Assembly (NCBI GenBank): GCA_015178975.1
Contig: WHVD01000010.1
Coordinates: 806,001-870,000, forward strand
Source: Hysterangium stoloniferum
Taxonomy: Eukaryota > Basidiomycota > Agaricomycetes > Hysterangiales > Hysterangiaceae
Direction of reading: 5' to 3'
DNA: 64,000 bases
Shown here: positions 1 to 64,000 of the stretch, piece by piece
Position numbering within the stretch: position 1 is the first letter of the stretch
Layout: every line of letters starts with the position of its first letter
Position numbers and translations under genes: made by a program
The notes under the pieces: model-generated
Databases searched by the model: none
Told to the model about the DNA's origin: nothing
Seen by the model: only the letters and a program-made list of their open reading frames with translations

Positions 1-760
1 TCGGACTGCGAGAGAGGATAAACTGGGCCTAAGGGCAGATGTGAACCTTCTTCAATATCAATTTTCAAATCATAAGGCCTGTGAGGAGCAAGTCAATCAG
101 CTTTTTGTTTACTGAAGACATCTGCAAATTTGTGGTATTTTTCTGGAACACCTTCCAAATCTGCGATCGGTTCGATCACTGGGGATGCAAAGTGACCGGT
201 GACTTTGTCAACTTTAAGATTGACTGTAAATGCTCGGGAGCCGTCCAACTTGATGGCTCTCATAAAAGCTGTGGCATTTATTAGAGAGACAGGCAGTGGA
301 GAGCTCGGATTTGCCACGGGGGCCAGAGGAGCCATAGAGGCCATATTTGCCAAAACAGGTGGAAATGGACCAGTCGTATCAGGTGCTGACAGGGTTTGGA
401 AATGGATACTGCCCAATACCCAATCAATCAATGGATTGTAGCAGGTGAGCCAGTTATGTCCTAGAACCATGGAGCAGCTCGAGTCCAACTGTGTTACAAA
501 AAATGTAACTGTCTGAAAGGTTCCACATGGGAACCGAAGTTGGAGTTCACAGGCTTGCGAGATTATGGAGTTGGAAGTATGTACCATCAAAGAGTTGGAG
601 TGGAATCAGATCTATTGCATAGGTTTTTAACTGATTTTTTTGGGAAAAACTTATATCTATAAAACAATGGGTTGAACCTGAATCTATGAGAGCTCAAAAA
701 GTAAGACTCCCGAGGGGTTCTGAAGTAAGATTTATGAACAAGAAATTGGGATCATACAGG
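1..760 (-). pseudogene. Ty3/gypsy pol fragment (retropepsin and start of RT), frameshifted
   Basis: Minus-strand reading gives a retropepsin active-site motif DSGSTHCF at about 670-684 (minus frame), then further downstream, in another frame, LGHNWLTCYNPLIDW and, near base 100, YHKFADVFSK, the usual lead-in to the reverse transcriptase domain. These pieces lie in different frames and are separated by stops, so the polyprotein is broken. The rest of RT, RNase H and integrase would lie left of the window. The family assignment rests on the DSG protease followed by the FADVFSK motif. Confidence 0.85.
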
Positions 761-849
761 GTGGATGCATTAAGATGACAATTTTCTGGTGTGCAGGGAG
801 ACTCAATGCAACTCTCCAACTGCATGAAATCCAGAGAGTTGCTTAATCT

Positions 850-2162
850 TTTTTTGACTCGGCCGCCAGCTTAGCCAGTTGTGAAGTTGTGGCCATATTG
901 GCTGATCGGGCTTTTGTGGCCTTCAGGCATGCGGCGACTCGGTGTCTGGGATCTGTGCACAACAAAGGTTGTTGTCCATTCGGCATTGCTTTTCCTGTGG
1001 TAGGAGCTTGCCATCGGAGCCGAGTTTGCCAGTTACGAGTTTGCCAGTTAAGTCAGGTTTGTCTTTATCTTGAGACTTATTTGACTGTTTGCCCTTGCCT
1101 TTTTTTGTCATTAGAACCCTTGTTTTTGGACTTCTTATTGGAGTTCAAGTTGCTACTATTGTTGGTGTTTTGATTACCAGGCTTGTTAGCATTCTTATTG
1201 TCTGATGATTTTTTGTCCGACAGGTTTTCACGACTGATTTCTGAATGTTGTTCCCAGTATCGGGCATCCGTGTTTTGGGCCTTTAGACACATGAGGGGGA
1301 GAGTCTTCAGTTTGCCAGTCTCTCCTTTGGAAACTTCATCTTTGAGGCAAGATGGGAGGCTGGAGTAAAACTGGTAACAGAGGGCCGAATCACCCCAGTC
1401 GCAACATGTGGCGAGGTTGTTGAACTGGATGATGTAGTCGGTGATGCACTGGGTGTCTTTCATTTTGAGATTAGAAAGTGTGGTTTCAGCATTGCTGGTT
1501 TGGTCATAGGGACCGAAGTTTGTTTTGAGTTCCTCAACAAAGGCATCCCAATCGTGAAGCCAATCAGGATCTTTGGAGGTGAAGCCGGAGAATGCAGGTT
1601 CAAACCAGGCTGCTGCGGAATCCTTAAGGTACGAGAGTGCAAAATTTACCTTTCGGACATCCATTGCGAAAGCAGCCGGGCGGTCCCAAAAGTTGAATCG
1701 ACATTGCATAAGGAATGTCGGTAATTTCTTCAGGTTTGAGCTGGTAAACCGTTCGGGTTTGTTGACTCGGGTTTGCCCAGGTTCTTTTTCCTTGGTATTG
1801 TTCTTAAGGAAATCATTAAGGGATCCTAAGGTACCTGAGAACAATTCCCATGTCTTGTCGGGATCAAAGTCCAGTTTTTGTTTCGCAGACTCCTTAGGAC
1901 CATTAGTCTGAGGTAAGGACTGGTCACTATCCTCAGGTTTGGGTCCCAGAACTGATTGGTTGTTAACCTCTTCAGGTGCTTCAGGTTCAGTGGCTTCAGT
2001 AACTTCTTCAGTGTCGCCGGTAATTTCCACAAAGCGGGATTCTTCAGAGGGTTCCAGATGTGGGGTTTTCGAAATAGCTTGGGCTGTATACAGGAATGGA
2101 GACTTGAGAGTGGAAGATTCTGCTTCACCACTTGGCTTCACATCCTTTTTTCTCAGAGGCAT
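850..2162 (-). pseudogene. Ty3/gypsy gag polyprotein, frameshifted in the zinc knuckle
   Basis: The first true ATG is at 2162 (MPLRKKDVKP), 37 bases inside the LTR. The N-terminal 110 residues are acidic and low complexity, then comes a retrotransposon gag domain (FLMQCRFNFWDRPAA, YLKDSAAAWFEP, then MKDTQCITDYIIQFNNLA), then a Lys/Asn/Ser-rich tail ending near 1077. The CCHC nucleocapsid finger is split between frames near 930-960 (NNLC in one frame, C-T-D-P-R-H-R-V-A-A-C in another), so at least two frameshifts have occurred. Gag would package element RNA into virus-like particles. Confidence 0.88.
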
Positions 2163-2199
2163 GGTTAACAGAAAATACAAGTGTGAAATCAGAATATAC

Positions 2200-2937
2200 T
2201 GTTAAGAACTGAAAACTGATAAATGTCGGTAGGCTGATGGGGACTGATCGGAAGGACTTGGCTTCAGCTTATATGCTGTGCCCTCGCAAATATCCGTCAG
2301 GTGTCCTTAAATTTTGGACAGGCAAAGAATAGTCCTGATGAGCACCTCTTGGCGAGTTACTGATCAGAACTGAAGGATAAGTGTCGGGCCAAGGGGTTGG
2401 GGACCAAGAGTGGGTAAGCGCATGCAAAGGTGGAGGGTGGAATACTTAGTATGAGACTTCTAGAGATGTATGAGGGTATTCTGAGTCGATATTCTGATTG
2501 CCTAGTAACTACGACTACAATGGGTTCATATACAAGTATCCAGTGTCCATAAAATACTAACTAGGAAAAGAGTGGAAAACATTATTGACAAATAAACTTG
2601 ATTAGGAATGGGAAGGTTACAATTAGTTCGGAGGCCGTGAAATAACCGAGAGCGGGATTACGAGAAAAGGAAATAGTCCGAGGGTTACAAGTATATATAG
2701 ACATATGTGAAACATAGAATAGAATGGATCATCATAATAACAAGGGGACATATCAGAGTATAACCAGATAGTACGAGTATATTTTGATGGGGGCGTAAAT
2801 GGAGTTTGATCGCCGTGAAAGTATATGTCAGTGTCGGAAGACCGACAGTTTCCAATGTGATGACTTGAACGATAACTTAAATCATCAATAGGTGGCGATA
2901 ACCTCAGGGACCGTCAGGTTGCGACACGGTTGTAACA
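2200..2937 (-). repeat. LTR family A, 5' LTR (738 bp)
   Basis: Begins TGTTAAGAACTG and ends GTAACA on the plus strand, giving TGTTA/TAACA inverted termini. It is 738 bp, the same length as the solo copy at 31409-32146. In element orientation (minus) it carries a TATA box, ATATAAG at 2268-2274, inside a block conserved in several other LTR families here. This implies a long U3 and a short R-U5 of about 70 bp. Confidence 0.93.
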
Positions 2938-3562
2938 AAGGGTCAGAAAACAAGGGAATTGACAGGGAACATGCATGGGACAGACATGGACCAGAGAGTG
3001 GGTCAGAAAAGAAAGGCTCCAAACAAAAAGTTTGGAAAAGAGTCTGGGACCTGGAAAAGGTCTGAGGACAAGGCAGGGAAAAAGAGTAAGCAAGGCAATG
3101 TTGATTTGGAGTTATGAGCAATGGTTTAGGAAGGTATATCTGTAAAGAAAACTAAGTACAAGGTGGCCAACACATTGCAAACTTGAAATCCATAATATAC
3201 TGTTAAGGGACATGGCAGACAGAGTGTATTTTGGAGGCCAATGGAAACCAAAAATATGGTGACTAGTAGGGAATTAGTCCATCCAGAATATCTGGAAATA
3301 ATCAGGAGCTGAGCAAACCAGGGACAACACAAAACAAGGATTGGAGCAGGGCAAAATGAATGGATCTGAGTACCACAGGATCAGCTTCAGCTGTTGACTT
3401 ATCTTTACTTCTGGAAATCAGAATGATGTCTGAAAACATAAAAAGAGTTCTGTAGAAGATAAGTAATGTGATGCTGATGTGGAACTGTGAACAAATGAAT
3501 GGGGAAAATAAAACATGATGTCAGGTAAGGTAAATGAGTGACAAGTTGTAGTTTTAATCTAC
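2938..3562. other. Gene-free stretch, decayed LTR-retrotransposon-like sequence
   Basis: No convincing gene. A second TGTTAAG terminus preceded by an ATATAC-type flank (about 3190-3210), like the one next to the 2200 LTR, suggests remnants of another LTR element in the same orientation. Confidence 0.4.
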
Positions 3563-3960
3563 TGTTAAGTTCCAGATCTCTGGGCAGATTTCTGGTAGAT
3601 ATTCCAGACACTTCCCAGAATGTGTCCACAGAGTTCCTGAGGATTAGTCTGGGAGTTTCCAGGGATTAGTCTGGGGAGTATCAGAATATTACCAGAGTAT
3701 GGGATAGACTTGGTTTCAGCTTATGTGCTGCACCCTTGTGCACTCACTCTGGTGTCCATATTTCAGAGGACAGATATATCTGGAACTCTCTGGAACTCCA
3801 AGTATCCATAAACATTCTGGCATATATCTCTCCTCTGAAATATGGACACCAGAGTGAGTGCACAAGGGGGCACAGCACATAACCTGAAGCCAAGTCCATC
3901 CCATACTCTGGTAATATTCCGATACCTCCCAGACTAATCCCTGGAAACTCCTGGACTAAT
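3563..3960. repeat. LTR family H, two head-to-head partial copies forming a palindrome
   Basis: The left copy starts TGTTAAGTTCCAG at 3563 in minus orientation. From about 3640 to 3775 its sequence returns as reverse complement at about 3828-3960, around a spacer of about 50 bp. Both arms contain the shared LTR promoter motif (near 3707-3735 and 3870-3899). The family is related to LTR family F (21936 and 32760). Confidence 0.8.
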
Positions 3961-4060
3961 CAACACAGCAAGTTTGCCTCCAGTCCTGGGCATGCTCATT
4001 GGAATGCACTCATACATGCATTGCATTATATCAAGGGCACTCTAGACTACAAGATAACAT
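3961..4060 (+). pseudogene. Ty1/copia pol fragment (RNase H region), plus orientation
   Basis: The plus strand encodes KFASSPGHAHWNALIHALHY followed by IKGTLDY, a hallmark stretch of copia-type polymerase just upstream of RNase H. It is only about 33 codons long and is cut on both sides by family H LTR sequence. The part that normally precedes it is found inverted at 4142-4225. Confidence 0.8.
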
Positions 4061-4141
4061 TGTTAAGTTCCAGATCTCTGGGTGGATTTCTGATGGATAT
4101 TCCAGACACTTCCTGGAATGTGTCCATGGAGTTCCTGAGGA
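4061..4141 (-). repeat. LTR family H terminal fragment (81 bp)
   Basis: Repeats the first 80 or so bases of the 3563 LTR (TGTTAAGTTCCAGATCTCTG) and stops abruptly in copia coding sequence. Confidence 0.8.
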
Positions 4142-4225
4142 GATGCTGTATGACAAGTCTGGTCTTGTTGCTGCTTTAGGATACATGATGGGGCCTAACA
4201 GTTCATTATAAGGCTTGTCTGCCAT
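4142..4225 (-). pseudogene. Ty1/copia pol fragment, minus orientation
   Basis: The minus strand encodes MADKPYNELLGPIMYPKAAT then RPDLSYSIS, the conserved copia segment that normally lies directly upstream of the SKFASSPGHAHW motif. The two halves are now in opposite orientations with an LTR fragment between them, so the element was interrupted and rearranged. Confidence 0.8.
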
Positions 4226-4708
4226 GAATTAATGATCCTCTTGGGTCTTCGGTTGTATGCCTTGTGTAAGGATGATGCTGGTGTTCCTCGAGTATTGCAG
4301 TCCTCCATCCCAACATTTATTATCTCACTGGAAAGCACACAAATTTGAGACACAGACAGCGTGTTGTGAAACTACAGTGATCAACGCAGGTACTACATAT
4401 TTTATCTAAAAAACCGAAGAACACTTTTTTAACATCATGTCGTGATCACGAGTACATACGTAGATAGCAAATGACAGGACAGTGTGCGTGGTGGACAGAA
4501 AATACAACGGCGGACAGAGAATAGAACCAAACGTAAGAAGATCAAAAGACCTGAGAATTTTGTTGAAAAGGGCGAAAATAATAACCAGCAACCCACAAAA
4601 TAAGAGACGAAACCGGATGATGTAGGGCTTCCTCCACGGCGCAAGCTCTCAAATAGATCCTTCAGCCGATATCGCAGGATCCGATGCAAGTACAGCCCCT
4701 GTTCCAGG
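4226..4708. other. 3' flank of the first tandem paralog
   Basis: No gene seen. From about 4385 the sequence matches the 3' flank of the second paralog (about 8425-8640), so the duplicated unit extends past the stop codon. Confidence 0.5.
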
Positions 4709-7153
4709 TTATATATCCGTATATCTATTGATATAGACGCTAAGTTCTTCAGCACGTTTGGCTGCTTCTTCTTTATACATTTGAAGTCGCTTGATCTGTG
4801 CTGGCGTCATTAGGTCTGGAGGAGGACGGATTGGGCTCGAAGGAGAGGTTCGGTGGTGATCTGATGGACTGTACTGGCTGTCGTAAGAGTCCTGTGTATT
4901 AGATCGTCGATGTGCGTGGGATAATGGTGCAAGGCAGGGTGAGTAAGAGCCGGGGGATAATGGTATGGAGACGGGTGACGGAAGGCTGGGGGAGAGCTGT
5001 TCGAAGCGGGGTGAGGGATGACTAGGGGATGATGTTATGGAGAGGGGTGACGGAAGGCCAGAGGGTAATGTTATGGAGAGGGGTGAGTGGGGGCCGGGGG
5101 GTGATGTTATGGAGAGGGGTGAGGGAGGGCCGGAAGGTGATGTTACGGAGAGGGGTGAGGGAGGGAAGGGGGGTGATGTTACGGAGAGGGGTGAGGGCGG
5201 GCCGGGAGGAAATGTTAAGGAGAGGGGTGAGGGAAAGCCGGTGGATAATGGTCCGGAGAGGGGTGAGGGAAAGCCAGTGGATAATGGCGCGGAACGAGGT
5301 GAGGGAGGGAACTGTTGTGCCGAGGTAGGTGAAGAAAGGAAATGGCCTTGCGTAGGGGACGAGATCGATGGAATAACTCGCGAGAGAACTGCGAGGATAC
5401 CCTCGTCAACCAAAACAGGGACGAATTTCGGACGGTGTGCGAGGACGTTCTTTAAAGTGTGAAGAGCCCAATAATGTAAGGGGAAGTGCCGTTCTGGGAT
5501 ATCACGCCTGGGGGTTCGCATTAGTGAAATAGCAAGTCGATGGAATGCATATTTGGGTACCTAAATACATTCATAATTGCCACAAGAGCTCGCTCATTCA
5601 CAACATTCGAGTCGACGACCCAGTCATGCTCAGTGAGGAAGGCAAGAGAACGTAAAGTCACAGTAACGTCTTCCCACGGAACCCTTTCATTATGAACTGA
5701 CCTTCCAAGTTTCGTCTCCATGGTTGTTATCAAAAGCGGAAACCCTGTCGGCCGCAGAACAACTTCTTTAAATTTCGGTGCTTGAGTAGAGCAATGTGCG
5801 AAGAGCGCAACCTCCCATGACCGGGTGTCGGTCCTCACATCAGCTGTGATTTGTCTGAAGGGTTTATAGGATGGATAAATATATAGCGTAAGCATTCTCG
5901 TACAATGAACTCACTCTTCCCTCCCGAGCGCGAACTCCCATATCGCAGTCAACTCTAATTCACTCAAAGGCCGGATTTTTAGGGTCATTTCTACGATGCG
6001 AAGGAGATGAACGGCTATCCAGGAGTGTTGCATAGCACATTTCGAGTATGCCAGGTGGCGTGAAACAATTCGAATGGCTCTGGCAGTTCTGTCTTCGTAG
6101 TCTTCAGGATCTGGGCTATCGTCGATGAGAAGAAGAGGTCCGCGGTGAGTAAGGGCTTCTAAGAGATCCCAAGCAAGATCCCCTGCGAATGAATCGTCGT
6201 CTGATACGCGAACAAGTATTCTGAAGGGAAAGGATGGACGTTAGCGAGCGGCGGGAAAATATTCCCCGAGGACAAAGCTCACAATGGGATCATGCAGACT
6301 TTGACACGGAGCAATAATGACACATTATCGGGCGTGTGAGGTATATTAGGATTCATGTTGAGCCAATTATGCGCCTCTTTCGCAATGTCGTATGCCATCT
6401 CGTTGATCCTTTTTGAGGAGCACTGTCTTTAAAAGTAGATACAATTATCAGTATGCTTGGCGATACCCCCAACCCTGGATAAACCAATTATTCTAGATCC
6501 AACTCACTTTGACATATTCAATGCATCTTCAAGCATCTCAGACGTTTTACGTCTCTCCAAAGGTCCTATCTCTGAGAATTCTTCGTTCTGCCATGATCTG
6601 AGGCAGGATATATGCAAGTTGGCCCGATTAACAGCTGCCAACTCCTCGACCACATCAAGTCTTCTTTGACGGAACCAACGGAAAGCCCTGTCGACGAGCC
6701 TTCCTGGGGGACCTGACCTCGGCGAATCAGGCCCTCGTGAACCAATACTATTACGTCGCCGGTTAGGGGGAATGTGCACTGGTGTAACAGTCAATCTGCC
6801 ATTCCTCCGATTCCAGACAGCTCCGCCGCCGATATCTTCGAATGTGCCGGGGGGCGGCTCTGCGGTTGTTCCTTTACCTTTAATCTGACAAACAATGACA
6901 GAACATACAAGCAAAGTGCTACTAACTCACTAATTGATTGATCCATGCGTGGACGTGTCGTTCTGATAATTGCCAATGTTGTCCGTCATCCGTTGGAACA
7001 CATACACCATGACAAGGTTGAGCACATTCCCACTTCTCCCATATGATTCTACTAAAGTGTTCGCTTTGTCGCGCTTTAAACTGGAGGAGGTAGCAGCGTG
7101 AACATCGAGTCTGGCGTCTTATCTAAACAACTCACGTTTTCCCCATTATACAT
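4709..7153 (-). CDS. Unnamed fungal protein with N-terminal C-H-C motif domain, tandem paralog 1
   Basis: Seven exons fit one open frame: 7136-7153, 6931-7080, 6508-6884, 6283-6426, 5915-6220, 5561-5854, 4709-5507 (695 aa). All introns are 46-81 bp and GT-AG. Residues of about 10-75 hold C-x3-C-H-x2-C, then H-W-x-L, then W-I-N-Q-L-I-K-G and TAEPPPG. I take this to be a domain common in agaricomycete hypothetical proteins (recalled, not searched). A helical region of about 300 residues follows, then a C-terminal tail of about nine 12-residue Pro/Ser repeats (PLSITSPPGPPS) encoded by a 36-bp tandem repeat (about 4985-5300) that paralog 2 lacks. No enzyme motif is visible and the function is unknown. 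The ATG at 7153 may be preceded by a non-coding exon, since an acceptor-like site lies just upstream. Confidence 0.8.
4985..5300. repeat. 36-bp tandem repeat inside paralog 1
   Basis: Units of 36 bp containing GAGAGGGGTGA and GATGTTA recur about nine times. In the coding (minus) direction each unit gives 12 residues of Pro/Ser-rich sequence. The divisibility by three keeps the frame, and the homologous exon of paralog 2 has no such array. Confidence 0.85.
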
Positions 7154-8635
7154 GCTTGGATTGGCGTTGGCTAGAACGCTCTTTGTTAAAGCGCAAAATT
7201 CAGCTGTAAATGAATAAAGGGAAAGTAACCTACGATGTTTTAGTACAACTTCAAAACTTGGCGGGATACATCATATGACTCATGGGAGAACAGGGCGCCC
7301 TCGCACGCACGTTGCTCGAAATATATGTCGAAATGCCATCTTCTATGCCATGTATCTAGTTCATAGATTGGCACTAAAACAAAGTTTTATGTAGGCGGTA
7401 CCTAGAGAAGGGGCACATATTCCAATATTGAGAATGCATTCGGAGCCTTGTACAGCTTAGTTTGAAAAATACCGAGAGAACTCTTTAGAATGTATAATAT
7501 TTTCGACACATTTTCGAGTATTTGAACATTCTCCGCTAAACTTCATAATTTCCACCAATTGCAGAAGGTATTCTGAGATTAAGAATCTTCGCCTCAACGG
7601 TGTGATGAGAAACTAAAAAATAGTCAGCAAAATGTAGAAAGCCCTTAGTAAACTAAATTTTGATTATGAGGACAAAAACTGAGCTCATTCTGCCATGGAA
7701 ACTTGTTTTTAAAAAGTAAAATATGCCAAGTTATATTAATTATCCTCGGTGAGTATCATTCCAAAACGCCTTGGATCCAGGAAACGCCAGCTGGAGAGGC
7801 TACAATTTTGCCCGAAGTGTACTTGCACTAAATCTACCTACAGTAGTTGCCTCAGGCTGGCTGCCGATTTCCAGCGAGCACTCCAAAGGGTTTTTTTTCA
7901 TTTCTCCTTGCATAACGATGTGTAGAATTTTACGTGAGAGTACGAACAGATCTCAAAGGGACAAGCGCGGGGTGGTACGAAGGGTTAAAAACCCACGGGT
8001 CAGCTGCATTATATACTGAAAATGAGGGGGGTAATGAACCCAGGTATGAGTAATCCCAGTTACTATGTGACTCCGACCGAGTCAAATAGTAATCAGAAGT
8101 TCTAGTCCATCTTAAATAGTAATAGTTACAAATAGGGTAAGTGATGTTTATTTTTTATGACCATATGGATACAAAACAGTCTTCAGCCTGCTTGTCCGCA
8201 TGATTAGGGCCTGAGATCTGATGTTCATAGTTCTGGTGATCATAAGACAATAGAACATAGATTAGTTGGTGTGGGAAGGAAAAGTCTAAAATATAATGGA
8301 CAATCAGCAAGGGCAAACGTGCCAGTGGCGTGTCGTGACAAACAACATTTACTATAGGGGGAAACAAATTTAAGAGGCAGGGACAAGATGATGTAAAACT
8401 GCTGTAAATAAGTGCTAGGCATTTTACCTAAAAAGCCAAAAGCACTTTCCCAATAACATGTAGTTTAGCATAAGTGTGTACCTAGATAACAAGTTACAAG
8501 ACAGTATGAATGGTGGACAAAAGCTACAACAAGGAAGATAAAAAAAAGTGAGTACATTTTTGTGAGAGCGCGTAAAATAATAACAAAGCAATTTATGAAA
8601 TAATAAAATTAAACCGGATCGTGTAGCGCGTCGTT
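7154..8635. other. Intergenic, no gene recognised
   Basis: AT-rich sequence between the tandem paralogs. The part up to about 7380 resembles the 5' flank of paralog 2 (10612-10870). The rest has no ORF, RNA or repeat I can support. Confidence 0.5.
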
Positions 8636-10611
8636 TCACAGAGCAAGAGCCCAAATAAATTCTTCACCCAATTCAAGATCTAATATAGGTGGGAGCGGTG
8701 GTGTCTGCTCTATATAGTTCCTAACATGGGTATTAAGTTCCTTGGCACGTTCGGTTATTCTCCGCTTATAATCACGAAGTGACGCCATTATGGCTGTGCG
8801 GTGCTGGTCTGAAGAACGGGAATCGTCTAGCGAGAGGGATGAGATGGATGGAATGACTCGTGATAGAACTTCGAGGATACCCTCGCCAACTAAAACAGGG
8901 ACGAAGTCCGTCCGGCGTGCGAGGATGTTATTTAAAGTGTCAGCAGCCCAATAATGTAGGGCAAGGCGCCGTTGTGGAATATCACGTCTGAAAATTCACA
9001 TTAAAAAAAATAACGAATCAATTGAATCCATGTTTAGATACCTAAATACGCCCATAATGGCCACAAGAACCGGCCTATTCATAACATCCGAATTGACGAC
9101 CCAGTCATGTTTTGTGAGGAGGGCAAGACACCTTAAAGTCGTAGTAACGTGCTCCCACTGAACATCTTCGAGACGATCTGAATGCGCCAGATTCGTCTCA
9201 ATGGTTTTTATTAAAGATGGAAACCCTGTTGGCAGCAGGACGACTTCTGTAAATTCCGGTGCTTGGCTAGAACATTGTGCGAAGAGCGCGACCTCCCATG
9301 ATCGGTTGTTGGTCTTCACATCATCTGTGGTTTGTCTAAAGGGTTCATAGGATGGATTAATATAGAATATAGGCATTTTCACGATAAACTCACTCTCTTC
9401 TTCTGAATGCCAACTCCGATATCGCAGCCAACTCTGATTCACTCAAATACCGGGTTTTGAGGGTCATTTCTACGATGCTAAGGAGGTGATACGCTAGCCA
9501 GGGATGTTCCATAGCACATCTGGAATATGCCAACTCGCGTGCAACAATTTGAATGGCTATGCCAGTTGTTTCTTCATGGTTGATCGATATCTTTTTGTGA
9601 TCTGGGACATCGTCGGTGAAAAGAAGAGGTAAAAAGGCTTCTAAGATGTCCCAAACCAGATCCCCTGCCAATGGATCTGTGTCTGATATGCGAATAAGTA
9701 ATCTGAAGAGATAGACGTCAACGGGAGGGCTGGGAATATTCACAATGGAACCTCACAGTGGAATGATGCATACATTGACATAGAGCAATAACGACAAATT
9801 ATCGGGCGTGTGGAGTAAATCACGTTTCATGTGGAGCCAACGATACGCCTCTATCCCAATGTTAGATGCTATCTCGTTGATCTTTTTTGAGGAGTACGGT
9901 CTTTAAAATAAGATAGAACTATTAGTATGCTTGGCGATACCCTCAACTTTGGAAAATCAAATTCTTCTAGACCCAACTTACTTTAACATCTTCAATGCAT
10001 CGTCTAGCATCTCAAACGTTTTACCTCTCTCCAGAGGTCCTATCTCTATTTCGTTCTGCCATGATTTGAGGCAAGATATATGCGATTTTCCCTGCTCAAT
10101 AGCTGCTTCCTCCTGGACCCTCCGATGAATCAACCAACGAAAGAACTTGGCAATGGGCGCTCCTTCCGAACCTGGCCGTCGCGAACCAACACCGCCATGG
10201 TACCGGGCAGGCGGAACAGCTACCGCTCTAACAGTAAATGTGCCATCGCTCCGATTCAAGATAGGTCCACCTTTGATATTTTCAAATGTACCGGGTGGCG
10301 GCTCTGCAGTTGTTCCTTCATGCGCAACCTGACAAGCAATGAGAGGACGTATAAGCATAGTGCTAGTTACTCACCAAGTGATTGATCCAATGATTGACGT
10401 GTCGTTCAGAGAACGGCCAATGTTGTTGGTCACCCGTTGGAACACACACCCCATGACCAGTCTTATCACATTTCCACTTATTATGTATGATCCTACGAAA
10501 GTGTTCGCGCTGTCGCCCTTTAAACTGGAGTAGATAGCAGCATCATCTAATGAACATCGAGTCCAGTGTCTTATCTAAACAACTCACGTCTGTCCCAGTA
10601 TACGTGTGCAT
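8636..10611 (-). CDS. Unnamed fungal protein with N-terminal C-H-C motif domain, tandem paralog 2
   Basis: Seven exons with the same boundaries and phases as the gene at 4709: 10588-10611, 10375-10524, 9982-10328, 9757-9900, 9394-9702, 9042-9335, 8636-8987 (539 aa). Exons 2, 4 and 6 have exactly the same lengths as in paralog 1 (150, 144, 294). The N-terminal domain reads C-D-K-T-G-H-G-V-C, then HWPFSERHVNHWINHL, then TAEPPPGTF. The protein is about 155 residues shorter, mainly because the Pro/Ser repeat array is absent, and it ends ELGEEFIWALAL. All splice sites and the frame are intact, so it is probably functional. Function unknown. Confidence 0.8.
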
Positions 10612-11304
10612 GCTTGGATTAGGATTTATGCCGTTGGTCTGGAAAGGTATTTGCTAACGCGCAACAATTGGGCTGTGAGTGGGATGAAGTGAAAGTAACT
10701 CTACAGTGATTGTTTTAGTATGTCTTCAAAACTTGCGGGACGGACACGTCAAATGAAGACAGAATCATGAGGAGACTGGCAGACGCTATATATAGTGAAT
10801 GATGCTGGACGCACGTTGTCAAAACTGTTCGAAATATATATGTCGTATTGCCTTGTATGTCATGTATTCTGTAGCACAGTACGAAAACAAAGTCGTACGT
10901 CGACAGTAGGTGGTACTGCCCTCCTTCAACCTTTTAGTACAGCCTCTAGATCAATCTCCTAATCTCCCACGATCACGACTCGGTTCCTGGACACCTGTCA
11001 CGGATTCGGTCCTTCAGGAAACAAAATGGTCACGCTCATTTACTGCAGAAGGAATTCAGGGCCATTACTTTATTTCTTATTCAACTGGAGACTCGTTTGT
11101 GATAATTCGAGATGTGCTCTCTTGCTTCTGTCAATTAAAGTCAAGAAAATTGTCCAAAGTAGTCTGTGTATTTGCAACTAATGAAATATTAGTTGCAAAT
11201 ACTCTCCATTAATAGATAATGGCAGATACTTCAAGGTACTATACTATGAATGGCGTGTCTTGAGCCAAGTGGTCACGCCGGTCACTTGTCACATAACCCG
11301 GATT
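10612..11304. promoter_or_regulatory. Shared region between divergent paralog 2 and GET4
   Basis: About 690 bp between two divergently transcribed genes, so it should hold both promoters. It contains a perfect 15-bp-stem hairpin at 11168-11202. No TATA box can be assigned with confidence. Confidence 0.5.
11168..11202. repeat. Hairpin, 15-bp perfect stem with 5-nt loop
   Basis: GTATTTGCAACTAAT (11168-11182), loop GAAAT, then ATTAGTTGCAAATAC (11188-11202). The same arm with GAGA in front recurs in inverted orientation at 13998-14016, about 2.8 kb away beyond GET4 and the next gene. Confidence 0.8.
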
Positions 11305-12593
11305 ATGCCTCCCACTCCATCGTCTTCGCGTGCTCTTGCTGCAATCTTACCACAAATAGCTACTGCACCGTATGAGGCTCACCAAAAGGCCCGTACATTT
11401 GCATCTCGTTATGTCAAAGCATCACAGTACGACGTTGCGATCGATGTACTCTTTCAATCGGCTAGGGAGTTACTGAAAGTCGGCCAGCAAGGGAGTGGAA
11501 CTGATCTAGGAGGGTTTCTCATTGATGTTTATGAAGCTAAGGAGGAGACTGTCACGGATGAGTCTCGGGGTATGATTGTTGTGTGGCAAGTGTTGTGCGG
11601 ATTGTGGACTGACTAATAATGGATATAGGACGACTGACGCAATTAATCGCATTGACCGGATCTAATGGATCATGGAGAAAAAAATTAATAGAAAAATCAA
11701 TTTCGTAGGTTATCCGTCTGTCATTTTTTTTGAACCGTTCTATAATTCAAATAGCTGGTCAGCGAAGTTTGGGCCGTGTCCAGCAGGCGATCCCGATATT
11801 CACCATTATGCTGGAGAGCTTTTATTCAAAGGCACGTTATATCATTTGATTATGAACGTGAAAATTGACTCATGTTACCAGAGGGAGCCCTTGATCTAGC
11901 CGAGCCACATTTCTTAGCAGCTGGGAAACGCGACAGTGCTCGTCTATTGGCCCAACTAATGGTAGAATGGTTAAATGACTCACCAGAGATAGGACTTTTC
12001 GCTCCAAGAGGCGTTATACCGTGCGTCAAATTATTTACTACATGACCACCGCTCATATTCGTCTCCAGGTATCTACTCGAAGGAAATATACTGGCCGCTC
12101 GTACATTCCTTTCGCATTTCATCTCAAACCTTATCACCTCACGTCCCAATATTCTCGCACAATCATCCCCACTGATAATCGGAGAGACATCAGATGAAAT
12201 TTTCGTTACAACAGATCAAGTCTTAAACTTCCTTCAACTTGCAATTCGAACATGCCAGCGTGCCCAGGGCGACAAAAATAAGACTATCAGAGAAGCATGG
12301 GTACGGCTATGCGGCTCGTATCAATCAAAGGGAGGTCTCATGGCAAGTCCCCCGATGCGCAAGGTCAGCGTCTCTGACAGTGTCCATTCTTATATCGTCT
12401 CTAACCCATCTTCCGATCAAAGGCATTGTCCGAAATCGGACAACTATATTTTGGTTTCCCACCACCGCGTGGTCAGGCTGGTAATCCTCTCCAAGATATG
12501 TTCTCTTCTCTATTCGGCGGGGAAGCTGGGCCTGTCCAGCCAAGGACATTGACGCCTGCTGTCACCCCTGGTAGTGGAATTGGTCTGGACTAA
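11305..12593 (+). CDS. GET4: Golgi-to-ER traffic protein 4 (GET4) homolog
   Basis: Six exons (11305-11569, 11629-11704, 11755-11831, 11882-12020, 12069-12363, 12423-12593) join into 340 codons. The product has the GET4 signature: KASQYDVAIDVLFQSAREL, GQQGSGTDLG, ALDLAEPHFL and PYLLEGN, in an all-helical fold. GET4 pairs with GET5 and hands tail-anchored membrane proteins to the GET3 ATPase in the cytosol. Intron 3 (11832-11881, 50 bp) starts with GC rather than GT: only the GC donor after AAAG restores FKEGALDL, the sequence expected in the family. The length is normal for fungal GET4. The first true ATG in frame is at 11305 (MPPTPSSSRA). Confidence 0.93.
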
Positions 12594-12995
12594 TGCGCAG
12601 AAATATAGCGAGGGCCTACTCTTACTGTTAAAAGGATAGTCTGAGACTTTGGATCTTGTGCGGTGTGACCATTCAAACAATACGAGTAATGCCAATAGTT
12701 GAATGACGCTAGCATCTTCGCGTTATTTAAGTTTGTGCAACCTACTACTTCCCTTCGTGATGACTGCCGTGAGGCACAAGACTCAGTCATTTCATACATC
12801 TGCTTTATTATGACCTATTCCTGAATGATAAAAACGTCAGACTACTTATTTTGGAAGTAATTTAACCGAGGTGAGGTGCGATGATAATGGTGATGACATT
12901 GCCACACTACACAGCAAAAGTGACCAATTTGTAGAAGTCCTTGAAGTATTTATAATTTCCGTCTTCTCATCTCATCCTTACAATCTCACTTGCTG
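12594..12995. other. Convergent 3' intergenic region
   Basis: About 400 bp between the stops of GET4 (+) and the next gene (-). It should contain both 3' UTRs. No other feature seen. Confidence 0.5.
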
Positions 12996-13698
12996 TTATA
13001 CAGTATGCTTCTTGACCAATACAACCCCTGGTTGTCCGTTCTTGGGGCTCGGGGAAGCCCCCCTCCTCTTTTCCCCTTCCTCGCCATTATTATCACGTTG
13101 AGCGGCTGTCTTTCCCTTCCTTCTGGTTGACCATTGGCGAGTCACACTAATCGCAAGCGCGGTTGATCCAGCTGCCTTCTTGAAGAGGGATTTCCTTCTT
13201 ACGGGTGCCGAGTCCGGTGGCCTTGCATCTGTGGATGAAATAGAGGCCGCAGGGACTCCCCAATCATTTGAGCTAGTTGGTGTGTACGGTAGCGATTGCA
13301 TGGCTGATCTCCTGTGGTTTGCATACGTGATCTCCGCTTTTTCTAAAAATTTAAACATATGAGAACTGCTTTACAAAGGGGTAATTAGGGGACCCACTGT
13401 CTTCCGAATAGGAAAAGTCCCAGTCGGTATCTTCTTCGCTTTCATTGCCATCATCATCTTTCGAAAATAGCCGGCCAGTCCTGTCATCTTCGACTTTGCC
13501 AGCCCACTTCATCTTGCCGCCATACAGTGAGCCAGGCTCTCCGAGCCACAAATCATCACCGTGACGGAAGGTATATCTCTCAGTATCGGTATCGTACCCA
13601 ACACGTTTCATGTTAGGTGGGAGATGACGTGCATCCTGTGGTAGACCATGCTCGTTAATGGTACTGAACTTAACACATGATACGTACGTCGTCTTCAT
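12996..13698 (-). CDS. Conserved small hypothetical protein, probably two exons
   Basis: ATG at 13698 opens MKTTYVSCVKFSTINEHGLP, then MKRVGYDTDTERYTF, LWLGEPGSLYGG and an acidic stretch (SEEDTDWDFSYSED). The second part (stop at 12996) is basic and Ser/Pro-rich (SAPVRRKSLFKKAAG) and ends VLVKKHTV. I recall similar short proteins from agaricomycetes, where the YDADTxRYTF block is conserved, but I cannot name a function. The intron joining the two parts is uncertain: a donor GTAAAG lies after NYPF (about 13384), and the acceptor that keeps frame is a weak GCGGAG site 45 bp on. They could also be separate frames of a decayed gene. Confidence 0.6.
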
Positions 13699-14813
13699 AT
13701 CGATTCGTTAGAGCGGCCATGGTAGTAGAGGAATTAAGGGTCTGAGTGAAAGGTAGGGGTAAAAGTCAAGCTTGCGTCAGAGGAACAGCAGTTGTTGCGC
13801 AGTTTTGTAGCAGTGGAAAGCTATGCTGAACTGCCTGCTTATAGGGGTGGATATTAAATGATATGAGATCTGGTCTCTAAGATGTAATGGTGAATTTACT
13901 CATTGGCCCGTCCACATTGACGGGGCTATATACTTATAGCTCTAGAAACGTTGTTGCAAGCAGTTGATGATTGATACTTGACTGGTATCAATTATTAGAG
14001 AGTATTTGCAACTAATATCATTAGTGGTTAAAGTTGTGATCCATTAATTAACCGTAGAATCTATTTAAAAACGCTGTCACACATTCAGATCATACGACTA
14101 CTGCGGATGCAGGGCGCCTGTTTTGTCTCTCCAGAGCTTGACGGATCTACAACGTAATGTGAAAGATCCAAGAGTTTTAAATCATGTTCTGCTGAGGTGT
14201 TGTGACAGGACGGAGTCATTACTTACAACGTAACACATCTTAGTAGCAAGATTGTTTACAGTACATACCTGTGTATAAATATCGAAGCGCTCATATAATT
14301 CACTTGTGTGTATCAAACCCCCAAATCATCTTCTAACAGAGCTAAGGGAATGAGATATCAGAGCAAATGACAAGCCTTGCGTTTTTAATATGCCACATCT
14401 AAGCCGCTTTAAGATTAACAGAGGACTAGTAACGAGGAAGCCGCCTTTCCAACCATTAGTTGATCGTCTCTCTGAGGCATTTCCAAATGAAAAGTTAATT
14501 TGACTTGGGGTTGCAATCGCATGTTTCCAATCGGTGTACAAGCTCTCTGGGGGGAATTATGACCAAAGCTATAGCATACGGCTCCTGAGCACCACAAACG
14601 ACCAACACCTGAGCATTGCTAAATTCCAGTTGGTGTCCAGGTACGTCGCTTGAAAATGGGACAGCAACCTCGTTACTTGAACTCGAGTATTCATCGGGAT
14701 ATTTTCCACAATGCCTATGTCATTGCTGCGGTGTACAGGCTGAACAGGGGATAAAATTGGTTGCTCGGGTAATTATTACGATTGACAAAAGAACAGTCCA
14801 CAATTAGTTTTTA
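13699..14813. other. Intergenic, no gene recognised
   Basis: About 1.1 kb upstream of the small hypothetical gene and downstream of TIM13. The only structure is the inverted copy of the 11.17-kb hairpin arm at 13998-14016. Open frames at 14326-14600 show no codon pattern or motif I trust. Confidence 0.5.
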
Positions 14814-15284
14814 CTAATATTCTGGCAATCCTGGCTCTGCCTTTTCTTTGAGTAGTCGGTTTTGATACGATCGGCTGATAACGTCAACTGTCAAGACGAT
14901 AATTAAATAAATAAAATATCTTTTTGTAGTGACATTGGCGAATATAGTAGTGCTATTGGACTTACATGCCTGCATGTAACGCGTCATACACGACGAAAGA
15001 CAACCCTGCAATCGGCATCATAAACACATTATACCACTATGACTCGGATATCTCCTATTCACCTCGTCTGAGCGCGTCATGGGCTTGGAGCTAGGTTTTG
15101 TGATGCATCCTTTATAGCATTTTTTGGTCATCACATCCAGAAGCTCTTGTGCATTTGCTATAGCCAAATCTTGCTTCAATTGCTCCTGTAATTTCTGCTT
15201 GAGGGATGTCACGTTTCCCGAAGATGCTGATGATGGAGCCGGCGGCGGCGGCACAGGTGGACTACTGCCAAAAAAGCTCGACAT
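14814..15284 (-). CDS. TIM13: Mitochondrial import inner membrane translocase subunit Tim13
   Basis: Three exons: 15063-15284, 14962-15005, 14814-14874 (108 aa). The N-terminus is Ser/Pro-rich (MSSFFGSSPP), then LKQQL-type helix LKQKLQEQLKQDLAIANAQE, then the twin CX3C motifs C-Y-K-G-C and C-L-S-S-C, which form the paired disulfides of small Tim chaperones. Tim8-Tim13 hexamers guard hydrophobic precursors across the intermembrane space. The second CX3C is carried by a 44-bp exon. The last acceptor is taken at 14875 (TTATCAG) because the nearer AG would give a stop. ATG at 15284; the open frame continues further up (to about 15365) without an ATG that fits better. Confidence 0.92.
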
Positions 15285-15704
15285 GCTTTGCTTGAATGAC
15301 GGTACTCGTGACGGAAAATTTGACTTACATAATTTAGTCACATGGGATGACGCGTTATCTCTCAAACCAGGAATGCGGCCAATACTGTTATCTAAAGATA
15401 GGTAGCCTATCTCGCTTCAGGTCATGTGGACTTATCCCCAATCACTTCCCTTTTTCTTTGGCAAGTTTGGGTACATAGGAGTCAGGTCTTGGCTGCGATT
15501 GTTCAACAGATTACTCATGGACCAATGATCGTAGCTGAACTTTTATCTAGAATAACGCACGTTCTCGCTTAGATGCTCTATGTCAGTCTGCCGCGCGTGA
15601 AATAGAATAGTTGGACTAGATTCGGTTGTCGGCTGGGCGTGTATAAATATCTTGAATCGCAATTCAGGTGGATCACTGCTTCCCTCTTCCTTCTCACTCA
15701 AATA
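15285..15704. promoter_or_regulatory. Bidirectional region between TIM13 and the MFS transporter
   Basis: 420 bp between divergent start codons. It must contain both promoters. A GTATAAATAT stretch at about 15640 may be the transporter's TATA element. Confidence 0.45.
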
Positions 15705-18560
15705 ATGAACGACGAGAAGCTTGGAACCAAACCTGACGCCTCATCACTTCAGGGTACTTTGGAACTTGGCGCCTCGGCCTTAGCGTCAACGACAAATGAA
15801 GGCGTCGATCCAGTTTATGAGATGAAGAGTCACTTGGGTACATTTCTCGCCTTCCCATTTATGACTATTATGTTGAAAGCACGAATCAGTGAATCGATGT
15901 TTACAGAATGAGTGAGTGCGCATTTTTTCCGCTTTGACCTAAAGTGACGGAGACGGTTTAGAATCGGCTGGGGTCGATATCAAACCGAATTGTTCATTGT
16001 TTCGGGGTTCGGATGGGCCGCTGACAGTGAGTACGTTATGTTCGTACATCCCGACTGGTTTTTACAACACGTTATATGCAGATCTTTGGTTGCAAGGTCC
16101 GTGTTCTGAAGTCCATGGAAAGCATATGACGAATGTTCTCCAAACTTGCTAGGAATCGCCATCGTTCTTCCCCAAATAATCTTAGAGATGAATCCTCCGC
16201 ATATTGCGTTTGCTACACTCGCACTCTATGTAGGCTTGATAGGCGGGGCTGTGACCTGGGTGCGCTCCCCCTAGTTAAATGATAGCAAGAGCTCACCCAA
16301 GATTGAAAATATGTAGGGTGTACTCGCTGATATCATTGGACGCAAACTTTCTTGGAATGTGAGTTCTTCACCTAGCTAGAAACTCGAGAATTCATCCGCC
16401 TACCTGCTGTGTCCAGATTACTCTGTTTATCGCAGGCGTTTTCGGAATCGCGGCTGGAGGGGCTCCTAACTTCGTAGCGCTCGGGGCTTTGATTGCCTGC
16501 ATAGGCTTTGGAGTCGGCGGAAAGTGCGCAAACTCTTCGTAAACTTTATCAACTTAATAACCCCTGAAATGTTCCTCTTCCAGCCTTCCTGTCGATGGTG
16601 CGGTCGAATGCTGATAATATAGTATTACTCGGGATAACGTTTTAGTATTATTTCCACAGGGGCGTTATTCCTGGAGCACATCCCACAGAAACAGCAGGTA
16701 AATACAGGGTGCGAATAATATGCTCCATAAAATTTACATGGTTGCGTTTTCAGTGGACACTCACGCTCCTTTCCTTGTGGTGGCCTGCGGGCCAAATAGT
16801 AACATCATTAGTTGGCTGGGTTTTCATAGCAAATTTTTCTTGTCCTGACACGACACCGCCTGGGACATGCCCTCGAAACGAAAACAATGGTTGGAGGTAT
16901 ACATTGTATGTGACTATTCACTTCATCCCTGTTTTATTATATGGGTTTAAAACAATAATTCTTTTCTCTGTTCCAGCTTTACATTGTAAGTGAAGTAACT
17001 GGTAACGGAGGGGCGTATAGACTAACGACACGTAAATAAGAGGAGCAATCACTCTCGTGATGTTCATCATTCGATTCTTTATTTTCGATCTTCAGGAATC
17101 GTCCAAATATCTTCTGGCCAAGGGTCGTGATGAAGAAGCCTTAGCTGTACGTGATTTTTAAACCGCTGATTCGAAAATATGCCTCATATTCTTCCTTTTT
17201 ATTTTAGGTATTGCAAAATATAGCAAGGAAGAATGGGAAAGAGATCACATTGACATTGGATCAGCTTTTGGCTGTATCTGGGGGGCAGCCTTCTAGAAAA
17301 CTCACGGCGTCTGAGTTATTGAAACGGTCATTTACCGACATCTCATTGTATGTCTCTAAAATTAAATTAATTGTATGACGAGTGTTTTTTGACGTGGATA
17401 CAAAATGGCAGTTCTCATGTCAAGCCGTTATTCTCAACGAAGCGCTTAGCCATTAATACGTCTATAACGATCTCATTATGGGGGTGAGTTGCAGACTAGG
17501 ATCTTGATGAATCCGTCGGGAGTTCATGTTTCCAAATAGGTTGATCGGTCTTGCGTATCCGCTCTTCAACGCCTTCTTGCCGATTTATCTCAGCCATCGC
17601 TCTGTCGCTTCTGGGGGTGGCGTAAATCAAACGTACCGGTATGTCTTCCTCCAAAAACATCCTGTCCGACCAGTAATATCACAAATCCGAAACAGCAATT
17701 ACACAATAATAGCCTCCCTCGGCGTGCCCGGGTCAATGATTGCATGTCTAATGGTTGATTGGACTCGCAAAGGTCGCTTATCATTTGGAGGTCGTAAATT
17801 CGCCATGATGCTATCCACGGCTTTGACTGGCATATTTTTGTTCCTCTTTACGACCGCTACGACGCAGAGTGGCATTTTGGCGTATTCCTGTGTTACTAGT
17901 CTTACACAGTGAGTTTTCCATCCGCTTCAGTCTTGTCGGTTTTGGTGTTGATGGTCTTTAATAGGAACGCTGTACGTTTTTTTAAACGCAACGTCTACTA
18001 GAAACTAAAGAACTGAATTCGTACTAATATAGATGTACGGAGTGGTAAGTAAAATAGCATACTTCCGGTTATAAATTACCACTTAATATTCACAGTTATA
18101 TGCCTACACTCCAGAAGTCTTCCCGGCCCCTCATAGGTAGGCCCAGTTTCTCCCCACACCTTCTGAAAATTATATTCAAGCCCACAATTATCAGAGGCAC
18201 AGCAGATGCACTGTGCTCTGCTTTCAACAGGTATGTCGCTACTCATATTTGTTTGTTTATTGAAAGTGCAAAGCACCATCCAACTAATTTCCCATCATTA
18301 GACTCACAGGTCTCATGTCACCGATCAGTATGTCATTTCATAAAGTAATGGGAAGATGGTATTGATTTAGAACAACCATTTGATACAGTTGCAACATACG
18401 GAAACTTGAATACTCCAGTTCCCATATTTGTCGCAGCCTCATTATTTTTGGTGGCTTCGATACTCATGCTTCTCTTACCCATAGAGGTGTGTTTATATTT
18501 CATTTCATTCGAGTTGTCATTATTACTTCTTTGTAGACTGCTGGCAAGGCTGCGTTGTAG
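15705..18560 (+). CDS. MFS transporter (sugar/metabolite type), 22 exons
   Basis: Exons: 15705-15837, 15890-15911, 15962-16026, 16082-16096, 16153-16259, 16317-16358, 16417-16523, 16584-16597, 16660-16697, 16754-16905, 17041-17146, 17208-17347, 17412-17483, 17540-17638, 17696-17908, 17965-17971, 18033-18044, 18096-18136, 18195-18230, 18302-18327, 18389-18486, 18537-18560. They give 522 aa, a normal MFS length, with no stop. Landmarks: IGWGRYQTELF, GVLADIIGRK (MFS loop 2-3 motif), LPVDGALFLE, SLWWPAGQIV, LYAYTPEVFPAPHRGTADAL, ending LLPIETAGKAAL. The family contains yeast YBR241C-like and SV2-like transporters; the substrate is unknown and the product should lie in a membrane with about 12 helices. 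Several exons are tiny (7, 12, 14, 15 nt). Around 16897-17040 an alternative with a 9-nt exon is possible; the single 135-bp intron gives the better GWRYTLGAI. Confidence 0.87.
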
Positions 18561-18960
18561 GGATTCCGCAGGGGTTGGCCCACCCCTCTGACGGTATTGA
18601 CTAGGGATTTCATTTTAGAAAGAGACCACCCGAACCGATAATTTTTTACAAATTCAATAAATCACTAAGTAAAAGGCATTGCAAGGAATTGTGAATCTTG
18701 TAAATTTTGTGATGTGTATGGTATTGGAATGATATGTGCAAGAGACTGAGTACACCAGAAAGTCACAAACAGACATAGATAGTGACGAATGTCGCACGAT
18801 CCCTCGCTTGCCGGGAGCAGTGCGGCATTCAACGTTCAGCTGAGCGTATGGAGGACTCCCACGCCTTTTGTTTTCTGACGGCGACTATCGATTCACAGTC
18901 GTTAAAATTTTCGCTCATTGACATACATATTATCATTCTTTTAAAACCTTTCTAATTAGT
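18561..18960. other. 3' flank of the transporter
   Basis: No gene seen. The first 160 bp or so resemble 56216-56335, so the duplicated segment extends past the transporter stop. Confidence 0.5.
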
Positions 18961-19379
18961 TTAAATCTCACATCATGACATCTGGGTTCTTGCCACAGGG
19001 TGTATTTGTGCACTTAGGTATTAACCTAAGTGGTGATAGGTACCCACCCAGCACATATACAGGAATGGAAGCCATAACACCCGGGGCAGCTGGGATCCCA
19101 GATAGCTCAGTTGATGGCATACAGGAACCAGCTAATAAGCATCGGCAACTCTTAGGAGCATGAGGGGAGACCCACAGTTGAAGCCCTGTCAGGCATAACA
19201 AGGTTATTTGTGGACCCAGAAGCAGTATGGCAAGCCAAGGCTTTAGCATTGGTGACAGATGAAACCTGGGGCAGCAGGAAAACACTAATTCCTGAAAATA
19301 TACCAGGATTTAAGGCAGATGCCTTGGAAATCTCTAATGTGTTCAGCATGTTGTGTATTGAGGGTTCCATGAAATCATG

Positions 19380-20469
19380 AGATTGCATTGGGTTGATAAG
19401 CATTGAGATTATTGAGTGCCAGTTCAAACCAGTTCATGGCAGTGCCCTGAAGAAAGGATAAAGCAAATATAACTTTGCTTTTATTGGTGGCAAATTTGCC
19501 AGGGGGGTCACTGAAGTTCAGGTTGGATTGAATGGCCACAACTTTGAGGTGTCAGTACCATGAAAAATGTCAGGTTCCCTAACCTTGGTATGCTGGATGG
19601 TCTTCCTGTGATTGTTTTTGAGAAAGGGGGTCAGTGTAAGGGCAACTCTAAGAGTGGATATCACACTAGTAGAGGAAATCCAAAGGTATATATAAATGAC
19701 TAAATACAAGATAACTATCTACTCACCTAGTAGAGGAAATCCAAAGAGAAAAGTCTAAGGAAACTCTACCAGGTGTGACACGTCAGCTATACAGCACGCA
19801 GTGTATTTTCCCACGCCTTAAGCGCCCTCTTACATCAGTTCAATGTACCCTATAAAGAATAAGATGTCCTGTTATGGGGAGGTAATAAAATGGAATAGAC
19901 AATAAGGCATAGTCTGGGGGGTACTAATCTGGGGAAAATAAAGTGTGCATGACTTGTCCCCTTACAGTCAGCCCTTCAAGTGCTGTCCTAAGACTGGGCT
20001 CAGGAATTACTACAGAGCTGTGAGAAGCACCTGCTGAACTGTTGCCAGAGTGGTGAGAATTGGGGTGTGAGCTGTAGTGTGGACTTGGAGATCTGCCACC
20101 TGGAATACTGTGATAAGAACTGGGGTACAAGCTGTGATGGGAGCTATGATGGGAACTCAGAGGTCTGCCACCACAACTGTGGTGAGGACTGGGATGGGAA
20201 CTCAGAGGTCTGCCACCAAAACTGTGGTGAGAACTGGGAGGACCACTACTGTGAAAGCTAGATAGTCTACCACTGGGATGGCTACTATGATGTGAGCTGT
20301 TGTGGAACATGTGGACTGATGGAGGGGGTGGTGAGAAATGTTGAAAAACACTTCTACCTGGGCTTGGGGGAACTGGGAGAGGCCTTGGCAGGCTTGCCAG
20401 GGTCTGAGTGTTGGAGACACAGTCTGGGAGGGATGTCAGTGGGGATCTGACATAGTCAATCAGTAGCAT
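19380..20469 (-). pseudogene. Family G gag polyprotein, broken
   Basis: The N-terminal 181-codon segment (19924-20469) is Ser/His/Pro-rich with repeated HHSSHHS-like runs and ends EPSLRTALEGLTVRG. A second segment (about 19518-19650) reads FLKNNHRKTIQHTKVREPD then IFHGTDTSKL, the conserved start of a retrotransposon gag domain. A third frame (19430-19520) carries the WFE-type core. Stops and an unrelated-looking stretch of about 250 bp (19650-19924) separate them. Confidence 0.75.
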
Positions 20470-20518
20470 AGAGAGTAATCCTTCTGATGGCTTCTTGTCA
20501 TATATCAGAAGGGTCCAT

Positions 20519-21304
20519 TGTTGGAAGATAACAGTTCACAAGCTTGAGTTCAAAAATACTATTAATATCTAAGCTAAAAGTGGAAGGAGGGCTCTAAGCT
20601 GAGGGGGGCCAATGGTACAAAATGAGCTAATCAGGGGGCCAATGATAGAAATTGTACTAGTTGGGAGGTCTGACTCTATAAATGTAGTAGAGCTTGGCTT
20701 CAACTTATGTGTTGCACCCTCATACAAACTGTTAGGGTGCTCCAGTATTTCAAACAGAGCAGATAGTACAATAAGAATGAAAAACAAACACTTAGCTCAA
20801 TTGACTGGTGGGCTGAAATACTAAGAGTCATAAGGTAAGAGTTTGTGGCTTGCTGAAAACATATTCAAGGGTATCAAGAAAGAAGGAAAGAGGTTTGAGA
20901 ACTAGTAGAGGGTAATCTAAGTCAATTTTAAACTGAAGAATTGTAGCATACATGAAAAGAACTTTATACTACATCAAGATGGGTGATCAGAAGGCCAATC
21001 AAGGAAGTGAAGGGTAAAACAGATCATAAGGAGTTGATGACAAGGTAAAGAGACTAAATATAAAATATTAAACAATACTAAAAGGATCTGAGGTGGCAAG
21101 TGAGATGTATACAGGGAGATGGGGACAGGGGAGCAAACAGAAATGGAGACAGAACAGAAAGCTAAAGGGATAAGACTATAACAAAACAAATGTCAGGGGT
21201 GCTGTGAGCAGTAATACTGTGAGTGGGGGTTCTGACAGTGAAGTAATGAAGGGTATTAAGTCCAAAACAAGTAGCAGGGGTCTGAAATGACAGGGATCCT
21301 AACA
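20519..21304 (-). repeat. LTR family G, copy 1
   Basis: On the minus strand it starts TGTTAGGATCC at 21304 and ends CTTCCAACA at 20519, next to the gag region. It carries the shared promoter motif near 20691-20720. Homologous to 24528-25160 (opposite orientation) and 21305-21769. Confidence 0.8.
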
Positions 21305-21769
21305 GCCCCCAGCACTTGTTTCTCTGTAGCTTAGTCCCTTAGCCTTCCATCCCATCTCCATTCCATTCACTCCCCATCACCATTTCCACATATATATCCC
21401 ATTTGCCACCTCATATGTATACTTTGTTATATTGTATTTAGTCTCATTTGGATCCCCATTCCTTTCCATACTTCCTTTTAACCTGTCATCACTCTTGCTT
21501 CTGTTCTCCAGTTCAAATATTGACTTAGATTACCCCCTTCCAGTTCTCAGTCCTATTACTACTGTTCTAATACCCTCAAAGGTGCCTTCAGTAAGCCACA
21601 ACCCCTTACCTTATGACCCTTAGTAATTCAGCCCTTATGTTTATAGAGTCAGACCTTCTAACTAATACAATCTCTATTGTCAGCCTCTCGATTGACTTAG
21701 TTACCATCATCAGCCCCCTGACTTAGAGCCTCCTCTCCCCATTTTGTTTAGATCTTAACAATTTGGTGG
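21305..21769 (+). repeat. LTR family G, truncated copy 3, head-to-head with copy 1
   Basis: Starts inside the LTR (about 120 bp of its 5' end is missing) directly at the terminus of copy 1, runs in the opposite direction and ends GATCTTAACA. Confidence 0.7.
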
Positions 21770-21935
21770 GAAAGTGTCCTTATGTTCCACATTGAAACAG
21801 TGCAATGTCTCTCTTTCCATGTGAGGTCTCTTTGACAAGATGCATGCTGGGACAGTGTCACTGCTGACTATGGGTGTTTGGGTGGTGTGATCAGGGTGCC
21901 ATTTGCTCTTGATGACTGTAGCATGGCCCATGTTG

Positions 21936-22752
21936 TGTTAGGACTGGAAAACCCGCCAGGCTCTGGACCCCATTTTACATGCACCCAACTCTCTATACCA
22001 GGTTGCAGCTCACTGGAAAATCCACTGGGACCTGCACATGACAAACCTCTGTGTCTCATGCATCAGTCATCGGACTCCACCGGGACCCACATATGTCAAC
22101 CTGTCTATGCCCAATCCTCTGTGTCTCACACATCAGTCATTGGACTCTGCTGGGACCCATGCATGTCAAGCCTGTCTATGTCCAACTCTGTTTCATACAC
22201 CAGTCACCAGACTCTGCCTGGATAACCCGTCAGCTCTCTAACTGAGCCCCACTCCCATTATGGTCAAATGACCTGTCATGTTTTCAGACTTCACCTCCAT
22301 TCCATTCTGTCCCTAACACCTAGTTTGGTGTTTACCTGTCCCATTTCATGATTACTTGTTTTGGTTTTATTATTACCAGATTTGGTATTGCATACATTCA
22401 ACAGTCTATATAATCTAGCTAATGTTGTACATACAATCTGGTCAGAAAATCAACTGAGTTCTTCCCCAGTCTCTCAACTTATATCCCACTCCATCCCCAT
22501 CTCTCATCTCACAATGCTATTGACCCTGTCAGAGCCCACAGGCTTTCCAACTGGTCTTTCAACATCAATCTTTGACACATTGACTGTCAACCTATAAACT
22601 ACACCCAGACTCCCTGGGTTTCCCATCCACCTGTCTACCATTGGACACCATGATCTCACGAGGGCACTGCCTATAAGCTGAAGCCAAGTCCTACTGGAAT
22701 ATCCATGGGTTTCTCCAGAAACCCTCCACTAAACTTTGCACGGCTCTTAACA
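21936..22752 (+). repeat. Solo LTR family F, copy 2, TSD TGTTG
   Basis: Starts TGTTAGGACTGG and ends CTCTTAACA; flanked by TGTTG at 21931-21935 and 22753-22757. The shared promoter motif (TATAAGCTGAAGCCAAGTCC) is at 22672-22691 in plus orientation. Confidence 0.9.
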
Positions 22753-23530
22753 TGTTGCAATGATTGTCTGTGCATTGGTATCCAAACAGCTCAGGTCATG
22801 AGACAAGTTGTGGACAGTTGCTTCATGCTGTTGAATGTCATAGTCCATGGAAACCTCCCAACTGTGCAACTTCACAATAGTTGTCACATTGAATGATGCA
22901 GTGTGAGTGCATTGGCTCTAGTGCCACCACCATAAGCCCTGGTACACTTGACTGCAGCTGCTAACCAGTTGATTATGCTGATGTCCTTCTCATTCTTGCA
23001 CTCTAGCCCCTTGGCCATGATACTACCCCTCAGCAAAAAGGTAATTTCCTCTGTGCCTCTCTCCACTTTCTGCTGAGCTTCAGTTGTGAGTGCCATATAA
23101 GGAACATAGTGAATGTTCTTAAACACATCTTCCACTTTATGTGGTATAACTGAAATGAATGTGCAGGTGTGTGAGTCTGATGGTCATACAAGTGCCATGC
23201 AATGACAATGGTGTGCCAGCCCCATTGCCCTGTGTTCTTCAGACTGCACTGAGGTACTGTATGCCAGCCACATTATGGACTGAACCATGATGGGTCTGGG
23301 TGCCAGCAGAACTGCAGAAATCAACTGTCTGTACTGAGCTGCCTGCCTGCCACATCCAACTAACTAACACATTGCTTTCTTTGACACCTTCGACTGGTAT
23401 TCTATTTGAGGTGATTCTCATTGATATATCAGATTTGATCATAGCCACTACCACGGCCGACAAATATATGCAACGTGTATATAGCATCAGCGAGAAGCTT
23501 CCAAGAACACAAAGGCGGAAAGGGGTGACT
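22753..23530 (-). pseudogene. Unrecognised coding remnant in repeat-like sequence
   Basis: The minus strand at 22884-23135 is open for 83 codons with protein-like composition (LTTEAQQKVERGTEEITFLL, INWLAAAVKCTRAYGGG). I do not recognise it. It has no good start or partner exons and probably belongs to a decayed mobile element. The remainder up to 23530 shows nothing. Confidence 0.35.
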
Positions 23531-23574
23531 ATATGCGTTCTTTAAATGGCTCAAACTACGTCACTTTACATAAA

Positions 23575-24300
23575 TTAGAAATATTTCCAAAGGCGAGAGT
23601 AAGTACTCCTACTCCTCCTCTCAGCCACCAAACTAGTCCCAGGCCAATTTATAGTGCCAGAAATGCTCAAACTCCCTTCAAACAGCACCTCTGCCTCCAC
23701 TGGTGCCTCCATTTCTTGCCTACTCCCCACCACAGACCACCATTCCTCTGACTGATGACAGGAGTAAGCTACTGTCTCCAGTGCACCCAAGATCCCTTTC
23801 AGGGTCTCCCCAATCTCTTTTAGGGGCTCCACCACCGACTCTAGCAATGCTGTTGCAAAAGTGCAACCCTTCTTACTCCTGTTGCACTGTGCACAGGCTC
23901 TGTTGAAGCCCATGGGAGTGCACTGGATGCCCACTGCTGTGCATCCTGCACATGACAGACCCCTTGAAGCTGGAACTCCTATAGTCATGTCAGTATCAAA
24001 ATATAATATAAAATAAAAAACTTACCTTCTGGGACTTCTGCCTTCCAAGCTCATCCTCACCATCACTCATCATCCTCATCATCATCTACACATTTCCTTT
24101 TTATCTGTGTTCTATAGTCAGTAAAGGACAAGATGAAAAGAAGAAGGCACACACCTTGGATATGTAGCCCCACCATTGCCTTACCCTTACCCTTACCCTT
24201 GCCCTTCACATCATTAGTGGCTTTCCTCTTTGCTGCCAACACTGCCCAATGACCTTCCTCCTCCTTTTCTCCTTGGCCTCCTGTAGTTGTCAATGAAGTT
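23575..24300 (-). pseudogene. Cys-cluster protein remnant, broken
   Basis: The minus strand has a Lys-Gly tract (VKGKGKGKGKA, about 24180-24210), then after two intron-like gaps GLSCAGCTAVGIQC and FNRACAQCNRSKKGC (about 23860-23960). This gives six cysteines in a C-x2-C ... C-x2-C-x6-C spacing that looks like a fungal Zn-cluster. Stops occur in all frames between the two parts (about 24060-24110), so it is probably a dead copy of a repeated gene. DNA binding is only a guess. Confidence 0.5.
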
Positions 24301-24527
24301 TCTTGACATTGTCCTTGTCACTAAGGCTTGGTGGAAAAAGGGGTTGAGACATTTGGGAGAGAAGACAAGAGGGAATAAATTTATTTCACATTTTTCTGAA
24401 TTTTTATATATTTTCACTAGCACCCATTTTTGACTAACAGGCCATGGATGTGAATATTTCAAACAAGTGAGTACTGACATCATTTTCTAGAAAAGTCTCG
24501 AAGGGTTTCAACCTAATGGGGAAATAC

Positions 24528-25160
24528 TGTTAGGATCCCCATCATTTTGGACCCCCACTACTTGTTTTGGACTTAATACCCTTTGTTACTGTACTTCACT
24601 GTCAGAACCCCCACTCACTATTACTGCTTACATTGCCCCCAACACTTGTTTCATTATAGTCTTACTCCTTTAGCTTTCCATTCTGTCTCTGTTTCCATTT
24701 GCTACCCCATGACCATCTCCCTGCATACATCTCACTTGCCACCTCAGATCCTTTTAGTATTGTTTAATATTTTACATTTAGTTTCCCCACCCACCTTGTC
24801 ATCGACTCTGTATGATCTGTTTTACCCCTTCACTTTCTTGATTGGCCTTCTGATCACCCATCTCAATGTAGTATAAAGTTCTTTTCATATATACTACAAT
24901 TCTTCAGTTTGAAAATTGACTTAGATTACCCTCTACTAGTTCTCAAACCTCTTTCCTCCTTTCTTGATACCCTCAAAGATGTTTTGGCAAGCTGCAAACT
25001 CTTACCTTATGACTCTTAGTAATTCAGCCCACCAGTCAATTGAGCTAAGTATTGTTCTTCATTCTTATTGTACTATCTGCTCTGTTTGAAATACTAGAGC
25101 ACCTAACAGTTTGTATGAGGGTGCAACACATAAGTTGAAGCCATGCTCCATTATGTTTAT
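24528..25160 (+). repeat. LTR family G, copy 2, 3' end deleted
   Basis: Starts TGTTAGGATCCCC, matches copy 1 as reverse complement, and carries the promoter motif at about 25116-25146. It breaks off into gag sequence without a normal LTR end, so the LTR end and the first 150 or so gag codons were deleted. Confidence 0.8.
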
Positions 25161-25278
25161 AGAGTCAGACCTCCTTGCATCTCACAGTTCTGTATTTATT
25201 CTTGAACCTAGTCTCAGAATAGCACTTGAAGGACTCACCACTTTCTTCAAAAACAATCATGGGAAGGCTGCCTGGCAT
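25161..25278 (+). pseudogene. Family G gag, N-terminal side of a split gene
   Basis: Plus frame reads SHSSVFILEPSLRIALEGLT then FFKNNHGKAAWH and stops matching gag at base 25278, where LTR A sequence begins. The missing downstream part, starting HAKVKKPDVLHG, is at 39376 on the minus strand. Confidence 0.82.
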
Positions 25279-25493
25279 ACTCCTGGCCCCGACCCCTTGG
25301 ACCGACGCTCAACTTGTCCTTCGGTTCCGATCGGTATCTCACTGAAAGGAGCTCTTTAGGATTAGTCTTCACCTGCCTGAAATCTAAGGACACCCTACGG
25401 ATATTTGCGAGGGCGCAGCACATAAGCTGAAGCCAAGTCCTTCCGATCGGTCCCTGTCGGCCACCGACATTAGTCAGTTTTCAGTTCTTAACA
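25279..25493 (+). repeat. LTR family A, 3' part of a split copy (215 bp)
   Basis: Matches the last 215 bp of the solo LTR at 28713-29436 and ends TTCTTAACA. It is followed by CCGTT. Its 5' part (505 bp) is at 39377-39881; together they make 720 bp, a full LTR. Confidence 0.88.
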
Positions 25494-26280
25494 CCGTTCT
25501 TGAGAAGTGTCCTTGGTAATATATCTTTTGTAGAACAATGGAGTAGCCAGTTGTAATCGAAAGGTTATAATGTCCATGTATAGATGGAGGTACCAATGAT
25601 GAAGAACTAGGCTTGGATGAACTAGAAGGCTCGTCACTGGCAAGGTGAATGACAGCGGTGCAGGGAGGGGGACTATATATGATAATTTCACTTGATTTCT
25701 GAGTTTGACCAACCCAACCTCGATACTACACCATTGCAAATGCCTGAACCTTCCAATCGCCCTCACACCCTGGAAATTTGGTGCACATGAAACACTCACT
25801 CGCAAACGAATTCCGACTTGCCCAATGTTCTGGATCTCCTTTCTCCGCATGCGGTGAGTTCCACAATTGCTTCGCATGGTCAGTCATACACTGATCAGCT
25901 TGCCTTCAAGTGCCTGGCCCTCCTCATTTGTCAGAAAACCACACCTTTTGAAGTCCCATCCTCGATGCAATTCTTCGTGGAGTTCTGCCAATCGCTTCGT
26001 GTCCAGAACCTGACATCAGAAACTCTGCTTGACTTGATTTTGCAGGTGATAGAGGATCGGTGAGCTTCCAAGATGTTTTAGCTTGTGTGGAACCAACACT
26101 TGGCTGACTTTGTAGGATAGATAGGTTCTAATGTGACAACCAGATCTCTGCATAAAAAATGAAATGAGTATATATGCATCTCAGACAATATCAAATTTCT
26201 CCTTTGTGCGTCAAGTTGGCATTCCAGGACATAAACCTTGGTACACAGAGTGCCAAATGCCATATTTCAGGCTTGCAAGA
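25494..26280 (-). repeat. Repeat M-D-N, copy 1, M part
   Basis: Reverse-complement match to 43770-44646, including the coding-like stretches MRSNCGTHRMRRK (25488-25877, minus) and the plus-strand frame at 25818-26063 (LALLICQKTTPFEVPSSMQF). It appears to hold a fragment of an intron-containing gene that I do not recognise. The D/N part of this copy is at 39882. Confidence 0.75.
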
Positions 26281-26644
26281 GATTGTTTTTCATAGCTTTC
26301 ATCAACAGCTCACACCAGTAGTACTCAGATAATAGTCAAGTCACCACTGCACATCAACTTGGATGAGGTTGCATCAACATTTATCATACACATCGTCCAT
26401 CATCTCTCAGAATTCCATGATCACGAACCCATTGATACGTCATATTGATTTGGGAACATCATAGTCACTGTTTCAGAGTATTGACTGCAAATCTTCTTCC
26501 GCGACAGCACGCTTCTCGCCGATCACATCAATGAGTTGAATGTGGTTTCTGTGTTCATTTATCCCATTGTATGGTACATTCACAATATTTTGCCTTTCAT
26601 CACTGTCTTTTCATCTGCCCATGAAACTTTCCTACCAGTGCGAT
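26281..26644. other. Gene-free stretch
   Basis: No ORF, RNA or repeat I can support. Confidence 0.4.
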
Positions 26645-26885
26645 TCTGTAATGTATTCAGGGGATTCTCTTAGATAGCTCAATATATGCTATAGTGTCAC
26701 AGAGCTTCAACAATAAAATAAGCAAAGGTCCAGTAATTTAAATACTGATAGATTAATGAGCTGCACTATTAAGCTTAAACAACTCAAATCAATGCTTATT
26801 TTGATTATTGAAAGGTTCAATAGAACTGTGTATGACTCTTTTAGCAAATAAAAGAACTATTCCTTGAGAATAAGGGCTCGCAAAG
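26645..26885 (+). repeat. Repeat J, copy 1
   Basis: About 240 bp from TGTAATGTATTCAGGGG to CCTTGAGAATAAGGG that recurs inverted at 53055-53285 with a few differences. No coding potential. Confidence 0.8.
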
Positions 26886-26899
26886 CAATTCAACTGGCT

Positions 26900-27005
26900 T
26901 ATTGAAAGCACCGGATAAATGTCTGGTCGGTGGAATGTATGTGTTTTATAATGAAATCTATAACAAATCACTATTAACCCAAATACCCGAAAAGATATCC
27001 TTCCG
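26900..27005. repeat. Repeat K, copy of the centre of the 46-47 kb palindrome
   Basis: About 105 bp (GGCTTATTGAAAGCACCGG to AAAGATATCC) matching 46678-46790, the spacer of the large palindrome. Confidence 0.75.
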
Positions 27006-27071
27006 CTGGCCAAACACAATCAAATAAAGATCTCACACCATCGTGGGAAAGGGACCTACAGTCCACTCCTT

Positions 27072-27602
27072 ATGATGGGAGAAATGACCGTGGCCAGCCA
27101 AGCGGAGAATTGTCCGCAGGACCAATGGTTACCGCACATAATCTCACATCCTCCGTCGCCGTCACCGTCACCCTTGCCCTCTCGCTGCCCCTGGGGCGGT
27201 ATCTACCTTTCGGACGGAAGGAAATACCCATGTCCATTTAATCTGAATGGAAAGGGTGAGACCAAGGTGCTGGAGCATTGGGCGCGGGTGCATGTTGCGA
27301 ACGAAATTTTCGCTCTCCGTGTCGGACTCATAGAGTGGCATCAGGCCCATTTTGTAGATTGTGTCAAGAAGCTATGTACAGCGACGCTGGATCTTGGCAT
27401 TTGCCCAAATCGAAACTGCCTAGGCGAGAGCTATAAGGCGGTCGGGGATAGAAGAGAGATGGTTCAGCGGCACCTGTTGAACCACCCTGAGTGCGAGGCG
27501 TCTTTCACGGGGTTCGAGGCAGCCTTCAGGGCGCCGCCGGAAAGAGGGTATGCGGACATGGTCGAAGAGCTCGGATACTGCAATCCAACCAATCTCAGCT
27601 GA
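27072..27602 (+). CDS. Hypothetical protein with two C2H2-like zinc-finger motifs
   Basis: Single exon, 176 aa, ATG at 27072, stop at 27600. A Pro/Ser run (residues about 28-37) is followed by Y-P-C-P-F-N then VLEHWARVHVANE and by C-P-N-R-N-C then VQRHLLNHPEC, so two possible C-x-(2..4)-C ... H-x3-H-like zinc sites. GC-rich and free of stops, unlike the surrounding repeats, which argues for a real gene. Similar small zinc-finger-like proteins are common in agaricomycetes; I cannot name it. DNA or RNA binding is inferred only from the motif. Confidence 0.6.
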   Translation: MMGEMTVASQAENCPQDQWLPHIISHPPSPSPSPLPSRCPWGGIYLSDGRKYPCPFNLNGKGETKVLEHWARVHVANEIFALRVGLIEWHQAHFVDCVKKLCTATLDLGICPNRNCLGESYKAVGDRREMVQRHLLNHPECEASFTGFEAAFRAPPERGYADMVEELGYCNPTNLS

Positions 27603-28707
27603 AGGCTCTGAACTTATCGACGGGAGAGTATATGAACGCACACAGACGTCTCGCCTAACTCGTTACATATATGCCCAATGTATTCCAAGTGATGTATAAT
27701 TAAAAGTATCACCAGATTTATTAATAGGAAAAAGAAACTGAGCGAACCGTGGCCATCGATACACTCATCTATCGGCTCTGACGATGAACATTGAAAATTT
27801 GGCGAATATTTGTCACGTGCAACAAACTCGGATCTAGGTGATCAAAGTTCATTGTCCTTACTTGGATGCGATAGGAAGTTTCTGTGATCGTTGTTCCTAT
27901 CGTACGAACTGCATGTCAGAAAAAATGACTGTGTGAGAAGATATGAGATTAACTTTGTGCCCGATATCCTCGATCGGAGGGTCGCGTGTGTCGGCCTCAG
28001 ATCGGAATGGGTATCACTGTGTGTGGCTATTTGTGGCTGTGTATACATCTACATCTCGTTAAATTTTTTTTATTGTTTGGAGCTTACGGCGCTATTCATG
28101 ATCATACGGAATCGTGTGGACTATGAGCGGATACATCTAACGCCTACAATGTCACAGGATCCTAGTTTATACAACATCACTTGATGCTGGAAAGAATCCC
28201 CAATCCTTTACTCATGTAGTGTTTTGATAAACATTGCTGATAAGGGAAAGACAAAGATTGTGACAAAAGGGATGCAGGTATGACTTGATTGCAGAACATG
28301 GTTGTTCAAGGTGATCCAATTCAGCACAGTATGGCATTAATATAGTAGGTGAATGTAAGGGGACATTTTATTTCTTGTATTTTTCATTTTCAAGTTGTCT
28401 GCCCATTCAGGAGTTAAGTAGATTAATTAGTAGTATTTCTTGTCATTTTCTCACATTTTTTCAATAGCCATTCCACCCTCTAGGAATATTCTAAGGTAGA
28501 GTAAATAGTTAGTGTCTATATGGGGTAAGCTGTCATTCTTGGATATCCCTCTGGTAGCCTTGTGCAAGTCCTACAGGCCCCATTTGAAGTGGCCCTTACA
28601 GTGAACAGATATGCAAGAGTATGCCCTTTATAATGGAAATATGGATACACATTCCCATCATGCTTATTTTGTCTCTGGACTATGAGGACTTGACAGAGGC
28701 ATGGTGG
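27603..28707. other. Gene-free stretch
   Basis: No gene seen. The last 500 bp or so may be decayed repeat sequence. Confidence 0.4.
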
Positions 28708-28712
28708 CAGCC

Positions 28713-29436
28713 TGTTACCACTGTGTCGCAACCCTATCGGTCCCGAGGTTACCGCCACTTACCAACATTTTCAAGTCACCACTTCGGAAACCATTAGCCC
28801 CGAAGCTGACGTATGTTTTCACGATGATCAAACCCTGTTTACACCCACATCAAAATAACTCGTATTGTCTGGTTAAACTTTTGATACGTCCCTTTTATTA
28901 CGTTGATCTGTTCAATCTTATGTTTCACATATGTCTATCTATATTTGTAGTCCTTGAACTATTTCCTTTTATCATAATCCCGCTCTCGGTTATCATTGGC
29001 CTCCGAACTAATCATAAACTTCCCATTTCTAGTCAAGCTTATTGTTAATACCGTTTTCTGCCCTTCTCCCCATTAGTATTTTCTAGATGCCTGCTATTTG
29101 TATATGAACCCGCTGTAGTTGTAGTTACTAGGCAATCAGAATATCGACTCAGAATACCCTCATACATCTGTAACAGTCTCATACTAAGAATCCCTCCATC
29201 CACCTTCGCATGCACTCGCCCACTCCCGGCCCCGACCCCTTGGCCTGACGCTCGACTTGTCCTTCAGTTCCGATCGGTATCTCGCCGAAAGGAGCTCTTT
29301 AGGATTAGTCTTCGCCCATCCGAAATCTAAGGACACCCTACGGACATTTGTGAGGGCGCAGCACATAAGCTGAAGCCAAGTCCTTCCGATCGGTCTCTGT
29401 CGGCCACCGACATTAGTCAGTTTTCAGTTCTTAACA
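28713..29436 (+). repeat. Solo LTR family A, TSD CAGCC
   Basis: Starts TGTTACCACTG, ends AGTTCTTAACA, 724 bp, flanked by CAGCC at 28708-28712 and 29437-29441. Plus orientation, opposite to the copies at 2200, 31409, 34458, 47963 and 48395. Promoter motif at about 29355-29385. Confidence 0.95.
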
Positions 29437-29441
29437 CAGCC

Positions 29442-30379
29442 TAAAAAGCTCAAATTAGTTCAGAATTCAAGCCATCTTAAATGTCTACACTACAACCTCA
29501 TAGGCAATGCCATCCTATTCACTATCTGTTCAACACTTTACATTAAGGTTCCATTATGAGAATGCTATCTATGAGTATGATGGTTTCCATAATTCAGGAT
29601 ACCATTAAAAATTCAAAAAGGTACTACATCACAGTACCTTGAAGAGAAGTTTCAAACCATTTCAGGTATATCTTCATACATTATGGCTGTTATGTATGTA
29701 TATATGTGTTACAATGTGGAATTGAAGCTCAGGAAGAGGTTCAGAAAATACAAAACAAGTCTTGGCTAATCACAATGTTCTTGTAAACTACAATTCTTCT
29801 TCAGCAATACTGCCTCAAGCCACTATAAATCCTACTATTTTTTCTCTATTTCCATCAGAGGAACACTTTTTGTTTGCAAACCCCAGTAGCACTCAAGGTA
29901 CCTCAAGATCTTTGAAGTTGGAAAACATTCAGAAAATCTCACTATTTGGCCAAATTCTCTAAGGATTTTTTGATCTAAAAAACTGTTTGAAATTTTTAGT
30001 TTTAGTAGATTTGTCTGGTGTCAAAAATAGTACCTGAAAGCCTTAAATATTTGCATCAGGAAATTTGGTGGAAACATTGTTGGAAATAGTCTATTTTTGA
30101 TGGAGTTGCTGAATGAGAAAACTCTTAGAAAAACCCTGTATTTTGTTAGGGTTTTTCCACCCATAAAATCCCATGAAAACTGTAATAATGTGCTTAGTGA
30201 AACTAATTCAAAACTACATATTTCTACTCAATTTTTCCCCTCAGGGAATGGAGTGAAAGCTGGTGATTCACTGCCTAACAAAACTTGTGCCAAGACAAAG
30301 TTTTCTTAAAGTTTTGTCAAGGTGAAACTCATAATGAAATTTAGAGTTTAACTATGTGTGAAATCATTGAATAATTATA
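29442..30379. other. Gene-free stretch between LTR A and Tc1 element
   Basis: AT-rich sequence with scattered stops; no gene or named repeat seen. Confidence 0.4.
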
Positions 30380-30610
30380 TACAGTAGGCAACAAAACCCT
30401 TACAATGTTTTGCAGACATGGCTATTCCTCCAGAAATAAATTCCATAAATTGCTGAAAATATTATGTAATATACTTCAACATCATACCTTCCAGAAATGC
30501 AAAGCCACAAGGCACCATGTCCTTATTTGGTAAGTCCACATCACACACAAACCAATAGCTCATTGTAAGGGTTTTGTTGCACACTATTTTGAGACTATTA
30601 TTACAAGAAA

Positions 30611-32412
30611 TTAGTATTTAGGATGGCCCCCCTTTGCTCTAATCACTGCTGCAAGTCTTCTAGGCATACTCTCAATAAGCTTCTGACACTCCTCCTTTGG
30701 AATCTCTTCCCACACCTTCTGCACCCTCTCCCACAGTTCATGAACACTATTTGCAGGCTGTTCATATTCCCCCAGTTTCTTTTTGACATGATTCCACAGA
30801 TGTTCAATAGGATTCATGTCAGGAGATTGTGCAGGCCACTTGAGGACTGTAACATCATGGTCAGTGAACCATTTCTGGGCCTTTTTGCTGGTGTGTTTGG
30901 GGTCATTGTCTTGTTGAAACACAATGTCAGCCACTGTTTTGTTGTAATATTTGAGGGTTTGCTGGAGTTCATCATCCAGGATCTCCACATAAAGCTCAGC
31001 ACCCATCCTCCCATCAATGTTGGTTGCAAACCCAACCCCATCCCAGCCCATGCATCCCCACATCATCAGGTTTCCTCCTCCAAACTTGACTGTTCCCTCT
31101 ACTAACCTATCATTTAACCCCTCACCCACATTTTTCCACACATATTTCCTTCCATCTGATCCCAGCCTATTAATATTAGTCTCATCAGACCATATGACCC
31201 TCTTCCAGTCCTCCAGGGTCCATTCCAAATGCCTTTCTGCAAACTCCAATTGAGATTTCCAATGATGAGGTTTGAGAAGTGGCCTTTTTCTCTTTACCAC
31301 AGCCCTCATGCCTATGGTTTTGAGGTGGTGATGCACTGTTTGTGAAGTAATAGGAGTGTTGATGATGTCTATAAGTTTCTTGGTTGCCTGTGTGGCATTA
31401 TCAACCTTTGTTAAGAACTGAAAACTGACTAATGTCAGTAGGCCGATGGGGACCAATCAGAAGGACTTGGCTTCAGCTTATATGCTGTGCCCTTGCAAAT
31501 ATCCATCGGGTGTCCTTAAATTTCAGATGGACGAAGACTAGTCCTGATGAGTGCCTCTCAGTGAGTTACCGATTGGGACCAAAGGATAAGTCGAGTGTTG
31601 GGCCAAGAGGTCAGGGACTGAGAGTGGGCGAGCGCACGCGAAGGTGGAGGGCAGAATACTTAGTATGAGACTTCTAGAGGTGTATGAGGGTATTCTGAGT
31701 CGAAATTCTGATTGCCTAGTAACTACGACTACAACGGGTTCATATACAAGTATTTGGCATCTAGAAAATACTAACTAGGAGAAGAGCAGAAAACATTATT
31801 GACAAATAAGCTTGACTAGGAACAGGAAGGTTACAATTAGTTCAGAGGCTGTGAAATAACCGAGAGTGGGATTACAAGAAAAGGAAATAGTCCGAGGGTT
31901 ACAAGTATATATAGACATATGTGAAACATAGAGTAAAATGGATCATCATAATAAAAAGGGGACGTATCAGAGTATAACCAGATAGTACAAGTATATTTTG
32001 ATGGGGGTGTAAATGGAGTTTGATTGCCACAAAAGCATATGTCAGCATCAGGAGACTGACAGTTTCTGATGACTTGAACAATAACTTGAATTGTCAATAG
32101 GTGGTGATAACCTTGGGGACTGTCAGGTTGTGACACGGTCATAACAACCTTCCCCATGCAAATTATTCTTCTAGCATAGGCAATATTGGCTGTGGTAAGC
32201 TTTGTAGGAGGGCCACCAGAGCATTTGGGGAGGTCAGGGTGATGCTCAGAACGAATATGACTGATGGTGGCACTGCTGAGATGAGTTTGGTAACATATTT
32301 GAGCTCCAGAAATGCCAGAGTCAAGTAGAGTAAGAACATGTTGGATTTGGCAGGAGGAGAGCTTTTTCATTGTGAGTAGGGTGATTGTGGGATTCCAACT
32401 GGTTGCTTTCAT
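30611..32412 (-). pseudogene. Tc1-type DD34E transposase, interrupted by LTR insertion
   Basis: ATG at 32412 opens a helix-turn-helix domain (SGISGAQICYQTHLSSATIS). Coding is broken at 32147 by a 738-bp solo LTR with its 5-bp duplication and resumes at 31403. The two parts total 1059 bases, 352 codons with no stop. Catalytic residues: D in VIWSDETN, D in FQQDNDPKH, E in MNPIEHLW, with 34 residues between the last two. Transposases of this family cut at TA. The insertion inactivates this copy; otherwise it looks recently active. Confidence 0.93.
31409..32146 (-). repeat. Solo LTR family A inside the transposase, TSD ACCTT
   Basis: 738 bp, TGTTAAG to CATAACA, flanked by ACCTT at 31404-31408 and 32147-32151. 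Compared with the 2200 copy many CG dinucleotides have become TG or CA. Confidence 0.97.
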
Positions 32413-32759
32413 CTTATATACATTGAGGAAGAGTGGTCACATGACTTTGTTGAACTTTATAAACAAAGTCATGTGACTAGGACCCATTTTGAACTTTAAA
32501 AATGTGTGCAACAAAACCCTTACAATGAGCTATTGTTTTGTGTGTGATGTGGACTTACCAAATAAGGATGTGGTGCCTTGTGGCTGTGCATTTCTGGAAG
32601 GTATGATGTTGAAGTATATTACATAATATTTTCGGCATTTTACAGAATTTATTTCTGGAGGAATAGCCATGTCTTTCAAAAAGTACAAAACATTGTAATG
32701 GTTTTGTTACCTACTGTATTTTAACAAAATTTTCCTTAGTCATAAACACTATGGAAATG

Positions 32760-33856
32760 TGTCAGGAACTGGAAAACCTGCCAGACCTCTGGGCTCCTGG
32801 ACCCCATCCTACATGCTCCTGACCCTCTATATTGTATAGTTACAACTAGAGTTCCTGCTGGAGCCTGCACATCAACTTGTTTATGTCTGACTCTCTGTAT
32901 GCACCCCACCCTATCTGCACCCAACTCTCTATACCCACTACCAGACAACCCACCAGGACCTGGACTCCACCCAACTCTCTATACCCACTACCGGACAACC
33001 CACCAGGACCCGGACTCCACCCTATGTGCACCTGACCTGCTGTATGGAACCTAACATACAGTCACAACTGGAGTTCCTGCCAGGACCCATCCATCACACC
33101 TGTCTGTACCTGACATACCTCTCTGACACACCTGTCTGCACCTAACCCTCTGTGTCTCATGCACCAGTCCTCAGACTCTACTGGACCACCTGCACATCCA
33201 ACCTGTCTATACCCGACATTGTCTCATGCACCAAATCCCCAGACTCTGCCCGGACTCCCAGAGCCCTCTAACTGAGCCCCACTCCAGGTATGGTCTAATG
33301 ACCTGTCATGTTTCAGACCCTGCTCCTGTTCCATTTCATCCCTAATACCTAATTTGGTATTTACTTGTTTCATTTTATGTTTAATAGTGCTGCCCCACAT
33401 TAATACCCAATTTGGTATTATTACATTTCACAGTCTATATAAGTCTCCTATATTCATGTACTTAAAGTCCAGTTTGAATCTCGAACAAGTTACACCCCCT
33501 GACCCAGTCTCTGCTCCAGTCTCTTAGAGACTCACTTGTCTGTCTGCATGCTCGATTCCCGGAACTCCCACAGGAACTCTGGGATCTGGAATCTACATCT
33601 CCTTGTATGCATTCTGTCAGCTCGAAATATGGACACCCGAATGAGTGTACGAGGGTGCAGCCCATAAGCTGGAGCCAAGTCCATCTCATCTTCTGATAAT
33701 TATTCTGATACCACACTCCCTTGTACTAATATCCCCAGAAACTCCCTTGGACTTATGACCCAGGGACTCCATGGGACATTTCCCGGAAAAGAGGTGTGTT
33801 TAGAATGATTACCGGAAAATCCATGGGACTGGAGATCCTTTGTTCGGAACTTAACA
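32760..33856 (+). repeat. Solo LTR family F, copy 1, TSD AAATG
   Basis: 1097 bp, TGTCAGGAACTGG to GGAACTTAACA, flanked by AAATG at 32755-32759 and 33857-33861. Promoter motif (CATAAGCTGGAGCCAAGTCC) at about 33663-33682. It contains an internal direct repeat (CAACTCTCTATACCCACTAC twice, about 32925-33000). Confidence 0.93.
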
Positions 33857-33861
33857 AAATG

Positions 33862-34457
33862 TATTTGTGAACCCTGGAAGAAATTAGCAGTTTTGTGAAG
33901 ATCTGTTCCCAGAGACTCCATGGAGTATCTCCTGGATCTCACATCATGTTCTGAACCATCTTCCAGACTAGGATCAAGATCCAGAATCCACTGGAATCTG
34001 ACCCTCATGTTAAGTGCTGTGTTGGGAACTTATTCTGGAACCATTGGAAAGTAACCAGGAACTCGGGAACTTCCAGATTGACACAAATCAAATTTCCTTC
34101 AATTAAGGAGGGTGTTTATAATTACTATAATCTCAAATATTTACTAATAAAAGTCTTATTTTTACAAAACTCCATCTTTAAATAGTGATATCTATTCTGA
34201 AACAATTATATCATCAAAAAACAACCATCAGAAATAGTTCTTCATATTACATCTTATACAACCCATAGTTATTTAACAAATTCCATTGTATATAATTTCC
34301 TTCCTTTTACAGATGCCTACTAATACTTTTATTAGTACTTTGTTTTTTAAGAGTTGTAATGTAGTTATTTCCATGTAAAATATGTAAAATATTATTGGAA
34401 ATTTTTCATACCACAACTGTCTTTATTAAGTAAAACCCCCTATATATTCTGGGTATG
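33862..34457. other. Gene-free AT-rich stretch
   Basis: No gene or repeat recognised. Confidence 0.4.
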
Positions 34458-35202
34458 TGTTAAGAACTGAAAACTGACTAATGTCGGTAGGCCGATGGGG
34501 ACCGATCGGAAGGACTTGGTTTCAGCTTATGTGCTATGCCCTCACAAGTAACTGTCAGGTGTCCTTAAATTTCAGGCAGGTGAAGACTAGTCCTATCGAG
34601 TTCCTCACGGTGAGTTACTGATTGGGACCGAAGGATAAGTCGTGTGTCAGGCCGAGGGGTCGGAGGCCAAAGAGAGGCGAGTGCATGCAGAGGTGGGGAG
34701 CGGGATACTTAGTGTAGGGCTTATAGAGATGTATGTGTGTGTTCTGAGTCAATATTCTGATTGCCTAGTATCTACAACTACAGTGGATTCATATACAAAT
34801 TATTGGCATCTAGAAAATACTAACTAAGAGAAGAGCGGAAACATTATTGACAAATAAACTTGACTAGCAACCGGAAGGTTATGATAAGTTCAGAGGCCGT
34901 GATTTAACCGAGAGTGGGATTACAAGAAAAGGAAATAGTCCACGGGTTACAAGTATATATGGGCATATGTGAAACATAGTGTGGAATGGATCATCATAAT
35001 AAAAAGGGACGTATCAGAGTATAACCAGATAGTACAAGTATAATTTGATGGGGGCGTAAACAGGGTTTGATCACCATGAAAGCATACATCAGCATCGGGA
35101 GACCAACGGTTTCCGATGTGATGACTTGATCAATAACTTAAACGTCAATAGGTGGCAATAACCTCGGGGACTGTCAGGTACGGTTGTGACACGGTCGTAA
35201 CA
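34458..35202 (-). repeat. LTR family A copy
   Basis: 745 bp, TGTTAAGAACTG to TCGTAACA. The flanks (GTATG and GCAAG) do not match, so no target duplication is visible. Promoter motif at about 34512-34542. Confidence 0.9.
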
Positions 35203-35529
35203 GCAAGTTGAATCAAGTAGAAATCTGTTCAGATTGACAGATCCATTCCGAAGTAATACAATATGTATTTAGAGGTGCCAATGATATACATATGCATGGA
35301 ATGGACTATCTAAAGGTATCTATTTTTTTAAAAGTATTAGTGTTTCAAACTACTAATTTTTTTTCTTGTCTACTCGTGTCTGGAAAGATTCTTTAGTTTG
35401 TAATGTATGAGAGAGTTTAAAACTTTTTGAAAGTTTTAAAAACCAAATTATGTTTGAATCACATCCCAGATGTTTAAATGACCTTTAGAGTATATTAGAA
35501 TTTGGTATACTTAATAGTTTTCAGATATC

Positions 35530-36019
35530 CTCCTAAGTCAAATAATAATTGTAATATATTTTACAAAACTGAATGCAGAAGCCTCATTCAATGAAGTATA
35601 AATTCACCCTGTCAATGAAGTGAGAGGCTAATATCAGTCACAAAGGCTCACAGATGTTAATGTCAAAGAGTTTCAATGATCACATAAGACAAGATTGAAA
35701 GGTAGATTAATAATACAGATAACTAATATACAATGGAGAGATTATCTGACTGAGGTCCTTTGCTCTTCTCATTGCCCTTTTATGCCTTTCTTCATTAAAC
35801 TATGATTAAACTATGACATAAATGAAATCACATATGACATTGAAATGAGACAAGTCAAATGTAAGTTGAATGAATTTGAGGGTGTCAAAGATGCTGAATA
35901 GAATGTCAAGTTGAGAGTTTTTGTCAAAGATAAATTGATGTGTCGAAGATGAGTCAAAGAGTTGTCAAAAGTTACCTTGAATATTTTGTGACAATGTTGT
36001 GACTGTGACAGTTGTGACA
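35530..36019 (-). repeat. LTR family B, copy 2
   Basis: Reverse-complement match to the split L-TR at 48342-49512 (for example GGCATAAAAGGGC, CACTTCATTGACAGGG), ending at GTGACA 36019. The other end has decayed. The TATA-like GCATAAAAGG reads on the minus strand. Confidence 0.8.
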
Positions 36020-36560
36020 CAGATAGAGTCAGGATGTTGGCTTCAGCTTATATGCTGTGCCCCTACACAAACACTCAGAATGTCCTAAATTTCAGAGATG
36101 GGATTTAGGCCAGAAGATTACAGATATTCAGTGTTCCAAAGAGTTCTGAATATTGAGAGTACAGAAACAAGGAAGGAATAAGAAACTAAGTTGATACTGT
36201 ATCAGATCTAAGGTAAAGTACAAATTCACAGAAACTAATACATATAAGTTCTTTTGTTATTGTACTACAAACTAAGATCCCAATAAGATGGATTAGGGAA
36301 ACAGGAATACAACAAGCAAACAAATAAATACTTGTCAGTGGACAAGTTACCAAATCTGGAACAAGGATTGGGTTTAGAAGTACAGGAACTTGAAATGTTC
36401 CATGGACAGAACATGGGTCAGAAGGTACAGATAATCTTGGAAGATTGAATTATCTGGGAATGGGTTGTAATAATTGTGAAGAACCTATAAGCAAGGTGGA
36501 ACACAAAGGAATTCAGACTGAATGGTATTGTGAAGTTAGGTTGAAAAATTCATAAGTGTT
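36020..36560 (-). repeat. LTR family I, copy 1
   Basis: Carries the shared promoter motif (GGCTTCAGCTTATATGCTGT, about 36035-36054) right next to LTR B, then sequence that recurs inverted at 53790-54135 (for example GACAAGTTACCAAATCTGG against TAACTTGTCGACTGACAAG). Confidence 0.7.
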
Positions 36561-36714
36561 GTTTTTTCTTTTCAATTTTATCAAATTTTCAAAAAGGGCT
36601 ACAGAACAAAAGGACAGAGATACCCATAAATCATGTGATTCTCACTGACTCCCAATTGTATTACATCTTAGAGCATGCGTAAGCCCTCATTTCATAACAC
36701 TTCCCAATCATTTC

Positions 36715-37475
36715 TCTTCAATTATGCTGACACATCTCAACCAAACCAGGAGGAGCCCAATAGTGCTGGCCTTTCTTCAACCCACTTTGCAGCCAGTTGT
36801 AGATGTTATAAAGCTATATGATTTGAGCCGATGTCAGAACATATATAGTCACTTTGTATTCTTGACAAGGTCTGCAATTGTCCCCATACATGCATTTAAT
36901 ACATTTTGGGGGGAACTAGCCATGCCTAGAGTAATATCTGAATCATGAATGACACTTGTTTTAAATAAGATGTAATTGAACATCTCAAAAGGGACTCCCC
37001 CGTTGCCATTTCGATACATGTTTTGTTCAGGCTCATCATCCCTTCAGGCCAGTCTTCAATCGACAGCATTCATGATCTTAAAACCAAGGGCCATCATACA
37101 GTGGGAGTCACTGTGTTGTGCCAATTCCTTAAAATAATCCTCTTCCATTGAAAATGTGACACTAAAGCTGTCATAGGTCGAGGATATATAAGAGAGCATA
37201 CAGTCACTTGTCACTGTGGGTGTGAGCTCCACATGTTACATGGGTTGCTGCCATAGATGCATTGAATACACAGGCAGGCACCACCCATGGCCACACTGTC
37301 ACCCATTTATGACGACAATCATTTCAACCTGAATGGGGACAGAGAGTTCTATGGGGGTACATAATTGGAATCAATTTAACAATGAAGGCAATCACTTGTA
37401 ATGATCACTGTGAGCTTCTCTACACTGGTGTTGAATACATTGCAAGCACTACCATGAGATTTAATATACTTTATA
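36715..37475 (-). repeat. Repeat M-D-N, copy 3, D/N part
   Basis: Reverse complement of 40250-41262 without the LTR E insertion found there, so it also gives the empty site for that insertion. About 80 percent alike by eye. Confidence 0.75.
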
Positions 37476-37866
37476 ACTGTATTGGTAAAGTTACCAGGTA
37501 AGCATAGCTCTGGACTGCATTTGTATTATTCATGGCAATGCCACTTCTTGAATATCAGAAATGCCATTTTGCTTTCAACTCTGATGCTCAATAACACCCT
37601 AAATACTATATTTTGGGTGACAATTGTCAAAACTAATATTAGATGCTGTGTGAGCCTTCAGCGGAAGGTGTAAGAAAGTAGCAAGGAAACCAAGTCCACT
37701 GGTCCCTATATAGTTCAAAGAAGGTAAGGGTATTTCACTTACGAAGGCAGGGATGACAAGCTGTGAATCCTGTATAAGCAAAGCCACAAGTCAATAGACA
37801 CTCTGACTGACTGCACTATAAAAGCCCAGCACCATTTTCTAGTGTCAGTACAACTGCTATGCACAA

Positions 37867-38788
37867 ATGGCTGCTGTCAACGAGACAACTCTGGGGAACC
37901 ATGAGGAAATGGTTCAGACCTACCTTGAAGGTGTGGAGGAACTGCCCTTAGTTTCCCTAGGTGTATTGAGTTCAGAGCAACGGGACCAGATCATTAAGAT
38001 GGGGACGAGACAGATGTTCAGGGAGAAGCTTCGAGAACGATGGGTTTGTAACGAACCTGGCCATGATTTGTGTTATTGGGCTCCCAATGATGAGCAGCAC
38101 ATACAGCTATCTGCAAACCATATAGAGGTCTGGGTTCACAAGTTGGTGAGTAAAGTATAATGCTATGTCCATGTGATCTGTGTCACATGCTGTAATCCTG
38201 GTGCCCCCAGTCTTACACACGGACCCTTTAGTTTTACATTCTCATTTCAATTAACACATGATTGCATAATCACCGTGTTGCACCATATAAGTAGCCAGGA
38301 AGTTTTCAGGAACTTAGATCTTACCATACGCTGCACTTGCCTGTATCTTGTTCTGCTCTGGACAATACACCATGGTCCTGTCAACTTGTGTGACTGCCAG
38401 TGATCCCAATTGATGATGGGATTACACATGCAGTACATTTCAGTGTCAAGGAGAAATGACTGACCATGACCCACCCACTGTTGTTCAGATATTCACCAAT
38501 ACAACATGCAACCTCAGCCCATATCATAGTCATGATGAGGACTGGGGAATGATCTCACCGAGTCTTGTGACATCTTCAAGTATTGAAATTGGCCCTGGGT
38601 ACTACTATGGAGTTGGTTTGGAAAGGGTTGGGATCAAAGTCCTTCACAGTGCAAAGAAAGCTTCGCTGATGGCAAAGTTGACAATATACAGGCAAATCGT
38701 GGGTCAATTGTCTCAAGATGATGGTGTCTTTAGCAAGTTTTTACACAAGCAACAAGTGATCACCAGTGTTGTTGTTATTCCCAATTGA
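37867..38788 (+). CDS. Third member of the C-H-C motif family, intron carries an LTR; 3' end unclear
   Basis: Exon 1, 37867-38145 (93 codons), reads MAAVNETTLGNHEEMV ... RERWVCNEPGHDLCYWAPND, IQLSANHIEVWVHKL. Exon 2 starts at 38444 with CQGEMTDHDPP and runs open to 38786. The joined W-V-H-K-L-C-Q-G and DPP match the W..L..G..T..PP part of the tandem genes at 4709 and 8636. The intron (38146-38443) holds a 236-bp LTR with TSD; without it the intron would be 57 bp, normal here. After 38788 the likely continuation (VDAGSLSWVPFVRQSK) is in another frame, so the gene is truncated or has another intron. A fourth, shorter copy is at 45629. Confidence 0.6.
38191..38426. repeat. Solo LTR-like element family E, copy 2, in an intron, TSD CATGC
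   Basis: 236 bp, TGTAATCCTGG to GGGATTACA (8-bp inverted ends), flanked by CATGC at 38186-38190 and 38427-38431. Confidence 0.92.
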
Positions 38789-38953
38789 TGTGGATGCTGG
38801 TTCATTGTCTTGGGTGCCTTTTGTCAGGCAGTCCAAGACATTTCATGATTCACCTCAATGTGCCACTCCCAATAGCAAGTATCACATTGCTGAGCTTTGA
38901 TGTGCATGTCAATGAGAGTAGTCAGCTTGCCATCACCTCAACAGATGTTGTCC
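38789..38953. other. Possible continuation of the third family member
   Basis: Protein-like in a shifted frame (see 37867) but no defined exon. Confidence 0.3.
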
Positions 38954-39376
38954 TTAAGATGAGATATAGAACCTATGGCATAGGGCAAAATTGCCCCAGT
39001 TGACAAGAGTGGCTAGGGAGTTGAACTGGACAATGTATTCAGTGATCTGCTGGCTGTCCTTCATCTTAATATTGGCTAGAGTAGCTTCAGCATTGCCAAC
39101 AGCATTGTGAGGCCCAAAATTAAGTCTGATTTCTGTAATGAAGGATGAGTAGCTGTTGAACCAGCTGGGTTGATAGTATTCAGGGTTATTGAATAAAGGT
39201 TCAAACCAATTCATGGCAGTGCCCCAAAGAAATGATAAGGCAAATATAACCTTGCTTCTGTCAGTGGCAAATTTGTCAGACCAGTCATTGAAGTTTAAAT
39301 TGCATTGCATAAGAAATGGTTGCAATTTTTCAGTGTCAATTCCATGAAGAACATCAGGTTTTTTAACCTTGGCATG
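38954..39376 (-). pseudogene. Family G gag, C-terminal side of a split gene
   Basis: The minus strand is open for about 140 codons: HAKVKKPDVLHGIDTEKLQP, FLMQCNLNFNDWSDKFATD, WFEPLFNNPEY, ITEYIVQFNSLATLVNWG. The gag starts exactly at the histidine where the 25278 fragment stops and is here preceded by LTR A sequence. Confidence 0.88.
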
Positions 39377-39881
39377 CGAGCGCACACGAAGGCAGATGGG
39401 GGGGTTCTTAGTATGGGACTGTTACAGACATATGAGGGTATTCTGAGTCGATATTCTGATTGCCTAGTAACTACAACTACAGCGGGTTCATATACAAGTA
39501 ACAGGCGTCTAGAAAATACTAATGGGGAGAAGGGCAGAAAATGGCATTAACAATAAGCTTGACTAGGAATGGGAAGTTTATGATTAGTTCGGAGGCCGAT
39601 GATAACCAAGAGTGGGATTATGATAAAAGGAAATAGTTCAAGGACTACAAATATAGATAGACATATGTGAAACATAAGATTGAACGCATCAACATAATAA
39701 AAGGGACGTATCAAAAGTTTGACCAGACAATACGAGTTATTTTGACGTGGGCGTAAATGGAGTTTGATCTTCGTGAAAACATACGTCAGCTTCGGGACCA
39801 ATGGTTTCCGAGATGGTGACTTGAAACGTTGATAAGTGGCAGTAACCTCGGGACCAATAGGGTTGCAACACGGTCGTAACA
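39377..39881 (-). repeat. LTR family A, 5' part of a split copy (505 bp)
   Basis: On the minus strand it starts TGTTACGACCGTG at 39881 and breaks off at 39377. Outer flank in LTR orientation is CTGTT, against CCGTT beyond the other half at 25494, which is a target duplication with one CG-to-TG change. Confidence 0.88.
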
Positions 39882-41262
39882 AACAGGAGTTAGTCTCTCT
39901 ATTGAGATGTTTCGATTAACGGTATTCCTCATTGCTGCCTTAAAGGAAAAATAGCCGTCCTGTCTGAACTGACTGAATAAGGTCACTCGACGACCTTACA
40001 GTCGTCATGGGTATTCTTCATCTCTTAGTTGATAGGTAATTCCACCTGAAATGACCACGAGCTACCTTTCTCTTATCCAAAGTGAAAGCTTGCGACATGT
40101 GAAGAAGTGCTGGTGTCTTGATCGTGGTGTTGTCCATTGGTTTGGCCTGGCTTCCTGTTCTCCCAAACAAATGACACGAGAATAACGGTGGGACCGCCTT
40201 CTTTGAGACGTCCTAGTGGCATACTATTAAAATTGTTCTCACTAAATATGCGATGTGATTTCGGCGACGGGTGGTCCTCAGAATATATTCAACACCAGTC
40301 TAGAGAACCTTGCAGCGATCATTACAAGTGACTATCATCCTTGTACATTTTGTCAAATTATGTAGTTTCATATAACTCTCAAGCCCGCGCTCTGTCCGGA
40401 ATGATTGTCATTTATAAATGGGATGTCAGTCTAACCATGGGTGCCCCAACTGTATTCAATGCGTGCAACATGCAGAGCTCGCGGCAATGATGAAAAGTGA
40501 CTGTATGCATTCTTATATTTGATCGACCTATGGCAGCTGTATTGTCAATTTTTCAATGGAAGAGCATTCATTTAAGGAATTCGCACAACAGATTGACTTG
40601 CTTGGTGTGAAGGCTCTCGATTTTAAGATCGTGGATCTTGTTGATTGAACACTAGCCTGATGGAATCTCATTGTCAATGAGATCACTGGTGGTCACACAA
40701 GTTGACAGGACCACGGTGTAATGTCTAGAACCGAGATGGGATACAGGAGGTTACAGCGTACAGTAAGGTAAGAGAGAGAAAAGTACCTAGGCTATATACA
40801 TCTATGATGTGGTCACATGCCAGAAAAAAAGGAGTGGAACAAAGGAAACAAGAAACAAAGGGTGAACACATAACAAAGGAGTGAACACGTAACAGCAACA
40901 ATGAGTGAAAGCGTAAGACTGGGGCGCCAGGCTTACACCTGAAGGTATGATCGGCCTGAACGAGACGTCTATCGAAATGGTGATGGGGGAGCCATTTTTC
41001 AAATCTCCATTGATATTTTATTTAAAACGAGGGTTGTTGATGATTGGGATGTTTGTCTGGCCAAAGCTGGTGCCCCAAAATGTATTCAACGCATGTATGA
41101 GTACACACTGCAGAGATCGCGGCGATGGTAAAAAGTGACTATATGCGCTCTTACATTGGCTCAAACTATATAGCTTAATACATTTCTGCAAATCTGGTCG
41201 CAAAGTGAATTAATTAAAGGGGATTGTGCTCCTCCTGGTTTGATTGAGATGTATCGGCATTA
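39882..41262 (+). repeat. Repeat M-D-N, copy 1, D/N part
   Basis: Direct match to 44647-45385 over its first 700 bp (AGGTCACTCGACGACCTTAC, CCCAAACAAATGACACGAG and more), then to the inverted copy at 36715. Interrupted by LTR E at 40661. No clear gene. Confidence 0.8.
40661..40937. repeat. Solo LTR-like element family E, copy 1, TSD CCTGA
   Basis: 277 bp, TGGAATCTC to GGCTTACA on the plus strand (minus orientation: TGTAAGCC to GAGATTCCA), flanked by CCTGA at 40656-40660 and 40938-40942. It contains a hairpin at its left end (ATCTCATTG and CAATGAGAT). Confidence 0.9.
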
Positions 41263-42630
41263 TTGAAGAGACATTATTAAGAAGTGTATCCAATTGATGG
41301 CGCAAGACCTTTGTCAGGGCAACTATGTTCCTCCAACACTGATATATAAGGGTCTAATTAGACCCCAACCGACACACGAGTGGAAGGTGTGGCGACCACG
41401 CAAAGGAAGGAACGCGCAGCGAAATTTAAATCAAGAAAGGAACAGATGAATTGGTGATTGGTCGAGGTGCACATCATGTCACAATGTGGGAAAAGAGAAA
41501 CGAGCATGGGGATGGTTACGAGGCTGCGTACTGTGGTGCATGCGGATTCAGGCTCAGAAGATGCAGCTATTAGCTTCAGAGTCAACTGGATTATTCTTTC
41601 GCCAGACTCCAGGAGATACGAATCAAGACTTTTGTGGGTCAGAATTAGACTGGTACGAAAGTTTCATAGGTGGAGGTAAGACGGCGCAGGCATGTAAAAT
41701 ATTGTGAACGTACAGTACGATTGGCCCAATGAACGAAGAAATCACATTCAGCTCGTTGATGTGATCGGTGAGAAGCGTGCTTTCGTTAAAGAAGATTTGC
41801 AAGTAGTAAATATTCCCCCGCAATAATTTGATGTCTCCCAATGAAGATAAAGTGACAATGACGCTATATGCACATTCATCTCATCCAATATAACCCTCAA
41901 TGCCACTGCAGCAATATCTCGAAACGATGCATCTTGGGGAATACAACACACGAGAAGCCGTATAGGATGTTCAGATAAGGAAATTAGTTCCGATGACATT
42001 GTCTGTTATGCTTTTGGTGGGAAAATCATTTAAAGCTACACTATAAGATTAGGCGTCATAGCAAGATGGGACATGTACGTACATTCTCGGTATTGTTGGA
42101 ATTGGTGATGAAACCACCCTTTTCTTAGGGGCAGTTCACCTATTTCTTCACTTTTTCATAGGAGGATGCTAATTGTGGACCATGTTTTTGGAGGTTAATA
42201 CATGCCAGAACCAGTGTACACCTAAACTAGCATCCTACCTACTATGTCAGAAGGTGATTCACTAACTGACACATTGATTGAGACATAAATACTTATATTA
42301 CAAGACTATTACCACCTTGTTGATTGTGTATTACAATAAGCCAACTCATACTATTTTTAATAGGTATGATTTGAGATGTAATGGTGTATAAAATCTGCAA
42401 TCTCACGTCGGACGGCTCAACATTCAAGATGGAGTGCTCCAGTGCAGGGCTGCCACTCCGTTGTGAGAGAGGAAGTTGGGGTTGGGGCTGGGGCCGAGGG
42501 TGTTGGTCGAAGCTGCTTCCCTTCACTTGTTTAAACCCATGACCGATATGCCAGCTGTACGCTGCCCATCCATATTGTACTGGGTGCTAGACTGGGATAG
42601 CACAGACTCAGTACCTGACATCGACGACAA
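41263..42630. other. Gene-poor stretch; possible decayed minus-strand gene 41358-41999
   Basis: Several minus frames look protein-like (SSELISLSEHPIRLLVCC, SSFIGPIVLYVHN, IPMLVSLFPHCDMM) but shift frame repeatedly and have no start or clear introns. I do not recognise the product. 42000-42630 shows nothing. Confidence 0.35.
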
Positions 42631-42635
42631 TGATA

Positions 42636-43585
42636 TGAGCGGCGGCGATGATAGTGGGCAGCGGCGGCGATGATAGTGGGCAGCGGGGGCGATGGTAGTG
42701 GGCAGCGGCAGCGATGATAGTGGGCAGCGGCGGCGATGATAGTGGGCAGCGGCGGCGATGATAGTGGGAAGCGGCGGCGATGATAGTGGGCAGCAGCGGC
42801 GATGATAGTGGGCAGCAGCGGCGATGATAGTGGGCAGCGGCGGCGATGATAGTGGGAAGCGGCGGCGATGATAGGGGAAGCGGCGGCGATGATAGTGGGC
42901 AGCGGCGGCGATGATAGTGGGCAGCGGCGGCGATGATAGTGGGCAGCGGCGGCGATGATAGTGGGCAGCGGCGGCGATGATAGTGGGAAGCGGCGGCGAT
43001 GATAGTGGGCAGCAGCGGCGATGATAGTGGGCAGCAGCGGCGATGATAGTGGGCAGCAGCGGCGATGATAGTGGGCAGCGGCGGCGATGATAGTGGGAAG
43101 CGGCGGCGATGATAGGGGAAGCGGCGGCGATGATAGTGGGCAGCGGCGGCGATGATAGTGGGCAGCGGCGGCGATGATAGTGGGCAGCAGCGGCGATGAT
43201 AGTGGGCAGCAGCGGCGATGATAGTGGGCAGCAGCGGCGATGATAGTGGGCAGCGGCGGCGATGATAGTGGGCAGCGGCGGCGATGATAGTGGGCAGCAG
43301 CGGCGATGATAGTGGGCAGCAGCGGCGATGATAGTGGGCAGCAGCGGCGATGATAGTGGGCAGCGGCGGCGATGATAGTGGGCAGCGGCGGCGATGATAG
43401 TGGGCAGCGGCGGCGATGATAGTGGGCAGCGGTGGCAATGATAGTGGGCAGCGGCGGCGATGATAGTGGGCAGCAGCGGCGATGATAGTGGGCAGTGGCA
43501 GTGATGATAGTGGGCAGTGGCAGCGATGATAGTGGGCAGCGGCGGCGATGATAGTGCGCAGTGGCGGCGATGATAGTGCGCAGGC
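42636..43585. repeat. 22-bp minisatellite, about 43 copies
   Basis: Unit GATGATAGTGGGCAGCGGCG plus GC (22 bp) with variants (GGGAAGCGG, GGGCAGCAGCGG, a 21-bp form with GATAGGGGAAG). Because 22 is not a multiple of 3, every frame cycles through three phases and stays open, which creates the artificial long frames over 42531-43709. A variant block recurs about 245 bp apart (42852 and 43097), showing higher-order duplication. Confidence 0.95.
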
Positions 43586-43769
43586 CAAATATCTCTAATG
43601 CACTCCCGTTTCTTCTTACCACCATCAACCTATAATTCACATTCATCGCGATATCACGTCCCCCAATATTTTCTGAAACAAAACCAGGTGCAGTTCTCAC
43701 AAATACCAATTGGGAACTCTAGCCAACTAGCGCTTTATTTTGCAAATACATTCATCTTAGGTTTCTTTT

Positions 43770-45385
43770 AGGATCTTCTTGCAGATTTTAATCAACTGTT
43801 ATGCAATTCCACTTAGAACATTGATAACCATGCATATTTCAACATCCTCATGAAAGCTACCAAAAATGATCTCTAACAACCCCGAAATGTGGCATATAGT
43901 GTACCAAGGTTTATGTCCTGGAATGCCAACTGGACGCACAAAGGAGAAATTTTGAAATTGTCCGAGACGCATATATACACTCATTTCATTTTTTATGCAG
44001 AGATCTGCTTGTCACATTAAAACCTATGCTACAAAGTCAGCCAAGTGTTGCTTCCACACAAGCTAAAACATCTGGGAAGCTCGCCGGTCCTCTCTCACCT
44101 GCAAAATCAAGTCAAGCGGACTTTCTAATATCAAGTTCTGGACGTGAAGCGATTGGCAGAACTTCATGAAGAATTGCATCGAGCACGGGACTTAAAACGT
44201 TTGGTTTTGTGTGTGACATATGAGGAGGGTCAGGCACTCGAAGGCAGTCTGATCAGTGCATGACTGACCATGCGAAGCAATTGTGGAACTCACTGCATGC
44301 GGCGAAATAAGACCCAGAAGGTTGGAATGCGGTTGCGAGTGAGTATTTTAGAAAAAATATGTGGACCGAATTTTGGTGGTGCGAGGGTGATTGGCAGGTT
44401 CAGGCATTTGCGACGGTGCAGTATCCAGACTGGGTTGGTCAAACTCGGAAATCAAGTGAAATTCTCATATGTAGTCCCCTGCACTGATATCATTGACCCC
44501 ACCAGTGATGAGCCTTCTAGTTTATCCAATGCCAGTTCTTCATCATACTTACCTCCATCTATAGACGGACATTGCAAGCTTTCCATTGCAACTGGCAACC
44601 CCATTGTTCCACAAAATTATTACCAAGGACACTTTCAAGAACGGTAGCGACTCTCTCTATCGAGACGTTTCGCGATTTAATGTATTCCTCATTACTCCCT
44701 TAAAATAAAAATAACCTAGTTCTGTCTGTACCAACCGAATGAGGTCACTCGACGACCTTACAGTCGTCGTGGGTATTCTTCAGCTCTTAGTTGATAGGCG
44801 ATTCCATCTGAAATCACCACGATCTACCTTTCTCTTATCCAAGATGAAAGCTCACGACATGTGGAGAAGTGTCGGGATCCCGATTATGGTGTTGTCCATT
44901 GGGTTGGCCCGGCTTCCTGTTCTCCCAAACAAATGACACGAGAATAACGGCCGGGTCGCCGTATTTGAGATGTCCTAGTGATATTCTATTGAAATTTTTC
45001 TTGCTAAATATGTGATGTGATTTCAGCGACGGGTGGTCCTTGGAATATATTCAACATTGGTCTAGAGAACCTCGTAGCGATCATTTCAAGTGACAATCTT
45101 CGCTTCTACATTTTGTCAAATTATGTAGTTTCGTACAACTTTCAAGTCCGCATTCTGTTTGAAATGATTGTCATTTATAAATGGGATGTCAGTTTAACCA
45201 CGAGTAGTGCCCAACTGTATTGAATGCATGTATCGGATCAATGCATGCAACATGCAGAGGTCCCGGCAATGATGAAAAATGACTTTATGCGCTCTTATAT
45301 TTGATCGACCTATGGCAGCTGTATTGTCAAGTTTTCAATGGAAGAGCACTAATCTAAGGAATTCGCGCAACAGATTGAGATAGTT
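43770..45385 (+). repeat. Repeat M-D-N, copy 2, M and D contiguous
   Basis: M (43770-44646) matches 25494-26280 inverted; D (44647-45385) matches 39882-40600 directly. The M-D junction at 44642-44647 (AACGGTAG) is the uninterrupted form of the site where copy 1 carries LTR A. M contains a 125-codon plus frame (44270-44647) and, on the minus strand, fragments of the same unrecognised gene as at 25818. Confidence 0.85.
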
Positions 45386-45629
45386 GTATGTACTGCTTGT
45401 CATCGGGGGCCCGATAACATAAATCATGGCCGGGTTCGTTACAACCCCATCGTTCTCGAAGTTTCTCCCTGAATATCTCTCTCATCCCCGTTCTAATGAT
45501 CTGGTCCCGTTGCTCTGAGCTCAATACACCTGGGGAAACAAAGGGTAGTAGCTTCTCAACGCCTTCAATGTAGGTCTGAAGCGTTGCCTCCTCGTGATTC
45601 CCCAGAGTTGTCTCGTTGAAAGGAAACAT
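45386..45629 (-). pseudogene. Fourth, truncated member of the C-H-C motif family
   Basis: Minus frame: FNETTLGNHEEATLQTYIEG, VLSSEQRDQIIRTGMREIF, REKLRERWGCNEPGHDLCYR and APDDKQYIQLS, then it runs into repeat D. No ATG in a good place and no second exon. About 80 percent identical to the N-terminus at 37867; similarity continues through its upstream region to about 46080. Confidence 0.8.
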
Positions 45630-46090
45630 TTGAGTGTAGCAGCCGCATATTCATTAGAAGGAGGTGCCGGGCTTTTATGGCGCAGTCTGTCGGAGTCTTC
45701 TATTGACTTGTGGCTTTGCTTGCACAGGGTTCACAGCATGTCATCCCTGCCTTCGTAAGCGAAAGCCCCTCACCTTCTTTGAACTATATAGGACCCAGTG
45801 GACTTGGTTACCTTGCTACTTTCTTACGCCTTCCGCTGAAGGCTCACACAGCATCTAATAATAGTTTTGACAATTGTCACCACATGATATAGTATTTAAG
45901 GCGTTATTGAGCGTCAAAGTTGAAACCAAAACGGCTTTTCTAATATTCGAGGAGTGGCGTTGCCATGAATAATACAAATGCAGTCCAGAGGCATGCTTAC
46001 CTGTTGCGGCTTTCAACTTGGCATAGTGGCAACCTGGAACTTTTTTTGGCAGGACTGCGCACTGCCTGTTTAATTTTATCAACCTTTCAA
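45630..46090 (-). repeat. Duplicated 5' flank of the family member
   Basis: Reverse-complement match to 37480-37866 (GGCTTTGCTT, TTCACAGC, CCTTCCGCTGAAGGCTCACA). It probably contains the promoter of the gene copies. Confidence 0.7.
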
Positions 46091-46244
46091 TGAGGAGAAA
46101 CCCAGGGCAAGTGATAGTCTAGTCGGGTTAATGGTAAGCGACGTGATTCTCTCCTTCACCCTTGCCATATTAATCGGCTTAAATTTTGTGCAACGTCTGA
46201 GCAAGACAAAGAGTGACGTAAGACCAAAGTTCTCATTGTAGATT

Positions 46245-47256
46245 TAGTAACTAATGCGCTACTTTTTTATATATTCATCTGACTAATAGACACGAAGTAG
46301 TGACAGCTCTAACCCCAGTCGTCTGCATGAGTCGAAGATGGACCGCGCGAACTACGCAAATCATACACCTGCGGGAGCGCCAATTAACAGCACAAGGTTC
46401 CCGATCCCATGAACATTCATGAATTTTTTATTAACATGAATCGCAAAGCTCAATGGTCTTCCCAGACCATGCCGGTGGTATGCATATTTCCGTGGGCGAT
46501 ACTTACATTTCGTCGACATGGAGCAATCCTCCGCACTATCCATCGGCTCTCCCTGGGGCGCTGCATCACGGAGAAGTCCAAATCACTCGGTATGTTTCCG
46601 TCTATGTCTCGCAGTATCACCCAGTTGAATTCCTACAGTCTCAATCCAGGTTACTACGAGACGCAAAGCACATCAACTGGCTTATTGAAAGCACTGGATA
46701 ACACTCTGGTCGGCATTTTATAATGAAATCTATAACAAATCACTATTAACCCAAATACCCAAAAAATATCCTTATAAAACAAATACATTCCACTGACTAG
46801 AGATTTATCCGGCACTTTTAATAAGTTTGTTGATGTGCTTTGCATCTTGTAGTAACCTGGATTGAGACTGTAGGAATTCAACTAGGTGATACTGTGAGAC
46901 ATAGATGGAAACCTACTGAGTGATTTGGACTTCTCCATGATACAGCCCCCCAGGGAGAGCTGATGGATAGTGTGGAGGATTGGTCAGTGTCAACGATATG
47001 TAATTATCCCCCATGGAAATTGTACATGCCACAGGCGTAGTCTGGGGAGACCATTAAGCTGTGTGATTCACGTTAATAAAAATTCCACGGGATCGGGAAC
47101 CTTGTGCTGTTAATTGGCACTCCCGCAGGTATGTATGATTTGCAAGTTCACGCGGTCCATCTTCGACTCATGCAGACGACTGGGGTTAGAGCTGTCACTA
47201 CTTCGTGTCTATTAGTCAGATGAATATATAAAAAAGTAGCGCATTAGTTACTAATC
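46245..47256. repeat. 1-kb palindrome (two 455-bp arms, about 100-bp spacer)
   Basis: Left arm 46245-46700 and right arm 46800-47256 are inverted copies; the outermost 200 bp are almost identical (AGTAACTAATGCGCTACTTT, GACACGAAGTAGTGACAGC). Differences further in are mostly CG in the left arm against TG or CA in the right. The spacer matches 26900-27005. A plus frame of the left arm (46453-46701) is protein-like but unrecognised. Confidence 0.9.
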
Positions 47257-47962
47257 AATAGCAGGCGGTCGGGATATGGGTTGAGGGCATGAGCTATCGA
47301 TCTGTGTGATACGCTCAGAGTTCAAATATAGTACATCGGCGTGAGATTTTGACGTAAAACTCACGAGTAACTACTCATAGGAATAACCTCATACTCCGTC
47401 GAAATCCTAAAAAAGGAAATAGTATGAATATGCTTGAACAGTCGGGCGAACTGCAAAATAGGCTTACGTTTCAGCATCAGTTTGTGGATACGACTAAGCA
47501 TCACCAATGAATCCTGAGGTACCCCTGAGGGGGGAGTCGTCAGGATGGACTGTCACCGTGGTGGCTGTGAATGGTGGCAAGTTAATTATGTTTTATTGCA
47601 ATGTCAAATGTCACGGTTTCAACTCACCTCAAGAGGGCATGTTGCATAGTACATATGTGTTGCTCTCTGAAGTGGCAGACTACCATGATTACTATGAAGG
47701 ATGGTGGATCTAGGAGGTGTACCAATGGTAGCAAGGATGAAATGGCTGACTATGTGGCATTGCTGTGTTTTTGAAGAGGGAAGGTGCTGTATGGGTGGGG
47801 TTCAGTGGGATGCATTGGAAGTTTGGGTGATTGCGAAAGTGGTAGGGTAATGTTAAGGAGGCAGACTGCATAGCCATGGCATGGTTCTAGTATTTGTAGG
47901 TTGTCTAGTGGTCAGCAATCCAGCATTCATAGTAGACAAGACTATGACCTGTGGGGGGGACA
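47257..47962. other. Gene-free stretch
   Basis: Short open frames only (for example 47507-47713), none supported. Confidence 0.4.
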
Positions 47963-48341
47963 TGTTAAGAACTGAAAACTGACTAATGTCGGTAGGCCGA
48001 CAGGGACCAATTGGAAGGACTTGGCTTCAGCTTACACATATGCTGTGCCCTTGCAAATAACCGTCGGTGTCCTTAAATTTTGGATGGGCGAAGACTAGTC
48101 CTAACGAGTACCTCTCGGTGAGTTACTGATCAGGACCAAAGGATAAATCGAGTGTCGGGCCAAGGGGTCAGGGACCGAGAGTGGGCAAGCGCACGTGAAG
48201 GCAGAGAGCGGAATACTTAGTATAAGACTTCTAGAGATGTATGTGGGTGTTCTGAGTTGATATTCTGATTGCCTAGTAACTACAACTACAGTGGGTTCAT
48301 ATACAAGTATTTGGCGTCTAGAAAATACTAACTAAGGGAAG

Positions 48342-49512
48342 TGTCACAACCATCACAAGTCACAAAACTGTCACAAACAATCAAAGGTAATATTTGTTAA
48401 GAACTGAAAACTGACTAATGTTGGTGGCTGACAGGGACCGATCGGAAGGACTTGGCTTCAGCTTATGTGCTGCGCCCTTGCAAATGTCCGTAGGGTGTCC
48501 TTAGATTTCGGATGGGCGAAGACTAATCCTAAAGAGTTCCTTTCGGCGAGATACCAATCGGGACCGAAGGACAAGTCGAGTGTCGGGCCAAGGGGTCGGG
48601 GCCGGGAGTGGGTGAGCGCACGCGAAGGCGGATGGGGGGATTCTTAGTATGAGACTGTTACAGATGTATGAGGGTATTCTGAGTCGATATTCTGATTGCC
48701 TAGTAACTACAACTACAGCAGGTTCATATACAAGTAACAGGCATCTAGAAAATACTAACGGGGAGAAGGGCGGAAAATGGTATTAACAATAAACTTGACT
48801 AGGAATGGGAAGTTTATGATTAGTTTGGAGGCCGATGATAACTGAGAGTGGGATTACGATAAAAGGAAATAGTTCAAGGACTACAAATATAGATAGACAT
48901 ATGTGAAACATAAGATTGAACGGATCAACATAATAAAAGGGACATATCAAAAGTTTAACCAGACAATACGAGATATTTTGACGTGGGCGTAAATGAAGTT
49001 TGATCATTGCGAAAACATACGTCAGCTTCGGGGCCAAGGGTTTCCGAAGTGGTGACTTGAACAGTAACTTGAATCGTTGATAAGTGGTGATAACCTCAGG
49101 ACCGATAGGGTTGTGACATGGTCATAACAATATTCGACAACTCTTCAACACATTGAATTCAACTCGACAAACCCGAACATTATTTGACAACATCGAATCT
49201 CTTTTGACATGTCTCATTTCGACATCATGTATGATTTTATTATTAGTTCATAACATAGTCATAACAATACGAAGAAAAGCATAAAAGGGCTACAAAAGGA
49301 GCAAGGGAAGTCAGTCGAAATATCTGTATATTAGTGATATTAGTAATCTATCTTGTCGTAACTTCTTCGACAAATACTTCCGTGAGTTCCCACGACTGGT
49401 AACAGCCTCTTACTTCATTGACAGGGTGAATATATACTTTGTCAAATGAGGCTTTCGAGTTCAATTAGTAGAATATTATTTGACTTTATTGAAGAATAAT
49501 TGATTCGTGACA
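48342..49512 (+). repeat. Solo LTR family B, copy 1, inside LTR A, TSD GGAAG
   Basis: TGTCAC at 48342 to GTGACA at 49512, flanked by GGAAG (48337-48341 and 49513-49517). About 431 bp after removal of the LTR A inserted at 48395. TATA-like GCATAAAAGG near 49272. Confidence 0.95.
48395..49129 (-). repeat. Solo LTR family A, inner copy, inside LTR B, TSD ATATT
   Basis: 735 bp, TGTTAAG to CATAACA, flanked by ATATT at 48390-48394 and 49130-49134. Promoter motif at about 48447-48477. Confidence 0.97.
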
Positions 49513-50074
49513 GGAAGAGCGGAAAACATTATTGACAAATAAGCTTGACTAGGAACAGGAAGGTTACAATAAGTTCAAAGGCCATCATTAATCAAGAGCA
49601 GAATTACAAGAAAAGGAAATAGTCCGAGGGTTACAAGTATATGTAGGCATATGTGAAACATAGGGTAGAATGGATCATCATAATAAAAAAGGGGACATAT
49701 CAGAGTATAACCAGATAGTACAAGTATATTTTGATGGGGGTGTAAATGGGGTTTGATCACCATGAAAGCATACATCAATGTCAGGTGACCGACGGTTTCC
49801 GATGTGATGACTTGAGTGATAACTTGAAATGTCAGTAGGCGGCTATATCCTTGGGGACCATCGGGTTGCGACATGGTTGTAACAGAGCGCAAGCCCCCCA
49901 CCACCCCACCACCCCACAACTTTACTCTGTATCTGTAAGCCTGGTACCCCAGTCTTATGCATTCACCATTGTTTGCATTCACCTTTTGTTGTGTTCACCT
50001 TTTGTTGCATTCACCCTTTGTTGCATTCACCTTTTGTTCCACTTTAGTTCTGTTGCACATGATCACAACATATA

Positions 50075-51672
50075 CAGTAAGCAAAAAAAGGGTTGCAATG
50101 TTCAGTAAATTTTAATTCAAATGCTTATAACTCCAGAAATAAATTAGCTAAAATTAGGAAAAAATATAAGTTAGAAAGCCCTGTTTCTGAACTTTGACAT
50201 GATAAGCACATTTGTTCAAAACTATTCACTCATTGTTGAGATATTAAATATTTTGTACAGGAGTATCATTGCAACCCTTTTTTTGCTTTTGTTCTGTATA
50301 TGAAAGGGCAAGTTGTACTGGTGTTTCTGATCCATTGTTAGATTGTAATTGATTGTGTAATCATGTGACATGTTCAAAACATTCAACACATGACAAACAG
50401 ACCACAACAGTCTTGTTGATTCCAGCATACAACATCTTCTATTTCTCAATGCAAATACATCCTCTCCCTCTTGGATTCTGGTCATTCTGCCCACCAGATT
50501 TCATCATCCACTGGTCTACACATCAGTACCATCTCCAGACTTCACAGAAAATACCATCCTTACCTGAAGAAGTCCACTGGTGGACATCCTTCCAAGCTTT
50601 CTGAGGTTGATAGTCACTATACCCAGTATCTCATCACCTCAGGGAAGACTGAAAATGCCTCTCAGATCACCCAGATCCTTCAGAACACTACCAACCAGTC
50701 TCTCACATCCCAGACAACTCATAACCCTGAAGTTAGCTGATATGAAAGCTGTGGTAAAGGCCAAGAAGCCCCTTCTTCCCAAGAGGCATAGGAAGGAGAG
50801 GATGGATTTTGCTCTGGCTCATTTGGATTGGACTATAGAGGACTGGAAGACTGTTGTATGGTCTGATGAGACCAAAATGAATAGGCTGGGGTCAGATGGG
50901 AAGAGGTGGGCTTGGAAGAAGGCAGAGGAGGGTCTGAGTGATAGGCTTGTGAAGGAGACTGTAAAGTTTGGGGGTGGATCTCTGATGATGTGGGGCTACA
51001 TGCTGTGGGAGGGAGTTGGGTATATATACAAGATTGATGGGAGGATGGATGGAGAGTTATACACCAATATTCTGCAAGATGAACTCCAGAGAAGGCAAGA
51101 ATCCCTCCACTATCATCTTCCAGCAGGATAATGATCCCAAGCACAAGTCCAAGAAAGCTACAACTTGGTTTGAAGATCATGGATACAAGGTCCTTCCTAG
51201 GCCAGCACAGTCCCCTGACCTCAATCCTATTGAATATCTCTGGGATCATCTGAAAAAGTAGCTGGGAAAGTATGAGAGGACCCTAGGAGGGATATTGGAG
51301 TTGTGGGAGGGGGGTACAAGTAGAGTGGGATAAAATAATGCCAGAAGTGTGCCAGAATTTGATGGAAAGTATGCTTAGGAGGGTTGCAGCAGTGGTCAAG
51401 GCTAAAGGAGGTCATACCAAGTACTAGAATGCATAGCTTTATGTTTATAAAATGAAAGCAAAAAAAGGGTTGCAATGATACTCCTCCTGTACACAATATT
51501 TAATATCTCAACAATGAGTGAATATTTTTGAACAAACTTGCTTATCATATCAAAGTTCAGAAACAGGGCTTTCTAATTTATATTTTTTCCTAATTTTAGC
51601 TAATTTATTTCTGGAGTTATAAGCATTTGAGTTAAAATTTACTGAACATTGCAACCCTTTTTTTGCTTACTG
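50075..51672 (+). mobile_element. Tc1/mariner DNA transposon, copy 2
   Basis: 1598 bp, CAGTAAGCAAAAAAAGGGTT at 50075 and its inverse at 51672, with TA at 50073-50074 and 51673-51674. TIRs are about 220 bp (50075-50297 and 51452-51672), and again the outer 20 bp recur inverted at the inner edge of each TIR. Confidence 0.93.
50420..51430 (+). pseudogene. Tc1-type transposase, frameshifted
   Basis: Three plus frames carry it in order: DSGHSAHQISSSTGLHISTI (HTH, 50420-50740), VVWSDETKMNRLGSDGKR and VKFGGGSLMMWG (50730-51105), and FQQDNDPKHKSKK then LNPIEYLWDHLKK (51100-51261), followed by an in-frame stop. At least two frameshifts and one stop make it inactive. Close relative of the transposase at 30611. 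Confidence 0.92.
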
Positions 51673-51805
51673 TATAGCCTGGGGAATTTTCTTTCTTTAC
51701 CTTACTGTACACTACACTGTTCTGTATCTAGTCTCATTCTAGACAATACATCATGGTCTTGTCAACTTGTGTGACACACCTGTGAGCCCATTTGTCTAAG
51801 TATCT

Positions 51806-53054
51806 ATTAGGATATACAATCTCACTCAGGGAAACTTATTTTAAAGTGGTTAAAGATTATTAATTATCTATAATTATATACAATTATATACTCTTGTGTA
51901 TTCACTGAATAAAAATGACATAAATCAGTGTCATATCACAACCTTGCTGAATACTTACTCATTGATCAATAATAACATCCTTAAACACTAAATTTGCAGT
52001 TATATCAGTGTTGTGAGGTATCAACATCATCTCATAAAGTTCTCTTAATTTTCTTTGAATTATTTAATATTTTCTCGAATTTATTGTATTTTTATTATAT
52101 TCTATTGTGAAATACAAGGCCTAGTTCCTTTTAACTTCACATAATAATAGCATATATGAGCTCATATAATGCTATTATATCTTAGTTAATTTATTATAAT
52201 TTTTAACTAATTATTTATATTTTATTTACTTAGTTATTGCTTTTCGGCACATTGCTTGCTCCAATGTGCGCATTTTTGGAGTCATGTGACCTATTAGATA
52301 AGCCTCCGACCTTGGGATATCATTCAGTCATGAATGTGACTGCAATGACTTACTCGAGTCATTATTTGATTCTGCTGACTCAGCATTTGCTTCCGTCCTG
52401 GGACCACGGCCTTGAACCTTCATGTTCAAGCCAAAGGTTGGAACCCTTGTCTCAGAGAGGGGAATCACATGATAAATAAAGGGTAAAAAATAAGTAGAAT
52501 ATGAGGTCATTATGACCTAAATAATGACCTCATAAAATAATTAATTAATTAAATATTTAGTTATCAAAATGTATATAAGGAGGGCCAAGTTTCCAATAAA
52601 ACCATCTATCTCTCACATATTTTACTGCACAGCTCAGAAGCTTATCTAATCATCTTAAGGACAATGATAGCCTAAGTCTGATATACTAACTGCAAGCACC
52701 TACACTTGCAGAATCTTGAATCTTATCTTTGTCAGCAACTCTTGAACTTAGCTAATCATCTAAGTTCCCCCAGCCTCACAGCTACCCTTAGGCTTACTAA
52801 ATACATAGTAAACCTAAAATAAGTATCCTTACTGAAATCCCTGCCAATACTCAAGGCCCAGTCCTAAGTTTATTGAATTAATCAAGTACAAGCACTCAAA
52901 TAATCCAACACAAATTATTTTCTCTATTAATAAATTATTTAACACCTTGTCAAATATCTATTAATAGTTGAAAATAAGCATACAAGAATCTGAAGCTTTA
53001 TGTATATCAAGTCTCTGCTAAGTTACTGTGCATATACTCAGCTTCTAGCCCCTA
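51806..53054. other. AT-rich gene-free stretch
   Basis: Very AT-rich 51830-52240, with TTATTATA-type runs. No gene. Composition suggests decayed repeat sequence. Confidence 0.4.
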
Positions 53055-53285
53055 TTCTCAAGGAAAAGTTTTTTATTTGCTAAAAGAGCCATATATTGTT
53101 CTATTGAACATTTCAATAATCAAAATACATAAGCATTGATTTGAGTTGTTTAAGCTTAATAGCGCAGCTCATTAATCTATCAGTATTTAAATTACTGGAC
53201 CTTTACTTGTTTTATTGTTGAAGCTCTGTGACACTATAGCATATATTGAGCTATCTAAGAGAAACCCCTGAATACATTACAAGTG
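53055..53285 (-). repeat. Repeat J, copy 2
   Basis: Reverse complement of 26645-26885 (for example GCTTAATAGCGCAGCTCATT, GAGCTATCTAAGAGAAACCC). Confidence 0.8.
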
Positions 53286-54815
53286 TCATGGAGGATTTTT
53301 ATTCTTCCCCAATTTGTCCCTCTTGAAACACCAATATAAAACTCTCCATATTGTAAGATATGAAGCATTAAATAATACTCAGTATTTTCCCACTGTACAT
53401 ATGCCAAATAGCTATGTTGATTACCTAAATAATACTAAACCCTAATAGTAATAAGTGACTGAAACTGGAAACTATGATAGCAAGTATCTCACCTCAGTAT
53501 TTGCATGCTGTATGCCAAATAGGAATGGCTTCCTTTTAAATTAATTCAGAACAAAAGGAAGAGTGGAAACAATAGTATGGAATGTACTAGAATTTTTTTT
53601 AAAGAAGTATTATAGTGACAAAGGGAACAATAAAAATATGGATGACTACCTGAATATTTTCTGGAGAACTAAGAGCTGCCTTGTACAAGGATCAGCCCCA
53701 ACAGTTGGTGTTCCTATCTATTACAACCTGTTCCCAGATACTTCAATATCTGATATCATCTGAAACATCCAACCTCTGCCCCAAGTCTCTAATCTGACTT
53801 CCTGCCTCAATATCTGATCCCGACTTCCAACTACGGAACATTCATAGTTCCTGTACTTCTGGATCTCACCTTTGTTCCACATTTAGTAACTTGTCGACTG
53901 ACAAGTATTCACTCATTTACTTATTGTATTCCCATTTTGGAATATTTTCCTTAGTCTGTCTTATTGTGATCTTAGTTTGTAGTACAATAATGAGAAAACT
54001 TATATTAGTTTCCATGAATTTGTACTTTACATTAGATCTGATATCAACTTAGTTTCTTATTCCTTCTTTCTCTCTGTACACTTGATATTCGGAACTCTTT
54101 GGAACTCTGGATATCCATATCCTCTGGTGAAATTAAGGACTTCTGAGCACCACTTGTAAGACATAAACTAGGTCTACTACAAGCGGTGATCAAGGTAACA
54201 TGTCAGCTACCACATAGTAGCAATATCTGAACTATCTAACACTTCTGGCCTCGAACTGTAACAGTCGAGGCCTCCACTCAATCCATTGCACTCTTTGACT
54301 ACTGCATCATCTCGTGCTCTCTCTCTCACTTTCTCTTATATTGCACTAAATAGGTCAATATTCTTCCTTTCTACTTATTTCTTCGTATATAGAATGGTCA
54401 GAACTTCCACCACCCTTCACACTATCTAATACTGTAGTTCCTGACTTCCCAGTGACTTTCCGATAGTTTCTGGAATAAGTTCCTGACATGGCACTTTACA
54501 TTAATGCTCCATGAATGCTTAATGAATGTTCTCCTCTTCTCAACCAATGCTGTATCAATACTATATCAATTGTAAAGCAATTCCAGTAGAATCAACTCAA
54601 TTTCTAATCAGAACTGTTGCTCTTTTTGAAACAGTTACTTCTTCTGAAACCATTGCTTTTTTTGAATCATTGCTCCTTTTGAAACCATTCCTCCTCTTCA
54701 AACCATTCCTTCTTTTCAAACTGTTGTTCCTTTTGTACCCATTGTTCCATTTGTGATGTTCCCTTTGTCACTGTTGTCCCCTTTGTAACCTTTGTTTCCT
54801 TTGTAAGACTTTTTA
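53286..54815. other. Gene-free stretch with an LTR family I remnant (53790-54135)
   Basis: 53790-54135 is the inverted match of 36060-36420. The rest has no ORF or RNA I can support; 54600-54815 is a degenerate CTTTTTGAA/TTTGTA-rich repeat leading into the 18-bp array. Confidence 0.5.
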
Positions 54816-54988
54816 TTCTCTGAACACTTTCCATTCTCTGAACACTTTCCGTTCTCTAAACACTTTCCGTTCTCTGAACACTTTCCGTTCTCTGAACACT
54901 TTCCGTTCTCTAAACACTTTCCATTCTCTAAACACTTTCCGTTCTCTAAACACTTTCCGTTCTCTAAACCTAAACACTTTCCATTCTC
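54816..54988. repeat. 18-bp minisatellite, about 10 copies
   Basis: Unit TTCTCTAAACACTTTCCG with G/A variants. On the minus strand it reads as ENGKCL/ENGKCS repeats. No start, no flanking coding sequence, so probably not a protein. Confidence 0.9.
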
Positions 54989-55032
54989 AAACAATGAGTC
55001 TCAGAAATACTTAAAAGTTGTTGACACAGGGG

Positions 55033-55056
55033 GTTTGGGGGGTGAACCCCCCCAAC
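55033..55056. repeat. G6/C6 hairpin
   Basis: TTGGGGGGT, loop GA, ACCCCCCCAA: about 9 bp stem with one unpaired C, 400 bp upstream of the hammerhead ribozyme. Confidence 0.7.
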
Positions 55057-55461
55057 AAGCTAGAGCCTGCAGCAAAGTTGTGGGGCTGGTTGCAAAGTGA
55101 CCGTAGTCACACAGGTTCCCACTTGATTATTTTACTCAACATTGTTTGGTAGGAATGCTGTAAAATTATTTTTTTTGAAAGTCTACTACTCCACCATCGT
55201 CTTGCTGCATGGACATCGACAGACAAGCCAGCAGGGAAACCTGCTACCTCGCAGCACGACCTATGTCAGCTTAGGTGATCGTTGATCTCGGGTTAAAGCA
55301 CCTCCTGACAGGTGTACCGCCCAACCGTATACTACCCACCATCGGGTCTCAAGATTCTTGGAATTGCGTTGTGCGCAAAGTCGGCACAAATTCATTATCT
55401 TATCACTCCCTTTGGACCAGGCTCAGTAGTAGACTCCTAAACAGTAACTCTGGAAGGATGA

Positions 55462-55517
55462 AACGGTAGGGGTAGCGGTATCCCCCTGATGAGAGCTTTC
55501 GTCGGCTCGAAACCGTT
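55462..55517 (+). ncRNA. Type III hammerhead ribozyme
   Basis: All conserved core positions are present in order: stem III 5' strand AACGG (55462-55466), cleavage triplet ending UA (55467-55468, cut expected after 55468), stem I GGGG/CCCC (55469-55472 and 55482-55485) with loop UAGCGGUAU, CUGAUGA (55486-55492), stem II GAGC/GCUC (55493-55496 and 55505-55508) with loop UUUCGUCG, GAAA (55509-55512), stem III 3' strand CCGUU (55513-55517). The A of GAAA pairs with the U before the cut, as it must. Loops I and II are of a size that allows the known tertiary contact. Stem III is the open end, which makes it type III. Such ribozymes self-cleave and often process repeat-derived or circular RNAs. Confidence 0.88.
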
Positions 55518-55664
55518 ACAGTCCGTTTCTCCTAGCCACCCTCTACTCTAGCTGACAAAGTTCAATCTTCGGAGACAACTGATTGCGGCGATTGATAAGG
55601 TGGTGGTCTGCCCAGCGGCGCTCTGGTGGACGCTGGTGACCATGCGTTGCTATGGTCACCTTGC

Positions 55665-56215
55665 TAATAACTGAAGAGCTGAACTCATACTAATCTAGAT
55701 ATTCGGAGTGGTAAATAATATACCTCCCGTCATGGATAACGATGTAATATTTACAGTTATATGCCTACGCTCGACCCCCCATTAGTACGTCCAGTCTTCT
55801 CACAATTGCAACAAATCAGACAAGTCCCCAATTATCAGAGGCATGGCAGATGCACCGTGCTCTGCTTTCAACGGGGAGTCATTACATAACCACATCCAGT
55901 CTGTCCATTGAAAGTGCAAAGTGCACCAACTCCTTAATTTCCCCGTTATTAGCATTACAGGCCGATCAGGACGTCCTTTCACAATGCCAGAAGGAGATGG
56001 TATTGATTTTAAGACCACTTTGGTACAGTTGCGATATGTGCAAACCTGAAATACTCCAGTTCCCGTATTTGTCGCAGCCTCATTATTTTTGGTGGCCTCC
56101 ATAGTCTTCTTACCCGTCGAGGTTTGTTTCTATTCCTATACGTCCCAATCCTCAGTATTATTATTACTTCTTTGTAGACGGCTGGCAAAACTGCGTTTTA
56201 GAATTAGTGAAGTCG
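55665..56215 (+). pseudogene. Decayed copy of the 3' end of the MFS transporter
   Basis: Follows 18010-18560 of the intact gene: ACTAATCTAGATATTCGGAG, CAGTTATATGCCTACGCT, GATGCACCGTGCTCTGCTTT, TTGTCGCAGCCTCATTATTT, ending ACTGCGTTTTAG. Both exon and intron sequences are present, so it is a DNA-level copy, not a retrocopy. Substitutions and small gaps destroy splice sites (for example AACGG where AACAG|GT stood) and the frame. Same orientation as the intact gene, 37 kb away. Similarity goes on to about 56335. Confidence 0.9.
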
Positions 56216-56335
56216 AACTTTCCTGAGGGCATCGGCTGGCCCTTCACTTGAGGAGATCATCCGAACCGATTATTTCACAAATCCATAATACTGCAGGGGT
56301 CATAAATTTCGTAAATTTCATTATGTGAGTAATCA

Positions 56336-56582
56336 ACAGGAAATGAAATAAAGCAGATCGGAAAGTAACGAAGGTGGAGGCGAAGACGAAGCAAGTGATG
56401 AATAAGTCAATGCAGGATATGATGCGAAGGTATACAGAGAGGAAGAAGCATCAGTACACGTGGATGTCATATAGAGATACAAGCAAATTATTGTGAAGAT
56501 GTCCAAGGTCGTATGAGAGGGGAAATCCGATATAATAAGCAAAAGAAGCCAAATGGAGTAGCCATGGCCGTCAAACGATCAA
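56336..56582. other. 3' flank of arrestin-like gene
   Basis: No separate feature seen; likely 3' UTR. Confidence 0.5.
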
Positions 56583-59500
56583 TCACGATGCAGCCTGTTG
56601 ATACTTCTTGATCAGATCCTTCAACCGAGCCTGTCCAAACGCCATCTCACGGAGTGGTGGTGGTGGTGGTGACGATATCCGCCCGGGACCCTCCGATTCC
56701 TTAAAATCTGCCCCATCTTCAAGAGTCGGGCTAAGAGAGGGCGGTTTAACTCTTGGAGACCGCGAGATGATAGGCCGCGCGAGAGATGCTGTAGATGATA
56801 ACTGGGGTGTCGCGTGTGAAGGGATGACAGTGGCGGGAGCTGACGTAGATTTAATAGCATTGCGGGGCACTTGAGCAGGAGGCGCAGGAGCGGACACAGG
56901 CGCAGGAGTAGGCGCAGGCGCGGTAATGGGAGCACTAGCAACAGCTCTCCTCGGCGTTCCAGCAGATGGACTCGGTTTCGACTTACCAATATCCAAGACC
57001 GCAGGACGCTTAACAGGAGGTGTATTAGTAGCTTTCTTGGCAGGCTTATGCACAGGGGGAGCGCTCGTTTCTCCACTGTTTTCCTCAGCTAGTGAAGTCC
57101 AAAGGGCAGCCACGGACGTTGCAATTCCGCCTTTACCGCCACGTGCTGAACGCACGTCATATTTAGTTTCTGGGATAGATTTGGAAGACGGCAATTCAAG
57201 ACGGCGCATGGCCCTGTTAATGTCTGGAGCAGGACCGGGAGGGGCTAGTGTACGTGGCTTCGCTTCGGACAATTTATCCTTTAACGGAGGAGCATTCTTG
57301 GGTTGAGGAAGGGAAGGAGGAACCAGAGGCTTGGTTGGTGATGCTGGCAATGCTGTAGAAGGTAAAGAAACAGATGTGTACAGACTCGCTTTCTTGACAG
57401 GCTTTCTAGGCGGTAAATCGGGCTTCTTAGGGGGTATTGGGCCTTTCGCAGGCGACTTAAACAGTTCCGGGGAAGGAGTCGGTACACCAACCGACTTTGA
57501 CCTTTCTTCTTCAGAGGGCATATCCATTTGGCTGACAGGCGGAAAGGAGGGAGAGGATATTCTAGCGGCGGTGTTAACAAGTACAGATAACTGGTTAGCG
57601 CTTGATTCATCTGCTCCCTGTACTGCATTTAGCGCCGTGATGGTCGGCGTTCGGGGAGATGGTGTTCTAGCATGCATTGGCTTCTGTGAGGTGCCGGATG
57701 GAGTCAATCTTCCCTCCACGATACTGTTCTTTCGCTTCCGGACCGGCTCGCTAGTGCTACTCGCACTCCCTGGCATCACGTCGGATGGCGCACCTAGCCC
57801 ATCCAGCCAATCGGCCACTCTCCCCTTGGCTGCTTTCCGAAGCTTATGTACCTCATGTTCTTTGACCTTTTCTTCCTTCCCATGTATAGGCCCACTCCCC
57901 GTGCGAGGTTGAGGACTAGCCGGCGATCCGTATGAGGGTGAGGTCAATGCAAAGTCTGACATTTCAGAATCACGCAGATTCATGGGGGCCAGAGGGGGAG
58001 CTCCAGACGTCGCCGCTGACACAGTGTTCGGTGTCGGAGTAAAGCCTAAGCTGAAGAGAGTAGGTCGTTTAGCTGTTTCCGGCTTTCTAGTCCCAACTTC
58101 CTGCAAAAGTCGTTTTTCCAGCGCATCCAAACCACTGACCGGCATTGCTGGCACGCGGCCTCCGTGCTGAGGCGGGATTAAGCCCTTACCATCTGTACTG
58201 ATCCGCCTCGCCATAGGGCTGGGTCTCAACACCGATTTTGCTGGCTGATCAACGGATTTGACGACATTATGAGTCTCACTGGCAGACATCGCGCCGAATA
58301 CGTCCATAGCCTTCGGTAGACCCCCTTTCTTACTCTTACTCTTGGGTTGGACCTTCCCGCTGGGCACCGGAGGACCCGGTAATGTCTTGTCTACAGCTTT
58401 CTCAGCCCTGAGATTCCTCTCCTCCTCCCTCTCGGCCTGTTCTAAATCTTTCAGAACTTCCTCTACGCTTTTCCCCTCATCCTCAGGCCCGAGATCAACG
58501 AGCCTTTCAAGAAGATCGACGCGGTCACTACGCGTCGTCCCATTGCCGAGATTGGCACCCGGCAATTCCGCGGTAAAGGAGTTTCCTGGAGACGCGAGCG
58601 GCCGAGGGGATAAAACGGGTAGTGCGTGACGTGGGCTTGTAGCATGTGGACGTTGTGGCGTTGAATTTGTGAAGGCGGGGGGACCGGGAGGAGGGACCGG
58701 GAATCGATGGGAGGTAGGTGACATTGATCGCGCACGCGTTAAATTATGCAAATGATGTGATATACGTGATGCACGTTCGCCTTTGCCTTCTTCTAAGCCT
58801 GGATCTTGGGCAGGAGGGATGTTCTGCTGTGTAGTAACGGAGGCACGAATTTCAGGAACATGTGCTGAAGGTGAAAACACAGGATTTTTATGTGTATCTG
58901 GTAGCCCGGTTGGTTGTGGAGACATATGATAAAAGGGTTGTGCACCTGCACTGCTAGGTCGAGTGGGATATGCAAAGGGAATTAAACCAACAGGTGGAGG
59001 AGGGTAATAGTATTGCTGATTAGGGTCAGGGAGAAAATAAGGAATCGGTGACACAACTCGCTGCAGAGGCGACTGGAGCCGTTGGTCGTGTGGAGGTGAT
59101 ACATATGCAGGATGTTGAGGAGGGGTCTGGTAATATGGGGATGCGGATAATGGAGGAGACATATACGGATAAGCTGGCGATGAATTACCAGATGCAGGAC
59201 CAGGCGAACGGCTAAAGTAAGGATTGGGAGGCAAGAACGGAGATGCAACGCGTGGATCACTGTAGTCGTAGACTGGCTCTGCTTCGTAAGGAATGGGATC
59301 ATATGGGTCCATGTCAGGTGGAACTTCAGGAAGGGCTGCACGGTGACTGAGCTGAACAGGCATCTCAAAAACGATGTCCTTGCTGAAAAGACATGAGAGA
59401 TGGTCGAAACTTGCAAGTTGGCGCATCACTTACTTCCCTAGTCCCATACTTATCTTCACACCTAGAATACACCGAATCTCAAACAAAGGCTCCGTACACT

Positions 59501-60497
59501 TGCGGTTACCCTCGCTATCTTCAGAACCCTCTCTAATTCCACCTTTCACGACGCGGGCGGCATTGGGCACCTTGAATACAAGATTTGCGACGCCTTCCGT
59601 GCCAGGTTGCATACTGTACTCGGAACCTCGAAACGTTTCAGAAAATAATGAATCCGATAGTTGGACAGGGACATTAGAGGCAGCACCGTGCAACCGAAGA
59701 CTGCGCGAAAGAGTAAGTGAAAGGCCTGCAGTCTAGTACAAGGTGTAAAAATATTGAAGGGAAACAAGATATAGAAGTGTAGGTACAAACTTTCTTGGGC
59801 GTATGATTCTTCACCTGAAATTCCAGACAGGACTGTTCTCCAGTGACAAGTCGGCCACCGAGAATTTTACCTCTCATATACATCTTGCCGTTGTCGCCAA
59901 CAACGATATGTTCCTCCACAGTGCCCTCCATGTCTTCACATTGCACAACATCTGCATCCACCGAGCTCGTGACGAGACGCTTCTCGCCTCTATAAACAAC
60001 TCCTACGCTTGCCCGAATTTCATAACGAATTTTGGCCAACCCGGAAGCAAAAGATATGGAAGACGGGGACGACAGCGGTACGGGAAATCTGAAAAAGAAT
60101 GTGGTGATTCCACGTCGAGCAGGAAAGTAGCTAGGTGGCAACGAGGGGTCTCCCGGAGTAGGATGTGCGTGTACAGCATTGGAAGGAGGTAGATCTGGTC
60201 CTTGGAATAGACGGCGGGTATGTATATATGTCGAAGTCGCAGAATGATCGCGGGAATTGAGTTCTATAACACCATTTAGTGTCATACTTCCAACCCGCAT
60301 GTGCCTTTCATACCTTGGATGGCGAATAACTCGACCATTATAAGACTAATGCCTACTTCTTTCTCAGCTCTGCACTCCACTTCCATCTTCCCAGTTATGT
60401 CTTCACCTGCTACGAACAGCGCAGAAGAAAGAGTCAATGAAGCCCTTACTTTGGAATGGTGGGGCGTAGCATTCATATACGCAGGCCCCGTCGCCAT
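56583..60497 (-). CDS. Arrestin-like (ART/alpha-arrestin) protein
   Basis: Four exons: 60314-60497, 59787-60263, 59434-59725, 56583-59382, joining into 1250 aa. Residues 1 to about 330 form an arrestin N/C fold: HSKVRASLTLSSALFVAGED, ELNSRDHSATSTY, GLAKIRYEIRASV, LEFQVKNHTPKK, FEIRCILGVKISMGLG. The remaining 900 residues are Pro/Ser-rich and disordered (SPYPYMSPP-like runs, VPAMPVSGLDALEKRLLQEV, EVHKLRKAAKGRVADWLDGL) and end DLIKKYQQAAS. Alpha-arrestins bring HECT ubiquitin ligases to plasma-membrane transporters; I saw no clear PPxY motif, so ligase binding is not shown. The first in-frame ATG is 60497; longer frames start only at GTG. Confidence 0.86.
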
Positions 60498-60903
60498 TGC
60501 CGTTGTCAGTAAGCGGAACAAGAAGTCTAAATTCCGTGACACTAGCTGATGTAATAGCGTGACGACACTCTAATGGGTATGCAACTCATCTTTACATACT
60601 TGGCAGTGATCAGACCGATCAATGAAATACATAAAACAGCAAAAAAAAAAAGGATGAAGTGAGGGAAATATTATTCAAGAAAATCCAAGATACAAACGGC
60701 TAAAATTAATGGATGCAACTAGTACTCGCCAGGAGGGATATAATAATCGATGAATTGTATAGTCAAACAAAGACGGGGAAGTGGGGGGGGACGGTTACAA
60801 TGGAAGGTGATATGCATATGCTACGTGTTACGGAAAGAATACGATACGGGGCATTGAAATAGAAGGATAACCTTGTAAAGATGCAGCATTTGACTGGCCG
60901 AGC
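60498..60903. other. Region between hydrolase stop and arrestin start
   Basis: Contains the arrestin promoter and hydrolase 3' UTR. A poly-A run (about 60639-60651) and a G8 run (60784-60791) are present. Confidence 0.5.
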
Positions 60904-62654
60904 CTAGATGTTTTCGCTGGTGCCCCCATCTGTTTCAATATGCCGGTTAATCTGTAGTCAAATACACCGTAATAAACTGAGTATGTACCTTCTCTACATT
61001 TTGGCCGAGTCGTGCGACCTTGATTCTATTTGCCAGCTCGGAAACTTCTTCAGCTGAGACTTCTTGGAATCCAACGTTTGGACGTCCGGCTTGGCGAATC
61101 ATCCCCCTTTCATCTGGAGCCGTCAATCTGGGGGATGGACGAGCGGTATCTTGCATCTTAAAATAAAACGCTAATTTAGCGGGACACGACAATTGAGGGG
61201 TGAGCCGTTTTCTCTCACCCGAAGCATCATCCTAAAATATTGAACAATAGCGGGTGTATACCATGGCTCAAATTCTCCCAGCTCGTCTCTTGCATCTTCA
61301 AACCATCCCAAATGGCCTCCACGTTCGGTGACAACCATCATCACATGCTTACTCTCCCTGACCTGATTCACAGGCAGGCAATTCGCAGGCAACAACGGGT
61401 CATCATGGGCGTTGAGACAGAGAAGAGGGACCTGAATGTTGGGGATTGACTTTGCGCAGCTTGTGTCGTGCAAGAATTGTATAGGATCCACACCGGCCGT
61501 CTGTGACATGAACTGACCGGTGAACCAACTCATTGTGACGAGTCGTTTATTCAAGAGGTTGTCTAATTCTGAATGGAAGCCAAATGCCTGACGGTTTCTC
61601 TTGATAATTCGCTGATGACCCTTACCGAGCAAGGGGTTGTAGACTGTTCTCGATAATAGGCGGCCATGAGAGAGCTCTAGTGAACAGGCGGAATAGTCCC
61701 AGACGTTTGAGACGTTGAATCCGGCAATTAGAGGAGACTGATCGCCTTCTTCACCCAGGTAGTTTGTCAAGTAGCCAGCACCAAGTGAGAAGCCTATAAA
61801 AAATTAATACAAATTAATAAATCTTTCTCATTAACATATCATACCTAGCCCAAATAATTTAGCATTAGGATATTGAGACGACACATATAGTACCACGCTT
61901 CGAAGATCATCGGTCATTCCAGGGTGGTACAGAAGGGGTGAAGTAACTGGTGTCTTTGAGCCTTAAAAAATGAGCCGCATACTTTAGAAACTGTCCATTT
62001 TGATCCGTGACATAGGACCACTCACATCCACGTAGGTTAAATGCCACAGCACGAAGTCCCAAACCACCCTCATGAGTCGGTTTAGTGAGCTGTGCCACAG
62101 CTGACCGAATGTACGATACATGTGAACCGCCTAAAAGACCATGTAGAACAATCACGATAGGAGTATCGGGGGGTGATTTGCTTGAGATGGGTGGTGTGAT
62201 GTCCATGCTGATGCATCCGCCATCGGGAACTAGGATGTATTTTCTAAGGCCGAATGGATGAGCAAAATAAGAGAGAAGGAGGAATCTGAACGAATACCTC
62301 TCGTAATGAACTCTCGGTTCTTTCCTACGATGAAAGACGCTGCTGTATATGGTTTGCAAGTCGCCTCTGTGCAAAATTCAGCATGTACATAGTGAGACGT
62401 GGTGATCCAGCTCACAATGGCATCCACCATGTAGGCGTATATGGCCGAAAGAGAGCAGGAACTTCTTGCCGTAGTAGTACATGAAGGCTGTCTGCCTTCT
62501 CACCGATGAGAGCTAATGGCGCAGTTGTACCACCATGAAAAAATCGGGAACCAGATTGGACTCGAAGTGGTTTTCCAAGGGATACGGCCATGGAGATAAA
62601 CGCGGCGTACACAATCTGTAATGCATCTAGTATTATATAGCAATAATAAAACAT
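60904..62654 (-). CDS. Alpha/beta-hydrolase, YheT/EHT1-type (possible ester or acylglycerol hydrolase)
   Basis: Seven exons: 62416-62654, 62298-62366, 62026-62243, 61845-61961, 61219-61793, 60989-61156, 60904-60951 (477 aa). Oxyanion-type HGLLGGS follows strand VIVLHG; the nucleophile elbow is GFSLGA; the acid is in NAHDDPLLP and the histidine in RGGHLGWFE, so the Ser-Asp-His triad is complete. The entry block WWMPLGDLQT is typical of the YheT/EHT1 family, whose yeast members make and hydrolyse medium-chain fatty acid ethyl esters and related lipids. ATG 62654 gives a hydrophobic first 25 residues (possible anchor); ATG 62591 (MAVSLGKP) is the alternative start. Both the frame and the splice sites are intact. 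Confidence 0.9.
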
Positions 62655-64000
62655 TTTAAAGAAATTGGGAGGGTAGGAGGAAATGAATGTAGGGTGCAGA
62701 ACACAAGATGGAAGCTGTGGAGGTACCTGGGCTACCTAAAGAAGCTATGAGGGCGGCAACGCAGGTACGGATATAAGGCCGTGGGGGTTATGAGCCGCTG
62801 GTCGAAAATAGTTTGGCATATGAAGCCCAGCGCATCGATTACAACCAGTGGACCGAACTACTGGTGATTGATAGGTAACTTAAATGCAATAAATCAAGGA
62901 TACTTTTCAGTTACCATTGTGGCTGTAAACGTCACCCAAAGGGGGGCTATTTCTGGTAGCTTGATGGCTGTGCGAGCTGACACAAGGTGTCGATCAATTA
63001 ATTATACATGTGGACATGCGATCGGTCTCCATTCCATATATACTTCGCTTAACCGAGAACTATACAGTTACTTCTGTGTTTGTTTCTTATCGGAATTGCC
63101 AGTCCATTGTCTCGACTGGCTCCCTATACGAGTAGTCTGGTTGCAGTCTCGCGTTGGTGAGACCTGATATCAAGAGGATCATCGACTCCCTGGTGTGTGT
63201 CAATGTCAATCATAATCCGGTCACCGGGGTCTAAACAGTGCACAATCCTGGCCTAGCCTTGGCCAAATCCCCTGATTAGGTAATAACTAATCCATTGAAT
63301 CGGTGCATTGCCACTCCATTGCGGATCCAAGGATCTCTAGGTATTATAACCCTGGCGGATAGCAGATTTCCATTACATAAATATTTTATATTCTTGTTCA
63401 ACAGATTATATATGTTATATCAAACTTCAAAAATTGCAAATTCCCTAAATTTATCAAGTTGAACTCAAAAATATATTAGCATTAACTAAACCTGCGGCAG
63501 GCAACTCAGTAACTTATATGCCATCACACATGCCCGTTGATGAGTGGGCCAAAATCTCGGGAATTGCCATAAGTCACAAATCAAAATCAAGTAACGACAC
63601 CTTCGGTGTCATAATGATGCTAACTGTCATCTTCGTTTCGAAAACAGGAATCCAAACCATCTTTACTAGATGCTACTCCTAGGTACACGCCCATGCTCCC
63701 GTGATGCGCGCTGAACTGTACACTAGTTAAGTGCAAGTCAGGACCGAGAAGTACCGGGAAAACTGCAGGTGTGCTGAGGACAAATAGAACCTTGTGTCAA
63801 CTGTAGCCATGTGCTGCCCCCGTTTAGACTCTGCCCGCTCTCAACTCCATTGCCTCATAATATATATTTATCATGTCAAGGCGTGGATAAACGATGGTGC
63901 ATAACTCTTCTATAGCTAGCCTAGGGACTCTCCCCGTCTTCGATACCATCAATGGCTATTCAGCCTTCTGGTAGTTAAGACTTTGACCAGATGTTACTTG
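62655..64000. other. Intergenic, no gene recognised
   Basis: The first few hundred bases should hold the hydrolase promoter. The frame at 62868-63167 has no family resemblance or introns I can support. No tRNA or repeat seen. Confidence 0.5.

What the first reader, a model, noticed from the sequence alone, without database searches (positions are those of the whole stretch)
55462..55517. Complete type III hammerhead ribozyme at the edge of a transposon island
Seen: every invariant core nucleotide (CUGAUGA, GAAA, U-A before the cut) in correct order, with three perfectly paired stems (5, 4 and 4 bp) in 56 nt. Chance occurrence of this set is very low. Known: genomic hammerheads mark retrozymes, Penelope-like elements and circular RNA systems; in fungi they are known mainly from ambiviruses and similar circular RNAs. 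Inferred: the surrounding 55.0-55.66 kb segment may be part of an undescribed ribozyme-bearing repeat. It lies just upstream of a dead transporter copy.
Basis: partly seen in the sequence, partly recalled or inferred. Interest (0 to 1): 0.93.

Follow-up and report, generated by a model that had tools for sequence, protein, structure and literature searches.

The report
Fungal jumping repeat carrying a ribozyme
The stretch is a self-cutting RNA motif, complete in sequence but untested, inside a short, recently active jumping DNA repeat with about a hundred copies in what looks like a fungal genome; it fits none of the ribozyme-carrying repeats it was compared with from plants and animals.

Summary
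The hammerhead is real: type III order, full core, Rfam RF00008 at 30.2 bits (E 4.7e-4; below the 48.5 gathering score), 0 of 400 shuffles give one. It lies in a 479-bp non-coding repeat, window 55190-55668, not the 55000-55660 segment proposed. About a hundred copies exist (101 hits to the 3' end pattern, control 0; 76 perfect hits to the ribozyme pattern). Median divergence from subfamily majority is about 2%: recently active. The core is intact in 48 of 56 full-length copies; two subfamilies about 11% apart keep it and change the cleavage-site base from A to C, both permissive. Empty sites and a copy in a tRNA gene show exact insertion without target duplication or preference where readable; one copy has a 98-bp flanking repeat. 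No LTR pair, tandem dimers or coding capacity were found, so it fits neither plant nor animal retrozymes, nor A|T-inserting Helitrons. Against activity: predicted minimum-energy folds bury the core in another conserved hairpin. Best guess: a structured, non-autonomous element moved through RNA, with the ribozyme cutting that RNA into 279- and 200-nt pieces. Cleavage, transcription and the mobilising enzyme are untested.

The parts
55190..55668 (+). Whole dispersed element, 479 bp, 5' TCCACC ... 3' GCTAAT
   Evidence: Shared boundaries of copies; empty sites of other copies. No empty site of the window copy itself was found
55461..55518 (+). Type III hammerhead ribozyme
   Evidence: Rfam RF00008 30.2 bits; core intact in 48 of 56 full copies; 97.4% of stem cells paired
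55468..55469 (+). Predicted cleavage junction (after A55468, H17)
   Evidence: Follows from the hammerhead consensus (recalled rule); H17 is A, C or T, never G, in the 55 of 56 copies with a letter there
55486..55505 (+). Competing 8-bp hairpin CTGATGAG/TTCGTCGG that would bury the core
   Evidence: Minimum-energy folds; 99.6% of 448 cells paired in 56 copies, no two-sided change
55190..55196 (+). 5' end TCCACCA, predicted to pair with 55624-55630 (TGGTGGA)
   Evidence: Consensus fold, pair counts, fold of the window copy
55624..55630 (+). TGGTGGA, 3' arm of the terminal stem
55230..55245 (+). Hairpin AGCAGG-GAAA-CCTGCT near the 5' end
   Evidence: G-C to A-U double change in 7 copies of one subfamily
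55635..55660 (+). Subterminal palindromic hairpin GGTGACCAT/ATGGTCACC, 3 nt before CTAA and 8 nt before the 3' end
   Evidence: 101 genome hits to the hairpin-plus-end pattern, 0 in the control; 99% of cells paired
55661..55668 (+). 3' terminus TTGCTAAT; among 55 copies GCT is followed by AAT in 25, AT in 19, AA in 8, A in 1, other in 2

Best explanation
A short (about 410-490 bp), non-coding, non-autonomous mobile element that spreads by copying its RNA. Shown: a dispersed multicopy family with fixed ends; recent copies; a hammerhead kept in both young subfamilies; exact insertion without target duplication in the sites that could be read. Inferred: the plus strand is transcribed and folds into a compact RNA whose 5' end pairs near its 3' hairpin. 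When the hammerhead forms (perhaps only while the RNA is being made, since a more stable fold buries its core), it cuts after A55468 into a 279-nt 5' piece (2',3'-cyclic phosphate) and a 200-nt 3' piece (5'-OH). RNA caught in the other fold stays whole and can serve as template. The enzymes of an unidentified autonomous retroelement would recognise the 3' hairpin and insert the copy at a nearly blunt break. The ribozyme would release or process the element's RNA from longer transcripts. Confidence: about 0.9 that this is a real ribozyme-bearing mobile family, 0.7 that the RNA self-cleaves (lowered from 0.85), 0.5 that RNA is the mobile form.
For: Repeat: 40 scored matches of 584 candidates with common ends, 40 of 179; 156 hits to the ribozyme pattern at up to 3 mismatches against 61 for the reversed control, 76 of them perfect; 101 against 0 for the 3' end pattern. 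Recent: median divergence from subfamily majority 2.3% (26 A copies) and 1.9% (20 B copies), minimum 0.4% and 0%. Ribozyme kept: core intact 48 of 56, core plus all 14 pairs 34 of 56; H17 A 33, C 19, T 3, G 0, gap 1. Between the A and B majorities the core is 12 of 12 identical, the ribozyme 54 of 56, the whole element 371 of 419 (Fisher p 0.044). RNA structure: 32 cells with two-sided change and a covariation score that 0 of 500 shuffles reach; plus-strand fold z -3.5 (0 of 100 shuffles as good), minus strand -1.7 (7 of 100). Another repeat family, unlike this one upstream, carries the ribozyme at 91-96% over 53-56 nt. The 3' terminus varies by one to three nucleotides, and one copy has a 98-bp flanking direct repeat, both familiar from retroposition (recalled).
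Against: Clean insertions without target duplication are unusual for LINE-driven retroposons (recalled). No poly(A) tail; no promoter identified. The predicted minimum-energy fold puts the core CTGATGA in an 8-bp hairpin: -20.0 against -17.6 kcal/mol for the hammerhead over 55461-55518, and -38.3 against -24.5 over 55441-55540, and that hairpin pairs in 99.6% of cells of 56 copies. The consensus fold shows that hairpin, not the hammerhead. The ribozyme is not uniquely conserved: 46 of 364 equally long windows are as similar between A and B, and within A the core is no better kept than random columns (19 of 26 copies; P 0.40). The number of pairs with two-sided change is what shuffles give (3 against 2.8 for the whole structure, 1 against 1.1 for the ribozyme); the two-sided cells come from few pairs, and C-to-T / G-to-A decay may account for part. 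No transcript data and no mobilising enzyme were seen.
Confidence: 0.5

Rival explanations
1. A Helitron-like (HUH, rolling-circle) non-autonomous DNA element that carries a hammerhead as cargo; resident Helitrons move it.
For: 5' TC, 3' CTA/CTAA after a subterminal palindrome, no target duplication in the clean sites; at least 151 Helitron_like_N matches in the genome, 19 of the listed rows in open frames over 1,500 aa without a stop in the match.
Against: [quoted passage not shown] here the base before the element is A in 18, G in 18, T in 11 and C in 8 of 55 copies, and the T after CTAA is absent from the empty sites of L024 and L019. Only 3 nt lie between hairpin and CTAA, against 5-8 in that paper's search rule and about 12 in its introduction. 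By eye, the nearest Helitron gene and element in the partial listings are about 9 kb apart (C546). The Helitron tail that I could recognise has a different hairpin. Plus-strand RNA structure is unexplained.
Confidence: 0.3
2. The hammerhead is a relic: the element descends from an older retrozyme, Penelope-like element or viroid-like RNA, the ribozyme no longer matters, and spread is by other means.
For: Internal position of the ribozyme; 8 of 56 copies with a broken core, 22 of 56 with a core or pairing defect; core not better kept than random columns among A copies; a conserved, more stable fold buries the core.
Against: Both young subfamilies keep the whole core with only a permissive change at H17; another, otherwise different family carries the ribozyme.
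Confidence: 0.17
3. Chance resemblance to a hammerhead.
For: Rfam score below its gathering threshold; looser core pattern in 4 of 100 shuffles.
Against: 0 of 400 shuffles for the full descriptor; core kept between subfamilies.
Confidence: 0.03

Closest known systems
Plant LTR retrozymes (PMC4918198, first of two parts read; PMC7229834 passages)
   Same: Small, non-autonomous, dispersed; type III hammerhead
   Different: Here no LTR pair, a single ribozyme inside the unit, no 4-bp duplication
Metazoan non-LTR retrozymes (PMC7229834 passages)
   Same: 150-450 bp, hammerhead, no LTR
   Different: Those carry type I hammerheads in tandem repeats of low GC (under 50%); here type III, single copies, mean GC 53%
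Helitrons of Pleurotus (PMC4289320 passages)
   Same: 5' TC, CTRR-like 3' end, subterminal hairpin, no target duplication
   Different: No A|T target; variable terminal bases; RNA structure and a ribozyme
Rfam Hammerhead_3 hits in Pleurotus ostreatus (PMC5040776 passages) and hammerheads with interspersed repeats in Yarrowia (PMC3088659 passages)
   Same: Hammerhead in a fungal genome, in Pleurotus also type III
   Different: Only listed or mentioned in the passages seen; no element boundaries or insertion sites there
Penelope-like elements and Terminons (passages in PMC6431247 and PMC7229834; PMC4209133 not held)
   Same: Retroelements with hammerheads
   Different: Those encode reverse transcriptase (recalled) and carry minimal type I variants (PMC7229834 passages)

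Membership tests
Type III hammerhead ribozyme | Core CUGAUGA, GAAA, U-A next to H17, three stems with stem III open | tested here: met
Type III hammerhead ribozyme | Score above the Rfam gathering threshold | tested here: not met
   30.2 bits against 48.5
Type III hammerhead ribozyme | Hammerhead is the predicted minimum-energy fold | tested here: not met
   2.4 to 13.8 kcal/mol less stable than the best fold in three contexts, tertiary contacts not modelled; not a strict membership criterion
Type III hammerhead ribozyme | Self-cleavage | not testable with these tools
   Needs transcription in vitro
Plant LTR retrozyme | Two LTRs, each with a hammerhead | tested here: not met
   No second same-strand copy closer than 5.7 kb in 76 partly overlapping loci with a match; no head-to-tail junction
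Plant LTR retrozyme | 4-bp target duplication | tested here: not met
   one copy with 98 bp instead
Plant LTR retrozyme | Primer binding site and polypurine tract | not tested
   No LTR pair to place them in
Metazoan retrozyme | Type I hammerhead in tandem repeats | tested here: not met
   Type III order; no tandem copies
Helitron | 5' TC, 3' CTRR, 3' subterminal hairpin | tested here: inconclusive
   TC and hairpin met; ends CTAA, CTAAT, CTAT or CTA; spacing short
Helitron | Insertion between A and T without duplication | tested here: not met
   No duplication in the clean sites, but no A|T preference
SINE (tRNA, 5S or 7SL type) | RNA-polymerase-III promoter head | tested here: inconclusive
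   No Rfam tRNA, 5S or 7SL match up to E 10 over 54900-56400; promoter boxes not tested in any call
SINE | Target duplications and A-rich or repeat tail | tested here: not met
   one exception, L002, 98 bp
Penelope-like element | Reverse transcriptase frame in the element | tested here: not met
   The unit is 479 bp; 4 of 4 further 3' ends examined end the same short unit; a longer relative elsewhere is not excluded

The most novel reading that the evidence does not exclude
A previously undescribed class of fungal ribozyme-bearing element whose structured, self-cleaving RNA (or its cDNA) is joined into DNA at blunt breaks, exact at both ends and with no target preference: neither target-primed retroposition of the usual kind nor Helitron transposition. 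A conserved alternative hairpin would switch the ribozyme off so that whole templates survive.
Probability: 0.3. Interest if true: 0.85.

Novelty: new variant of a known kind. Interest (0 to 1): 0.65.

Why it matters
Genomic hammerheads in fungi are listed in surveys, but in the passages read they had no host element with defined ends. Here they get one: young, multicopy, with exact insertion sites and subfamilies that change the cleavage-site base permissively. That makes testable whether self-cleavage helps a non-autonomous element to move, how ribozyme-bearing elements spread outside plants and animals, and what enzyme inserts DNA without target duplication. A ribozyme shared by two different repeat families suggests it can be exchanged as a module.

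Tried and rejected
Solo LTR: no TG..CA ends and no 4-6 bp duplication. Tandem circular-RNA unit: the only hit to the head-to-tail pattern (C9:123402) is an element followed by a short look-alike of its start, not a second copy. Transposon ends made by inverted pairs (C519, C546): these lie within larger inverted duplications that run beyond the element on both sides. An autonomous longer version: 4 of the listed 3' ends without a listed ribozyme hit were read and all 4 were the same short element with a ribozyme; about two dozen others of that kind were not read. Rfam family search of the genome found nothing and rang in none of its controls, so says nothing. Viroid-like RNAs in IMG/VR: 0 exact matches, one pattern, one scan. 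Second, minus-strand ribozyme: only 10.4 bits, E 0.63. Weak hairpin-ribozyme match at 55217-55246 (E 5.2) dismissed. Empty sites: 33 loci were submitted (18, plus a 39-base fragment of one more; 15). Nine gave an apparent empty site elsewhere: L024, L022, L019, L008, L017, L013, L047, L030, L034; L002 matched only itself. Only about 40 best candidates are scored per search, so the misses mean nothing. In L013 and L047 the 5' flank differs from the empty copy by several bases, so these two are not clean.

Full report
Observation. Stem III is 6 bp counting the U-A pair, stems I and II 4 bp each; the predicted cut is after A55468. Rfam does not list it at its gathering threshold but matches RF00008 at 30.2 bits, E 4.7e-4 in 1,501 nt. 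A structural scan finds it once in the window and in 0 of 400 dinucleotide shuffles.

What carries it. Searching the window's own 111-Mb assembly with 55000-55660 gave 584 first-look candidates, of which 40 were scored. The 39 other than the window itself start between query positions 179 and 202, that is near 55190, and not at 55000. Searching with 55400-57000 gave 39 other scored matches, of which 36 end at query positions 266-271, window 55665-55670. The unit is therefore 55190-55668. Copies start TCCACC and end in a palindromic hairpin followed by TTGCTAAT or a close variant. The 3' pattern occurs 101 times, its reversed control 0 times. The ribozyme pattern with up to 3 mismatches occurs 156 times, control 61, so only part of those are real; 76 match perfectly. 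These 76 include copies of the other repeat family described below. Four listed 3' ends without a listed ribozyme hit were read and all four are the same element with a ribozyme.

Copies and subfamilies. From loci L001-L096, some of which overlap, I kept the 56 copies whose match reaches both ends; truncated, split and internally deleted copies were dropped (for example L026, L027, L032, L044, L046, L049, L058, L059, L069, L073, L077, L082, L083, L086, L087, L090). Two kept copies, L054 and L068, have identical flanks, so they are not independent. Thirty of the 56 came from DNA similarity and 26, among them all 20 of subfamily B, from rows of the ribozyme pattern search, which biases the ribozyme counts upward. 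By my grouping there are 26 copies of type A (the window's), 20 of type B and 10 intermediate. Median divergence from the subfamily majority is 2.3% and 1.9%; the commonest changes are C to T and G to A, as repeat-silencing mutation in fungi would give (recalled). The core is intact in 48 of 56, core and all 14 pairs in 34 of 56; H17 is A in 33, C in 19, T in 3, gap in 1, never G. A to C at H17 between subfamilies keeps a permitted cleavage site (recalled rule: any base but G). The A and B majorities agree at 12 of 12 core positions, 54 of 56 ribozyme positions and 371 of 419 overall (Fisher p 0.044). Against this, other blocks of the element are as well kept (46 of 364 windows), and among A copies the core does no better than random columns (P 0.40).

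RNA structure. The consensus fold closes the element: TCCACC at the 5' end pairs with GGTGGA just before the 3' hairpin. For nine helices of 50 pairs, which I named after seeing that fold and the hammerhead consensus, 96.6% of cells are paired, against 30-47% when the partners are slid. Cells with two-sided change number 32 (0 of 500 shuffles as high), but pairs with two-sided change number 3, as in shuffles (mean 2.8), and further pair types 31 (mean 31.5). One of the three (48-55, G-C to A-U, 7 copies of one subfamily) is a clean double change; another (302-359) may be CpG decay. For the ribozyme alone 97.4% of cells pair; one pair and 5 cells have two-sided change (3 of 500 shuffles as high for cells, 404 of 500 for pairs). 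The tool warns that related sequences can exceed such shuffles without structure. The window copy folds better than all 100 shuffles as plus strand (z -3.5), less strikingly as minus strand (z -1.7, 7 of 100).

A result against simple activity. The minimum-energy folds do not show the hammerhead: CTGATGAG pairs with TTCGTCGG. The best fold is -20.0 against -17.6 kcal/mol for the hammerhead over 55461-55518, -25.1 against -22.7 over 55455-55525, and -38.3 against -24.5 over 55441-55540; loop-loop contacts are not modelled. The competing hairpin pairs in 99.6% of 448 cells in the 56 copies, with one-sided changes only. It may be an off-state that keeps full-length templates whole, as viroid RNAs are thought to have (recalled), or a sign that the ribozyme is weak.

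Insertion sites. Searches with joined flanks found apparent empty sites for 9 of 33 submitted loci. Compared base by base, L022 and L017 are exact with an element TCC..CTAA, L024 and L019 exact with TCC..CTAAT, and L008 agrees apart from substitutions in the flank; L013 and L047 differ by several bases upstream. For L030 and L034 the table shows matches across the junction of the same length in query and genome, not read base by base. Copy L036 lies in the T-loop of a tRNA-Thr(TGT) gene: removing exactly TCC..CTAAT lets ARAGORN find the tRNA, one base more or less on either side does not. No target duplication is seen in these. L002 is the exception, with a 98-bp, 99% direct repeat abutting both ends. 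The base before the element is A 18, G 18, T 11, C 8 of 55, so there is no A|T target.

Another family. Eight loci (L041, L048, L057, L067, L080, L084, L091, L093) carry the ribozyme in a different, longer repeat. In L041, L048, L057, L080, L084 and L091 only 53-56 nt match the element (91-96%), in L067 and L093 107 and 129 nt (90% and 86%). They are not all independent: L041, L080 and L084 share flanks (97-100%), and L091 has a changed core (CTAATGA). At least nine repeat units 96 bp apart precede the ribozyme in L041. In L091 a 195-nt inverted repeat, 95% complementary, encloses it. So the ribozyme travels with more than one repeat; the direction of exchange is unknown.

Mechanism. The RNA route is preferred because the plus strand is structured, the ribozyme is kept in both young subfamilies, the 3' terminus varies by a base or more, and one copy shows a long direct repeat. 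The Helitron route is the main rival: ends and lack of duplication resemble Helitrons, and the genome holds at least 151 Helitron_like_N matches. It fails the A|T insertion rule reported for Pleurotus Helitrons (PMC4289320 passages). Neither a mobilising enzyme of the RNA kind nor a transcript was looked for directly; the tools held no transcript data.

Literature. Searches joining hammerhead or self-cleaving ribozymes with fungi, fungal genomes, retrozymes, SINEs, Helitrons, Basidiomycota, mushrooms and transposable elements listed no paper whose title or start of abstract describes such an element; lists were partly capped and the library is open-access only. In the passages read, five Rfam Hammerhead_3 hits are listed in Pleurotus ostreatus (PMC5040776), hammerhead transcripts were removed in a mushroom transcriptome study (PMC8893723), and Yarrowia hammerheads are said to accompany interspersed repeats (PMC3088659).

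Host. Not named by the tools. A basidiomycete, probably a mushroom-forming fungus, is my inference from recalled 5.8S and protein motifs (one 5.8S match with one mismatch).

Verdict. Real, multicopy, recently mobile; a new variant of the ribozyme-bearing mobile elements, with its mode of movement and its activity open.

Noticed in passing
window 54600-55103: 18-bp tandem repeats and a G-rich hairpin; 54998-55103 is 87% identical over 107 nt to sequence about 4.7 kb downstream of a Helitron Rep domain (C334; L117), so a Helitron tail probably ends about 85 bp before the element.
   Followed up: partly
window 55486-55505 and the same columns in 56 copies: An 8-bp hairpin that would bury the hammerhead core is conserved in 99.6% of cells and predicted more stable than the hammerhead: a possible off-switch.
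   Followed up: partly
L091 107-571: A 195-nt inverted repeat, 95% complementary, with the other family's hammerhead (core changed) in its 75-nt loop.
   Followed up: no
L041 1-1473: At least nine repeat units 96 bp apart upstream of a hammerhead in a longer repeat family.
   Followed up: partly
L002: 98-bp, 99% identical direct repeat abutting both ends of an element copy, the only such case among the copies compared.
   Followed up: partly
L036 about 1344-1765: Element copy splits the T-loop of a tRNA-Thr(TGT) gene; a second tRNA gene, tRNA-Ile by ARAGORN, lies upstream.
   Followed up: yes
L069 1199-5924 and L070 551-7576: Inverted duplications of 1.5 and 2.8 kb at 99% identity or more, each holding an element copy in both arms.
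   Followed up: no
window 1080-2180 (-) and 30614-31456 (-): A retrotransposon gag frame and a Tc1-like transposase fragment (Pfam).
   Followed up: no
whole genome G000: At least 151 Helitron_like_N matches, 19 of the listed rows in open frames over 1,500 aa: possibly an active Helitron population.
   Followed up: partly
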